Below, piece after piece: positions 1 to 64,000 of a DNA stretch of 64,000 bases. Origin of the DNA: Syncephalis fuscata (taxonomy: Eukaryota > Zoopagomycota > Zoopagomycetes > Zoopagales > Piptocephalidaceae); NCBI GenBank assembly GCA_025786725.1, contig JAHLTZ010000017.1:124001-188000 (forward strand), in the 5' to 3' direction. How positions within the stretch are numbered: the first letter of the stretch is position 1; the number at the start of each line of letters is the position of its first letter. The position numbers were made by a program, and so were the translations under genes. The notes below the pieces were generated by a model. That model worked only from the letters and a program-made list of their open reading frames with translations. It did no database searches and was not told the origin of the DNA.

Positions 1-2
1 AT

Positions 3-878
3 ACCGATAGTAAACGTACTCGTTCTTCATCAGTGTCTTCTGATGACTTGACGGAGAAAGGCTACGTTCGCAGCGAGCTATCCAAGCTGGGTACCGTTGC
101 TGTCTTTGCCTATATGATGGTACAATTTGTCTGGCATTGTACATGGGTGACAAGCAGCTCTTATTCTTCGCCATCAATTATTCTTTCTTCATATACACCC
201 GATGGCCGACAACATATTATTGATGATTTCCGTGAAGCATACTTTTGGCTGCAGGAAAATACGGCTCCTGATGCAAAGATTTTATCTTGGTGGGACTATG
301 GCTATCAGATTGCCGGCATGGCCAATCGTACCGTGATTGTTGACAACAATACGTGGAATAACACGCATATTGCCACTGTAGGTTTGGCATTGGCATCTCC
401 TGAACCAGTGGCGTATGATGTGATGCGCAAATTGGATGTTGACTATGTGCTTATCATTCATGGTTCCGTGTTGGGCTATAGCGGTGATGACATCAACAAG
501 TTCCTATGGATGATCCGTATTGCACAGGGTGTGTATCCACATATGGTGCAAGAATCCGACTTTTACTCGGCCAAAGGACAGTACCGGGTTGATGGAGAAG
601 CATCCAAGACCATGAAAGAAAGCTTAATGTTTAAGTTGAATTACTATCGTGTACATGAGCTATTTAACAACGGAGAAGCATGGGATCGTGTACGACAAAC
701 GGGCGTAGATTCTAAAAACATTAAACTGTCTACAGTTGATGAAGTCTACACCAGTGAGAACTGGATTGTTCGCATCTACAAGCTAAAAAAGCCTGATAAT
801 TTGGGCCGTCCGCTACAGGATGCAGCCGCTTTCGAGGAGAATCGTCGTAGAAAGCGCAAGATTGTGAAAAAGTATTAA
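3..878 (+). CDS. STT3: STT3 oligosaccharyltransferase catalytic subunit, C-terminal part (5' end outside window)
   Basis: Catalytic subunit of the ER oligosaccharyltransferase, which moves the lipid-linked glycan onto Asn of N-X-S/T sequons. The frame is open from base 3, so the gene starts upstream of the window. Only the last transmembrane part and the lumenal domain are present. Seen: the hallmark SWWDYGYQI segment (bases 286-312), which binds the acceptor sequon; just after it DNNTWNNTHIA, which carries conserved N-glycosylation sequons of STT3 itself; the DINKFLWMI segment, corresponding to the DK motif; and FYSAKGQYRVD and SENWIVRIYKLKK, as in fungal STT3. The tail is basic (RRRKRKIVKKY). 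No intron lies in this part. Identification is certain; the missing N-terminal membrane segments follow from the window edge, not from truncation. Confidence 0.96.
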   Translation, partial: TDSKRTRSSSVSSDDLTEKGYVRSELSKLGTVAVFAYMMVQFVWHCTWVTSSSYSSPSIILSSYTPDGRQHIIDDFREAYFWLQENTAPDAKILSWWDYGYQIAGMANRTVIVDNNTWNNTHIATVGLALASPEPVAYDVMRKLDVDYVLIIHGSVLGYSGDDINKFLWMIRIAQGVYPHMVQESDFYSAKGQYRVDGEASKTMKESLMFKLNYYRVHELFNNGEAWDRVRQTGVDSKNIKLSTVDEVYTSENWIVRIYKLKKPDNLGRPLQDAAAFEENRRRKRKIVKKY

Positions 879-2150
879 GATGATTTAATGGCGATTTGCG
901 AATAAATACATGGTTTATTTAATTGGCTGTCTTGTTTGTTTATGTTAATGCTATTATATTAACATTAAACACTTTATTAGTCATTTAATGTAATTTGTGG
1001 GTAAATGACTAAATCTAATAACATTCGCGCAATTGAACTACACATTCAATCTATTGAACATAAAGATAAGTGGTGAATTTTATTAAATAATAAATTATTT
1101 AAATATATTGTTTGTTTGGTGGTCAAATGACTTATTTAATAACATCCAATTTATTGAACATGACGATGGGTGGTGAGTGACATCAACCATCAAATACTCA
1201 TTATTGTAGATTTATTATCTAGTACACATATATCCACCATTTATCTATATCATTTCCATTCTATTCCACACCACCATATATCATTCTACAATATACTAAA
1301 CACATTCTATTGTTTATATGTTCCATTACACTTCATTTATTCCATACATTGCATTATATGCACTATAGCTTTAACATCGTTTTATATGCCTTCTTACTGT
1401 AGATTTATTATTTCATATACCATTTTATACTCGCATAGTCTTCCTCTGTCCAAAACTACTTTTATTTTTGTTCTATCACTATTATTAATGAATGTTATTA
1501 AATGTAGTCATTTGGCCACCAAACAAACAATAAATGTAATGATTTAATTATTATTTTTTATCACCTGACTTCATGTTTAATAGAATAAGTATGTAGTTTA
1601 CTACTTAAATGTCATCAATATAATCATTTAATCCCCAAATTCCACTAAATGGTTAATAAATTGTTTAATGTACAAAAATATTAGCTTTATTTAATTAATA
1701 AATAAGTTAATATATACAATATGATAGTGCAGGTTATAAATTGAATAAAATTGTACATAAAAAGACAATGAATAAACTAAAGTATTAATGAAAGAGTTGT
1801 TCAAAGGTGGAATAAAAGAAACAATAGAAATCGATTGTATAAAAGCAAATATAATGATGGAATATGCCATCAGTAAAACAATGAATGTAATAGGAAAATA
1901 CATGAACAATAAAGACAAGCATAATCATGGAACAGTGTCAACAGTGAAACAATGGTTGTAATAAAAATAGTAAATGACAAACAATAAAATACGTTTAATC
2001 ATAGAATATGCCATTAGTAAAACAATGAAAGCATTGCCAAAAGAGTATTCCGAATAGATTATTATTTAAAAATTACCGTTGTATAATGCTTCTAAATTAA
2101 CATACGTAAAAATGTGGCAAATTGTACATTCAAAAAGGCAAAGCAATGAA
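879..2150. other. AT-rich intergenic region with repeat remnants
   Basis: No convincing gene. It contains the inverted-repeat element described separately. Between 1850 and 2035 a short motif, roughly GAATATGCCATNAGTAAAACAATGAA, occurs twice (about 1858-1885 and 2004-2031). Open frames here are low-complexity AT-rich stretches without protein-like composition. Confidence 0.6.
962..1673. mobile_element. Inverted-repeat element, possible MITE or decayed DNA transposon
   Basis: The left arm (about 962-1150) and the right arm (about 1492-1673) match in inverted orientation with moderate divergence. Landmarks are ACATTAAACA near 962 against its reverse complement near 1664-1673, and TTGTTTGTTTGGTGG at about 1109-1123 against the reverse complement CCACCAAACAAACAA at about 1517-1531. 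The spacer of about 340 bp has no transposase-like frame. A related copy of one arm lies at 60690-60790 and a weaker one near 49660-49740. Element class is inference; target-site duplications were not identified. Confidence 0.5.
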
Positions 2151-2160
2151 TTGCTAGCTT

Positions 2161-2173
2161 ATATATATATAAA
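2161..2173 (+). promoter_or_regulatory. Candidate TATA box
   Basis: A TATATATATAAAG stretch lies about 145 nt upstream of the ATG at 2316. That distance matches the TATA-to-ATG spacing of the secreted-peptide genes in this window (123-147 nt). Confidence 0.3.
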
Positions 2174-2315
2174 GCATATCCATTTAACAAGTCTGATTTT
2201 ATTATAATTATGCGCACACATTATTGCTCTTTTGAAACAATCTAAAGCTTATTTTGCATTCAATTGATTTATATATCATATTTTAATATTATTCCAATGT
2301 TCTTTACACTCGACG

Positions 2316-2540
2316 ATGCTGAAAGCTCAAAAGGCTGAAGTAAAGTTTGAGTTCCATATCTTTTATGTTTTGAATGTGAATAGAAAGCATGAGCCTCAAG
2401 CGCCATTTCAACTTTGAACTAAACAGTTAGCACAAACAAGAATATATATACCAAAGAAGATATGCTTTGGACGTCGTTGTGGCCGTAGACACTCAGCAAA
2501 GGCTATCACGAATCGTGAATGGCAATCGGTAACAGCTTAG
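2316..2540 (+). CDS. Possible small basic two-cysteine protein (two exons)
   Basis: Tentative gene of 45 residues. Exon 1 is 2316-2339 and exon 2 is 2427-2540 (stop TAG). The intron of 87 nt has a GTAAAG donor and an AACTAAACAG acceptor region, and splicing keeps the frame (phase 0). Exon 2 is richer in G+C than its surroundings and encodes a basic segment with Cys-Phe-Gly-Arg-Arg-Cys-Gly-Arg-Arg. No signal peptide is visible on this start, unlike the other small Cys-containing proteins in the region, so exon 1 may be wrong or incomplete. Function unknown. Confidence 0.25.
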
Positions 2541-3005
2541 AATAATTGGTAAATGAATAGATTTACACAAAATATAAATAAACCTTTTAAACATAATTAC
2601 ATCAGAATATTTATGAACATATAATCAAATAATAAAGCTGCGCTTTAGCATTGTGTTAAAAATAAGTTATTTATTTTTGTAACCAGACCAGAATGTTAAA
2701 TCAATCTTTAGAATAAGGCCTGTATTAGCAGTTAGTTATACTGTGTTGAGAATAACTTGGCTATTCCTTTAATCAGGCCTCAATATCACAGTAAATAAAT
2801 TTGTGAACCAATCAATATTTTTTCACAATTTAAAAATGGAAGCTAGTTACACGATCATCAATAACTGATACAAGCAATCCACTTTTAACAACAAGCCTTG
2901 TATCGAACGAATGTTTTAGACTGTCCGCGGATGTGTTTATTGGCTTACCTTGCTTATCAATGGTATAGTTATAAAATAAATTATTTGATTCCTCAGTATA
3001 GTCAT
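2541..3005. other. Intergenic, nothing recognised
   Basis: AT-rich sequence with no supported coding or RNA gene. Confidence 0.5.
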
Positions 3006-3009
3006 TTAC

Positions 3010-3017
3010 TTAAATAG
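3010..3017 (+). promoter_or_regulatory. TATA-like box (TTAAATAG) of microexon peptide gene A
   Basis: TTAAATAG lies 143-150 nt upstream of the ATG at 3160. The same element sits at equivalent distance in the paralogs (reverse complement at 33602-33609 and 47680-47688), so I read it as the shared core promoter. Confidence 0.5.
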
Positions 3018-3159
3018 AGCATAGAAAACACACAAATATTTAGTAGTACCATTAACATTAAAATCTACTTTCTTCCAAGTACTTAATGCTATTTACTCTA
3101 TACGAAACACGCTTTACCTTTTTTATTTTACTCGTTTCTTTTAGCAACTCAATATCATC

Positions 3160-4270
3160 ATGAAACTTATTGCCGTCGTCTTCGCACTTATCGTAATTTT
3201 TGTGGCTACTATAACCATAGTAGATGCCAAGCCAGCTCCAGGCCGTCGTGGTATGTTGCAATTATAACAAACACGGGATGCTAATATGTTAATCTGCCAT
3301 TAATAGAACGTAAGCTGTATTATGTAATCAACGATTTAACTAAACATTGGTTTTATTCAACAAATTAAAAATATAGCTTGTAAGTAACATCATATATCGA
3401 TTGGCTATGCATTAATTACAACTGTTTATTGCGTGTGTGCCAATGGCTTAATGCTAGTAGGCAGCAAGTAATACTGTATGCTGCCTGTCTAATCTCTAAT
3501 CAATTGTCATGTATTGTGTGTATCAATGACTTACTATCAATAGTTTGTAAGTAAATGGCATACTAATTATCCATGTACTAATTAAATAATATATATTGCG
3601 TATACCAACAACTTAATACTAATAGGCAGTAAGTAACAATATATATTAATTGGCTATACGTTAATTATATGCCGATTATGTGTATCGGTAACTTAATATA
3701 ATAGGTCGTAAGTGGCATTATATATTAATTGACAATAAATTAATTGCGCAATATGGTCTACGGGTATTAAAAATTTAACATTAATAGCTAGTAAGTGACA
3801 CCATATATTAATTATCTAAAGACTAATTATATGCTACATTTTGGATATGCTTAATAACTTATGCCGATAGATGGTAATTGATATTGTATATTGATTGACT
3901 ATACATTAACCATATGATTCCCGTGTATGCCAACAATTTTATATTAATAGGCTGTAAGTGATATTGTACAATAGTTTACTATCCACTAATTACTTTTTTG
4001 TTATGTATTGATAACTTATATTAACAGCTAGTAAGTGTTATTGCGTATCAACTAATTATGTATTAATTATATGCTATGCGTTGTTTATATTAAAAAATTA
4101 ATGTTAATAGTGTGTAGATGATATTGTATAATGGTTAGCGATTTACTAATGATATGTTTTCTATGTGCCTAATAACTTGCACTAAAAGGCTGTAAGTAAC
4201 AATATATATTAATTGACTATGTACTAATTGCATATTATCTGCTGTGTGTCAATATTGTATATTAATAGAA
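3160..4270 (+). CDS. Secreted peptide precursor A: leader exon plus a chain of 3-nt microexons
   Basis: Exon 1 (3160-3250) encodes a signal peptide of about 23 residues (MKLIAVVFALIVIF..., ending VDA), then KPAPGRR and one G of the next codon. Donor is G|GTATGT. After it comes a tandem array in which AG-NNN-GTAAGT recurs. Predicted microexons: AAC 3307, CTT 3377, GCA 3461, TTT 3544, GCA 3626, GTC 3705, CTA 3788, ATG 3871, GCT 3951, CTA 4028, TGT 4111, GCT 4189, AAT 4269. In phase 1 they read E-P-C-I-C-S-P-N-G-S-M-C and a stop formed by T|AA across the last junction. The product is 42 residues, with the mature peptide beginning just after a dibasic Arg-Arg (Kex2-type) site. Seen: leader, splice-site spacing and frame. 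Inferred: that every unit is spliced. Alternative: one long intron from 3251 to 4414, adding only E-K-K before a stop. Some donors are weak (GCAAGT, GTAATT, GTAGAT, GTAGGT). Confidence 0.6.
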
Positions 4271-4414
4271 TGTAGGTGGTACGCATATCAATTAACTATT
4301 CACTAAATATATGCCGTACAATTTGTTCTTTATGCCTGCATTAACATATGGTAAGTGATATTGTATATTGATGGCTATACATTAGCTATATGATATTGCT
4401 GTATGTATTTATAG
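3251..4414 (+). repeat. Tandem array of about 80-bp intron units separated by exactly 3 nt (array A)
   Basis: Fourteen degenerate units, 70-84 bp apart. Each unit starts with a GTAAGT-like donor, has a middle resembling ATTGTATATTAATTGACTAT, and ends in ATTAATAG. Between the AG of one unit and the GT (or GC) of the next there are always three bases, and those three bases vary far more than the unit itself. The 14th unit (4346-4350) reads AT-ATG-GTAAGT, so its acceptor AG is lost; it lies after the predicted stop. The final acceptor is ATTTATAG at 4414. Confidence 0.85.
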
Positions 4415-4700
4415 AAAAGAAATAACCAATATTCTCAAGACATTATATTGCTAATGTAGCTGGACTATTAGTTCAGTATATTTTAGGTATACAATCAACA
4501 ATAATCAACATCATTTGACAAGTATGCCGTTCAATCTATTCAATTATTAAGTTCTGCCCAATGCTCCAATCTATTCAGCATCTAATCAATAGCACCATTA
4601 TACTATTAATAAGCTTAAATTTATTTGCACCTATTCAACTAGGCAGACTTTTAATAACAAATACGTGGTTTATTTTAATTTTATTTGATTACATTGTGTC
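4415..4700 (+). other. Terminal exon / 3' flank of peptide gene A, conserved with paralogs
   Basis: Sequence from CCAATATTCTCAAGACATT onward aligns with the reverse complement of 32400-32650 downstream of copy B. Shared landmarks include CAATGCTCC, CTAATCAATAGCACCAT and ATACTATTAATAAGC. Related 3' flanks occur at 47140-47340 and 63480-63725. I read it as untranslated 3' exon. Confidence 0.6.
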
Positions 4701-4889
4701 TATGCTTGTGCCTTATTAGCATAAAGTAATAGCCAAATTCCAACTAGCTAAGTATATTAGCATGCTTGCAGAAATACAGAATTTTAAATTTACAGCTTTA
4801 ACTCTTTAAGATAGTCAGCTGTTTTTTCAATAATCTTTGTTTTTGTTGTTTACTTTTTTAACTAACCAGCTAGTTTTTATTTATTCGTT
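4701..4889. other. Intergenic, nothing recognised
   Basis: AT-rich, no supported feature. Confidence 0.5.
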
Positions 4890-5102
4890 TTATTCGCTGG
4901 TCCAATGACTATTAGCATTTTTCGTGTAGATACTACGCTTGTTTATCGCACCGCAAGTATCAAGTGCTTTCGAGTTGTCGACTTCTACCTGTTCTGTAGT
5001 TGCTTTTGTTTGATCCATCATAGTTGCATTACGGATGGCCGGATAATAAATAATATCGACAAAATCTATTAAGCCTGGCATTGGAGATTGCACAGAAAAC
5101 AT
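4890..5102 (-). CDS. Hypothetical 70-residue protein
   Basis: Open frame of 70 residues with balanced, protein-like composition in an otherwise AT-rich region, starting at ATG 5102. No signal peptide, membrane segment or family motif is seen; there is a single Cys. A TATATA stretch lies about 30-40 nt upstream of the start (5131-5141). It could also be a later exon of a larger gene. Low confidence that it is expressed. Confidence 0.3.
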   Translation of the reverse strand: MFSVQSPMPGLIDFVDIIYYPAIRNATMMDQTKATTEQVEVDNSKALDTCGAINKRSIYTKNANSHWTSE

Positions 5103-5675
5103 AGAATGTTAACTTTGAGACCGAAAGATAGTATATATAAAGGTCTGATGCAAAATATCAGCACCAAGACAATAAGTGGGATGTAGAAATTAAAACCAAT
5201 TTACCCAACAAATTGGTTAAACAATAAATTCAACAAAATATTTATATAATCTGACGCCAAATATGATCATTATAAAGCATTTTATTAGTAAAATAATAAA
5301 ATCATTATGTATTCATTTGCATTTGTTTTTTGGATTCGATTGCCATATCACGATTTCTATAGGTCGACATGTAACGACATCCAGAAGAATGGAATAATTA
5401 TATTTTAGCAAATTTATTACAATATACCATGTCGCAACTGTATTGCTTGGCGCTTGTGACAAGTGTGTATGCCAGTGGTAAAAATAGAAATAGAAACGTG
5501 TTTAGCAATTCAGTCTTAAGGTCTTGTCTTTGGTAGCTTAGGGATAGTTATATTGTGCCAAGGTAATTACAAGTAGAGAGTTGGCGATCTTTAGAAGAAT
5601 ACTCATGCTATTGAAGATCCAAACATGTCAGGCTTTGGCTTTTGGCATGTCATTCATAGCAACATTTCAACCTGG
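5103..5675. other. Intergenic, nothing recognised
   Basis: No gene seen. It includes the upstream region of the secreted protein at 5772. Confidence 0.5.
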
Positions 5676-5679
5676 ATTG

Positions 5680-5689
5680 TATTTAAAAG
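5680..5689 (+). promoter_or_regulatory. Candidate TATA-like box
   Basis: TATTTAAAAG lies about 85 nt upstream of the ATG at 5772. Confidence 0.3.
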
Positions 5690-5771
5690 AAGGCGTTTTT
5701 GAGTTTTGTTTTTACTTGCTACCTTAAATTCCATCAACTCTCCCAACTTGTTTTTAGGATATTATTTAAAA

Positions 5772-6053
5772 ATGGCGCTTCTTTCAGCATTTTTTATGCT
5801 CGCTTTTGCTATATTTTGCATCGCACTTCCAATCAAGCTGATTCCCAGTGATGTTGGCGGTCCCTGTGGCGGTAGGCCGGCAACTCATCGATGCATGTCA
5901 GGTCTATTGTGCACGCCAAACAACACTTGTGTTGCATTAACAGACCCCTTTCCAGAACCTACTCCACAGGGAATACCTAGTACTTTACTAATACCTGTTA
6001 CCGCACCTCCATTTAATCCTCGACCAAAATATACTAACCGGCCAAAACCATGA
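5772..6053 (+). CDS. Small secreted protein with one GGxCGG cysteine module and a Pro-rich tail
   Basis: 93 residues. The ATG at 5772 is chosen because it directly begins a signal peptide (MALLSAFFMLAFAIFCIALP); an upstream in-frame extension has no ATG. The mature part has GGPCGG-x6-HRC-x3-GLLC-x5-TC, a four-Cys module. It is followed by a Pro/Thr-rich tail (PFPEPTPQG, PPFNPRPK) that looks unstructured. The same Cys module occurs twice in the protein at 6979, so the two neighbours probably arose by duplication. Such Cys modules are common in secreted proteins of zygomycete fungi, but I cannot name the family. Likely extracellular or cell-wall. Confidence 0.7.
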   Translation: MALLSAFFMLAFAIFCIALPIKLIPSDVGGPCGGRPATHRCMSGLLCTPNNTCVALTDPFPEPTPQGIPSTLLIPVTAPPFNPRPKYTNRPKP

Positions 6054-6860
6054 GAATCAGCAAGACAGCTAGGCTAGACTATTGATACCAGCATATCATA
6101 AGATTTATTTTAAACAATCTTGCATATCATTCAGCATCAAGTATCATATATTTTAATGCTTCATATTGCTCAATAAAAATACATTTACCAAATATAAAAT
6201 ATGTGTGCAAAAAATATAATAAAAGATTTCTGATCATAAATAATAGTGCTTAAATCAATAGAATGCAGCAGCTATTAAGCATATTTGCACATAAAAATTT
6301 AAAAAAAGTCATTTTTATTTATTAAAAATATACTCAGGTATGTAGTTATTTTTTATGTAAATGGAAGATGATAAGAGTATAAATAAAATATTTTTTAAGG
6401 TACAAAAAGTGGGAGAAAAGCGACTTATTTAGATGACCATATCTGGTAAAAATAAATGCAATACAGCGTTATTGTTATTTTACATATACAAGTAAGATAG
6501 CACTAGGAATAAAAGTAAGTTTTGCTCTATGCTGTAAAGCTGTTTCTAATATAATATAATAAAATTGATTAATTCCTACTAGCAATTGTGGGCACGGTGC
6601 CATTGGATAGTCTTTCAACAAGAGAGTGCGGTGATGTTGCCATGGACCCCCCTAATCAATAAGTTATGTGACGACTTTGTTGTTCACGTTGCTATATAGC
6701 ATTTAATACAACAACAAATGACACCAGGCAGTTGGCAGCCATAGGCGGCATGTTACCTAGGTGAATATTAGTTTGTTGCCTTTTGTCTATTTTTTTACCA
6801 AAATAAACATAGTAACGATGTTGCAGCTTGAATGGCTTCAGTGCCACTTGTGCCAATGAG
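6054..6860. other. Intergenic, nothing recognised
   Basis: AT-rich until about 6570, then more mixed sequence with no open frame worth calling. Confidence 0.5.
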
Positions 6861-6865
6861 CGTTT

Positions 6866-6873
6866 GTATAAAT
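6866..6873 (+). promoter_or_regulatory. Candidate TATA box (TATAAATT)
   Basis: TATAAATT lies about 110 nt upstream of the ATG at 6979. Confidence 0.35.
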
Positions 6874-6978
6874 TATGCTCTTTTTAACAGTAACTCTGTG
6901 TGGCATTATTAGTCGCCCTTATTGATTCATATTTAGTTTGTGACATTAATTTTAAATACAAGTAGAAAACTTATTAAA

Positions 6979-8006
6979 ATGCACGCAAGTCTAGGCATTC
7001 TTGTGGCTTGCTTGCTACTCGTCTCTGGCGCAGCGAATGCTGACGTCAAAGGTAATAACTACTTAGAATGAATTGTTCTATCAATACTAACATTAAATTA
7101 GAAATGCACTCAGGCCATGACCCTCGCGCTCCTATCCCGGCTAAGATTTCTGGACTTGGTGGCCCATGTGGAGGTGCGCTATGGCCTCCTCACATTTGCG
7201 CACCTGGCCTGAAATGTATACCAAGTGGTCTTCCCGGCGCGCCGGGTCACTGCCTGCCTTTCCATAAACCGCACCGCCGACGTGGTCTGGCTGGTTTAGG
7301 TCAACGCTGTGGCGGTCATGGCAGTCATCGTCGTCGCTGCAAGCACGGACTTGTCTGCAAGCCAAGAAACCCGCTGCATCCAGGCAGAAGCGGTGTCTGT
7401 GTCCGTCGTCGTCGTAAGCCATCTCACGGCCATCACGGAGGTAATGGAGGTAACAACGGAAATAATGGAGGTAATAACGGAAATAATGGCGGTAACAACG
7501 GAGGTAACGGTAATGACAACGATCACAAGCACTATGGCAATAATGGAGGTAATAACGGCGGCAATAACGGCGGCACTGGCAATACCGGTGATAATAACGA
7601 CCATAAGAACTATGGTAATAACGGTGGCACTGGCAATACCGGTGACGATAATGACCATAAAAACTATGGTAATAACGGCGGCAATAACGGCGGCACTGGC
7701 AATACTGGCGATGATAACAATAGTACTGTTCATTATGGCAATAACGGCGGTAATAACAACAACACAGGCGGCGATAATGGAGGTAATGGCAACACAGGCA
7801 ATGATACTGGAGACTATGATAATACTGGAGACACTGGTGATAATGGTAACACAGGTGGCGAAGACAACACCGGTGCTGGCGATTATGACGCCACTGGAGG
7901 CGAGGGAGGCGAGGATAATGATGATGACTATGCCGATGGCGGTGAAGGAGATGAGGGCGATGAAGGAAGTGATGATGATGATAGTCCCTACGATATTACA
8001 GTTTAG
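6979..8006 (+). CDS. Secreted protein with two GxxCGG cysteine modules, Asn/Gly repeats and an acidic tail
   Basis: Two exons: 6979-7051 and 7102-8006, 325 residues. The 50-nt intron has a GTAATA donor, a perfect TACTAAC branch site (7085-7091) and a TTAG acceptor. Exon 1 is almost exactly a signal peptide (MHASLGILVACLLLVSGAANA). The mature N-terminus holds two four-Cys modules, GGPCGG...HICAPGLKC...GHC and GQRCGG...RRCKHGLVC...GVC, separated by a basic HKPHRRRG linker. Then come tandem imperfect Gly-Asn repeats (GGNNGGN, GGTGNTGDDND; about 7435-7860), and the last 50 residues are rich in Asp, Glu and Gly. A surface or cell-wall role is inference. The start of exon 2 (AAATGC) could be misread as a separate gene start without the signal exon. 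Confidence 0.75.
7435..7870 (+). repeat. In-frame GGN/NGG minisatellite within the secreted protein gene
   Basis: Imperfect repeats of GGTAATAACGGNGGNAATAAC-type units, with a longer unit of about 60-70 bp (near GGCACTGGCAATACCGG...TATGGTAATAACGG) occurring about three to four times. Frame is maintained throughout, so the repeat expands or contracts the Asn-Gly region of the protein. Confidence 0.7.
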
Positions 8007-9113
8007 ATGATGAGTCTTTAGTTTGATACGCAATAGATTTATCAAATGGTGGCTTAATAAAGTGTCATAGATATTTACACCATTTAAATCTTGCTGTAAC
8101 CGCGCGTTAATTGGTATTAATTTACATGTGTAGCTTGTCATATGATAATCACCATTATACTATGATTGAATGTGCCAGTTATTTACGTGATTTAATTACT
8201 ACATTTAGCATGAAAGCACATCGTTGCAATCTTTCTGTAAATCCATAATAAAATGAATTTACAAAACAGTAATTTTGTATATGCCTAACTAAGCAATGAT
8301 AGTGAATGAACTTAGCCAATAATTTATTTTAATTAGATACTGTCAACAAATTGACATAATACATCTAACAAAGACGATTCTGGTAAATAAAATAATAAAA
8401 ATGCAACAAGAGCAAAGCAGTATTTATTATTTATTATTATTCAATATTTCAATATAATTATATTGAATTTCTATGCTATAATAATTTCACGAGTGAACGT
8501 CGATTGTGTATGTGTGTGTACGTGGAACAGTCAATTACACAAATTATTGTAAATCCAATCAAAACCCCGCATTATTGTGTAGCGTGGTTGGTGCAACAAT
8601 GATAGTAAGAATAATTAGAGTTTCGTCAATTGGATTCTTACCAAATGTAGCAACTTATTATACGCATTTGCCAACATTATATATTGTAACAAAGTTTAAC
8701 TAATTAACAATAAAATAATACTAATGTAATTATTAATATTTAATTGAAACATGGCCAATTATTGTGTATTAAGTACACAATACACGTGTAGTTTGAATAT
8801 AGAAATACAGTACACATCTTAGCCTGTGGCCAGTTAGACTTTTAATTCAACTCACAACAGTAACACCTATTATATGAAAATTCTACCCCATACTTATCGA
8901 TTCTATTGCTACAGTCACGTTTCGTTATAACCGCCTTATTTTAATAGACCTATTAGTATTCTAAAGAAGGTACTTAAGTAGTACGCGATACACTGTCGGA
9001 GTACAAAGCTCCCAATAAAAGCATCGGCTGATATGTTGATTTCCCTTTTTGTCAACATCGCTCTTTCTTTCGTCTAACGCTTTTGTTCAAAACGCTGACG
9101 AACATTGTTAATA
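8007..9113. other. Intergenic, nothing recognised
   Basis: AT-rich, with short open frames lacking protein-like composition. The last 150 bases are presumably the promoter of the glucanase gene. Confidence 0.5.
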
Positions 9114-11832
9114 ATGATTAATAACGATATTAGGGAGTGCATGAATAATGCGCAAAAACGCACCAATTATTCTTTGTATGGACAAACAGGAGGATTCTTA
9201 AAGTCTGCTTTACTTGCCTTGGTCTTGTTAGTGTCTTCAGCACAAGTTAATTTAGCAAGTACTCTTCAAGCACCTTCAAATCCTTCGATAGCTGCGTCTA
9301 TGGCCAATCCTCCACCACAGCAAAAATCACCGGTTACATCGAACCAAGGCAATTTGCTACAAAACCTAGCAAGTTTCCAAGTGCCATTCGCTCGTGTCAC
9401 TAATAGTGCTACCTCGCAATTCTCGTTCAATAATGGTACTTCATCGAAGGTGAGATTTATTTCAAGTAGTAATAAGACGCGACTAATCTATTTAAATAAA
9501 AGCCATTTTTACCCTTGCCGACCAATAGCTGGTGGCAAAATCTCGTGTTAGGTGATGGTAGCACACAGGTAGCCTGTCCGCCTTATCTCGTACGACTGCC
9601 AACGAGTGGCCGAAGCAGAGTCGAAATAGGCTGGCCTAAGCTACACGTCATCGAGGATGCCATGTGGCAAGTGTGGATTGATGATTGGCAGCTTAGCTGG
9701 GACAATAACGAGCAACAGCCGCTAAAACGTCAAGTTACCGACTTTGATGATCTGTCCGTTACGGTCGAGTGGCCGGGCGGCTCTCAACAAGCGCCGAACA
9801 AACCAAGTGATTCATGGGCACGCCAATCGTTGGTCAAGTCGACACCTTACACGACTGTCGAGTTCCAACAAATGGCCAATGTTCAGCTGAAAACTCGCCA
9901 CGCTATCCTGCAATTCGAAGTCTACTCTCCGAATAGCTGGAAAGTTTCATTAAACAGTGGGCAGACTTGGATTATTTTCGTAATAACAAATAACATCCAA
10001 GATATCCGCTGGCAGATGGACAGTAATGGCACACTCGATTTGCAAACAAAAAATCCCAAGGGCTTTACAGGAGTCGTTCGTGTGGCCGCTGTTCCAGATC
10101 CTATCAATGAAAGTCTTGCTTTATTAAGCAAACATCATCCAAGCTATCCAATAGGAGGCACATTTACTTGGCAAGTTGAAAAAGCACAAGGTTCTGATAG
10201 CAGTGCTAAAGGTAAATAGTTATTAACCAGGCATGTATGTATACTAAATATTAAACAAATCATCTAGAACTGGCCGTTACAAAGTTCAGCTATCGTCGAG
10301 CTGGTCCCAACCCATCGGTGCCATTGCTGATGCTAGCGCTGCCGCATCACATGCATATGCTAGTTAGCCCACAGCCTGATGCTCGCGCCTTCTCCGATGG
10401 CCGTGGATACCGTAACTCAAAGGGTCGTATGAACGCCGTTGTTGGCAACGAATGGATCATGCACGATAAAGCACCTGAAATTACTTGGAACGACGGCATA
10501 AATTACTCTCGATTGCCGACAGACTGGCAAGCAAACTTGGTGGCTACCCTTCGTTCCGATGTTGAGCATAGTAAAGCACCTGCAACCACCGAGTCTTATT
10601 GGTTTGGCAAGCAAGTTGCCCGTCTAGCCCGTTTAGCACTAATGGCCGAGGAGTTGAATCAACCACAGCTGGTCGACCAATTGCTTGATCGTATTGTAGA
10701 AGGATTGAAGCCTTGGCTAGCAACTACATCGTCAGGCAATTCAGCCGCTTTCCGTTACGATCAAACCAATGGCGGTCTATTAACCCCAGCCGGCGCCAAT
10801 GGTAGCCTTGACGCTGATTTTGGACATCCACGCTACAACGACCATCATTTCCATCAAGGCTATTTTGTATATGCTGCCGCCGTATTGGCACGCCGTCGAC
10901 CCAACTGGTGGTCGACAAACCAATCGGCCATGCTTTCTGTCCTATTAGATTACATGTGCCCATCGGCAACCTCATTAAAGTCACCAAGTCCTTCCGCACC
11001 ATTTACACGATTCCGCCACTTCGACGTCTATGAGGGTCATTCATGGGCCAGCGGCCTTATTGTATTTGCCGACAACCGTAACCAAGAAAGTACCTCAGAA
11101 GCAGTGAACGCTTACTATGCTGCGTCTTTACTGGCCAGTGTGGCACAGCAGGGAGAGCTTGAAGTAGCTGCCCGTGTATTGTTAGCTATGGAGTTACGTG
11201 CAGCACGTACCTACTGGCAGATGGCCCCACCACCACCAGTGCATACTGCTTCGCCTGGCAAAAGCAATATCTACTACGTGCCTGACACCACACCTGCTTC
11301 CAATTCCCCTAATGGACCTCCTAGCACCCGGGAGCTTCTTCCATGGAGCACAAATGCCGGAGCTAACGCTGGCTTGGGACTTGACGGAGACGAGATGTCC
11401 AATGGTCAGCGTGTCATTTATCCAGCACCTTATCGCCATCGTGGCACAACCGGTGTACTTTGGATGACTAAAATGGACTATGCCACTTGGTTTGGCAAGC
11501 AACCTGAATTCATTCACGGTATACAGCTTATACCATTCACGCCAGTCTCACGCCAGCTATTTGATCGCCAATGGTTGCAGCGCATCGATGGCATGCTAAG
11601 CGATGCATTGACACGACCAAATCCACAAATTGAGGCTGGCTGGAAAGGGTTTTTGCTAATGGCTCGTGCTTACATGCTTACTTCAAAGAGAGACTCTGCG
11701 GGCATTAAAGCTATCTGGAATCAACTAATGACTATGCCAGCTGGTAATGGAATTGGCGATGGTTGGGACGATGGCAATACAAAGACCAATGCTCTTTCTT
11801 GGGTGGCTACCTGCTGGCAGAGTACCCAGTAA
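9114..11832 (+). CDS. Endo-1,3-beta-glucanase, glycoside hydrolase family 81
   Basis: 869 residues from three exons: 9114-9449, 9503-10211, 10268-11832. Introns have GTGAGA..AAAG and GTAAAT..CTAG borders and all phases agree. GH81 enzymes cut beta-1,3-glucan by inverting hydrolysis; in fungi they act in cell separation, spore release or feeding on other fungal walls. Seen: the start of the family domain (PFLPLPTNSWWQNLVLGDG), the beta-sandwich region in exon 2, and the catalytic (alpha/alpha)6 domain in exon 3 with YEGHSWASGLIVF and NQESTSEAVNAYYAASL, where the family's catalytic Glu lies, and a C-terminal DDGNTKTNALSWVATC. A hydrophobic segment (about residues 30-48, SALLALVLLVSSAQVNLA) suggests secretion or membrane anchoring. 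The first ATG in the frame is 9114; 9141 is an alternative. No frame break. Confidence 0.94.
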
Positions 11833-13096
11833 AACTAGCATAGTACAAATAAAGCCATTTTAATAAGGCAGTGGTAATGAAAACACTGTTATTTTATTAA
11901 AATTCAATATTTTACACTATTATTTCCAAATTTGCAATTATATCCAAGTTTATTATACATAAAAGCTACATAAAAATATATATTGCAATTAAGGTTTTAT
12001 AATGATGCTAATTGTTAAAATAAAAAATATACTGCATTACCACATTTAGTAATACAAATTATCTAGTTCTTCCCACGCCAAAGAGCTAGAAATAAGTACT
12101 TTTTCATTTACTATTCTCCATTTGTATAGAAAATAGTCATATAACTGGCTAGTTTTAGCCTAATTTTGTTGTAGCTTTTTATATGTTTATAATTGATATT
12201 TTATTTTTAGTACAGCATTATAATTTATCAAAAATGTTATAGCTATGGCAAATCTAATTGATAATACAAATAATTAACTATACTGTCTAAAATATATATC
12301 ATAATACAATATTGTTTATTCTGTAGTAAATTATTATCTGGTTTTCAAAGTATTATTTGACTTAAATTTAGCCAAAATAAATATCAATACCATATTTAAT
12401 GATTCACTATAGTATTTCTAAATAGAATAACGGCGTATCCAAATGTAGTAGTGTTATTAATTCATAACCACTCTATAATAATATTCACCATTCTCTGCAA
12501 ATATATAAATTATTACCGATACAATGGCGATATTTGGCCAGACCCAATAGTTCTATGGTTAAGTTATCCATTCAATGCATTGGATGTAAATAATCAGATT
12601 GAAGGCAATTTGATGGTGTAATTATGCATGAAAACGCCTTAATGTTTTTAAACAGGCCATATAGCCTTGGAGTAGCCGTGCATAGCAGGTTATTGATTAT
12701 ATTCAATTAAATGACATCAATCCAATTTACCGGATATGGCACGTAATATTGTTGAAAACCAAATTATGCGTACATTACTAATTACTTGGCAATAAAAATT
12801 GGTCATATTTGAGTGCAACGTCCTGTACCACCATTGTGATCAGTTATCCAATATAGTGTAGATGTCATTATCTTTAGCTATATTTATTAATCATATGATA
12901 CTGTTTGCAATATTATTTGTTTTAATCAGACAATGATGTTTACTATAGAAACATCTATTTATTATATACAGCACCATCAGGTATTTAAACTGGTCGAATG
13001 TGCAGCTTATTTGTCCAGTATCCAACATCCAACACTACTTTTTAATTTTCAACTTTTGAGTACTCAATTACCAGTGCAAGCAACTAACAAGTCAAT
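11833..13096. other. Intergenic, nothing recognised
   Basis: Very AT-rich, no gene seen. Confidence 0.55.
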
Positions 13097-14193
13097 ATGC
13101 CCGCAGGAGCTATTGTGATCGACAACGGATCCGGCTATATTAAGGCAGGATTTGCCAGTGATTCCACACCAAAAGTCGTATTTTCAAGTGTAATGTGTTT
13201 TAATACATTACCGCCGCCAGGATCAAACAAGCCTCGATTTTATTTCGATGACGATGCTATTGCCAAATCAGACCAGCTCATAAATTACAAGCCAATGTAC
13301 AATTGTATTATTTTCCAATGGTTCGTAATGACAGAAATCTGAAGATATACATTCACAAGACTAGACGTTAATCCAGCAAAAGTTCGATTATTATTACCGA
13401 AGCACCCGAAACACTGGCACTACCAGCAACAAATTGGCAAAGAACACTTGATATTATGCTTAATAAATTTAAGGTAAAGTATATATATATATAATTAGCA
13501 ACGTTTTGGCTGCTTTACATGGCTTTGACCGTAAAACTGGCTTGGTATTAGAATGTGGCAATCATCTTATAGCCGCGGTGCCAATTATTAATGATAATCC
13601 CGTACCAAAAAATACCGCTCGTGTCGATGCGGGCGGCTTGAGTGTAACATTGTATCTAGCAAAACTACTCAACAGACAGAATTCTCCAAAGAGCATACTA
13701 AACACTTTTGAATTGCCAAAGAAAATTACTGTTGAGTTGCGTCTATTTCTAATTCCAATGATAATAATGATCCGCCAATTACATATAAGTTATTCAATGA
13801 TACGACTACTGTTATTGGAAAAGAGCAAATTCAAGCTACTAAGTCTCTATTTAACATGCAATTGGTTTTCATACATGGCATCTCCATTCCTTCAATGACA
13901 TATAACGGTGTCATAAATAGTAATATAAAGTACAGACAAGAGCTGTATGAAAATATCATTTTAGCTGGCGGTGGTACACTGTTTTCAGGTCTAGCCGAGC
14001 GAATTGTAAATTGATTGAAAATTAATATGTCGGAATCTCCAAAAATTAATGTTATAGCGCTGACTACATGTAATCACCTTGCTTGGATCGGTGCTGCCAA
14101 ATCCACTACTACACCAGAGTTTGCCAATATGAGCATGAAAAGAGCCGAATAAGAAGCGTGCGATGCATCAGCTATTGGTAGTAAACCTCTATA
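13097..14193 (+). pseudogene. Decayed actin-like (actin or actin-related protein) pseudogene
   Basis: The reading starts like actin (IVIDNGSGYIKAGFA, the phosphate-1 loop). It then shows later actin landmarks in several frames: a TEAPETLALP-like stretch around 13393-13430 (actin LLTEAPLNP), RKTGLVLECGN near 13532 (phosphate-2 loop), ENIILAGGGTLFSGLAER near 13949-14003 (actin SGGTTMFPGIADR), and a C-terminus matching KIKIIAP..WIGGS and QEYDESG. The frame is broken by several shifts and by in-frame stops: TGA near 13340 where actin has Trp, TGA near 13737, TGA near 14012 and TAA near 14150. A possible intron runs GTAAAG at 13473 to TTAG near 13497. Divergence from actin is large, so the parent may be an ARP. 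I regard it as non-functional. Confidence 0.75.
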
Positions 14194-15172
14194 GCCATTT
14201 AAAATTGATGGTATTATATTATAGTTACAATAAATATAAATTATTGTGCCATTTAATCAAAGCGCTTTACTATAATTTATTAAATAAGCTGTCTATTTAT
14301 TTAATACAAATCACGCTGGTGGCAATATTTGTAGTCTTAATTAGCAGATCGATTTTTAAAAAATTTTACTAAAATGTAATTCATAATAATAATAAATATT
14401 TTCTAAGTAATTTTTATAGTTTATTTTACATATTAATAATATCTGCCACCAGTTAAAATACTATTTGATATACTGTATCTATGTGTAGAAAGATTGATTA
14501 AATATTAATAAAAGCCATATGATTGCAATTACATGCCATTCCACATTGATTGTTGTTGCATCTATGTACAACATAGGTTATTGCGTTTGAATGGTTTGTT
14601 CTATTTTCCAATACTCTACTATTGCAGCTTGGGTATATTTGTGATGTAAAATCAAGATTAATATAATTATTATAAAGTTGTTTATTAAACAACCACCTCC
14701 CTATAGCCAATCTGACTAAATAAATGGCATTTAAACAATTAATATCATAATGACAATATATATATATTAAAGCAATAATAAAGATAACTAATTGATTACA
14801 TATGAATCAACTAATGTTGGATGTAATATTATACATGTTATAGTGATGAATAAGCGTTTAATTGTATTTAAAAGTATTAAGAATATGAGATAAAACGAGT
14901 AAATAAAATGTGGGTGTCAAAGTACAGTAGCTTCATAATTTAATTGTCATTGGTCCGATTTTTTATTTTTCTTTTTTTATACCAAGTAGCAATAACATTT
15001 TGCTCTCCAACGACACTCTTTGTAACGACAATATTTTTGTTGAGCACTACATATTAAACACGCGTGCTACATTGTTGTTGTTGTTGTTCTTGTTACTGCT
15101 CCTACTGCTACTGCTGTTGTTAGATTCCTAATTGATTACAGGATCGCACTGCTTTGTTATTATTTTAACACA
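14194..15172. other. Intergenic, with a dispersed repeat
   Basis: Contains the repeat copy at about 14483-14580. A run of TTGTTG and CTACTG-type triplets (15075-15121) precedes the midasin start and is probably its 5' leader. Confidence 0.5.
14458..14580. repeat. Dispersed repeat copy (matches about 46790-46945)
   Basis: GTAGAAAGATTGATTAAATATTAATA, then AGCCATATGATTGC and CATTCCACATT, are shared with about 46846-46945 in the same orientation. No coding potential is seen. Confidence 0.6.
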
Positions 15173-16695
15173 ATGGTGGTATTGGATGTAGCGATGGGCG
15201 ATGCAACGGTAATCGCAGCAACTACTTCTAATGACGTTGCTACTGTCGAGGTCCAGCCATCGCTTGGGCAGTTTAATCCACTTGGCATTAATATCTTCAA
15301 GGCAATTAGGGAATTCCTTGAATGCGACCTATCCTTTTTGCATTGTCAATCCAACTTAGAACGGTTATCGAGTAGACAGTCCCAGCTATTATCAGTATTG
15401 AAAGAGTGCCAACAGCAATTGGAAGAGAAAATAGCACATTATATTGCAAATGGCACAAATAGCGATTTCCAGTATAATCACCAACTGGAGACGGAGCGAT
15501 ACCAACTATGTCAACGTATACTTGATACACTTTCAGAATTGTTGTTACAACCTACCACTACAAAGCTAGTTGCACGCCGTTTTCGGCCATTATTAATAGA
15601 GCTTGTGGCACGTTGGATCCATCAATTATCTATGAATAGTGAACAAAACTGCAACAATAATTTAAATACGCCAGTAATAGACAGCTATTGTAATGGCCTA
15701 AATCGATCAGAAATGACTTTTATTGCATTTTCCACACTACTTCCAGTAGCACCTCAAATTAAAAGGTATAATACTTTTAATAATTGTTGACAAAACTAAC
15801 TTTAAAAATAGTTTGGCATTAAACTTTTTCCAAATAGCATCATCTCCATTACATCGAATAAGCGATATGGTGAAATCCACTGATATAAAGGTATTACTAA
15901 ATAACGCGTTAAATAATTAACATAATTAACATGTTGAATATAACGCTATTTAATTAGACTATAGAAGATCTACGCTTAATGTTACGTACTAGCTATCGAC
16001 TACTATCTTCAACGTCAAAAGGTGTTTTGGCTAGTAATCTAAATGACTTGATTGATTGGTCCCCTATTTGTGCGGCTATTGAACATACCGATGAGCAAAT
16101 TAGATATTTAGCAAATTATTGCTCCAGTTTTATATTTGGTATGAGTGATGCAGGTCGACAGTTGGTATTGAAAGAATGCAAACAATCTGCCGATATATGT
16201 ATACCGTAAGTAGTTTATATAGTCTTCTATTATGTGGCTTATCGTTGATATTAGATTACAAGATATTGATAATGAAGCTACTGATCAACAAGATTTACTT
16301 GACTATTCTATGATACCAGCTTATTTTGAAACACCATCACTACTAAAGGATGTTGATCTATGCCGCTTTATTACCAATGTATGTGGTGTACTGATGCCAC
16401 GTTCAGACATATCTTCTTTGTATACTACTACTACTACTACAGCTACGCCAATACATACTGAACTAGCACCATTATCAACACTAACAGTAGTTACTAAATC
16501 GCGTCTTGTACTTACGGCGACAACACGACAGCAATTGCATGCTACTGCTCTTGCTGTATCCATTGGTGCACCAATTTTACTACAAGGTCCCACCGGTGTA
16601 GGAAAGACGGCAATAGTTGAAGCATTAGCATTACTTACAGGACGTCAGCATGGTAATTAAAAGATATATATATATATAAATTAATAGAATTTAAC

Positions 16696-16735
<40 letters not shown>

Positions 16736-19700
16736 AGAGGATTTGATTAAAGTACATATTGGTGATCAAACGGATTCTAAAATCTTACTTGGAACTTATG
16801 TGGCAACTGCTGAACCAGGTCATTTTCGATGGCAGCCTGGTGTATTGACAACAGCCGTAAAAGATGGCCGATGGATTCTTGTTGAAGATATTGATCTTGC
16901 ACCATCTGAAGTCATTTCTGTATTGACACCATTATTAGAATCACGTGAATTATACATTGCTAGTCGAGATGAACGTATTGTGGCCCATCCTGAATTTAAG
17001 TTATTTGCTACACGTCGTATGGCATCAACACGAACAGGACAGTTGACAGCATCCATGGAAGATGGACGAAGCATTGTAGCTGCCGGTTATTGGACACCTA
17101 TTAATGTTGAATCTTTACCGCATTCTGAACTTATTGAACTTATTCATAAGCGATTTCCTACATTAGTTGCTGTAGCAGAGGCAATGATCCGTGTCTATGA
17201 TACAGTATGTAGTTCGCGAACTAATATACGTCATCGCACAAATGGCGCAGCCATTAAGGAACTATCCATGCGTGATCTTATTAAATGGTGTGAACGCGTT
17301 GATGCACTATTTGTAGAAGAGTATAAACGCACAGGCGGCGAATTCAGCTGTTCTACAATGGAACAACAAAAAGTACGCGAATTATTATTCCATGAAGCAG
17401 CCGACATCTTTTGCGGTATGATTCCTGATGATACTGCTTGGCGACAAGCACTTGAAGAAGTTGGTGAGGCGCTAGGTGTTGCTGGCGATCAGGCACGATG
17501 GTATGCAGCATCATATGTACCTACAGTACTTGAATCTAGCCCACAGCAGATAGTGATATGTTAGATGATAATACAGCACGACATATTGTTCGATTAGGAC
17601 GCGTACATCTTGAAGCTGATGCTACAAAGCGTGGCAACAATAGCAACGATTTGCTAGCGGATCGACCTGGATCAGCACGTACATTTGCTCGTACACAACA
17701 CGCTAGTCGTTTACTTGAACAAATTGCCGTTGGTGTACGTAGAAGTGAACCAATACTACTTGTTGGTGAAACTGGATGCGGTAAAACAACAGTGGTGCAG
17801 AATCTTGCCGATATGCTTGGAAGACGACTCGTTGTACTTAATCTTTCACAGCAAAGCGATGCTTCAGATTTACTTGGTGGATTTAAGCCTGTAGATGGCA
17901 AAGTACTGGCCATTCCGTTAAAAGAACAGTTTGAACATTTATTTACATGTACATTCTCAGCCAAACGTAATGCACGCTTCTTATCTGCTGTACATGATGC
18001 CTATCTTAAAAAGAAATGGCCACGATTTGCTACATTGCTGCTTGAAGCAACAAAAATGGCCAATGAGCGATTAATGCGACAAGCTTCGCCCACTCACGAT
18101 ACAGTCACAGAGGCACCAAAATTAGATACTGACGAAAAGGTACGCACTAAGCGACAGCGTGTTGATCATCCAGAACTACGAGAACAATGGCAACGATTTG
18201 GCGAAGCAGCTCAAGAATTTGACGAACAGCAACAGAAAATGGCAGATCGATTAATCTTTAACTTCGTTGAAGGTGCACTTGTTCGAGCTGTACGACAGGG
18301 TGACTGGATTCTGCTTGATGAAGTAAATCTGGCTGCAGCAGAAACACTTGAATGTCTAAGTGGCCTATTACAAGATGCCGATGGTTCATTATTACTTATG
18401 GAGAAAGGCGAGGCCGAACCTATTAAACGCCATCCAAATTTCCGTGTATTTGCTTGCATGAATCCAGCTACAGATGTTGGCAAGAAAGACTTGCCACCCG
18501 GTCTACGTAGCAGATTTACCGAACTTTACGTACAGCCACCTGATACGCGTCCAGCTGATCTACTCGCCATTATTCGTCGCTATCTTGCTAATTGTGCCCA
18601 TGGGGATGAACAAGCTGCATTGGATGTAGCCGAGTTCTACACTGCTGTTAAACTACTTAATGCTGAACACCGTCTAGCTGATGGTGCTAACCAACGGCCA
18701 CATTATAGTTTACGTACACTATCGCGTGCATTAACATTTGTAGCCTATATTTGTCCAATTTACGGATTACGTCGTGCTCTCTACGAAGGATTAAGTATGA
18801 CTTTTCTTACACTGTTAAATGCCAATAGTGAGCAAATGGTTCGTGCACTTATTGAACAACACATACTTGGCCGTGTAAAGAATCCACGCGCTTTAATGGC
18901 ACAAATACCACGTGATCCATCATCGATGTCTGATGCAACGTATACGCTATTTGGACAGTTCTGGCTTCGTCAAGGGTTGATGAACCAATTGATGTCCAAC
19001 ACTACATTTTAACACCATCTGTTGAACGTAATTTACACAATTTGGCCCGTGTTGTTATGAGTCATCGATTCCCTGTACTTATTCAAGGACCCACATCGGC
19101 CGGTAAAACGAGTATGATAGAATATCTAGCTCATCGAACTGGCCATCGATTTGTGCGCGTCAATAATCAGAACATACCGATTTGCAAGAGTATTTAGGCG
19201 CGTATGTATCACGCGATGGTCAGCTGGTATTTGAAGAAGGTGTACTAGTACGGGCCTTACGTAATGGTCATTGGATTGTGCTTGATGAATTGAATCTGGC
19301 ACCATCTGAAGTTCTTGAAGCGTTAAATCGTTTATTAGACGATAATCGTGAATTGGTTATTCCAGAGACGCAAGAAGTAATCCGACCACATCCACATTTT
19401 ATGTTATTTGCTACACAAAATCCAGCAGGTCTCTACGGTGGTCGTAAAGTATTATCACGGGCGTTCCGTAATCGTTTTCTTGAATTACATTTTGATGACA
19501 TTCCACAAAATGAACTGGAAACAATTTTGTCTCAACGATGCCGCGCTCCACCTTCTTATTGTAAGCGCATTGTAGAAGTGTATCGACAATTGCAAGAACA
19601 GCGGCGTGGTACGCGTATCTTTGACGGTAAGCATGGATTTGCTACACTTCGTGATCTATTTCGATGGGCTGGTCGATCAGCCGATAGTTATCAAATGCTA

Positions 19701-22700
19701 GCTGAACAAGGGTTTATGTTATTGGCTGAACGTACCCGTCGATCCGATGAACGGGCCGTGGTTAAACGTGTACTTGAGCAAGTTATGAAGGCAACTATTA
19801 ATGAAGATGAGTTATATAACTGCGAACAGCTTGAAGAGTATCAGCAATATATGAATACAACAAGTACCAACAATACCACTAATATTGCTTGGACAAAGGC
19901 AATGCGCCGTCTATTCTCACTTGTCACCTTTTGTTTACGTAATAATGAACCGGTTCTACTCGTAGGCGAGACTGGTTGTGGTAAAACAACTGTATGTCAA
20001 ATGTTGGCCCAAATCCGTTCTAATGGTCAATTACATATTGTTAATTGTCACCAAAATACTGAAACGGCCGATCTTATTGGTGGACAACGACCTGTAAGAC
20101 GACGAGGCGAACAGATATCACAATTCGTCACTGAATTACGCGATTATTTACAAGATACACTTAATACGCAAGTAGATCGACCATGGGACACATTGGAGCT
20201 AGATGAATTAGTACAACTATTTGAACAATTTACTACTACACTGGATCCACAAAAGGTTGCACAATTTAAGCAAGGATTAGGGCGTATTCGTACACTATTT
20301 GAATGGCATGATGGTCCATTGGTGCAAGCAATGAAGCAAGGCGATCTATTTTTATTAGATGAAATATCATTGGCCGATGATTCAGTATTAGAGCGACTTA
20401 ATAGTGTACTTGAATCAGATCGACAACTTGTACTGCCGAGGCAGGTGGTGTTGAATTGACTGCCCAATCTGAATTCAAATTCCTAGCCACAATGAATCCA
20501 GGTGGTGATTATGGTAAAAAGGAATTATCACCGGCATTACGTAACCGATTTACAGAAATCTGGGTACCAACAGTTACAGATGCCGATGATTTAATACAAA
20601 TTATTGATGAACGATTTAATGATGATGTATTAATTGGTTACGCACAACGCATCGTACACTTCCTTGAGTGGTTTGGTCGTCAATTGCCCAGCAGTAATAT
20701 TCATACCAATAACAGCCATAATAGTAATACGATGGAAACATCATTATTACGATTCAGTCTACGTGATATTTTAACATGGGTTGAGTTTATTAATGCTACG
20801 GTTGCACGTATTGGCGCACCATTAGCGTTTATTCACGGTGCCTCTATGGTATTCCTTGATGGACTAGGCACTTATGGTTCATGGGCATCTCATATTAGTG
20901 AATTACGCTTAGAACAATTGAGAAAAATGGCCTTACAGCAATTAATCAATATGAATATTCATAACGATAGCACGCCATTAACGGTAGAACAATTATCTAA
21001 TACAGGCACGGTTACTGTTGACCAAACAATTGGTATTCAGCTCGGCCCATTTACACTGGATATGCATCATGAGATAGCACCACGACCTATCAATTTTAGT
21101 ATGAACGCTCCTACTACGGCATCCAATTTACTACGTGTTCTACGGGCCATTCAATTACGCAAACCAATTCTACTTGAAGGTAGTCCTGGTGTGGGTAAAA
21201 CAAGTCTTATTGAAAATTTGGCAGCCATTTCTGGTCGATCGCTTGTTCGTATCAATTTATCAGATCAAACAGATTTAATTGATCTATTTGGATCTGATTT
21301 GCCAGTTGAAGGCGGTAAAAGTGGTGAATTTGCCTGGCGCGATGCACCCTTTCTTAGTGCTATGAAGGCTGGTCACTGGGTATTGTTAGATGAGATTAAT
21401 TTGGCCTCTCAGCAAGTATTAGAAGGTTTGAATTCATGTTTAGATCATCGTGGTAGCGTTTATTTACCAGAATTGGACATAACGATTAATCAAGCCGATA
21501 CATTCCGTGTATTTGCTGCTCAGAATCCAGTTCAACAAGGTGGTGGCCGTAAAGGTTTGCCTAAATCATTCCTTAATCGATTTACACCCGTCTATGTAGA
21601 GGCACTGACCCAATTGGATATGCAGTATATTTGCCAACACGTCTTTCCTAATGGCAACTCACTTTTATATCGTGATATGATTGCCTTTAACGCGGCTCTA
21701 CACGATGAAACAATGATACGCCGATCATTTGGTCGTACCGGCAGCCCATGGGAGTTCAATCTACGTGATATCTTCCGTTGGCTTGAACTGATGTCATCGA
21801 GTCAACATGGATTACGGGCCAATAAGTATCAACCAGAAGATTTTGTTGAATTAATCTATGCCGGTCGAATGCGTACACTGGCAGACAGACAAGCAGTATG
21901 GCAATTATTTGAACGCGTATTTAATAGAAGGGCCCAATTGCCCGAACAACAACGTCATATGCCGACTGTTACATCTAATTGTCTACGTATAGGTGATGCA
22001 CAATTACCGCGTGAATCCATTATAGAAGGAAGAGCAGCGTCAATACCACTACGCCTACTTCATACGCAATTGCCAGTACTATCATCCATTATGAAGTGTA
22101 TTGAAATGCAATGGATGCCGATTCTTATTGGTCCAAGTGCATCGGGTAAAACGAGTCTTATTAAATGGCTTGCTCAAATGACGGGACATCCACTTGATAT
22201 ATTCTGTTTAAATAGTGGTGTTGATACTACAGAGTTACTTGGTGGGTTTGAACAATTAGAACTGGCACGGTATCAACATGCAGCTACTCGTTCATTACAG
22301 CGACAATTGGCCATTGCCTGTAAACAATTGCTTTTAGTTGATAATACATCAGTATCGAATGGAAATCGTCATCTATACAAACTATCTACTATTCGGTATG
22401 AATTAGCGCAACTATTTGATGATACAAAGTCCATGTCGCGGTCATTACCATTCTCTAGTCGATTTACAGCTATTGTAAAACGAGCAAGTCAGCTTGTATT
22501 GGATACTTCATTACTTACAGGTGCCATACAAGATGCACAAGATCTTCAACGACTTGAAAGCGATACAAGTATTGGCCGATTTGAATGGGTTGATGGTGTA
22601 CTTATTAAAGCAGCTGAACAAGGGCGCTGGCTACTACTCGATCAAGCAAATCGGTGTAATCCATCGATTATTGATCGATTAAATTCACTATTGGAACCGA

Positions 22701-25700
22701 ATGGTACACTGCTTATTAATGAACGTGGTCTAGTTAATGGATCCATCAAAGTAGTGCGACCTCATCCTAATTTCCGATTATTTATGACGATTGATCCAAA
22801 GTATGGTGAATTGTCTCGAGCAATGCGTAATCGAGGTGTGGAAATTGTTTTATTAGAAAATGGAGCCGCTACTTTAACAAACGATTTATTGGATTTGGCA
22901 AGTATGTCACAAGATCTTGGACTAGCCATGCCACCACCACCAACAACACTCTCTACTACCCGTCATCAATTACAAGCAATGGAAATGAAGATTGAACGAC
23001 TACAGCGTGGTGAACCATTAACATCTCCTATCAGTACTGAATCGGTGGATACTGGATTAATACGCGCACATAATCCGATAAGTGGCCAATTACTAATACG
23101 TGATACGACTAGTTGGTCAATAGCTGTACAGAATTTGCCATTATCGCTGTATTTACTAAATACGACACTAGAAGATGATGCTGATTACAGTGAAGCAGCC
23201 TGTCTTACTTATCTAGAACTTGATACATCAACATCGCCATTTGTATGGCCAAGCTATTTATCTTCTCTATCGTCTAATAGTCAAAATGATCAACTGAAAG
23301 CCTTGTTAAAAGAAGCAGTTGATCTATCACGACAACATTCATTAACTAGAGCATTGTATGAATCAGGTCAATTATTAATGCAACGTGTATTTACTGAGCA
23401 ACCAAATCAACTAAACAATTTACCAGTAAGTAACAACAATTGGTAATATTAATCTAACAATAACCATATCTTGTTTATAGGCATTGTATGATTGTAGTAA
23501 TGATAGTGTAGCATGGCATGCTATCCATTTACCAACTGATACAGAATATCAACAAGTATTGGCCCATTATAAATCTATACGCCATTGCTGGCTACTATTA
23601 CACCGTTGTCATGTTATGTTACTTGAAGATAAACAACATGTAATGACAGAAATGACCCCTACTGCCGATACCAGCCTACTTCGACTATCTTATCGTGTAT
23701 CGAGAGATGAATTGCCAGCTGATCGACTTGGACATCCAGCAATGCGGTTTATTTATCCAATTGCCGCTCATTTACACGCTTTAATGCCTCAACTATTGGG
23801 TATGGTCATAACAGTTGAAGATAATAACAACAGTAATAATAGAGATGAAACGATGGTAAATAGGATACTGACTACAACAATGCATCATACTAATATTATA
23901 TTTATGCCAATTTAACAGTCTATAATGAAGCGACTAGTAGATCATATTGATTTATGGCGATCTCTAACAAGTCGCTACTCTCCAATGGGCTATGTTGTTG
24001 AAGTGACACGATGGATAAGACGTGACATTGAATTGCTTATTGAAGATGTTAAACGTCGTGAACAAATGATTATGTTGGATATGAAGTTGATTGAACTATT
24101 TAATTTATTTATGCAAACGGCCGAGTTACAATCAGGCAGTAAAATGAAAATGATATGGCAAATACGCCATCCAATGTTATTACAATCAACGGATCTACAA
24201 ACCATTGAGGCAATACTTTTAGAGTATAGTCAAGTATCAACATTGGATACTATGAATGAAGATAATAATGATAATAATGATTACTTAACAAAAACTAATG
24301 GTAAATATCAATATCGTTCTTATTATCAATAATACTAATATTGTATACTATAGTATTTATTGAAGAACGTCATTTGATATCAGAAGCCATGGCTACTCTT
24401 TATTTATTAGAACGATCATCAATGTCAGAAGAACGTCGTGAATTGTTAGAATCTATGCAACAATCAGTTATGGTAAGTTTAATAGTAATAATTAATATAA
24501 CATATATATTCATCATGTATTATATTATAGATGCTTAAAGAAAAGAGGAATGAAACACAAGAAAAGGTTGATCTTATACTTGCACCATTAATGGAATATG
24601 ATTTATTACAGAAAGAAATGGAAATACTTTCTCAATTATTTAATGTTAAATTATCCAAACATGGTGTAACAAAGGTAAATATATAATTATTATAATACTT
24701 TATTAATATTGACATTAATATTAACATTATAGATTAAACAGTTACTACTACCATTGTATGAACAAATGAAGAATAGTACCACCTTTTCCATTGTACATCT
24801 TTCACTTTATCGTCGTTTATTATGGCTTATTGAAGATCCATCATTCTTAACATCTAATTCAGGTGAGTTATTGCAATAAAAAAATATATTTATATATTTA
24901 TATATAACATTAATACTTTGAATAATAGCCTATCAACGTACACTTGTTGAAATTTATTCATCTTGGATGACACGTTTATGGAATAATAGTGGCCGACATT
25001 CTTTTAAATGGTTTTCAACAAAGACATCAAGATCATGGGTAAGTATATAGAGATATATATATATATAGATATATAGATAGATAGATATTGATAATAATGA
25101 ATAATGAATGATAGATACCTAGTATGGTAGAAGGATCGGCTCTATTATATAGTCAGTTTTCAACAGCCTATATTCTTGAATTTAGGTAAGATATAATATA
25201 ATTATATTATTTATATTTATATTTATTTATATTTATATATTTATTAGTTATCATTTGAAATCTATACCTATTGGTGATTATGATATTCATTCTAAACGTG
25301 TTAATCGATTGGAACAACAGTTAATGCACACCAACGATTATACTACTAATCAATCCGATTTATCTTTATTATGTATGGCTATGGATCAGGTGAGTATATT
25401 ATTATACTATACTATATATTATATTATACCATATACTAATAACTAATATTAACTATTTAATAGATACTTCAATGGCTTCAATGGCCAAGTGATATATCCT
25501 TACTATCTCTTATGTATAGAAAGGATCAACATCAACTGTCTCAACTGCTTCATCAACTGCAACAGTTCATTAATAGTTTGAATGAAGGCACAGTGCATGG
25601 ACTAACCGCTGGTGTACTTTTACTTATTACATCTGCCCTTTCATTGCTTGCTACATGGTTAACGACAAATACGCCGCCATCATTAATGGACCAAGGTCGT

Positions 25701-28700
25701 CTCTGGACATTGATTAGTCTGATATCCATTGAATTGTATGTACCCGATTATGCATCCGATCCTGCATCTGAAACCATTCTTAATTGGGAACAACTAACAC
25801 GTCAACAACAACAATTGACGGTTATTCGATCAATGCGATGTGATATTCAACGTATACTTACGGGCACTGAAGATAACACACGTATCAATGAATTAAGTAG
25901 TGAATTAGCAACTATTACTAAACGCCAACAATCGATGATGGCTGATCGTGTACCTCGTCCCGATAATGCAACAACCACTCAATTAATGGATGTATTTAAT
26001 GAATTACGCCAAGTACAACAACATCACATTGATCCACGTCAAATTGATCAACTATTGACAGATCTTGTATCAAATACACCACAAAGTCGGGCCTCTGAAG
26101 CATTGTTGCAAGACAATCTAGAACATTATGCTGCACGTTCTCTATACAAATTCCCCTTATTCCGTGATATACTTGAGCCATTATGTGGCTTCCTATATCA
26201 GCTTAAGCATGGTCTACGACTTGTTGCTTTATCGGCTCGTCAAACGACCTTGAATGATGTATGGATTAGTAAAGCATTGGATACGCTACTTGATATTCAT
26301 ACTGTATCAACGACTGCTCAAACCCGTATCGATGCACTATTACAGCTATTAGAAGATGCTCAAGATCATTCAATACGTTGTAATGAACAACCTCAAACGA
26401 TAGAAGCGTTATTGCTACAGCTATTAGAACGCTTAAGGCTTATTGCTCGCCAATCCATCACTACGCGTTCCACTCTACTACCGGCCATTCATCGTGCATT
26501 GTATATAGCCCAACAACAATGGCAAATGGCTGAAGATCAACGTCAACGTGAAAAAATTGAATCTTCAAGCTTGTATAAAACGTCAACTTCATCTATCATA
26601 AAATCAATTGAACATGAAGCGGTCGATGAAGCAGCGGAAGAAGAACAAGAAATGAATACCCTATTCCCTACTTTTATTGAAGAATTCTCTCAATATATTA
26701 CTGATGATATTAATGGACCACCACCAGTAGAAGAGAATAAGGAAAGGGAAAAGAAAAAGACAGCTGACTCAATAGGATTTGATGAATCTACAGTTGTACA
26801 ATTTAGTCGTTGGTATATTCAATATTTCTTAAATGATTCTAATCAGCATAATGAATCATCTAGTATGTTGATTGATTTATGGTCTAGTGGATATCAGTTA
26901 GCAGGTCAATTAGCCAATACATTGACGCTGAATGAACCATTAACCTATCCAGATGAATCGATGAATACACGTATTATGGAACGTATTGCTCTACATCAAC
27001 AATCACGTCAATTTGATCTAAATACGACACCGATTAAAGATATCTATAAAGAGGCCAATACATCGGAAACGATACGCGTTGTGGAACCATTGCGTAAATT
27101 GGAAGCACGTCTACATGAATTATTGATACAATGGTCTGATCATGCAGTTTTATTACAAATACTCGAAATTGCTACTCGATTACGTCAATTCTCTCTATCA
27201 TCGCCTATTATGCGGTTCCTTACGGGATTAGAATTATTGTTATTTAAGGCGCAAGATTGGGAACAATATGCGGCACAGCATGTATCACTATCAAGCCATT
27301 TAAGTGAATTGACAAGCTTAATTGTTAGATGGCGTGAATTAGAGTTGAATAGCTGGCCTCATCTACTTGATTTACAAGATAAATCCGCCGCAGATATTGC
27401 TTATCGTTGGTGGTTTGATGTATTCTCGGCCACCCTCGCGCCATTGCTACTTACTGGTGATACATCAAATACTGCCATCTGTGTTGATGAAGAACGGTTA
27501 CGTGAAGTGTTGTCTACTTTGGAACAATTCATTCAAGGTGCATCACTTGGACAGTTTATACCTAGAGTTCAACTAATAGGTGCCATGTATCAACATATCT
27601 ATGAAGTATCCAAACAACCTAGTAGAACAGCTAGTAATACAGCAGTTCATACCAAGATGGCGGATGCATTATGGCAACTCTATCGTTATTATCGTCAATT
27701 CATTCCAGTTATACAAACGACGATTCAACAACGACGTGAACCTATTGAACGCCAGTTGAAAGAAGCAGTTAAATTGGCCAGTTGGAAGGATGTTAATGTC
27801 TATGCCTTGAAACAAAGTGCTCAAAAGACCCATAGACAATTGACTAAATTCATTAGACGGTATAAAGAGGTGCTTATTGAACCAGTCATCACCACACTGA
27901 CTCGTCCCGATCTATCATTTGACCAGGATCGACTATTGTCACCAATTACTGCTACTAGCCTATCTATATCCACCGTATCATCAGATCAACTAGTATGGCC
28001 TATAGAAATAGAACCCCAACTTGTATCGTCAACATCTAATCGTCTAGTCAATCTACCTCGTTTAGTAGATCGACTACAAATGATCTGTCGTCAGTCTTTG
28101 GCGCATCTATTTGACACCACTCTCGTTAATGGTATGGATGAAATGACCACGACTATTATTGAACGATCCACCGAGTTGCGTGAAGCATCCCACACGGCCA
28201 TTTCAGCTGATCCAAAATGTGCCAAACATTGGAAACAACTAAAGCGAAAAGCCTTGGCTGAATTGTTAAAACAACTACGCTTTATAGGCATATCAAGTCG
28301 TGGTACATCACAGACCCTTCAAGAACATATGTTACACCCCTGTATCCATTCTGATCAATTACCAGATACTAATACGGATAACCTATCTTATGAAAGGGCT
28401 GATAGTTACTATTTCAAATTACTGGCTAAATTACCACATCTACAGACTGCAGCTCATCAAGCCAATGCTGAACTATCAGTCATGGATGTACAAAAAGGTC
28501 TTGGTTTCACCTTTTCATTAATGCAATCGTTAATGCGTCAACGACAAGAAGCAGTTCGCTACAATCATCAATCGATAGCCTTGAAATATGCTATACAAAC
28601 ATGGTCATCACCGATGAATACAGATGTTGTTATACATCCACTTATTGAAGATGAATTAACCCAACATCATGATCAATTAGCATCCATGAATATGGCTGTA

Positions 28701-31700
28701 TTACCAGTAGAACAATAATGACTAGACTTGATCAACTGTCACCCAATGATACAGATACACTAACCGGATTCATGGATCAAATTGAATTAATGTATAATGA
28801 ATATACCACTCGGTATACACAACTGGTCACTTATCTATATCAATATCAGCTATCCCCTACTCCTACTCCATCACTCTACATACTTATGATGGATCAACGT
28901 AAACAGTTACACGATATACATCAACAACTATCAAGTATGCCATCTTATATGCTTCTATTCATAGTCTATTGCAACCACTTGCATCCATCATTAAGGACAC
29001 CGTGTCAACATCAACAGTATCCACATCGTTTGATATAGAATCATTTAAAATGACAGCCTCTCAACTCATTGATACTATATTACTTGTTATTCAAGGTCTA
29101 GTTAAACAGTTACCACCTAACAATAATGATAATAATGATGGTGATATGAACGATCTATTTGAATTAAGAAAGCATCAATTGGCCGATGAACTAAGCCGTA
29201 TAAGTCGTCTATGCATACTTACACGTATTCATGACATTGTTCAATTAGTCGATCAATTGAATCAATTAACATTAATTGGCATGTCTAATGATGATATCCA
29301 TATGCGATCATTTGTATCCCATGTACAACAACGACTGTTACCCTTCATTGAACAATATCTATCCATTATCAATTATATACAGACACAACAATCCACTCTA
29401 CAGTATAGAATAGGTAAATTGGCGTATATTCTTGGTACACTATTTACTACGCTATTTAAAGATGGATTCTGTACACCGTCTGATAATACCGGTGCAACAC
29501 AAGAAGGCGGTACTGAGAATAATGTAAGCGGTACAGGTATCGGTGAAGGTGAAGGTGCCCAAGATGTAACCGATCAAATTGAAGATGAAGAACAAGTACT
29601 TGGTCGACAAGGTGAAGATACAACTGATGCATCTAATAAGGATACGAAAGAAGAAGAGAAAGGAATGGAAATGGAGAATGACTTTGATGGTCAAATGGAA
29701 GATGTTGCACCTTCAGATGATGATGATAACAAGAAAGAAGCGGATGAAGAGGAAGAGGAAGAGGAAGATGAATTAGATGAAGGTATTGGCAATGTAGATG
29801 ATGAACATGAAGATGCCATTGATGAAAAGATGTGGAATAATGAAGAGAATGAAGATAATGAAGATAATAAAGATAATAAAGAAGCAAGTGGGGCCGGTGA
29901 TGCTAATGACAATGATATGGTGGCTGGTGATAGAGAAGAAGAAGAGGAAGAAGAAGGTTCAAATAAACAAGATAATGAACAAAAGAAACAGTCACCAGAA
30001 GATATATCTAATACAAAAGAGTCTATGGATGAAGAAGGAAAGGACGAAGAAGGAAAGGATGAAGAAGGAGAGGAAGAAGACGAGGATACAGCAGATCCAC
30101 AACAAATGTCTAATCCAATTCAACCACAAGATATTCCAGAAGCTGAAATGCTTGAATTAGACGATGATCTTCAATTAGATATTAATGATGATGATGATGA
30201 TGATAATAGAGATGACGGTGGAGATGATAGAGAAGAAGATGGTGGAAATGATGTAGATGAGAGTGGTGATATTGAAGAAGATGGTGAAGATGTAGATGAA
30301 GATGAAAGAACTGATTTAGCAGATTTTGATCATTCTATGAAAGATGAACAAGATGAACAAGAAGAGACAGTAGAAGATGGACAGGATAAAGAAGTGATAG
30401 ATCAAGGTGATGAAGAACCTAATGAAGATAAATCTGATGATGATGATGATGATGATGTACATGAACCATTGAACAAAGAAGAGAATAGAAAGATAGATAG
30501 TACATTGGCCGTTGAACAGCAGATGGGTAAAGGTGATGGACAGTCATCTACTATGGATGTATCAGTAGATGAACAGGATGAACAGGAAGAAGAAGAAGAA
30601 GAAGAAGAAAGAGCAGTTGATGAACAATTAGATGCATCATCTACTAAAGATACATCAGGTGCTAGTAAATCGACTCAACCTACAAATGCTTCTGAAGGTG
30701 AACTATCGACTGAACGTGAATCTACATCACAACCAGATATGGAACCATCTTCTACTCGTCAACCAGATGCACCCAATCCACGTCGACAATTGGCTGAAGC
30801 GATGAAGCATTGGCGAGAACGATTATCGGTATTGACAGAACCGGTGGAGCGTGAAGAAGAAGAAGTGGATAGTATGAAGATGAAGAAGAAAGAAGAAGAA
30901 GAAGAAGAAGTAGAGGAAGGGGTTGATGCGGCAACGTATGAATATATAGAAGGTGAAGGTAAACCTGAAGATGGTGAAGCATTAGGTGCAGCCAATCAAC
31001 AACAAATGGAAAAGACATTACGTCGATCCATTGAAGATGAACAAATTGAAGATCAAATGACAGAGAAAGAAGAACCAGAAGAAGAAGAAGAAGAAGAAGA
31101 ACCAGTAGAAGAAGAAGAGAAAAAGTCTAATGAAATTGAATCAGTGTCTACATCAATGCCATTACCTCAATCAACACCGTCTATTAATACTAATATCAAT
31201 GATTCTAGTAATAATGATAGTCATAGTAATGAACATCGTACTATTGATGATACAGATGATTCATTATCTATGACTATGGTGATGACAACAGTGGATCAAT
31301 TAACTAGTACTGAACAACAACAAGATGTAGAAGAAGAGGAGGATGATGATATGTATACGATGGTGGATGTAAATGTAATGCGCGATGAATTACAACAACA
31401 ATTAGATGATTGGATGTTGAATGGACGTGAACGAGATGAAGAGACGCGAGCATTGTGGCGTGGATATGAGACAGTCACTCATGATTTGGCCTTGGGATTA
31501 TGTGAACAGCTTCGATTGATTCTAGAACCGACATTGGCCACTCGATTAAAGGGTGATTATAGAACGGGTAAACGGTTGAATATGAAAAGATTATTCCGTA
31601 TATTGCGAGTCAGTTTAAGAAAGACAAGATTTGGTTAAGACGTACACGGCCTAGTAAACGACAATATCAAGTATTGTTGGCGATTGATGATTCGCACTCG

Positions 31701-32296
31701 ATGGCCGAGTCTCACTCGATTGAACTGGCCTATGAATCCCTCGCGCTTATTTCACGGGCCTTGGTCAATTGGAGGTTGGTGAGATGGCGGTTGTTGGTTT
31801 TGGTGAACAAGTACGATTGCTGCAATCATTACGTCGACTTGGTCAGCCGATATGGGTCCACAGGTATTGAGATCGCTTACGTTTAAGCAAACGCGTACCG
31901 ATGTGCGCCAATTAATGCATACGACAAGCGAGTTACTGCAATCAGCCCGATATGATAGTAGTAGTGGGTCAGCGGATCTATGGCAATTACAGCTCATTAT
32001 ATCGGATGGTATTTGTGATGATCATGCAAGATTGGCCGAACTGGTTAGAGCAGCGAGCGAACGACGTGTCATGACGATCTTTATTGTACTTGATGATAAA
32101 CCGTGGATCAATCGATTATGGCCACTAACAAGGTAGCCTATGAAATGGTCGATGGTAAAATGACATTGAAAATGACGCGCTATCTTGATACTTTCCCTTC
32201 GAGTATTATGTTGTTCTACGTCGCGTTGAATTATTGCCTGAAGTATTGGCCGATGCACTTCGTCAATATTTTAGTTTTGTTAATGGTAGTCATTAA
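15173..32296 (+). CDS. MDN1: Midasin, AAA ATPase of pre-60S ribosome maturation
   Basis: Dynein-like nucleolar ATPase that strips assembly factors (Ytm1, Rsa4) from pre-60S particles. Fourteen exons: 15173-15765, 15812-15890, 15958-16205, 16255-16652, 16738-23425, 23481-23855, 23919-24300, 24354-24472, 24531-24674, 24733-24862, 24929-25038, 25115-25185, 25248-25389, 25464-32296; junction phases agree. Six Walker A motifs: GPTGVGKT (about 16588), GETGCGKT (17764), GPTSAGKT (19087), GETGCGKT (19965), GSPGVGKT (21180), GPSASGKT (22130). Then comes a long helical linker, a Asp/Glu-rich region (about 29630-31350) and a C-terminal MIDAS domain with AIDDSHSM (about 31677), ending YEMVDGKMTLKMTRY and ADALRQYF. 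About 5,440 residues, normal for the family. The frame breaks eleven times (near 17550, 18975, 19168, 20433, 28714, 28950, 31594, 31770, 31848, 32102, 32196). Each is mended by one added base, with no other nonsense change, so sequence error is likelier than decay. Confidence 0.95.
16701..16735. repeat. (TTA)n microsatellite at the 3' end of a midasin intron
   Basis: About eleven TTA/ATT triplets run directly into the TTAATAG acceptor of the intron 16653-16737. Confidence 0.85.
29630..31350 (+). repeat. GAA/GAT-rich low-complexity coding region of midasin
   Basis: Long runs of GAAGAAGAA and GATGATGAT code for the acidic region before the MIDAS domain. This composition is conserved in midasins and is coding, not a free microsatellite. 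Confidence 0.85.
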
Positions 32297-32640
32297 TCTA
32301 TAAATGATTGCATTGAAATAAATAGTATTATATTAATTAGATGATTGGTATTAGTGTTTATGTGGTTAAATAGGATAGTTATGGTTTGATGAAATCTAAT
32401 TAGAATAAAACCATGTATTTATTATTAAAAGTTTGCACAGCTAAATAGATACAACTAAGTGCAGGCTTATTAATAGTATCATGGTGCTATTGATTAAATG
32501 TAGAATAGATCGGAGCATTGGCTAGAAATTGATAGGTGAGTAGATTGAACGATGTAATTGTCAAATGGTCTTGATTGTTACCGGATATATACCTAAGTGT
32601 ATTGGACTAACATTCCAACTACATTGCCAATGCTAATGTC
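32297..32640 (-). other. 3' flank of microexon peptide gene B, conserved with paralogs
   Basis: On the minus strand this aligns with the 3' flanks of the other peptide genes (4430-4690 plus; 47100-47340 minus; 63480-63725 minus). Landmarks are ATATATCC/ATATATTC just after the stop, CCAATAC, and AATGCTCCG. It separates the midasin stop from the peptide gene by only 360 bp, tail to tail. Confidence 0.6.
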
Positions 32641-32656
32641 TTGAAGATATTGGCTG

Positions 32657-33464
32657 TTAGCTGCCTATAAATACATACATTACATACCATATGATTAATG
32701 TATAAATTAACGCGATAAAATATTACTTACCCGCTATTGATGTTGAATTATTAGACACACAATGCATAATATATGTTATTCAATAATTTGTTAATATAGA
32801 ATGCCACTTACCAACTATTGATGTTAAATCATTAAATACACATTGTATTGCATAAGTTAATTCATGATTAGTTGAGATACAATATCACTTACGACCTATT
32901 AATGTCAAGTCATTAAACAGACAGTACATATCATATGTTAGTGCGTAGTAATTGATATACAATGTAACTTACCAGCTATTGATGCCAGATTATTAAGTAC
33001 AAAATACATAACATGTGTTAGCGTATAAATAACTAGCCTATAATGTCACTTACTAACTATTGATGTCAAACCATTAAACATACAGTGCATGGCACATGTC
33101 AATGCATAGTTAATTGCTATACGATGTAACTTACCATCTATTGCTGTTAAACCATTAAATACACAGCGCATAGTATATGTTAATTTGTAGCTAATTAATA
33201 TACGATGTAACTTACCAGCTATTGATGCCAAATTATTAAACACACAGCACATGGTATTTGATTAGTATATAACTGATTAATATACAATGCAACTTACGTT
33301 CTATTAACATTATTTTGGCAAGTAAAAGCAGTGCTTAGTTAAAAAAACAATTATTTTAACCGTAACATACCACGACGAACTAGAGTTGGCATAGCATCCA
33401 CCATGGCTATACTGGCCATAAAGGCTACGATGAAAGTGCAAACGATGGCAATAGAAAACTTCAT
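32657..33464 (-). CDS. Secreted peptide precursor B: leader exon, eight 3-nt microexons and terminal exon
   Basis: Minus strand. Exon 1 (33371-33464) encodes the leader MKFSIAIVCTFIVAFM..., ending VDA, then MPTLVRR and one G; donor G|GTATGT. Microexons (plus-strand positions): AAC 33298-33300, CTG 33216-33218, ATG 33135-33137, TTA 33054-33056, CTG 32973-32975, GTC 32893-32895, TTG 32812-32814, CGG 32731-32733. Each is preceded by AATAG and followed by a perfect GTAAGT. The terminal exon begins at 32664 (TTTATAG|GCAGCTAA). Joined in phase 1 they read E-P-D-V-T-G-L-A-G-S then TAA, giving 41 residues. The Arg-Arg before Glu-Pro is a probable Kex2 site. The gene is the same design as copy A but more regular. 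Alternative: splicing exon 1 straight to 32664, giving G-S-stop. Splicing itself is inferred. Confidence 0.62.
32666..33370 (-). repeat. Tandem array of about 81-bp intron units separated by exactly 3 nt (array B)
   Basis: Nine introns; the eight 3-nt exons are spaced 82, 81, 81, 81, 80, 81 and 81 bp apart. Unit consensus on the minus strand is GTAAGTNACATTGTATATnAATTA...TTTAATGGTTTGACATCAATAG. The intervening triplets differ from unit to unit while the splice borders are invariant. Confidence 0.88.
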
Positions 33465-33601
33465 GTTGATATTGAATTGTTAAGACAAGCAAGAAGGCTG
33501 GAAAACAAAGTGCGGTTAGTATAAAGTAGATGGTAGTGAGTATTTGGCAGAAAGTAGAGTGTGATAATGGTATTGCTGGTTAGTTGTATATTTCTAGTGG
33601 G

Positions 33602-33609
33602 CTATTTAA
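33602..33609 (-). promoter_or_regulatory. TATA-like box of peptide gene B
   Basis: TTTAAATAG followed by CCCACTAG on the minus strand, about 140 nt upstream of the ATG at 33464. Copy C has TATAAATAGCCCACAA in the same place. Confidence 0.5.
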
Positions 33610-33619
33610 ATCTATGCTT

Positions 33620-35195
33620 ATTCTGAGGAATAAAATAATGCACTGTATGGCATGTACCATTGATGTGCAATGTGAACCAATAACAGCACGTCCACATGGT
33701 GGCTTGATGCATACGTATACTAATATGTTGATGGTGTTGTATTGTACAACCAATCCTTCGCTATAATCTGTTTGGCAATATAAGCATCTATTACATACAT
33801 ATATAATAGAAATACACCTATTAGTGGGTAAAATACCGTTACACACAATTCGACCATGCAATGCAAATTAAATCTATTGGTTCTACGGAAACAGTAGTGG
33901 CACATCACTGTGCCTTTGACGATCGTTTTTATTGATAGCATCAATACATTGAGCTTGTATTTTTACAGGTATCTATCATTGTGCGTGTAAATTAGTTATA
34001 GTTTTTTAAACATAACAATATACTGATTAGTTCAAGCTTCCGTTTAATCCGGCACTATATCTATTGGTAACAAATGAACAGTTTATTTTAAAAAATATCG
34101 TTAGGTTTTTATATATACGCCATTGTCAAAAACAAATTGCCGATATTAGCCATTGAATGTCGAGTATATATTTAATAAAGTATTCTAGCCAATCTCTGAT
34201 TTCATCACCATTGCTAGTGTATATACTTTAGTTAACAGCTGTACTTGACACAATACATTTTGTACTGTTTGGCTATATGGGTTTATAAAATAGATATACA
34301 GCTGACTGAAAACTACATGATATTGCGGCGGTATTTCAACATGTTACATAGTGCGTTTCAGTATCATATGGTCAATTGGTTATACTATTTAATGAGCACT
34401 TTTTATCATTTGTTTGCTTTTGTGGTTTACATTTATTTAGTTGAGTTTTGCGACAGAATAAAGTCTGTACTTGAATATGTTGATTAAATCACATTTAACA
34501 CTGTTGCTTTGATGGTACAAACTGTTGTTATTTAGACGGTTGCTGCTAATTTACCATACTGCATAAAAGTGCCAATAATTGTACGTAGACAACGTAAAAG
34601 CTAGCATGTGATATTACACAGTTATGAGATTGGCAATGATAGCAATTTATTCTGCATAGTTGTGAGACTGTTGAAGGGGAGGGGGAAAGGAGAAAACAAA
34701 AACAATGTTAGATATTTCTAAGCGAATGTTGTTTCAGCTTTATTGCAATTATGCACAACAGGTACCACAAACTATTTAAGCGTGTTATAAAGCATTATTA
34801 TTATTACAGCTAAATTATAATTTACTAATTATAAGTTTAATATATTTTGTAATAATATCTCTATTTAAAAGAATATGACTATAATACACCATTTGAGCAT
34901 TTGTATTACAATATCGTTATCAATATCTTTGTTTTAGTTTTCGAATAGTCTAATAAAAAATCAGGCTTGGTGTTTTAACTAGTCAAGTGGATTTTCATGT
35001 TGAATAAGGCGTGTTTGTTTTACCGAAACAACACGCTTCAAGCTATTATACCGCAGTCTAAATAAAATAACCGGTTTAGTTTTGTACCGTGTTACATCGT
35101 GTCGGAAAATATAATGCCTTAGTTGGCAGTTTGATGTCCCAATGACCGGCTTATTGTAACAATTATAAACAGGTTAAGGCTAGCGAATGATGCAT
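33620..35195. other. Intergenic, nothing recognised
   Basis: To about 33690 it is the conserved upstream flank of the peptide family. The remainder is AT-rich with short open frames that I do not trust. Confidence 0.5.
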
Positions 35196-35200
35196 CCAAA

Positions 35201-35209
35201 TATAAATAG
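35201..35209 (+). promoter_or_regulatory. TATA box (TATAAATAG)
   Basis: TATAAATAG lies 147 nt upstream of the ATG at 35356, the same element and spacing as in the secreted-peptide family. Confidence 0.5.
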
Positions 35210-35355
35210 TGGTTGATTATAGCACAATATTTAGTATTAGTACCATCCAACATATTCATCGAGTCCATCCCACCACACATAAATTCCAATTGCACGACGC
35301 AAATTTTACGCCAGTGGCTTAACGAAAACATTCAAATACAATCGTATACTCCACT

Positions 35356-35841
35356 ATGATGCTTAAGAACATTGTCCAAGTAATTGCTATTGCTGCAATC
35401 GCACAGCTATCATTGATTGATAACGCTGCTGCTTTACCTTTCGGCAATATTCAATCGCTGCAACCTACCCGTGGAGTGCCCACAGTTGCAGTCAGCAAAA
35501 ATGTAGCAACTACACAAAGTACGCCTGATTCTAAGACTGATGCTAGAATAATAGCCGACAGAGTACCCCAAGCTGCCAAGAAAGGCGCCGAGGAAGTGGC
35601 GCCAAAAGTAGCTGGTACTGTTGCTGGTGCTGCCGTTCTAATAGGTGCTACAACAGTATTGACTCCAGTAATGGGTCCATTAGCAGTAGTACCGGCGTTT
35701 GGTCTTGGCAATATGGCTGCAAAAGGAGCAACCAAGTGGACTAAGAAACAAATTGACGACAACAACAGGTACAGCAACAAGCACCAGATTAAGCTACCAA
35801 ATATTCCTCAACGTACTTTGAATACTGTAGCATCCAATTGA
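35356..35841 (+). CDS. Small secreted protein with an Ala/Gly-rich hydrophobic segment
   Basis: 161 residues, intronless, starting at ATG 35356 (a second ATG follows immediately). The N-terminus is a signal peptide (MMLKNIVQVIAIAAIAQLSLIDNAAA). After a Ser/Thr/Pro-rich stretch and a basic PQAAKKGAEEVAPKVAG segment there is an Ala/Gly/Val-rich hydrophobic stretch (about residues 92-122: AGAAVLIGATTVLTPVMGPLAVV...), then a charged C-terminus. There is no Cys. The hydrophobic stretch could insert in or pack on a membrane. I do not recognise the family. The promoter resembles that of the nearby secreted peptides, suggesting co-expression. Confidence 0.65.
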   Translation: MMLKNIVQVIAIAAIAQLSLIDNAAALPFGNIQSLQPTRGVPTVAVSKNVATTQSTPDSKTDARIIADRVPQAAKKGAEEVAPKVAGTVAGAAVLIGATTVLTPVMGPLAVVPAFGLGNMAAKGATKWTKKQIDDNNRYSNKHQIKLPNIPQRTLNTVASN

Positions 35842-36217
35842 TTTAGTCAATAAAATAAAGTCATAAAATTGTTACATTTATTATCTTTACTTTCCAGTTT
35901 GATAGCATCATCAGTGTTAGAGTAATTATTTTAACTTATCTTTGCACTTGAATATATGCTTTATTGTGTGCTGTACTAATGATCGGCTAGTGCAGTTATT
36001 ATGATGCAATAAAGGCATTGCAACGCAATAGCTCTTTAACGCATTAATTCTTATTATCTTTATAATTAGTAATTTGATTGTTATTCTCAAGTTATTTCAG
36101 TTTTATATTTACTAATCAATCACATTAGACACTATTGATCTGAAAATTGATTTATATAATTAACTGCTGTTGTCATCAAAGTTGCAGTATGTAAATGAAA
36201 AATGGGGGAAATATAGA
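35842..36217. other. Intergenic between convergent genes
   Basis: 3' flanks of the secreted protein (plus) and the ABC transporter (minus); nothing else seen. Confidence 0.5.
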
Positions 36218-39200
36218 TTAAGCAATGCTTTTTGCGCTACCAGCACCTTTAGCGGCACTAGCCAATTCCAATAACGTCTCAAATTCTCCTGACCGTTCGC
36301 AAAGTTGTCTGAACAAACTATCAGGCTTTTGGATCAGGCTGTACGGCGAATCGTACTCCACCATGCGACCGGCGTCTATTAAACTATCAGCAATGTGTAT
36401 ATTAAAACAAATAATAAAACTTACCCATTACTAAAACCTTGTCATAATCAATAATGGTACGCAGACGATGTGCAATGCACAGTAGTGTTGCTTGCGAAAA
36501 CTCTTCCCGGATTGTCTGTTGAATCTTAGTATCTGTATCGAAATCTACAGATGCTGTCGCCTCGTCCATAATAATAAGCTGAATAAACATTGTTAGTTAT
36601 GTGCTTTAATTTAGCTGCAGTAATAGCGCACCTTATTTGTGCGCAAAAGGGCACGAGCCATGGCCAGCAATTGACGCTGTCCTTGACTAAAGTTGGAGCC
36701 ATTTTCTGAAACGGGCGAGTCAAGAGATTCAAGACCAGGTGGCCGATTGTCGCTATCATCGATCAAATGACTACGACGAAGTGCATTCCAAATGGATTCA
36801 TCGTCATAACTGCTAAACGGATCAACATTACTACGAATGGTGCCATTAAACAAAATGGGATCTTGCGGAATAATGGTCAAGTGTGAACGTAAATCTTGTA
36901 GACCAATCTTGCTGATATCGACATCATCTACAATAATACGGCCAGATGTTGCCTCCACAAATCGGAATAGCGAAATGGCCAGTGTAGATTTACCAGCACC
37001 TATTGCGTATAACAATGTTACTAATTGATATTTGCCTATCTCATTAAATATCGCCTTACCAGTACGGCCAACAATACCAACACGCTCACCAGGCTGGACG
37101 GAAAACGAAAGATCCTGAATAACTGGATCATGTTCTGGTGTGTATTGTATAACCAGGCTTTCTACTTTGACTTCACCCGATTCTGGCCACTATTAAATGT
37201 TGGTTATATTCTTACAAAATACTATAACTGTACTTACGTGTTCATTAACGCGATTATCTTCAATAATTGCTGGCGCTTCTTGCTCAATGTCAAGATACTC
37301 CTGAACACGCTCAATGCTATTCATGTTCATTTCAACAATGGCATACATACGAATAAGCCACTATAATAAAATAATTAGTACAGTATATCCATACAATAGC
37401 GTTTGCTTACCATCATAATGTCTACAAAGCTAAGCGCAAAACTCAACGAGAATCCGGCCAGACCAGCATCCATCGATTTGGGTGCGTACAAAATAAAAAA
37501 GGCTGCAAAGAAGGATACAAATGCACCGAAAGTATCTGTACGCCAGGACAACCAACGATTCGCGGCCCAGATGTGATAGTATGGTCGATTCATGGCATCG
37601 ACGCGTTCTATACTGAGGCGCATGAATCGACTCTCAGCGCCAAATGCACGAATAGTACCCACACCACTAAATAAATGTTTATATGTTAGTATAAATTAGT
37701 GATTTGTTGTTAGTTGCTTACTTAAGTGATTCGCCGAATAGTGTAAAAAGCGGAGATTTGGATACAGACTCGATTCGCTTTAATTCGCGAGATGTAGTAA
37801 TAAACAGCATAGAAATAATAACATAGGCAAATGCTAATTTGTTCACTTTAGTGTGGTGTTTTTGTTAAATAGTGATTACTTACCAATAAATATGCCGGCA
37901 ATTAAAAATTTTGGCGTTACAAACGAGATAGCTAATATAATACCAATAGCTTGGACAGCAGCAACTAAAAAGAATGCCAAACATGGCGCCACTTCAAGAT
38001 CAATCATTTCAATATCCTTACTGAATCGATTCATAATACGGCCAATAGGCGTGACATCAAAAAAGCGTAATTTTGCATACAAAATACGATCCAAAAGACG
38101 AGTAAATAGTGAACGGCTTGCTTTAAAAGAGCCATAATACAACATCATATTACGAATAACTGCCGTAGCCATAGCTAAAATACCCAGGCCGGCATAGATG
38201 CTTAAGTAATAACCAGCATATTGTTTAGCATCTTCACCACCAGTTTCATTAGAAGTGGCCCAGTTACGTAGCCAGTAAGTCTGCATGATGATAACAGTTT
38301 GCGAAATAATATATAGCAAAATGACTACCGACCAAGCACCGTAGCCACCACTTGCTTGGATGTAAGTGTGATAGATTGAAAAGCCAACTGAGCCTTGTTG
38401 TCGCTCTTCTTCTTCAGTCAGCTTGCCAGATACGCCGTTGCTACTCTTTTTCTTAGTAACTATAGCCTTTTCGCCATCTTTCTCACTGATATCAGTCTCT
38501 GAACTAGACTGTGACCCTAAAGCTATCTTGCTATCATTCTGTGGTGTAGCTGTACCAGATACTGGTGATGGCTGTCGAGTAGGTGGAACTGAGCTATTGG
38601 CCAGTTCAGGCAATAGGCCAGCTGCCAAAATGCTTTCTAATGAGCCTTGTCCAGTAATACATCCTTCTTGCATTGTTACAATAAAATTAGCACTGTGTGC
38701 ACATAGCTCTACATGATGTGTTACAAGTATACGTGTACGCCCTTGCATTAATGGTCCTTGCAAACAATGCTCAACAATATGTTTAGCAGTGTGTGCATCA
38801 ACTGCCGATAAACAATCGTCAAGTAGAATATGCTTAGCTGAACTGTACATGGCACGAGCCAGTGATACACGTTGTTTTTGTCCACCCGATAGCGTGACAC
38901 CTTTCTCGCCAATCTCTGTACTATCACCAGCATCGAGTATCTCTAAATCACGCTTTAAAGCACAGGCAAACACCACTTGATTGTAACGATCCTCCTCGTA
39001 TTCTTGTCCAAATAGAATATTATCGCGAATAGATAAGTTTTGAAGCCAAGCTTGTTGTGCCACATAGGCAACATTATCGATTGATCCACTAAAGATCGTA
39101 TTATCCAATGGACGACGTGGAATAAGTACTTTACCACTAGTACAACGCATTTCTATTTACCAATAATTAGCAAGTTACTAATTCATCAATCAGTCAATGA

Positions 39201-41816
39201 CTTACCACCTAATAACGCATGTAACAGTGAAGACTTGCCAGCTCCAGTAGGACCAACAATAATACTGAATTGACCAGTTGGAAATTTCATATTTAATCCA
39301 GTAAGTTTAAATCCAGTAGGCTGGTGATTTACCAAAGTGTCAGCATCAATTGCTACTTCTTGATGTTCATCCCATTGAACATTAGCATTTTCAAATCCAA
39401 TTTCATTAGAATTTACAGTATTAATATCACGGTAATCTGTCGATATTCCATCTTCAATATCTGGTTCATCTAAAAACTTGGAAATACGATTTAAGCTAAC
39501 ACGACCTTGAAGTGTCCATACAACTGCTTCAGGCAATTGATCCATAGCTTCACGTAGGATATTTAACAAGGCCAGTGAAGTAAATGCCGTGGATGCCGTA
39601 AGTGTATTTCCAAATAGCAATGTATGTGCACCAAATGTAGCAAGTGTAATTATTGCTGGAGTAGCAAATCCAAGCGCTATAAAGTAAATGAACATAATCA
39701 ATCGTTTCCACACATTAGCTAGTTCATCTTCACGTTTGATCATAACTCGTTCACGGAACTGTTGTTCCCAGGCAAATAGTTTAATAATACGAATGCCTTG
39801 TAGTACCTATTTATATTGGTAAGTTATTGTATATCTAAAATATTTATACTTACTTCATTGGATGCAGCAAGTCGTTTATCAGTTGTTTTCATTAGTCTTT
39901 CATGCAATGAAGTATATTTACTACTTGCTAAACCGGATATGTAAAATAATGGTGCAGTGACCAAAAATCCAATAATTGTAGAAGTGCCCAATAGCTTCCA
40001 AAGAAATACAAGCGATAGAACAACTTGAATTGGTGTAAACCACATCTGATGAAGATAAGCGCTAATATCGCCAATGCTATTGGCATCAACACTAAGCAAG
40101 TTGGTAATAGAGCCGATATCAGCTGGATCATCGCTTTCTTCGTCGTTTTTACTTTCTTCATCTTTCGTGTAATTGATAATCTCTGCCTGTGTTCTTCAGT
40201 TGATGTATCGACATCATCGATAACAACTGCTGCTGCTTTGGCGCTAGTAGCCGCTTTAGATTTGGCCACAACACGGCGACGTAACGACTTGATAAACAGC
40301 TCGCTTGATAGAATAGCACGAATACGCACACTAATGCGTCTTCCAATCCAGTAGGCACGCTGGCCAGTTGAGCTCATAACCACTGAACCGACAAGCATGC
40401 CTACTGCATACAACATAGCCATAGTTGGTGTAGCAGATGTTGGATCGGAAACATAGTTAAGAAGAAGATTCATAAAGAATGGCATTGAAAAGCTCATAAT
40501 ACATATACGGTCGAGAATGACAGCTGAATAATAAGATCATTACGCGATACTCGAACCAGTGATGCTAACAACGATGGGCGTCTAGTAGTTGCAAATAATG
40601 ACATTAGAGCCATGCTTAACTGCTTATTAGTCTGCTTACTTGTGCTTTCGATACAATTTAATAGCTGTATCTGCCTGTTCTTCCGGTCTTAGTTCCCATA
40701 GATCTTCATGTTGTAATGGGCGTTTGTAACCAAGGTGGATTATCGGTGTAATCCAGCCATAGTTGAAATAGGCCAAAAACGATTCACCAGATTCGTGACT
40801 AACTTGGCGTCACCGCTAATAACAACAGGCTTTGTTCTAGCAATAGCTGCAGTACAGAACAAAAAGAATATTAAATGATAATGAACAGTTACAATACGAC
40901 CATTAAGACTATTGATGTCAAAAGTGCCGGTACGCACTTGATGAGCCAAATCAATTGTAGCACTAATATAAGAAGCTACATAGAATAGACATAGGTAGAT
41001 AATTGATGGCCGAGCGTTATTCCACTGTCCATGTCTTAGACGAATAAAAGCCTCCGTCGTTATGGTATCTAATAGAATGGACTGTTAATTGCTAGTCTAT
41101 CCTAATAGCAAGTTACTTACCCACATCAATAGCTCAAGTGCAAAAGGACCTGCAGCACTAAAACTATCAGTGGCATATCTAATCATTTGAATAGCAGCCA
41201 AAATACAAACACTAAATGATAGAACAGCACGTATTGCGTCTAGTCGTGACCATTTCAGCTCAGACTCGGCCAGCGGCAGACCAGTATTGCTATCATAGAC
41301 AGTATTCAACGCAGAGTAGCGACTGTGTGCTTCTCCAAGTAGGCCTCTCTCGTAGCTTGGTACTTCATCCTCCTCGGTACTGAGTCTTGTACCGCTTGGG
41401 GGAATAGCACCGTAACTTGCTACTGCAGGCACCGTTTGGTAACGATTATTGGTCCGTGCCCCATATGTCTTGCGTACCAGAACAAAAAGATAAGCAAGAA
41501 ATGCAATTGCTGGCAAGGCATACTGAATGAAGCTATATGAATGCCGCAAGTCAATATATTGCAACAGTAGTCTATCTATCAACTTACTGAAAGAAGTTGT
41601 ACGACACAGCTGCTGTAACGTCAATTGAGGCAAGTTGCTACAGTCATAAATTCAACAAGTAAGTAATTTATATTAAATAAATAGGTTAATAGTTACAAAG
41701 CTGTTATCAGCGCGTTTAGATGAATTGATATACGGCTGCCATAGTCGAGATATCATAGACGTGTCCACCGTATCACCAGGAAATGATTGCTCTTGTAAAA
41801 ATGCCATCTCCCTCAT
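36218..41816 (-). CDS. ABCC-type (MRP/Ycf1-like) full ABC transporter
   Basis: Probable vacuolar or plasma-membrane exporter of glutathione conjugates or organic anions. Exons in gene order: 41697-41816, 41588-41637, 41121-41532, 39854-41081, 39206-39806, 37884-39152, 37722-37833, 37411-37666, 37238-37360, 37060-37189, 36632-36999, 36425-36578, 36218-36375; about 1,660 residues. Order: N-terminal TMD0 membrane segments, TMD1, NBD1 (Walker [10 protein letters not shown], signature [15 protein letters not shown], Walker [13 protein letters not shown]), linker, TMD2, NBD2 (Walker A GRTGAGKST split by an intron after GRTG, signature [16 protein letters not shown], Walker [13 protein letters not shown], switch AHRL). 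The Asp after Walker B in NBD1 (DD rather than DE) is the usual degenerate ABCC site. Exon 39854-41081 has four frame breaks (near 40793, 40648, 40525, 40162): three fit one missing base, one an extra base. Substrate cannot be inferred. Confidence 0.92.
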
Positions 41817-42788
41817 TGCAACAACAGTAATGTGTCGCTAAGAAAAAACTGTAAAATAAAAGACCAATGTTTAAATGTAACCAAGTAGCTTTTTTTGTAT
41901 GTGTTTTAAACGAATGGGTAAAAGAGCGGGTACATTAAAGAAGAAAAATCTCTTGGTTATGGCTTCTTATTTTATTATCCGAAAAGGTCGTGTTCTGGTA
42001 ACACACAAACACATGCCTAACATTGAAATGATAACAACATAGTTTGATGCATTATTAGTCATTGCAATGATATCGTCCAGTAATATGGAATATAAAAATA
42101 ATCAAATTGAGTCACAGTTTTATCAGTGTTTATTATTACTGGATTGTGTATTAATAGAATTAGTACATAGATTACCTGATTAGTAATGAAACTATACCTT
42201 TTAAAGGTCAATCATGCTTAATTAGCAATGGTTGCATGTAAACTAGTTTAATTCATTAATGGCTATTAGCTACAGTTATTGTTATTATAATATTTATATA
42301 AATGTACATAGCTGATAAAATACATTAAAGTCTACATAATAGATAATTGTGTTATTTTTGTGTAATAATAATAGGCCATTGGTAATTTTGACTCATTGAC
42401 TGGAGTAGCACGTGCTATATATTATTTAATATATGTTTGATCAATATGAAACGATAAGGCCAATTGTGTATTTAGCAAATTGGTAATTTTATGGTACTCA
42501 TTCAGTTACCAGTGGTAGTAAAGATGAAACAAAAACGAAAAAAATAGTAAAAAATAGGCAAATACTGGTAAAAATTAACCGAATAAGTATAAATTATAAC
42601 CAGTTAGTAATTATATATTATGAACTATAGTTAATATTTATGTAATACTGTTTATTATTAAATACTAAGATGATTTTTTAAAATAATTAAGAATGCTTGT
42701 ATTGGAAGCTGATGCGGGCTTTTTACGACTTTTTACACCTTTAGATGAGTCATCGATCCCATTTAGCTTCTATGTATATTATTGGCTA
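41817..42788. other. Intergenic, nothing recognised
   Basis: Upstream region of the ABC transporter and 3' flank of MutY. AT-rich, no gene. Confidence 0.55.
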
Positions 42789-45063
42789 TTAATATTTGTT
42801 ATTATCTATATTTGTTATTCTTACTTCATAACGATATTTAACAAGTAGTTTATACGCCTTTTTTAGAGCAGTTGGAATTGCTTCTTCAGCTAGAGTTGAC
42901 TCATCTACCCATCGATAAGATCGACCTGTTTTTGTCGTCATTGTTGTTGTTGTTGTGTCTGTGTTAAACGTGTCACCGTGCAACTGTAAAGACTCGACCC
43001 GATAAGTTTTACGAATATGTGTAAATAGATGAGTCACGTCGCCAAGCAGATGGCGGGTCCATGTTGTTGGATCATGTAACAGATTATCTGGTATGAAATC
43101 GTGCAACCAGTTGGTTAACATTTTGTCTGATACTGATTCTGTCTGCTTGTCTGGATGACCCAACTCTTTCGATGGAAATTCCCATAAACCGGCCAATAAT
43201 CCTTGCAAATGATGAGTAATATTATGACTATTGGATAATGTGTTGCTTACCTTGGTCGGGTCGACGAACCAGTAAATATTCGATGGATTTATTTTGTTCT
43301 TGTTTAGTATTGCTTGGACGACTAATACTACGTTCTACAATAAATACAGCGCATACTAGTTGTATCGCATATGATTAACAATTAAATAATAGTCAATGCC
43401 AAATTACTTACGCTCTTCGCGCTGCGCTTTCTTTGGCGCTTTACATGGATAAAAACTAACTTGAGGTATACTTGGTGTAAAAAGTTCAGCATTACTTAAA
43501 CCAGGCAGACAAACGCTGCAAGCTGTAATAAATTAATAAATATTAAATAGCAATTACACATTGTAACCATACCATTTTCATCATCTACTAAACTGTCATT
43601 ATCTGCGCTATCTGTGGTTAACGGCCGCTTTTTTTGTTCCTTCTCGTAAGCCAGCACCTATTTAATGCATCAATCAATATAGTCTAGTGTTATCGCGCAA
43701 TTTACTTACCTCAGCATAGGCACGACATCTTGTCTGTAGTGGACAAGCTTGACAACTGGGATTGACAGGTGTGCAAATGGTAGCTCCTAATTCCATAAGT
43801 GCTTGATTGAAATCGCCAGGAAATTCACAGTGCTCAACCAATGCACCAGCCAATTGCCTATATAAATATTAATTACTTAATATCATAAACCAGTTTAAAT
43901 AGTTATAATATTGAATTTACCAAAATAATGCAATAGTAGCTGCTGATTTGATATCTCCAGAAATAGCACGTAACCGGGAAAGCACTCGCTGTACATTACC
44001 ATCGACCAATGGCACTCGGTGATTATATGCAATAGATGCAATAGCACCTAATCACAAATTCAATATTTATAATTATGCTGATATAATCGTAATATTTACC
44101 AGCAGTATATCGACCAATACCCGGTACTTTCTGTTCAAGTAACTCAACATTTGTCGGTAATAAACCATTATAGGATTTAACAAGCATTTGAGCAGCCTCG
44201 TGGAGTCGACGTGCACGCGAATAATAGCCTAGACCAGCCCATACCTTATTAACTTCCTAACCAATTCAAATATTATATTATATTATATTATATTAGCATA
44301 TTAATACTATTAACATGCTATTTTATCAATTACCTCAATATCAGCATCAGCTAATGTTTGTACTGTTGGCCAACGAGTCATCCATCGCTCGTAATAATCA
44401 ATGACCGTCTTAACTTGTGTCTACAATAGTAACAATAATAATTAATATCATAATAGTTTCTAACATTTATTTAATTACCTGCTGTAACATAATTTCGCTC
44501 ACCCACACTTAATAGTAGATTGTTAGTAAATAATTGCTTTTAGTATTTTTAATTTATTATTACCTTCATAGGCACGCTGACCCAATTGCTTTTGATCTTC
44601 TATTGTTACTAGCTATTGATATTTCATTGACTAATTTGTATCCACTTTTTAACAAATGTGCTTAACACCTACCTTAGTTGCTGTACTTGGTGGTGTGCGC
44701 CATGGTAATGTACGTGCTATTTTACGATACCAGGCAAGTAGTGCATTCTGTACGGCTGTTTGCTCTCCCGTCGAAAACGTATGTAACTGTTCCGCATGTC
44801 GGTAGCGATAGCGTTGCTTATCGCCTCGACGTAATGACCCGGCTGTGCCTACCAAATCTTCAAGGTCACCAATTGGTACACAACTTGAATTTAATTCAAG
44901 ACTACTAGATGGCGTCGCTATTCGCGTTCTAGTACGCTTCGTCTTCGCCTCTATCTCACTATCGTTAAGTTAATAACAATAACGTTTACCGAATACATCA
45001 TAAGCTTTTTCTCTCTTCTTATTACCTGTCGGTGGATAACCGTACACGACGTCGTGTCTGCAT
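42789..45063 (-). CDS. MUTYH: Adenine DNA glycosylase (MutY/MUTYH)
   Basis: Base-excision repair enzyme removing adenine mispaired with 8-oxoguanine. Twelve exons (gene order): 45026-45063, 44673-44958, 44564-44612, 44479-44507, 44334-44420, 44100-44256, 43921-44047, 43710-43857, 43573-43657, 43412-43522, 43251-43334, 42789-43201. Phases agree throughout, giving 537 residues. Seen: [28 protein letters not shown] with the catalytic Glu, formed across three exons; helix-hairpin-helix [32 protein letters not shown] with the catalytic Asp; the iron-sulfur loop C-x6-C-x2-C-x5-C ([17 protein letters not shown]); and a C-terminal NUDIX-like 8-oxoG recognition domain ([21 protein letters not shown]). 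The N-terminus is basic (MQTRRRVRL), possibly a mitochondrial or nuclear signal. No frame breaks. It lies 72 bp downstream of the RPA2 stop, on the same strand. Confidence 0.95.
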
Positions 45064-45135
45064 TATAAATAAATAAAAAGTAAAATAAAAGCAATGCTTA
45101 TTACTAATTTTATTAAGAAAAATCAAACAGCCAGT

Positions 45136-46346
45136 TTATAAGGCAATGGCTCGGAAATGGTCATCATCAATGGTATTGTATAAATGACCCTCAGAGACTA
45201 ACCATTCCAAGGCTTGTCTATATAGTAATTATAGCCAGTATAATTTATTAATATTATGTATATTTATACTAATAAATAATTAGTATATTCTACTACTTAC
45301 CGAACAGCAGGTTCATTCTGATTTGCTTGTTTAACAATCTCACTGATATTTGGACCAGTATCGCTATCACGACTACTGACAAATTGGATAATTCGCGATT
45401 GTAGTGGTGAAAAGTTATTGGCATCGCTCATCATTACGTCGTTGCCCGTGTTACTTGTAAATGGGTTTGCATTTGATGTTTGTCCACCTGCCATGCCTAC
45501 TGTTCCATCCGATCGTATCTAATAATTACAAGTGTTAATACTACCTGATTACCAGTCAAATAATTTACTTACTGGTCCACGGGTAAAGAACAAATGTGCA
45601 TAGACAACTTCAAGCAAATGCGTTGTTACTTCATTACAGTCATTAACTGGCTGCATACGAATGATGGTAATTCGACTTTTATCGTTAAATACGCGAATTT
45701 GTCCATAAACTCGAACATAGCTATTAATGCTGAGGGCAATAACAATAGTTTGATATTAGTTTTACTTTAATAAACAGCCAATACTATTAACTTACGGGAT
45801 TTCTGCTAATTGTGAATCCTTTTCCGCAGGATCATTTTCATTCATCCATAGCTGTGCATCGGCTGTTGCAGTGCCATCATCAAGCATGAATGAATAGAAT
45901 GAAGACTGTCGTTCACGGGCACGCATTAGAGCTACTACTGTAATCTATTAAATAATATTTAAATAACATAACAATAAGTAGCATTTATAATATTACCAAT
46001 GATATAGGATGGCCATCAACTTTAAAGCTGCCATCGGCCTGTCCCGATGCTTCTGCGTTAAGTGCCTGTTTAATAGTCACCGGACGTACACTTTGATTAT
46101 CTCTCTATTATGTTACATTGCTATTAATAACGGCCAACAATAAATATTGCACTAATAATGAGCCGTGCCTACCTTGTTAAATGCATTGAATTGAGATCCA
46201 GACCCATCACCACCTGGCGAAGTAAGAAAGCCACCGCCACCATGACTACCACTACGATGTGGTGTATTTGCTCCGCCGTAGGGGTCGTAATCTATTAATT
46301 ATAAATATAACCTCGCAAATAGATCAATAAGTGATTTACCGTTCAT
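45136..46346 (-). CDS. RFA2: Replication protein A 32-kDa subunit (RPA2/Rfa2)
   Basis: Middle subunit of the ssDNA-binding RPA trimer in replication and repair. Exons in gene order: 46340-46346, 46173-46291, 45997-46104, 45796-45944, 45573-45720, 45301-45518, 45136-45217; 276 residues, phases consistent. The first exon is only 7 nt (ATGAACG). Seen: a Gly/Ser-rich N-terminus (DYDPYGGANTPHRSGSHGGGGF, the phosphorylated region in homologs); RPVTIKQAL; an OB fold (ITVVALMRARERQSSFYSFMLDDGTATADAQLW ... YVRVYGQIRVFNDKSRITIIRMQPVND); HLLEVVYAHLFF; a flexible linker; and a C-terminal winged helix (VKQANQNEPAVRQALEWLVSEGHLYNTIDDDHF). Length is typical. Confidence 0.95.
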
Positions 46347-47095
46347 TTCAAATTGAGTGTAATTGATTGGTTAGAACAAGATCGTATCTGTATAGAAAGT
46401 AGAGATTACAGACGCATGTGTAGTGTAATAGTAAAAAAGAAAACACAAACATCGGTTTTAAATGGGTCAATTTAAAACACGTTAATGTAACTAATAATAG
46501 TATTAATAATAACGCGTCATAGTGATGCATTTTTATTTTAATTATTACACATAAAAAATATTGGCTGACATTTTACTTTCATCCCCTACTTATTTCCATC
46601 ATTTCTTTACTTCAGCGCAGTAACTGTTTTTATACAATCAACTGTAATGATTTAAATAATGAATTTGCGTTCATCATTTACAATAAATATTAATGTAATA
46701 TAATAACATTAGCATTTCCATAAAATATAATTAAATTTAACAGAATATTGTATTAGTAATAATATTAAACATTTAAATCAATAATATAGCATACTATTTG
46801 ATTTCTTTGGAATATTTGAGGTTGATCATTGTTGTTGCTGGTTATATGTAGAAAGATTGATTAAATATTAATATAAGCCATATGATTGCGATTTCATGTC
46901 ATTCCACATTTGTTGTTGCACTAGTGCATACATATTATGTTTTATTGCGCGTAGCATAAAATACTGCTTCTTTATTTTGATATGAAAATAGTGCGGACTG
47001 ACTCATTTTAAATTAATTCAGAGTTGATACAGCACTGCTCCAACAAATAACACTTCTCGATTTTAAAAACTGATTGACAGTTTTATTATTATTGT
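46347..47095. other. Intergenic with dispersed repeats
   Basis: Holds the repeat copy at 46780-46945; otherwise AT-rich. Confidence 0.5.
46776..46945. repeat. Dispersed repeat copy shared with 49310-49440 and 14458-14580
   Basis: The first about 70 bp (AATAATATAGCATACTATTTGATTTCTTTGGAATATTTGAG...) is nearly identical to 49316-49385. The second part (GTAGAAAGATTGATTAAATATTAATA...) matches 14483-14580. The three copies therefore belong to one family. Confidence 0.7.
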
Positions 47096-47336
47096 TGCTT
47101 TTTTAAGATGGAATTATAAGTTTATTACTATAAGCCTGCACAATTGAATAGGGGCAGCTAATTGTAAGCTTGCTGGTAAAATAATGATTCCATTGATTAA
47201 AGATTGGATAGACCGGAGCATTGACCAAAACTTGATATACAAGCAGACTGAAAGGTGTAGTTGTTAAATAATCTTGCTTTTCACCGAATATATATCTAAA
47301 GTGTATTGGAATAGTCGTTTGGTTGCACTAGCAATG

Positions 47337-47558
47337 CTAATCGTCTAAAGGTGAATTTCTAAAACAAGCTTTGAAACATTTAAGGTTCCGACAAAAAGCG
47401 CTGAGAATGCGGCCACCGTGACGCTCGTCGCAGTTTACGCGACAATCAATACACTTCGCAGAACGATAAACGCTTGAGCCTGGTTTAGCATCCACCATGA
47501 CTGTAGTGGCTACCAGAGCCACAACAACGGTGCAAACGACGGCAATAGAAAGCTTCAT
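47337..47558 (-). CDS. Secreted cysteine-rich peptide C (intronless paralog of the microexon peptide genes)
   Basis: 73 residues, minus strand, start ATG 47558. Signal peptide MKLSIAVVCTVVVALVATTVMVDA is the family leader. The mature part after KPGSS holds six cysteines (KCIDCRVNC...FCRNLKCFKAC), enough for three disulfides, and is basic. No intron. The 5' region has TATAAATAG about 123 nt upstream, and the 3' flank of about 240 bp matches those of the other three members. No Arg-Arg is present at the point where copies A, B and D have one. Function unknown; a secreted antimicrobial or effector-type peptide is possible but unsupported. Confidence 0.75.
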   Translation of the reverse strand: MKLSIAVVCTVVVALVATTVMVDAKPGSSVYRSAKCIDCRVNCDERHGGRILSAFCRNLKCFKACFRNSPLDD

Positions 47559-47679
47559 GATGATATTGATTTGTTAAGACAAACAAATAAAAGAGATCGT
47601 AGAGTGTGGTTGGTATAAAGTGGAGAGTAGATAGTAGAATGTGATGATGATATTGCAGTTGGTGTATATATTTTGTGGG

Positions 47680-47688
47680 CTATTTATA
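47680..47688 (-). promoter_or_regulatory. TATA box of peptide gene C
   Basis: TATAAATAG followed by CCCACAA on the minus strand, about 123 nt upstream of the ATG. Confidence 0.55.
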
Positions 47689-47824
47689 CTTATGGTTATG
47701 CTGAGATGCTAGTATACTGTAGTATATGAGGTACACTATTGACGTGTAATATGAGCCAATAAAGCAATTTAAATAATACTTTGAGGTGCGCGTGTACCAA
47801 TAGATTCATGGCGTAATAGCATGC

Positions 47825-47908
47825 TTTCCAGCCTTGATTTCAACCTGCTCAGTCTTGGTTTCAACCTACCCAGTCTTGATTTAAACCTGCCCGGTCTTTG
47901 CTTCAATC
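47825..47908. repeat. 21-bp tandem repeat, four copies
   Basis: Units such as AGCCTTGATTTCAACCTGCT, AGTCTTGGTTTCAACCTACC, AGTCTTGATTTAAACCTGCC and GGTCTTTGCTTCAATCTACT. They form a short open frame with LDFNLLS/LGFNLPS/LDLNLPG/LCFNLLV repeats, but no start context or signal supports a gene. Confidence 0.75.
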
Positions 47909-49309
47909 TACTAGTCATTTACACGAGTACTGTAACAGTGTTTATAATCCAGTACATATTCAATAAAAATAGACATATTAATCTGTATTTTCTATTACAC
48001 AATCTACCTATTTGATGAAAATAAGCATATTACTTGGCTTTATAAAAATAATAATGATGTTTTTGCTGTCATTTCTACCGATTCGATCCTCAATGTCTGC
48101 ATGCATACAAATAGCACACAACACTGATACGAAAATAAGTCTAATATATCAAACTAGTATTTTATACAAGTTTTTAATGATGCGTATAAATTAGTCGTCA
48201 TTCCTTAAATTATAAAATGTGTTGATTGGTGCATACGTCTATTTCATTCGACACTGTGCGCATTGTTATAAGGAGGAGTAATAAGTGTTTCGGATTCACA
48301 AACGCATTACATCCAGACATATCATGTTGCATGCTGTGCAACTACCATCATTCAAACAGAGGTTAATCCAAATTACCTGAAACCGACTATACAATAAGTA
48401 CTGTTTGTAACATGATGCATCACGGCATTTTGAGCAATGGAACATTCCAACAAGTCATTTTTGTCATTAGTTTTCAGCTGTAAACTAAATTGCATTGATT
48501 AAATTATATGCAATACAATATGAAGACACTAGACTAGACACAATAGAAAGCTCTTACCAAGTACCAGCGATTCAAATGCATAATATCAATAGATTACATA
48601 TCAATTGGTAAGCATCCAAGGCTTAAGTGCCGCTTACATTTCTGAAACCACTTCTGGCAAGTTAAGCAAAATGGAATATAGAAGAACAAGCCAAGGCAGA
48701 AACCAATAGAAAAACAATTGGCAACTCGAAGACTTTCTAGTTTGACCTATAGCAAATCATTATAGCTATGCTAAGCTGGGCTGCATTTATCAAAAGTTGG
48801 CTGTTGCTGATGCGACCAGAACAGCAGCAACATTAAACTGAGATAACGCACAGAAAACAGAGAGTTGTAAATAACACTGAATTAACGAGTTTAGTAGTTA
48901 AATAACTTGTTATTGGCACTATAACTTATAATGCTGGTTGTTTGTACGGATAAATATTTACAATCACATTGTGACTTCTTATATACTTACATGTACACGA
49001 CCACCAACTAAGCCAACCATTACAAGGCTTACTTTAATTATTTATCAGAGTAAGCAGCTAATATTATACATTATTGCAATAATAGAAAGACAGATTAATT
49101 TTATTTATTGATCATTAATAAAAGTTGTATAGCTATATATTAAAATAAAACAAAGCACTGTATTGAACGTGTAATATTTATATAATTAGCTCATTTTTAC
49201 TTTGACTTCCACATTTTAAGTCCCCAAAGCAAAATTTGTTCCAATTGAAGTGTACTGATGCAAAACACAATTATATTACTTTCTATTAAAATGCTGTTAA
49301 TAAATTAAT

Positions 49310-49440
49310 TTAAACCAATAATATAGCATACTATTTGATTTCTTTGGAATATTTGAGATTGATCATTGTTGTTGCTGGTCATGTATAAAAAATTAATTGA
49401 ATATTAACATATTACAATGCGTTACATTCACTACGATTAC
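49310..49440. repeat. Dispersed repeat copy (matches 46776-46870)
   Basis: AATAATATAGCATACTATTTG, TTTCTTTGGAATATTTGAG and TTGATCATTGTTGTTGCTGG are shared with 46780-46850 with very few differences. Confidence 0.7.
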
Positions 49441-51134
49441 AACCATGTTAGCTATTTTAACAATAATATCAATAATTATTTAGTTAATTGTTTTATTTGA
49501 TTGTGCTAGTACTGTTGCGCTAATATATACATGCTATGTACCATTTCATTGTTAACTTTTAATTTTAATACTTGTTAATTGAGTTAAATAAAACACATCA
49601 TCATATAGAATATTGCGTGCCATTTAATATTATTATACAATTAAATTGAATTTATTGCTATTTAGTATGATTTGTGGTTAAAATAATAACTAACTGACAT
49701 GATAAACATTCTAATTAATACGCAATATTGAACGAGATTAGCTATGTTGAAGTTAATGAGCATATATGCATGATCAATGAACGGAATTAGTCGACGTTTG
49801 TTAATAATAAAGCTAGAACAAAAATAAACCCAGTTTTGGATAGAGGAAGGCCAGGCAAGTATAAAATAAACTGTTTAGTAGCAATATAGTGAAAATAATG
49901 CAAATAAATCACTGATATTATTGCTAAAGTGAGCAGTGTCAATGTAACTAATTGTAATATGTTAATATCTGTAAAAGAAACTTCTATATTTAATTGACCA
50001 AATAAAATATTAAAACATTAATTACATTGTGCACATTTTTGTTTGGGAGCTAACGCACTAAATATATTTGTAGAACTAAAAAAGGGGAAGTGATAACGAG
50101 TGGTGTGTTGTGTTGATTTGTTGGTGAGTCGAGTAGTTGGATATTGAAATAAATCAATAGTATGAGTAAAGGCGAATAAAAGAGTAAAGCAGTATGATTA
50201 TGTGTGCGTGTGTGTGTGTAAAGGATCATCAATGGATAATATATATATGTCATGTGTGTATACATTTCATCCAAATTGCCATTGAGATCACAAGTATAAC
50301 GCTGATATGGCATGGCGCGCCTGTAGTGTTTTTAAAATGTTCCCGAATGCAAAGAACCCGGCAACCGCGCCCGTCCGACTAAATTAAAATAAAATAAACA
50401 GCCGGACGACGCAGGACGGATGGTCATATATATGATGTATGTGTGTTTGTGGAGATTAAGAGAAGCAGCAAAGATATTGTACAGCAGAAAAGATAATGTA
50501 AAATGAGGCAGTAATAATGAAGGTAGCGTAATTGACATAGAATGCAGCTGTACAAAAGCATGCGGCCTCTCTCTACCAAAAAAAGTAGATGCGTAATAAG
50601 AAGGGGGCTGACCGAAGGCGGGAAAGGGGCGCGAATAGGATTGGGAGGTTCGGGCGCAAAAAAAACAAAGCAAACAAACAAACAAGAGCGACAAAGATAA
50701 TAAACGAAAGATCTATCAACATTTTGAGCAGCACTGGCACAGCCGATGCACACAAAAAAGGTGTTGTAAATGGAAATAAAACGAGGAGGAGATGACTAAA
50801 TGACAACGAATAATGGCATATCCATTTGTTGGATATGGTCGTATTTGTCAATGATTAGAAAAGAAAAGGCAATGGAAAGAAATAGGCGAAAGGTGAAGGC
50901 GGGTAAAGGTGGTTTGGTGCGCAAGACAAGCATAAGGGTGGCATTGGTAATAATAGTCATTATCTTAGCTTAAATAATAATGTGTTATTATACTAAGGTC
51001 AATATAATAGATCATTATTATTTAGTAAGAGAAAGTGTTGAATGAATGTCTGTCCATTACAGATCAAATCATTATTGACACTAACCATATTATTATCAGT
51101 GAATGGCAGTTTCGTAATAATCAAATTGGTACAT

Positions 51135-53845
<2,711 letters not shown>

Positions 53846-54692
53846 GATGATAGAGTGGTATGAAAAGAGATTGCTTTAGTATCTAAAAAAGAAGAGCAAA
53901 GGAACGAAAAAGAAGTGTGTGAGTGAATGCCTGAAAGAGCAAAGGAAAAAATAAAAAATGCGTGTGTGTGTGTGTGTGATCAACTTATGTTGGACCACGT
54001 GTAGTAACATCACATACACACAATTTCTATTATCATACACAATCACAAATTTATTATCATACTTACATATGCTATCGTTTGACTTGTTTGAAATTGCAAG
54101 TGAATATAATATGCAAAAAACTGCGCGTTGCTTGTAGCCAACTTCTCGAGACAACGAATTCGACGATGCTGGAGAATATAGTAACTAGTTGTAATGCAAA
54201 GAAACAGCCTAATACGTAAAGTATTTAAAACACTAGTAAAGTACTATGGCTCTTGTAATAGGTTGTAAACAACTACTTGTTCTGCCAGTAAAATACGCGA
54301 TATATTTATTAGATATAGCTATCAAGTTGTTAGCAACAATGACCTACTTTCCGAAACGATAATATACGGCTTGAATGAGTGTGGAAATAAGGATGATGAA
54401 CGAGAAAGAATTGTGTGTGTGTGTGTGTGTGGTGTAAATAGTCTTGTATTTTAGTACAAAAGGTATTGTGTACTGAAAGAAAGAGAAAGAGAAGTGATAA
54501 GATCAATGGAAACGCTATCAATTTAAGTTCTAATAAACTGTGATAAAGTAAATAGAGCAAAGTGATACAGTGGGAAGTTGAGTATAACTTTTTCGTTTCA
54601 ATATTCTCTTTCATGTGAGAGTATTATTGTCTTTATTTTTTATCTTTGTTATTGCTATTGCTACTACTTCTGTTAGCTACTGATAACAAACT
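53846..54692. promoter_or_regulatory. Divergent promoter region of DED1 and the 54693 gene
   Basis: The two genes are transcribed away from each other. Contains two TG microsatellites (about 53961-53978 and 54413-54431) and no clear gene. Confidence 0.4.
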
Positions 54693-55241
54693 ATGGAAGA
54701 GCCTACTTCAATGTTAGAATTGGACGCATTACTAGGTAAATAAAGCTATTATTGTTACGGCTAAGAAAGTATAGATTACTCAAAGTGCTAACCCATGCTT
54801 CATCCACTCGAATAGCGGCAATGACGGTTACGGGCAGTGCGGGCCAGACACGGCCAGCTGGAGCGTCAGGAACAACAGATTCTGACGCTTTTATGATGGA
54901 CGCTACAAGTACTAATGGCCAGCATAGTGATGCAGCAATGCAACCTGTACAACCGGTACCGCCAGTGAATCAAGCACCACTGCATCCAGATGTGTGTTTT
55001 TGTTTGCTTTGTATTTAATTACAAGCTACCCCGATAATTCGATCAAAATAGATCGATCCTTATGCTTTGTTTGTTTGTGCTGAGTTCTGTTGTTTATTAT
55101 TAGCATTCTTATTATAAAATATTTAATACGACGTTTCTAATAGCGCTACATTAATAAATACGAATAAAGGGGGACAGTCCCATAATTAGCAGTTACTCCT
55201 TACAGAGCCACTCTGGTTATCGTCGTACGCACGATGCCTGA
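54693..55241 (+). CDS. Hypothetical small protein, three exons
   Basis: Predicted 94 residues from 54693-54735, 54786-54991 and 55206-55241. Phases agree and the last exon ends SHSGYRRTHDA-stop. It starts MEEPTSMLELDALL; the middle is rich in Ala, Thr, Gly and Pro (TGSAGQTRPAGASGTTDSD, QPVQPVPPVNQAPLHPD), which looks disordered. The second acceptor is preceded by a pyrimidine stretch (TTACTCCTTACAG). The first acceptor (ACTCAAAG at 54785) is less certain, since nearer AGs would give an early stop. Family not recognised. Confidence 0.4.
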
Positions 55242-55505
55242 GATATGTACAGCGTTCTTTATTTGCCGTCTCTGACTTTTTTGCTTATGCAGAACTTTTA
55301 GTTTCCGCCGGTGAACCAGAACGCCAGAATAATTGCTGATCCGGTTCGACCTAGAACTAATTCCCAATACATATCGTCCAGCCTAGCCTTTATGTGGTTT
55401 AGCTGGCCCGTACGGCAGCGACACACTCTTCATCTCAGAATAACAACAATAGTAACAAGTATCATTGTATCCATATTAGCTACCGATAGTTGCAGTAAAT
55501 TCATT

Positions 55506-56564
55506 ATGACGTCGCGAATAAATCAACCGAACGACGATATATCCTCGGTAGATTCGTTAGCAAGTGGCAAACAACTCTTAATGTTGCCAGGGCCTGAATG
55601 GCCAAGACTAGATTTTTGCTATCGATCTAATACAAACAAAGATGACGACAATGATGGTAATTCAAATACTGAATCGTATTTTACTATTGTTGGTCGTCCA
55701 ATCTTTACACATACCAGTACAATGACTAAGAAAGCAAATGTATTAAATGCAGAAAGCATACCGGCCACTGACCATGCCATCAAGACTGCATCGAGTGTTT
55801 GGGACGCAGTAAGTAATAATGGTAATAGTAAAATATTTAATGTTAGTGGATAATTTGTCATAGTCATTAATCTTGGCAAAATTTCTTGAAAAGAATGCCA
55901 ATGAATTGGAATTAAAGAATAAGCGTACGATCGAACTGGTGTGTTACTAAGCTGATTAGTCTGTTTCTTATCATTACAAGAGTCAAAATTAATTGATTAT
56001 TAGGGCGCTGGACAAGGTATTCCAAGTATGGCGGCTGCTATATTGGGTGCATCTGCTACAGTTACCGATGCGCCTGAAGCTGTTACAGCATTACAAGAGG
56101 TTATCAGGCTACATACATCACTTGATCACCACAACAAAGATCATTCTATTAGAGTATGTGCTCTTGACTGGAACGAATGGTAGATTACTGTTTACTATTG
56201 TAATATTTACAACTTAACGGTATATTTAGTCCGGCATGGACTGTCAATGAACAATGGGATATTATTATGGCTTCAGATGTACTATGGCTTTATCAGCTAA
56301 TAGAACCATTTGTGCTAACGCTAAAAAGTAAGTTTAACCTTTAAAGAATAATTAATTAATAGCGCACATATAATAGCTTTATCCGATGCATCACCGCATG
56401 CACGTATATTTATATCACATCAAACTCGAGCCAATCGAGTAGATAAGCAATTCAGCAATTTATTACAAGCATCGCAGCTGCAACTAAAAGAAGTGCCAAG
56501 TTCACAATTGGATATGCAATTCTGGAAGGATACTGTGCACATTTGGGAAATTACACGTCAATAA
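55506..56564 (+). CDS. METTL21-type (family 16) protein-lysine methyltransferase
   Basis: SAM-dependent methyltransferase of the METTL21/Efm group, whose members methylate lysines on translation factors or chaperones. Exons: 55506-55808, 55864-55938, 56004-56179, 56230-56327, 56377-56564; 279 residues, phases agree. Seen: ASSVWDA followed by LAKFLEKNA (family VWDAALVLAKYLE); KRTIELGAGQGIPSMAAAILGA, the SAM-binding loop; TVTDAPEAVTAL (motif with the acidic residue that holds the ribose); an ALDWNE segment; and DIIMASDVLWLYQLIEPFVLTL (motif post II, family DxxxxxDV.Y). A 5' extension of the open frame upstream of 55506 is present, but the ATG at 55506 gives the best start. The exact substrate cannot be told. 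Confidence 0.85.
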
Positions 56565-56729
56565 AATGATTTCTTTCATTAAACTTTATTTTACATGGCA
56601 TCTACATTGTTTTACGTAATTTATGACAAATGAAATATGCCACTCGGTAGAGCTGTGTGTGTGTGTGTTCAACATCATTATAACTTATTGTCACCGAGTT
56701 TTTTGTTTTCTTTAATAGCAGGATCCCAT

Positions 56730-57501
56730 TTACTGAGGCATTGTATTAGGCATATGATGCTGTCCACGTAGCATCTCTAATACCCATTTCATACCAAGTC
56801 GACTCTAAAGCATGCTTATTAGATAAGTCTTGCAGGTAATACATAGTAACTTACCTTGACTGTATTATCAGTAAATCGTTTTAATCCAAAACCTTCAACA
56901 CGGCTTGTCATGCCCCATCCAATATTTGATAGAATACGTGCCTCGCACTTGGCTTGTGTCCTAATGAACGAGTGAATTGCAACATATGATTAGATATAGT
57001 ATTAATTATCATTATTACTATCAACTTACCATGCACGATTCTCGGGATGTGCCATAAACTGTTGCGTCTCTTCAATATACATCAATCGCTTGTGCGTTAC
57101 ATTTCGAGTACGTGTTGTCATGACAGCCTTCTTAGGATCAGTAATCGATTCTTCCAAAATATAGGCTTCATTATGCTTAACAAACTACAAATGTACACCA
57201 CTAATTAGCAGTATTTAAAAAACAATACCAATTTACATACCTTGCTGCCCCATTTCGGCACCATGCCTTTCTTTAGCAAAAGTCGCGTAGTATGCAAATA
57301 GCCTGTAGCAGGATCAACTCGCTGCTCAAGAATATCAGCTGCTAAGACATGACGGGCATGTGGATTTGGATACCGAAGAAAGAAGGCCAATGTCACCTCT
57401 TCCCAGGTATGGCTACATAAACCGGTATTAGTCCATAGTTTTTTTCTATCGTTCGTAAACACTTACTCAAATCGAAAGGCATGTTGAAAAACTTTTACCA
57501 T
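56730..57501 (-). CDS. PRELI/MSF1 (Ups-family) mitochondrial lipid-transfer protein
   Basis: Intermembrane-space protein that, with Mdm35, shuttles phosphatidic acid or phosphatidylserine between mitochondrial membranes. Exons in gene order: 57467-57501, 57241-57412, 57030-57184, 56855-56960, 56730-56804; 180 residues, phases agree. Seen: the N-terminal MVKVFQHAFRFDHTWEEVT; FFLRYPNPHARHVLAADILEQRVDPATGYLHTTRLL (the conserved YPNP...HV...D...R signature); ESITDPKKAVMTTRTRNVTHKRLMYIEE; and SRVEGFGLKRF. These are in canonical order and the length is typical. Cannot tell Ups1 from Ups2/3 type from sequence alone. Confidence 0.92.
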
Positions 57502-58639
57502 GATGCTGTTGCGATATGGTGGATGTAATCGCGCTTTTTGTTTTTAGATCTGCGTCAATAGCAAGTCAATTCTAGTTGGATATTGAATATTAAATGTAGG
57601 ATTCAGCAAGAGTTGTATAAAAACACACGTAAAATAAAAGCGTTAAAAATAGTATGCACGTGTAAAGCGGTGCAGCAGTGCCGTAGTAACAGTTGGAGTA
57701 CGCCACTAATTGACAACAAAGTGATCGATACCTAGTAACAATCAAGGATAGCAACAGCAACTAGGCAACAATTCAAACAGAAAAAAGAGTAACCAACAAG
57801 AAGAAAGAAATAGAAGAATAAAAGGATAGAAAGATACGAGAAGAAGGAGGATGGTAGAGGTCGTGGCGAACACGTAAAGTTTACTTCGGTTGATTTACAA
57901 ATACGCCGATGATTGGCTACAAATAGCCGGCATTTTACTCATGGAATGCCACCAATCACATTAATGCCATGACAATAAAACAAAAAATAGGAAACCGTGT
58001 ACTTATGTTTCATTTACATATGGAAATGGTGGAAATATGGTGCGTGTTTTTGGCAGCCATTGCATTACAATTCCATATCGTATAGTTGGAGACTTGAGTA
58101 TAGCATGGGCTTTACGCTTTGATCCGGTAGTTGCCATGCTATATAGTATTTGAATTCTGCATTTACAATAGTTTTGACTTGTTAAAATTCGGCAATATGA
58201 GTAGATTTAATAGAACATCAGAATTAATCAGTCAGCAATAAATAGATTATTTAGATTATTTTTTATTATTTTAATAAACGGCTGTTTATTTGTTAACAAG
58301 AATAAATGGTACTAACCAACACTCATATTCAATTATACATAGTTTATTTATATGATTAGATAAAGTTAAGGTTTTAGTACATCACAAAGATATTGCGTAC
58401 CTGTTTCTATTGCCGTAGAATGTTATTTACTATTATTCTTGTAGTTGTAATAAATATACGCATTGTTTATCAACTTAAGCAATAGTAGCAGCATAATAGG
58501 CTATAATGTATTAATATACCATGATGGTAATTAATTGGCCACTATCATGTTGTATAGCACTGATAATTGCAATACATCATTATCAAAGCATTGTACAAGT
58601 TGTTTAGTAAATGATAAAAATAAAGTAGACTTATAGAAA
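57502..58639. other. Intergenic, nothing recognised
   Basis: Purine-rich stretch 57780-57850 upstream of the PRELI gene, then AT-rich sequence. No gene seen. Confidence 0.5.
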
Positions 58640-60338
58640 TTAAAAGGACAAATCTATTATTCTGTATCCTTCGCCATCTATCATTAACGCCGCGTTTCTT
58701 GTGCTAAATGTATCATTTAGTAATAAAGGCTGTCTAATCAGGTAGCTAAATTTTACAAGAATACTTCGACGTTCACAAGTTTTGTACAAATACTCTGAAT
58801 TTGTTATGCCTAAATTTTTAGTACGACTTGAATTAGTTAGATCTACTGCTATAAACGTGTCGTCAGTTTTAGATCTGTAAAGAACAAATCCACCAATACA
58901 TGTTATAAAAATTTTAACATAAAAAGATATATATAGCAGGCGAGGATTTTCAAGCGCTAAATCTAAAGTTTCTACATCGATGTGTGCTAGTATAACGCCA
59001 TCGATTAAGCTGTGAACCGTCCATCCTCTCTCAGATATAACAAGAATGCGATTAGAACCAAATAGCGGCACTGTGCCATAAAGACCATCGTTACGTGTCC
59101 AAATGGGCTTTGCATCTTTAATGCAATCGTTTGAGTGGCTGCATTCCGTCGAAATCATGGCCAAGCGTATTTCATCTTCCATATGCTCTTTCAGTATTTC
59201 AATATTAAGCGGGGAGCTATATTCGACTAAAACTCGATTGTCATCCAGCTTTTTAACAATATTCTAAAACCTTTGAATGTATTAAAACGGATCTCTCCTT
59301 GCATCAGACAGTGTGGACCACATCCCAAATAACGAGTTGAAAACTCCCATACGTTCCATTTGAGCATGGTAGTAGTGTCTGAGTGCTGCAGTGTTCTACT
59401 AAATATAGTTGCTGCTTCTTCAGTAACTCTTAATAAAAAAGTTTCCCCTTCATTAGCTGTAATAGTACCCATGCACATTTGGCCATTAGCAAGATCAAAA
59501 ACGCGAGTGGTTGCTATTATATTAGATCTGTTTGTTTCTCCTTCTGTTATTTCTAACTGATTAATCATCATCCAGCGGCCACGAATGCTTGCATCATCAC
59601 ATAAACAGGAAAATTGACGCGGCCGCATAATTGAGACTCGGTTCACTGGCCAGATAGAAATAATGCATGGTTTTTTGTGAAAAAGGTCAACGTCAATTGC
59701 TTGTTCACTAATAGTCACCACAAATCTATCTGATATCAGGCACTGTATTGCGTGTGGATTATAGCTTATATTATTCCAAAACAATCTACGTACGCGCCAA
59801 AATCGCTTAATAGATGCCTCTCCTATTGGTTGACATTGTTCAGCGATAAAACATTTCTGCAGGTCACCATGATGATAAACAATTCGTTGCAATACAATAG
59901 ATTGAATGTTGCCTGGTTCTTTCTCCACCAAATTCTTGACTGGATATGGCGTGTCTTTAAGCCAATTTGCATCAGCGGCGCGTCGATAGCAAAAGCCCGA
60001 AACCATTCAATATACTGACTATTTGACTGAGTGGTGTTGATTGCTTTTTTGGTCTGTGATGCCAGCAGTCTCGATGCACACACTGTCTTCACATACCAGG
60101 CCAGCCATTTTACTTCATTGCCGTCAGCAATATTATAATACTGCGTATATCGCTGATGCCAAAGATTATTATGTTGGCTAACGCAATAGCGCAGCCATTT
60201 ACTGCAACATGAAAGCAGAACAAGTGAATTACTGTCAGAAAATACTGCAACACGCCCAATAACAACTATAGGAATATAATCCATTGTGCATAGTAAATAA
60301 GACAAGAAAGAGAGAGTAGTTGGATTGTTAATGGTCAT
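58640..60338 (-). CDS. F-box-like protein, paralog of the 61172 gene (two frame breaks)
   Basis: Single exon, about 566 residues if the two breaks are real errors. The N-terminus after MDYIPIVVIGRVAVFSDSNSLVLLSCCSKWLRY resembles an F-box (Skp1-binding) motif. The next part, LWHQRYTQYY...EVKWLAWYVKTVCASRLL, matches the partner at 61172 (YWERRYRKVF...EQEWLTWYSWCINALPKL). The rest has beta-propeller-like composition without clear repeats. The frame shifts near 59990-59995 (four T, expected five) and near 59250-59254 (five A, expected six), both in homopolymers and both fitting a missing base. If an F-box protein, it would select targets for SCF ubiquitin ligase; that is inference. Confidence 0.65.
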
Positions 60339-61171
60339 TCACGTCAATAATACTTTCTTAAAAGATAGACGATCATAGTGCCTAGTTATAATGCAAATAT
60401 ACAAAACGTGTATTTTGAGTAGCATTTATACATGTCATGCAACCCCAAAGGCCATCAAGCCTTTGGACTGGCGGTCTATTTACAATACAACCATCGTACG
60501 TACACCATCTGTTATATTTATCATAATAGTGCTGCTATTCTAATGTGTGCGTACGGTGCGCCATCTCATTTCTAGTTTTAATTTAAGAGTTTGTAGATAT
60601 TTATATTTATTTGTTAAATAACATTTGTTAATCACATAACATGCTGTGGAGCATTTGAAATTATTATACAATTTATTATTTATAGTTATATTATGATTTG
60701 TGAGTCAAATAGCTACATTTAATAGCATTCGCGCAATTGAACTAAATATCCGTTCTATTAAACATGATGATGGGTGACGAGCGATATCAAAGTATGCAAA
60801 AGCAAGACAATTTATTTATACGAATTCGTTATTACACAATAATATATTTATGTTTATTGCTGTTACGGTGACTTTATGAACTTTAATGCTAGCCACAGTA
60901 TCAGTTAGCTATACAAATGGTTTTTTGTAATAATAAACTGTGTATATTTTTATGATGATTTATTGCTTTTATGTGATTTGATATATACTTATAAACCAAA
61001 TAGCAACAATATCCACCATACTTCAATAGACATACGTAATTGTGTAACCATTGTTAATGCAAATAGAATAAAACAGCCCATGGTCACGCATGGTCCTTTC
61101 TTTCTACTTGCATTTACCATTGTTCTTTCTGTCTATCATATATCATTTTAGTGCAGTTGTTTTAATTATTC
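60339..61171. promoter_or_regulatory. Divergent promoter region of the two F-box-like genes
   Basis: Carries a copy of the dispersed repeat (about 60690-60790: GATTTGTGAGTCAAATAG, TAGCATTCGCGCAATTGAACTA, AACATGATGATGGGTG) also found at 990-1075 and 1115-1180. Otherwise nothing recognised. Confidence 0.4.
60690..60790. repeat. Dispersed repeat copy related to the 962-1673 element
   Basis: CATTCGCGCAATTGAACTA is identical to 1022-1040. The flanking AACATGATGATGGGTG resembles 1156-1172 and the reverse complement near 1570. Confidence 0.7.
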
Positions 61172-63236
61172 ATGTCTTTAAGCACTGATATTAAACGAAT
61201 ATGGCAGCACCATGACATTTTACTGTATTTGTGCCGATTTATAAATGGCCGAGAGTTGGTATTTTTTGCCAGTAGTTGTCAGCTTATTTATCAAACTATA
61301 GTCTATCGACCTGGTTATTGGGAAAGAAGATATAGAAAAGTGTTTTGTTTAGGTGATAAACGCGAACAAGAATGGCTTACGTGGTATAGTTGGTGTATTA
61401 ATGCTTTACCCAAATTAAAAGAATCCACGGCCAATGTAAATAAAACAAACCAAGAACAACCATTATCATCTACTGGTACAACTATCGATAACAACAATAA
61501 TGAATTTAAACCGCATGTTATTCATTTAATAACCGTTCCTAATTTTGATTCCGCTCGATGGTTTTACGCTTATTATCAGCGTCAGCAGATTAATTGCAAC
61601 TTTATGACAGGACGACTAAAAAAACACACATGTCAATTGCCAATTGATGAATACACCCGACTAAAACTTGCCAATGCAAATCCTTGGTATGCATTGATAT
61701 GGACCAGAAAGAAATCAAGGATTTGGTTAATTCAACATAATGTTTTCAGAAGAAAAATTGAACCCAATAACAAGGAATTGGCATGGAAGGAATTAACTAT
61801 TTCTTTATCATCAAAACTATTCTGTGGCAAAGCCCAAATTTATGATGTGTACGGGACAAATCGATTTGTTGTAGCCTATATTGATATAATGACATATAAT
61901 GGTGTAAAGTGTGTGGCTATTGGTGATGAAATAGGTAAGTGACAGTTATTAGTACTAATAATTATATCATTATTAATTAACAGTGTTAAAAATAGTTGAC
62001 ATGGATGAAATGAAATCACGGTATATTAGAAACGAAATTGAATTAATCAATAATGTAGACGAGCACCCTTCTATCTCTACGACCACTGCACCTTTAGAAA
62101 AACAATCAACTTACTGCCGAAATGCTATTGTAGTTTGGCCCAATGCTGGCTATTCACCCTCTTACTTTATTTATCTTAAACATAAAGCAAAGGACAATCG
62201 GATATCGGCAGTGCCTAACCTAGTCAACATCTATGATAATTGGATACTCTTTCAAACTGTCTATAAGCAAAGTCCATATCAAAAAATTAATTTATTTGAT
62301 TTAGATAGAAATCAATGGATAGAAGGTCCAAGATTGCTTCAGCATTACTCATGTACTAGTGTTCAATTTACTTCTCCCGAACAATGCCAATTGCTAACTT
62401 GGACAATAATACGTAATTATGTAGATTCTGATACTGATTCTACGTTATCTAATACTCAAAATTTCCAAAATGCCAACAATGACAAGCAATTATTGCGCAT
62501 CGAGTGGGAGCTATTTGACATTCAAAAAGGCCAATCCCAATGTAATAAGATATTATCAGACAAAATCATTATTCCATACAGCCCAGATGCTTTAATCCAG
62601 GCCGAGATGTATTCAGAGAAAATGTGTTTAATGGTTATATGTGACACAAAAGATATGTCATCTCGCATTCGTGATGGAACATTTAGTGCTCTATTATCGT
62701 TATTTGTATTTGACAAGTTTACGTCAAAAGATTCACTGCAATCGTTGTTTGATGCCAGAGATTACGGTCAATCACGGCCAATTGATGGTTCAGATCAAGG
62801 ACGTATACTATGGAGCCGGTCTATAACTAATAGTGTTATTACAACATTATACAGCGAAAAGTTAATTATCGTTCGAAATTACGGAAGACTTGATGTATTG
62901 AGTGCACAAGATGGAAATTTACTGCGCTCAATTAATTGTCCATTTCACACTAGACTTTCTCCCTTCCTTGGACCACTATGTGCAATGCTTAATGGAAATT
63001 ACGGTCACAATTGGCTTGTTGACGTGCACACTGGTCGTATTTATAATTCACCAGCTTGTCTTAGCGAAGATCAAACGGAAGACAAAAAGGATAAGCAGTT
63101 GGGCGTCATTGAAGCAACACCACCACCACCAGATGACTATATAATAAGCAAAAATTCCGGACTTTGTTTATCAAATGTCGTTATTGGTCGGATTAACGTC
63201 GATGGTGGTGGCCTATACGAATCATATACATTATAA
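61172..63236 (+). CDS. F-box-like protein, intact paralog
   Basis: 671 residues from two exons, 61172-61934 and 61984-63236 (49-nt intron with a GTAAGT donor and an AACAG acceptor). N-terminal HDILLYLCRFINGRELVFFASSCQLIYQTIV resembles an F-box, followed by the YWERRYRKVF..EWLTWYSWCINALPKL region shared with the gene at 58640-60338. The C-terminal two thirds probably form a repeated beta structure (for example NIYDNWILFQTVY, EKLIIVRNYGRLDVLSAQDGNLL), as in substrate-binding propellers, but no recognised repeat family is clear. Head-to-head with its paralog, 833 bp apart. Role as an SCF adaptor is inference. Confidence 0.7.
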
Positions 63237-63475
63237 GTAAAACCCATTAGTTGCAAACATTTAATACAAATAATTCCACGCTACATAAACACTCACACAC
63301 TCATAACAAATCGTGATTTGATTAAAGTATGCAACATTATTGATTTGTTTAATAATTTTCTAGCTAATTTTATGTTAATACGATAGTCGCTATTTGATGC
63401 ATAGAAAAGCGTATTAATTGAAACAAACTTAATTACAGTTAGTTTATCAATGATAGTGACTAATAGAATTTTTTT
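63237..63475. other. Intergenic, nothing recognised
   Basis: AT-rich, no feature. Confidence 0.5.
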
Positions 63476-63723
63476 AAAGATAAAACCATACGTTTATTAC
63501 AAGCTTGCACAGTTGAATAGGGACAACTAGATGCAAGCTTGGTGGTAAAATAGTGATTCCATTGATTAAAGACTGGATAAACTGGAGTATTGGCCAAAAA
63601 TTGATATATAAATAGACTGGACGGCGTAGTTGTCAAATAGTCTTGCTTTTTACCGAATATATACCTAAAGTGTATTGGAATAACGGTTTGACTGCACTAC
63701 CAATGCTGATGTCTTGAAATTAA
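63476..63723 (-). other. Conserved 3' flank of peptide gene D
   Basis: Aligns along about 240 bp with 47100-47336, and more weakly with 32400-32656. Landmarks are AGCTTGCACAGTTGAATAGG, GGTAAAATAGTGATTCCATTG and CCGAATATATACCTAAAGTG. Confidence 0.7.
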
Positions 63724-63924
63724 TTATGGAGCACATTTCGGCCTGCATGATGAATAACAATGGAGTGATGAATTTAACTGTGAAAAACATATGTTAAGAC
63801 ATTCCTCGCATTCCGGAGATTCCAAATCAGCACGACGAACTAAGGCTGGTTTAGCATCCACCATGACTGTACTGGCTACAAGCGCAACGACAATGGTGCA
63901 AACGACGGCAATGGAAAGCTTCAT
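63724..63924 (-). CDS. Secreted cysteine-rich peptide D (intronless paralog)
   Basis: 66 residues, start ATG 63924. Leader MKLSIAVVCTIVVALVASTVMVDA, then KPALVRR, the Arg-Arg site at which copies A and B are interrupted by their first intron. Here the sequence continues without a break (CGTCGTGCTGAT) into a mature part with eight Cys (ECEECLNIC...HCYSSCRPKC) of acidic to neutral character. Signal peptide, flanks and promoter-side sequence (TTGTTAAAACAAACAAAC) match copy C. Function unknown. Confidence 0.75.
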   Translation of the reverse strand: MKLSIAVVCTIVVALVASTVMVDAKPALVRRADLESPECEECLNICFSQLNSSLHCYSSCRPKCAP

Positions 63925-64000
63925 AGTAATATTAATTTGTTAAAACAAACAAACAGAGCAGGCAATAGAGTGTGGTTGGTATAGAGTGTATAGTAGTGCG

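Follow-up and report, generated by a model that had tools for sequence, protein, structure and literature searches.

The micro-exon genes (MEGs) of flatworms may be regarded as the nearest analogue of the genes described here. In published accounts, schistosome and tapeworm MEGs combine a signal peptide with runs of exons divisible by three, and they encode secreted, fast-evolving products of parasites (PMC5825161, PMC7653826). Their exons are given there as short, symmetric and 6-36 bp long, with variation arising by alternative splicing (PMC5825161), and an operational rule asks for at least seven exons, at least half of them shorter than 70 nt and divisible by three, with at least four of these consecutive (PMC7653826). 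Single exons of even smaller size have also been described, i.e. a 1-nt exon in Arabidopsis APC11, a 1-nt exon in Fusarium CYP621A and a 3-nt exon in Drosophila homothorax (PMC4674806, PMC12940212, PMC7392893), and these cases, one of which is fungal, demonstrate that splicing of 1- to 3-nt exons is possible. The aphid bicycle genes, which encode putative effectors, have unusually many small exons, and a related megacycle gene has more than 100 microexons; these are animal genes, and the sections considered do not describe one-codon exons (PMC9168663).

Here we present evidence that in Syncephalis fuscata, a fungus placed in Zoopagales, a serial and faithful splicing of codon-sized exons very probably encodes diversifying, often Cys-rich secreted peptides. 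The genes share with the flatworm MEGs a predicted signal peptide, the runs of exons divisible by three and the predicted secreted, fast-evolving products of a parasite; Syncephalis species are mycoparasites (PMC10386755). In contrast to the MEGs as described in these accounts, the S. fuscata arrays are fungal, consist almost exclusively of 3-nt exons, 4-42 of them in series, are built with repeated introns, and give no sign of selected skipping; and whereas APC11, CYP621A and homothorax are described with a single ultra-short exon per gene, whole peptides would be made here from such exons. To our knowledge, arrays of this length are not known to be spliced anywhere. A literature search of titles and abstract openings, outside subscription papers and preprints, retrieved neither genes with serial 3-nt exons nor work on Syncephalis introns, and this use of splicing is apparently undescribed.

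The locus that led to the family, copy A, lies on the plus strand of the window, by which we mean the whole 64-kb stretch of DNA analyzed (Table 1). Its leader exon encodes MKLIAVVFALIVIFVATITIVDAKPAPGRR and is closed by one extra base (G) at position 3250, with GTATGT following from 3251. The original prediction had read behind this leader, which it took to end at Arg-Arg, 13 serial sites at which AG and GT or GC enclose exactly three bases, spaced by 70-84 bp and followed by a 3' exon from 4415, and a direct reading of the sequence confirmed the sites, their spacing and both flanking exons. The triplets span positions 3307-4271; one donor is GC (after 3463), and the four GT donors that deviate from GTAAGT are GTAAGC, GTAATT, GTAGAT and GTAGGT. 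When the pattern AG-N(k)-GTAAG was counted in 3231-4430 of the plus strand, k = 3 was found nine times and none of the remaining values between 0 and 12 was found. A further GTAAGT near 4343 (ATATGGTAAGT) was discarded as a microexon since no AG precedes it. Joining the triplets in phase 1 yields EPCICSPNGSMC and then a stop made across a junction (T/AA), just as had been predicted. The 42-aa copy A precursor used as query in a protein search returned zero candidates.

Table 1. Features of the family in the window (positions are those of the 64-kb stretch)
Feature	Coordinates	Strand	Details
Copy A leader exon	3160..3250	+	ATG at 3160; putative signal peptide to Arg-Arg plus 1 base (phase 1)
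Copy A array	3251..4414	+	introns with 12 coding 3-nt exons and a 13th making the stop
Copy A triplets 1-6	3307-3309, 3377-3379, 3461-3463, 3544-3546, 3626-3628, 3705-3707	+	AAC, CTT, GCA, TTT, GCA, GTC
Copy A triplets 7-12	3788-3790, 3871-3873, 3951-3953, 4028-4030, 4111-4113, 4189-4191	+	CTA, ATG, GCT, CTA, TGT, GCT
Copy A triplet 13	4269-4271	+	AAT; makes the stop
Copy A 3' exon	4415..4560 (end approximate)	+	start TTATAG/AAAAGAAATAACC; mostly 3' UTR; other family members similar
Copy B leader exon	33371..33464	-	MKFSIAIVCTFIVAFMASIAMVDAMPTLVRR + G
Copy B array	32665..33370	-	eight 3-nt exons AAC CTG ATG TTA CTG GTC TTG CGG; tandem repeat
Copy B 3' exon	32540..32664 (far end approximate)	-	starts GCAGCTAA; stop in phase 1
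Copy C, intronless paralogue	63724..63924	-	leader same as that of the arrays, then contiguous ADLESPECEECLNICFSQLNSSLHCYSSCRPKCAP
Copy D, intronless paralogue	47337..47558	-	leader type same, without Arg-Arg; contiguous Cys-rich mature part ..SAKCIDCRVNCDERHGG..CRNLKCFKACFRNSPLDD

A second array of the window, copy B (minus strand, 33464-32664), decodes to EPDVTGLAGS followed by a stop, and two further members, copies C and D, carry no introns. Nine joins between ordinary open reading frames were also tested in the window, and one of them gave a convincing intron, of 49 nt (GTAAGTGA..TTAACAG), so that the comparison of the array introns with ordinary introns of the window is a thin one. Like this intron, the segments between the microexons have spliceosomal ends, with GTAAGT, an A-rich branch-like region and TAG; the microexons show the AG acceptor, the GT or GC donor and the intron-like neighbours expected of a spliceosomal microexon. 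Rfam at gathering scores gave zero matches in the 64-kb window. Elsewhere in the window, positions 7059-8006 (plus strand) hold an open frame whose start is rich in Cys and which contains long repeats rich in Asn and Gly (GNNGGNNGG..); no Pfam family was found for it.

The earlier interpretation rested on a single locus and could hence have been a coincidence, so it was tested on the whole family. In the S. fuscata genome (28.95 Mb in 299 contigs) the pattern GTAAGT-N56..86-AG-NNN-GTAAGT occurs 3109 times (1334 + 1775), compared with 20 times (7 + 13) in the reversed control. With 4 bases between AG and GT there were 29 matches (21 + 8) vs 19 (14 + 5) in the reversed control, several of them reading TTAGAG, where a 6-nt exon fits, and with 6 bases there were 102 (47 + 55) vs 16 (12 + 4). 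These counts, together with the junction tests presented below, ruled out chance repeats as the source of the pattern. Because 23 of the listed 3-base matches (hand count) fall in a single gene of 34 exons, L062, the microexons of the genome may number some 4500. With the copy A leader as query, 135 genomic places were matched at E values up to 0.28, and the full precursor P0123, for which 150 of 313 candidates were scored, matched at least 147 places at E<=1e-6. By hand count, 42 of these 147 matches stay in one frame beyond query residue 40, with stops crossed in 4 cases, and 105 reach no further than query residue 38; these shorter matches come from arrays, or from intronless genes whose mature part is unrelated. 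Similar arrays were seen in pairs 19-56 kb apart (C1:475-478 kb/531-534 kb, C1:575/610 kb and C2:225/245 kb), two of these three pairs being in inverted orientation. One locus, L074 (C135:264700-269700), begins its leader with ATA rather than ATG and has array-like sites, and it is possibly a dead copy.

The length of the exons was then determined with a dynamic-programming splice decoder run with a flat prior for exon lengths from 0 to 60 nt, near-duplicate genes being included. Exactly 3 nt was returned for 585 of 612 exons and 6 nt for 10 of them. The splice-site matrices had been trained on these same arrays and favour their own signals, but they favour no particular length in the flat-prior run. 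A separate scan of acceptor-donor pairs 0-15 nt apart, which used the same matrices, placed 511 of 523 pairs at 3 nt. A decoder prior favouring 3 and 6 nt was used for the translations. An intron limit of 115-125 nt produced false exons of 44-60 nt, most of which were removed when longer introns (lost units) were allowed; some array introns measure 146-244 nt, which leaves the frame unaffected and probably marks the places of a lost microexon.

Arrays of 4 to 42 microexons were decoded in 31 of 34 sequences, nothing being obtained from L037, L074 and L084. Twenty-three of these 31 arrays, near-duplicate pairs included, are complete, with exons of 3 or 6 nt only and an open frame, and in them the stop falls within a few residues of the start of the 3' exon: by hand count, NNTAA, NNTGA or NNTAG, i.e. 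a phase-1 stop, opens the 3' exon of 16 of the 23 clean models, and in the other seven (copies A and B, L048, L054, L064, L068 and L079) 0 to 5 residues precede the stop. The eight unclean or incomplete arrays comprise L063, L051 and L072, with false long exons; L071, with an insert at its end; L070, which required a 2-nt exon; and L080, L053 and L060, which were cut off or undecoded. Twenty-two of the 23 clean predicted models satisfy the operational MEG rule, L077 having 6 exons, but the exon sizes and the random stops at junctions that skip one exon (see below) set the arrays apart from the 6-36 bp exons and splicing variants of the MEGs. The 6-nt exon was seen at nearly the same place in several related arrays, i.e. 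as the third coding exon of L062, L064, L070, L071 and L082 and the fourth of L072 and L073, as if a single ancestral intron had been lost. A similar stretch (..GAGCTTGTGAGCCCCCGC.. and kin) interrupts the arrays L051, L063, L071 and L072, and it is perhaps a mobile element that entered array introns; according to the decoder, the array units resume behind it in L051, L063 and L072.

The reading frame across the junctions was analyzed by forming each phase-1 codon from the last base of one microexon and the first two of the next, and the expected values were taken from shuffled partners. Over all fetched sites, consecutive junctions contained 1 stop in 469 vs 22.4 expected and 58 Cys codons vs 30.3 expected, whereas partners two apart, i.e. 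with one microexon skipped, contained 23 stops in 417 vs 22.1 expected and 31 Cys codons vs 28.2 expected, and the reversed order contained 30 stops in 469 vs 24.6 expected. Since near-duplicates inflate this test, it was repeated on 363 microexons of 16 genes without near-duplicates that were picked from the better decodings, several of which are still related (e.g. L062, L064, L071, L073 and L082). In these 16 genes the consecutive junctions held 0 stops in 347 vs 17.5 expected and 43 Cys codons vs 20.9 expected, none of 5000 shuffles was as extreme, and the skip-one junctions held 19 stops in 331 vs 15.8 expected. Cys accounts for 43 of the 390 mature residues of the 16 genes, and some peptides (e.g. 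those of copy B and L083) have none.

Phase 2 gave 29 stops in 469 junctions for all sites and 22 stops for the 16 genes. When read in phase 0, the triplet itself is a stop in 3 of 476 cases (all sites) and in 2 of 357 (16 genes), and because stop triplets are also few, stops alone do not decide against this phase. Phase 1 rests on the phase of the leader, whose length is 1 mod 3 in every array inspected, and on the order-dependent signal, which is present in phase 1 only. Taken together, sequence and statistics establish the length, phase and order of the exons, the avoidance of stops, the enrichment in Cys and the stop near the start of the 3' exon. At the skip-one junctions, stops are as frequent as expected by chance and Cys codons are not enriched; selection has therefore shaped the product in which all microexons are included.

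Sequence comparison also revealed intronless homologues of three arrays and placed both kinds of gene in the same large family; the CYP621A study, among those cited above for ultra-short exons, likewise used an intronless homologue as evidence. The peptide predicted from the 31 microexons of L082, one of them of 6 nt, is DPAQCAACVENCKRRTGLDWGKCRNGSCRTIC, and it matches four contiguous open reading frames with 48-52% identity and E values of 2.1e-4 to 3e-3, which correspond to four intronless genes (L086-L089) with the same type of leader. When L086 was compared with the joined L082 sequence, the 5' flanks were alike over the ~250 bp compared and the 3' UTRs were alike starting at the 3'-exon boundary of the array; identity extends to 16 of the 32 residues and 50 of the 96 bases, while none of 20,000 shuffles of the microexon order exceeded 9 residues or 45 bases. 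The L068 peptide (28 microexons; ..DTCKCQDEDGNCTSC..) matches one open reading frame, L042 on C255 (..DSCECRNFEGYCASC..), with an E value of 0.002, and by eye it also resembles L040 (..GACKCRDDDGYCTSC..). The third case involves copy C of the window, whose 20-mer TCTCCGGAATGCGAGGAATG equals T/CTC/CGGAAT/GCG/AGG/AAT/G, i.e. seven consecutive exon pieces across 6 junctions within the first 11 microexons of the array gene L072. The unspliced L072 sequence does not contain this 20-mer, which was reached by 0 of 5000 shuffles, the best shuffle giving 19. When 11 arrays were set against 10 intronless genes, such a long exact stretch (20 nt) was found in L072 only, the other arrays giving 7-13 nt, and neither the L064 nor the L073 peptide retrieved a contiguous homologue. 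The matches of L082 with L086 and of L072 with copy C lend indirect support to a presence of the microexons in the mature mRNA. The shared 5' and 3' flanks would fit a recombination of cDNA with its locus.

A profile search with the family gave 16 deposited proteins, all of them from S. fuscata; serial-microexon splicing was found in none of these 16, and neither homology to flatworm MEGs nor a relation to the aphid bicycle genes was seen among the matches, a search that requires shared 5-residue words and may therefore let remote kin escape. By eye, the deposited models P0128 and P0133 continue from the leader into intron-like sequence, and in P0125 the leader of L068 is joined to a different tail; judged by these three, the arrays seem to have been overlooked in the annotation. 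The deposited models were discarded as evidence of splicing, P0123 and the mature part of P0136 being contiguous in the genome.

As to the products, conotoxin-like organisations and fungal Kex2-processed peptides are likewise secreted and Cys-rich, with a conserved leader and a variable mature part, and are encoded by ordinary exons. Like these, the S. fuscata family is large and has a conserved signal region, often Arg-Arg, and a variable, often Cys-rich mature part, but its arrays use microexons and only its intronless members have a contiguous coding sequence. All decoded array leaders end in Arg-Arg, although the leader search demanded a basic pair, and no dibasic site precedes the mature part in the intronless genes L086-L089 and copy D. 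The L082 peptide scored 21.7 bits against the scorpion short toxin family (Pfam PF00451), below the gathering cut-off of 25.1, and this score is not relied upon here; Cys spacing alone can produce it.

The introns between the microexons have a median length of 78 nt, range from 54 to 85 nt among those shorter than 115 nt, and cover all three residues mod 3. Their mean identity is 0.62-0.91 within an array and 0.66 between arrays, with 0.54 in a shuffled control, and it drops little with distance within arrays. Identity is clearly higher within the array than between arrays for copy B, L046, L062, L064, L071, L073, L075 and L082, slightly so for L048 and L069, and not so for copy A, L066, L068, L078 and L083. 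The two arrays with the most similar introns, L075 and L046 (0.84-0.91), also show little variety in their triplets (CTN, which yields Pro-rich peptides), and their adjacent microexons share 0.51-0.55 of their bases vs 0.12-0.38 elsewhere, a pattern that would fit growth of these two arrays by duplication of intron-plus-triplet units. In six duplicated pairs, donors and acceptors changed at 8 of 1617 positions vs 227 of 9808 in the intron interior, and microexons at 16 of 426, gapped L060 sites counted, so the microexons are not conserved at the nucleotide level. In seven paralogue pairs the microexons differ more than the introns in 6 and equally in 1, differences that may be inflated by registration errors between similar units, L070 being irregular. 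Intron secondary structure was rejected as a looping device, 60 introns giving a mean z of 0.18 and an alignment of 80 giving no consensus structure.

We propose that the pre-mRNA of an array gene consists of a leader exon that runs to Arg-Arg and ends in phase 1, introns with 4-42 exons of 3 nt (rarely 6), and a 3' exon, an in-phase stop close to the start of which would end the mature peptide. The ordinary spliceosome would take out the introns faithfully and probably singly, because a 3-nt exon should be too small for complexes on both of its sides; the simplest account would be an intron-defined, sequential splicing in which the prior intron must leave before the next donor works. The codons of the mature part, each split 2+1 at a junction, would exist only in the spliced RNA, except for one whole codon within a 6-nt exon, and the secreted precursor would probably be cleaved after Arg-Arg, presumably by Kex2, to release a small, often Cys-rich peptide. 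A duplicated unit of intron and 3-nt exon could add one residue, keeping the frame at any intron length, and the triplets could diverge later. The family-wide junction tests, the decodings and the intronless paralogues all argue for the originally predicted arrangement, i.e. a leader to Arg-Arg followed by a mature peptide from serial 3-nt exons.

Since nearly all exons are of 3 or 6 nt, the frame is kept by construction and any subset of microexons could be joined, so that an array might generate peptide variants by skipping, as has been proposed for the schistosome micro-exon genes. This is improbable here, because the skip-one junctions contain stops at the random rate in both sets of sites and the Cys enrichment is absent from them; skipping may still occur occasionally. 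The microexons might also be the remains of peptide genes that were once intronless and were invaded by introns, the array copies now being pseudogenes. Such a decay would agree with the similar insert in L051, L063, L071 and L072, with the odd exon in L070 and L063, with the L064 3' exon, which lacks the usual start, and with microexons that change at least as fast as the introns, but it is very unlikely given the complete open frames of 23 of the 31 decoded arrays, the 0 stops in 347 junctions and splice sites that change less than introns in the duplicates.

The arrays could likewise be satellite-like repeats inside one ordinary intron, with the leader joined to the 3' exon, the sites acting as decoys or recursive-splicing sites and the triplets noncoding. 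The direct joining is indeed in phase and gives an early stop, with the phase-1 stop at the start of 16 of the 23 3' exons, but this reading leaves unexplained the stop avoidance, the Cys enrichment and the intronless paralogues that carry the joined sequence, and we consider it extremely unlikely. Programmed elimination of the segments from DNA instead of RNA, as in ciliates, would also account for the intronless copies with matching flanks; it is hardly credible, because the segment ends are spliceosomal, like those of the one convincing ordinary intron of the window, and because the array and intronless forms are different loci. We know of no case of programmed DNA elimination of such segments in fungi. 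Serial splicing of all the microexons of an array thus stays the reading that we prefer.

If this is true, splicing would reach a new limit here: in many genes of a single genome, dozens of 3-nt exons in a row would be joined with none skipped. Models that require room for two complexes per exon would be challenged, and the arrays would offer a natural substrate for testing the order and fidelity of splicing. It would also suggest a peptide evolution that proceeds residue by residue, in which the duplicated unit is made of intron copies and not of exons. In a broader sense the family likely represents a new gene architecture, i.e. a secreted peptide arsenal with one amino acid per exon, in which the evolving unit would be an intron plus three coding bases, residues would be gained and lost with intron units, up to about 40 ordered reactions would take place without skipping, and recombination of cDNA would give rise to the intronless copies; we rate it likely rather than highly likely because in several arrays the introns resemble one another no more closely than introns taken from different arrays do. 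The peptides might act as weapons against the mould hosts of this mycoparasite or against competitors, or in signalling. Because the deposited protein models examined miss the arrays, many secreted peptides of S. fuscata, and perhaps of other fungi, may be absent from present annotations.
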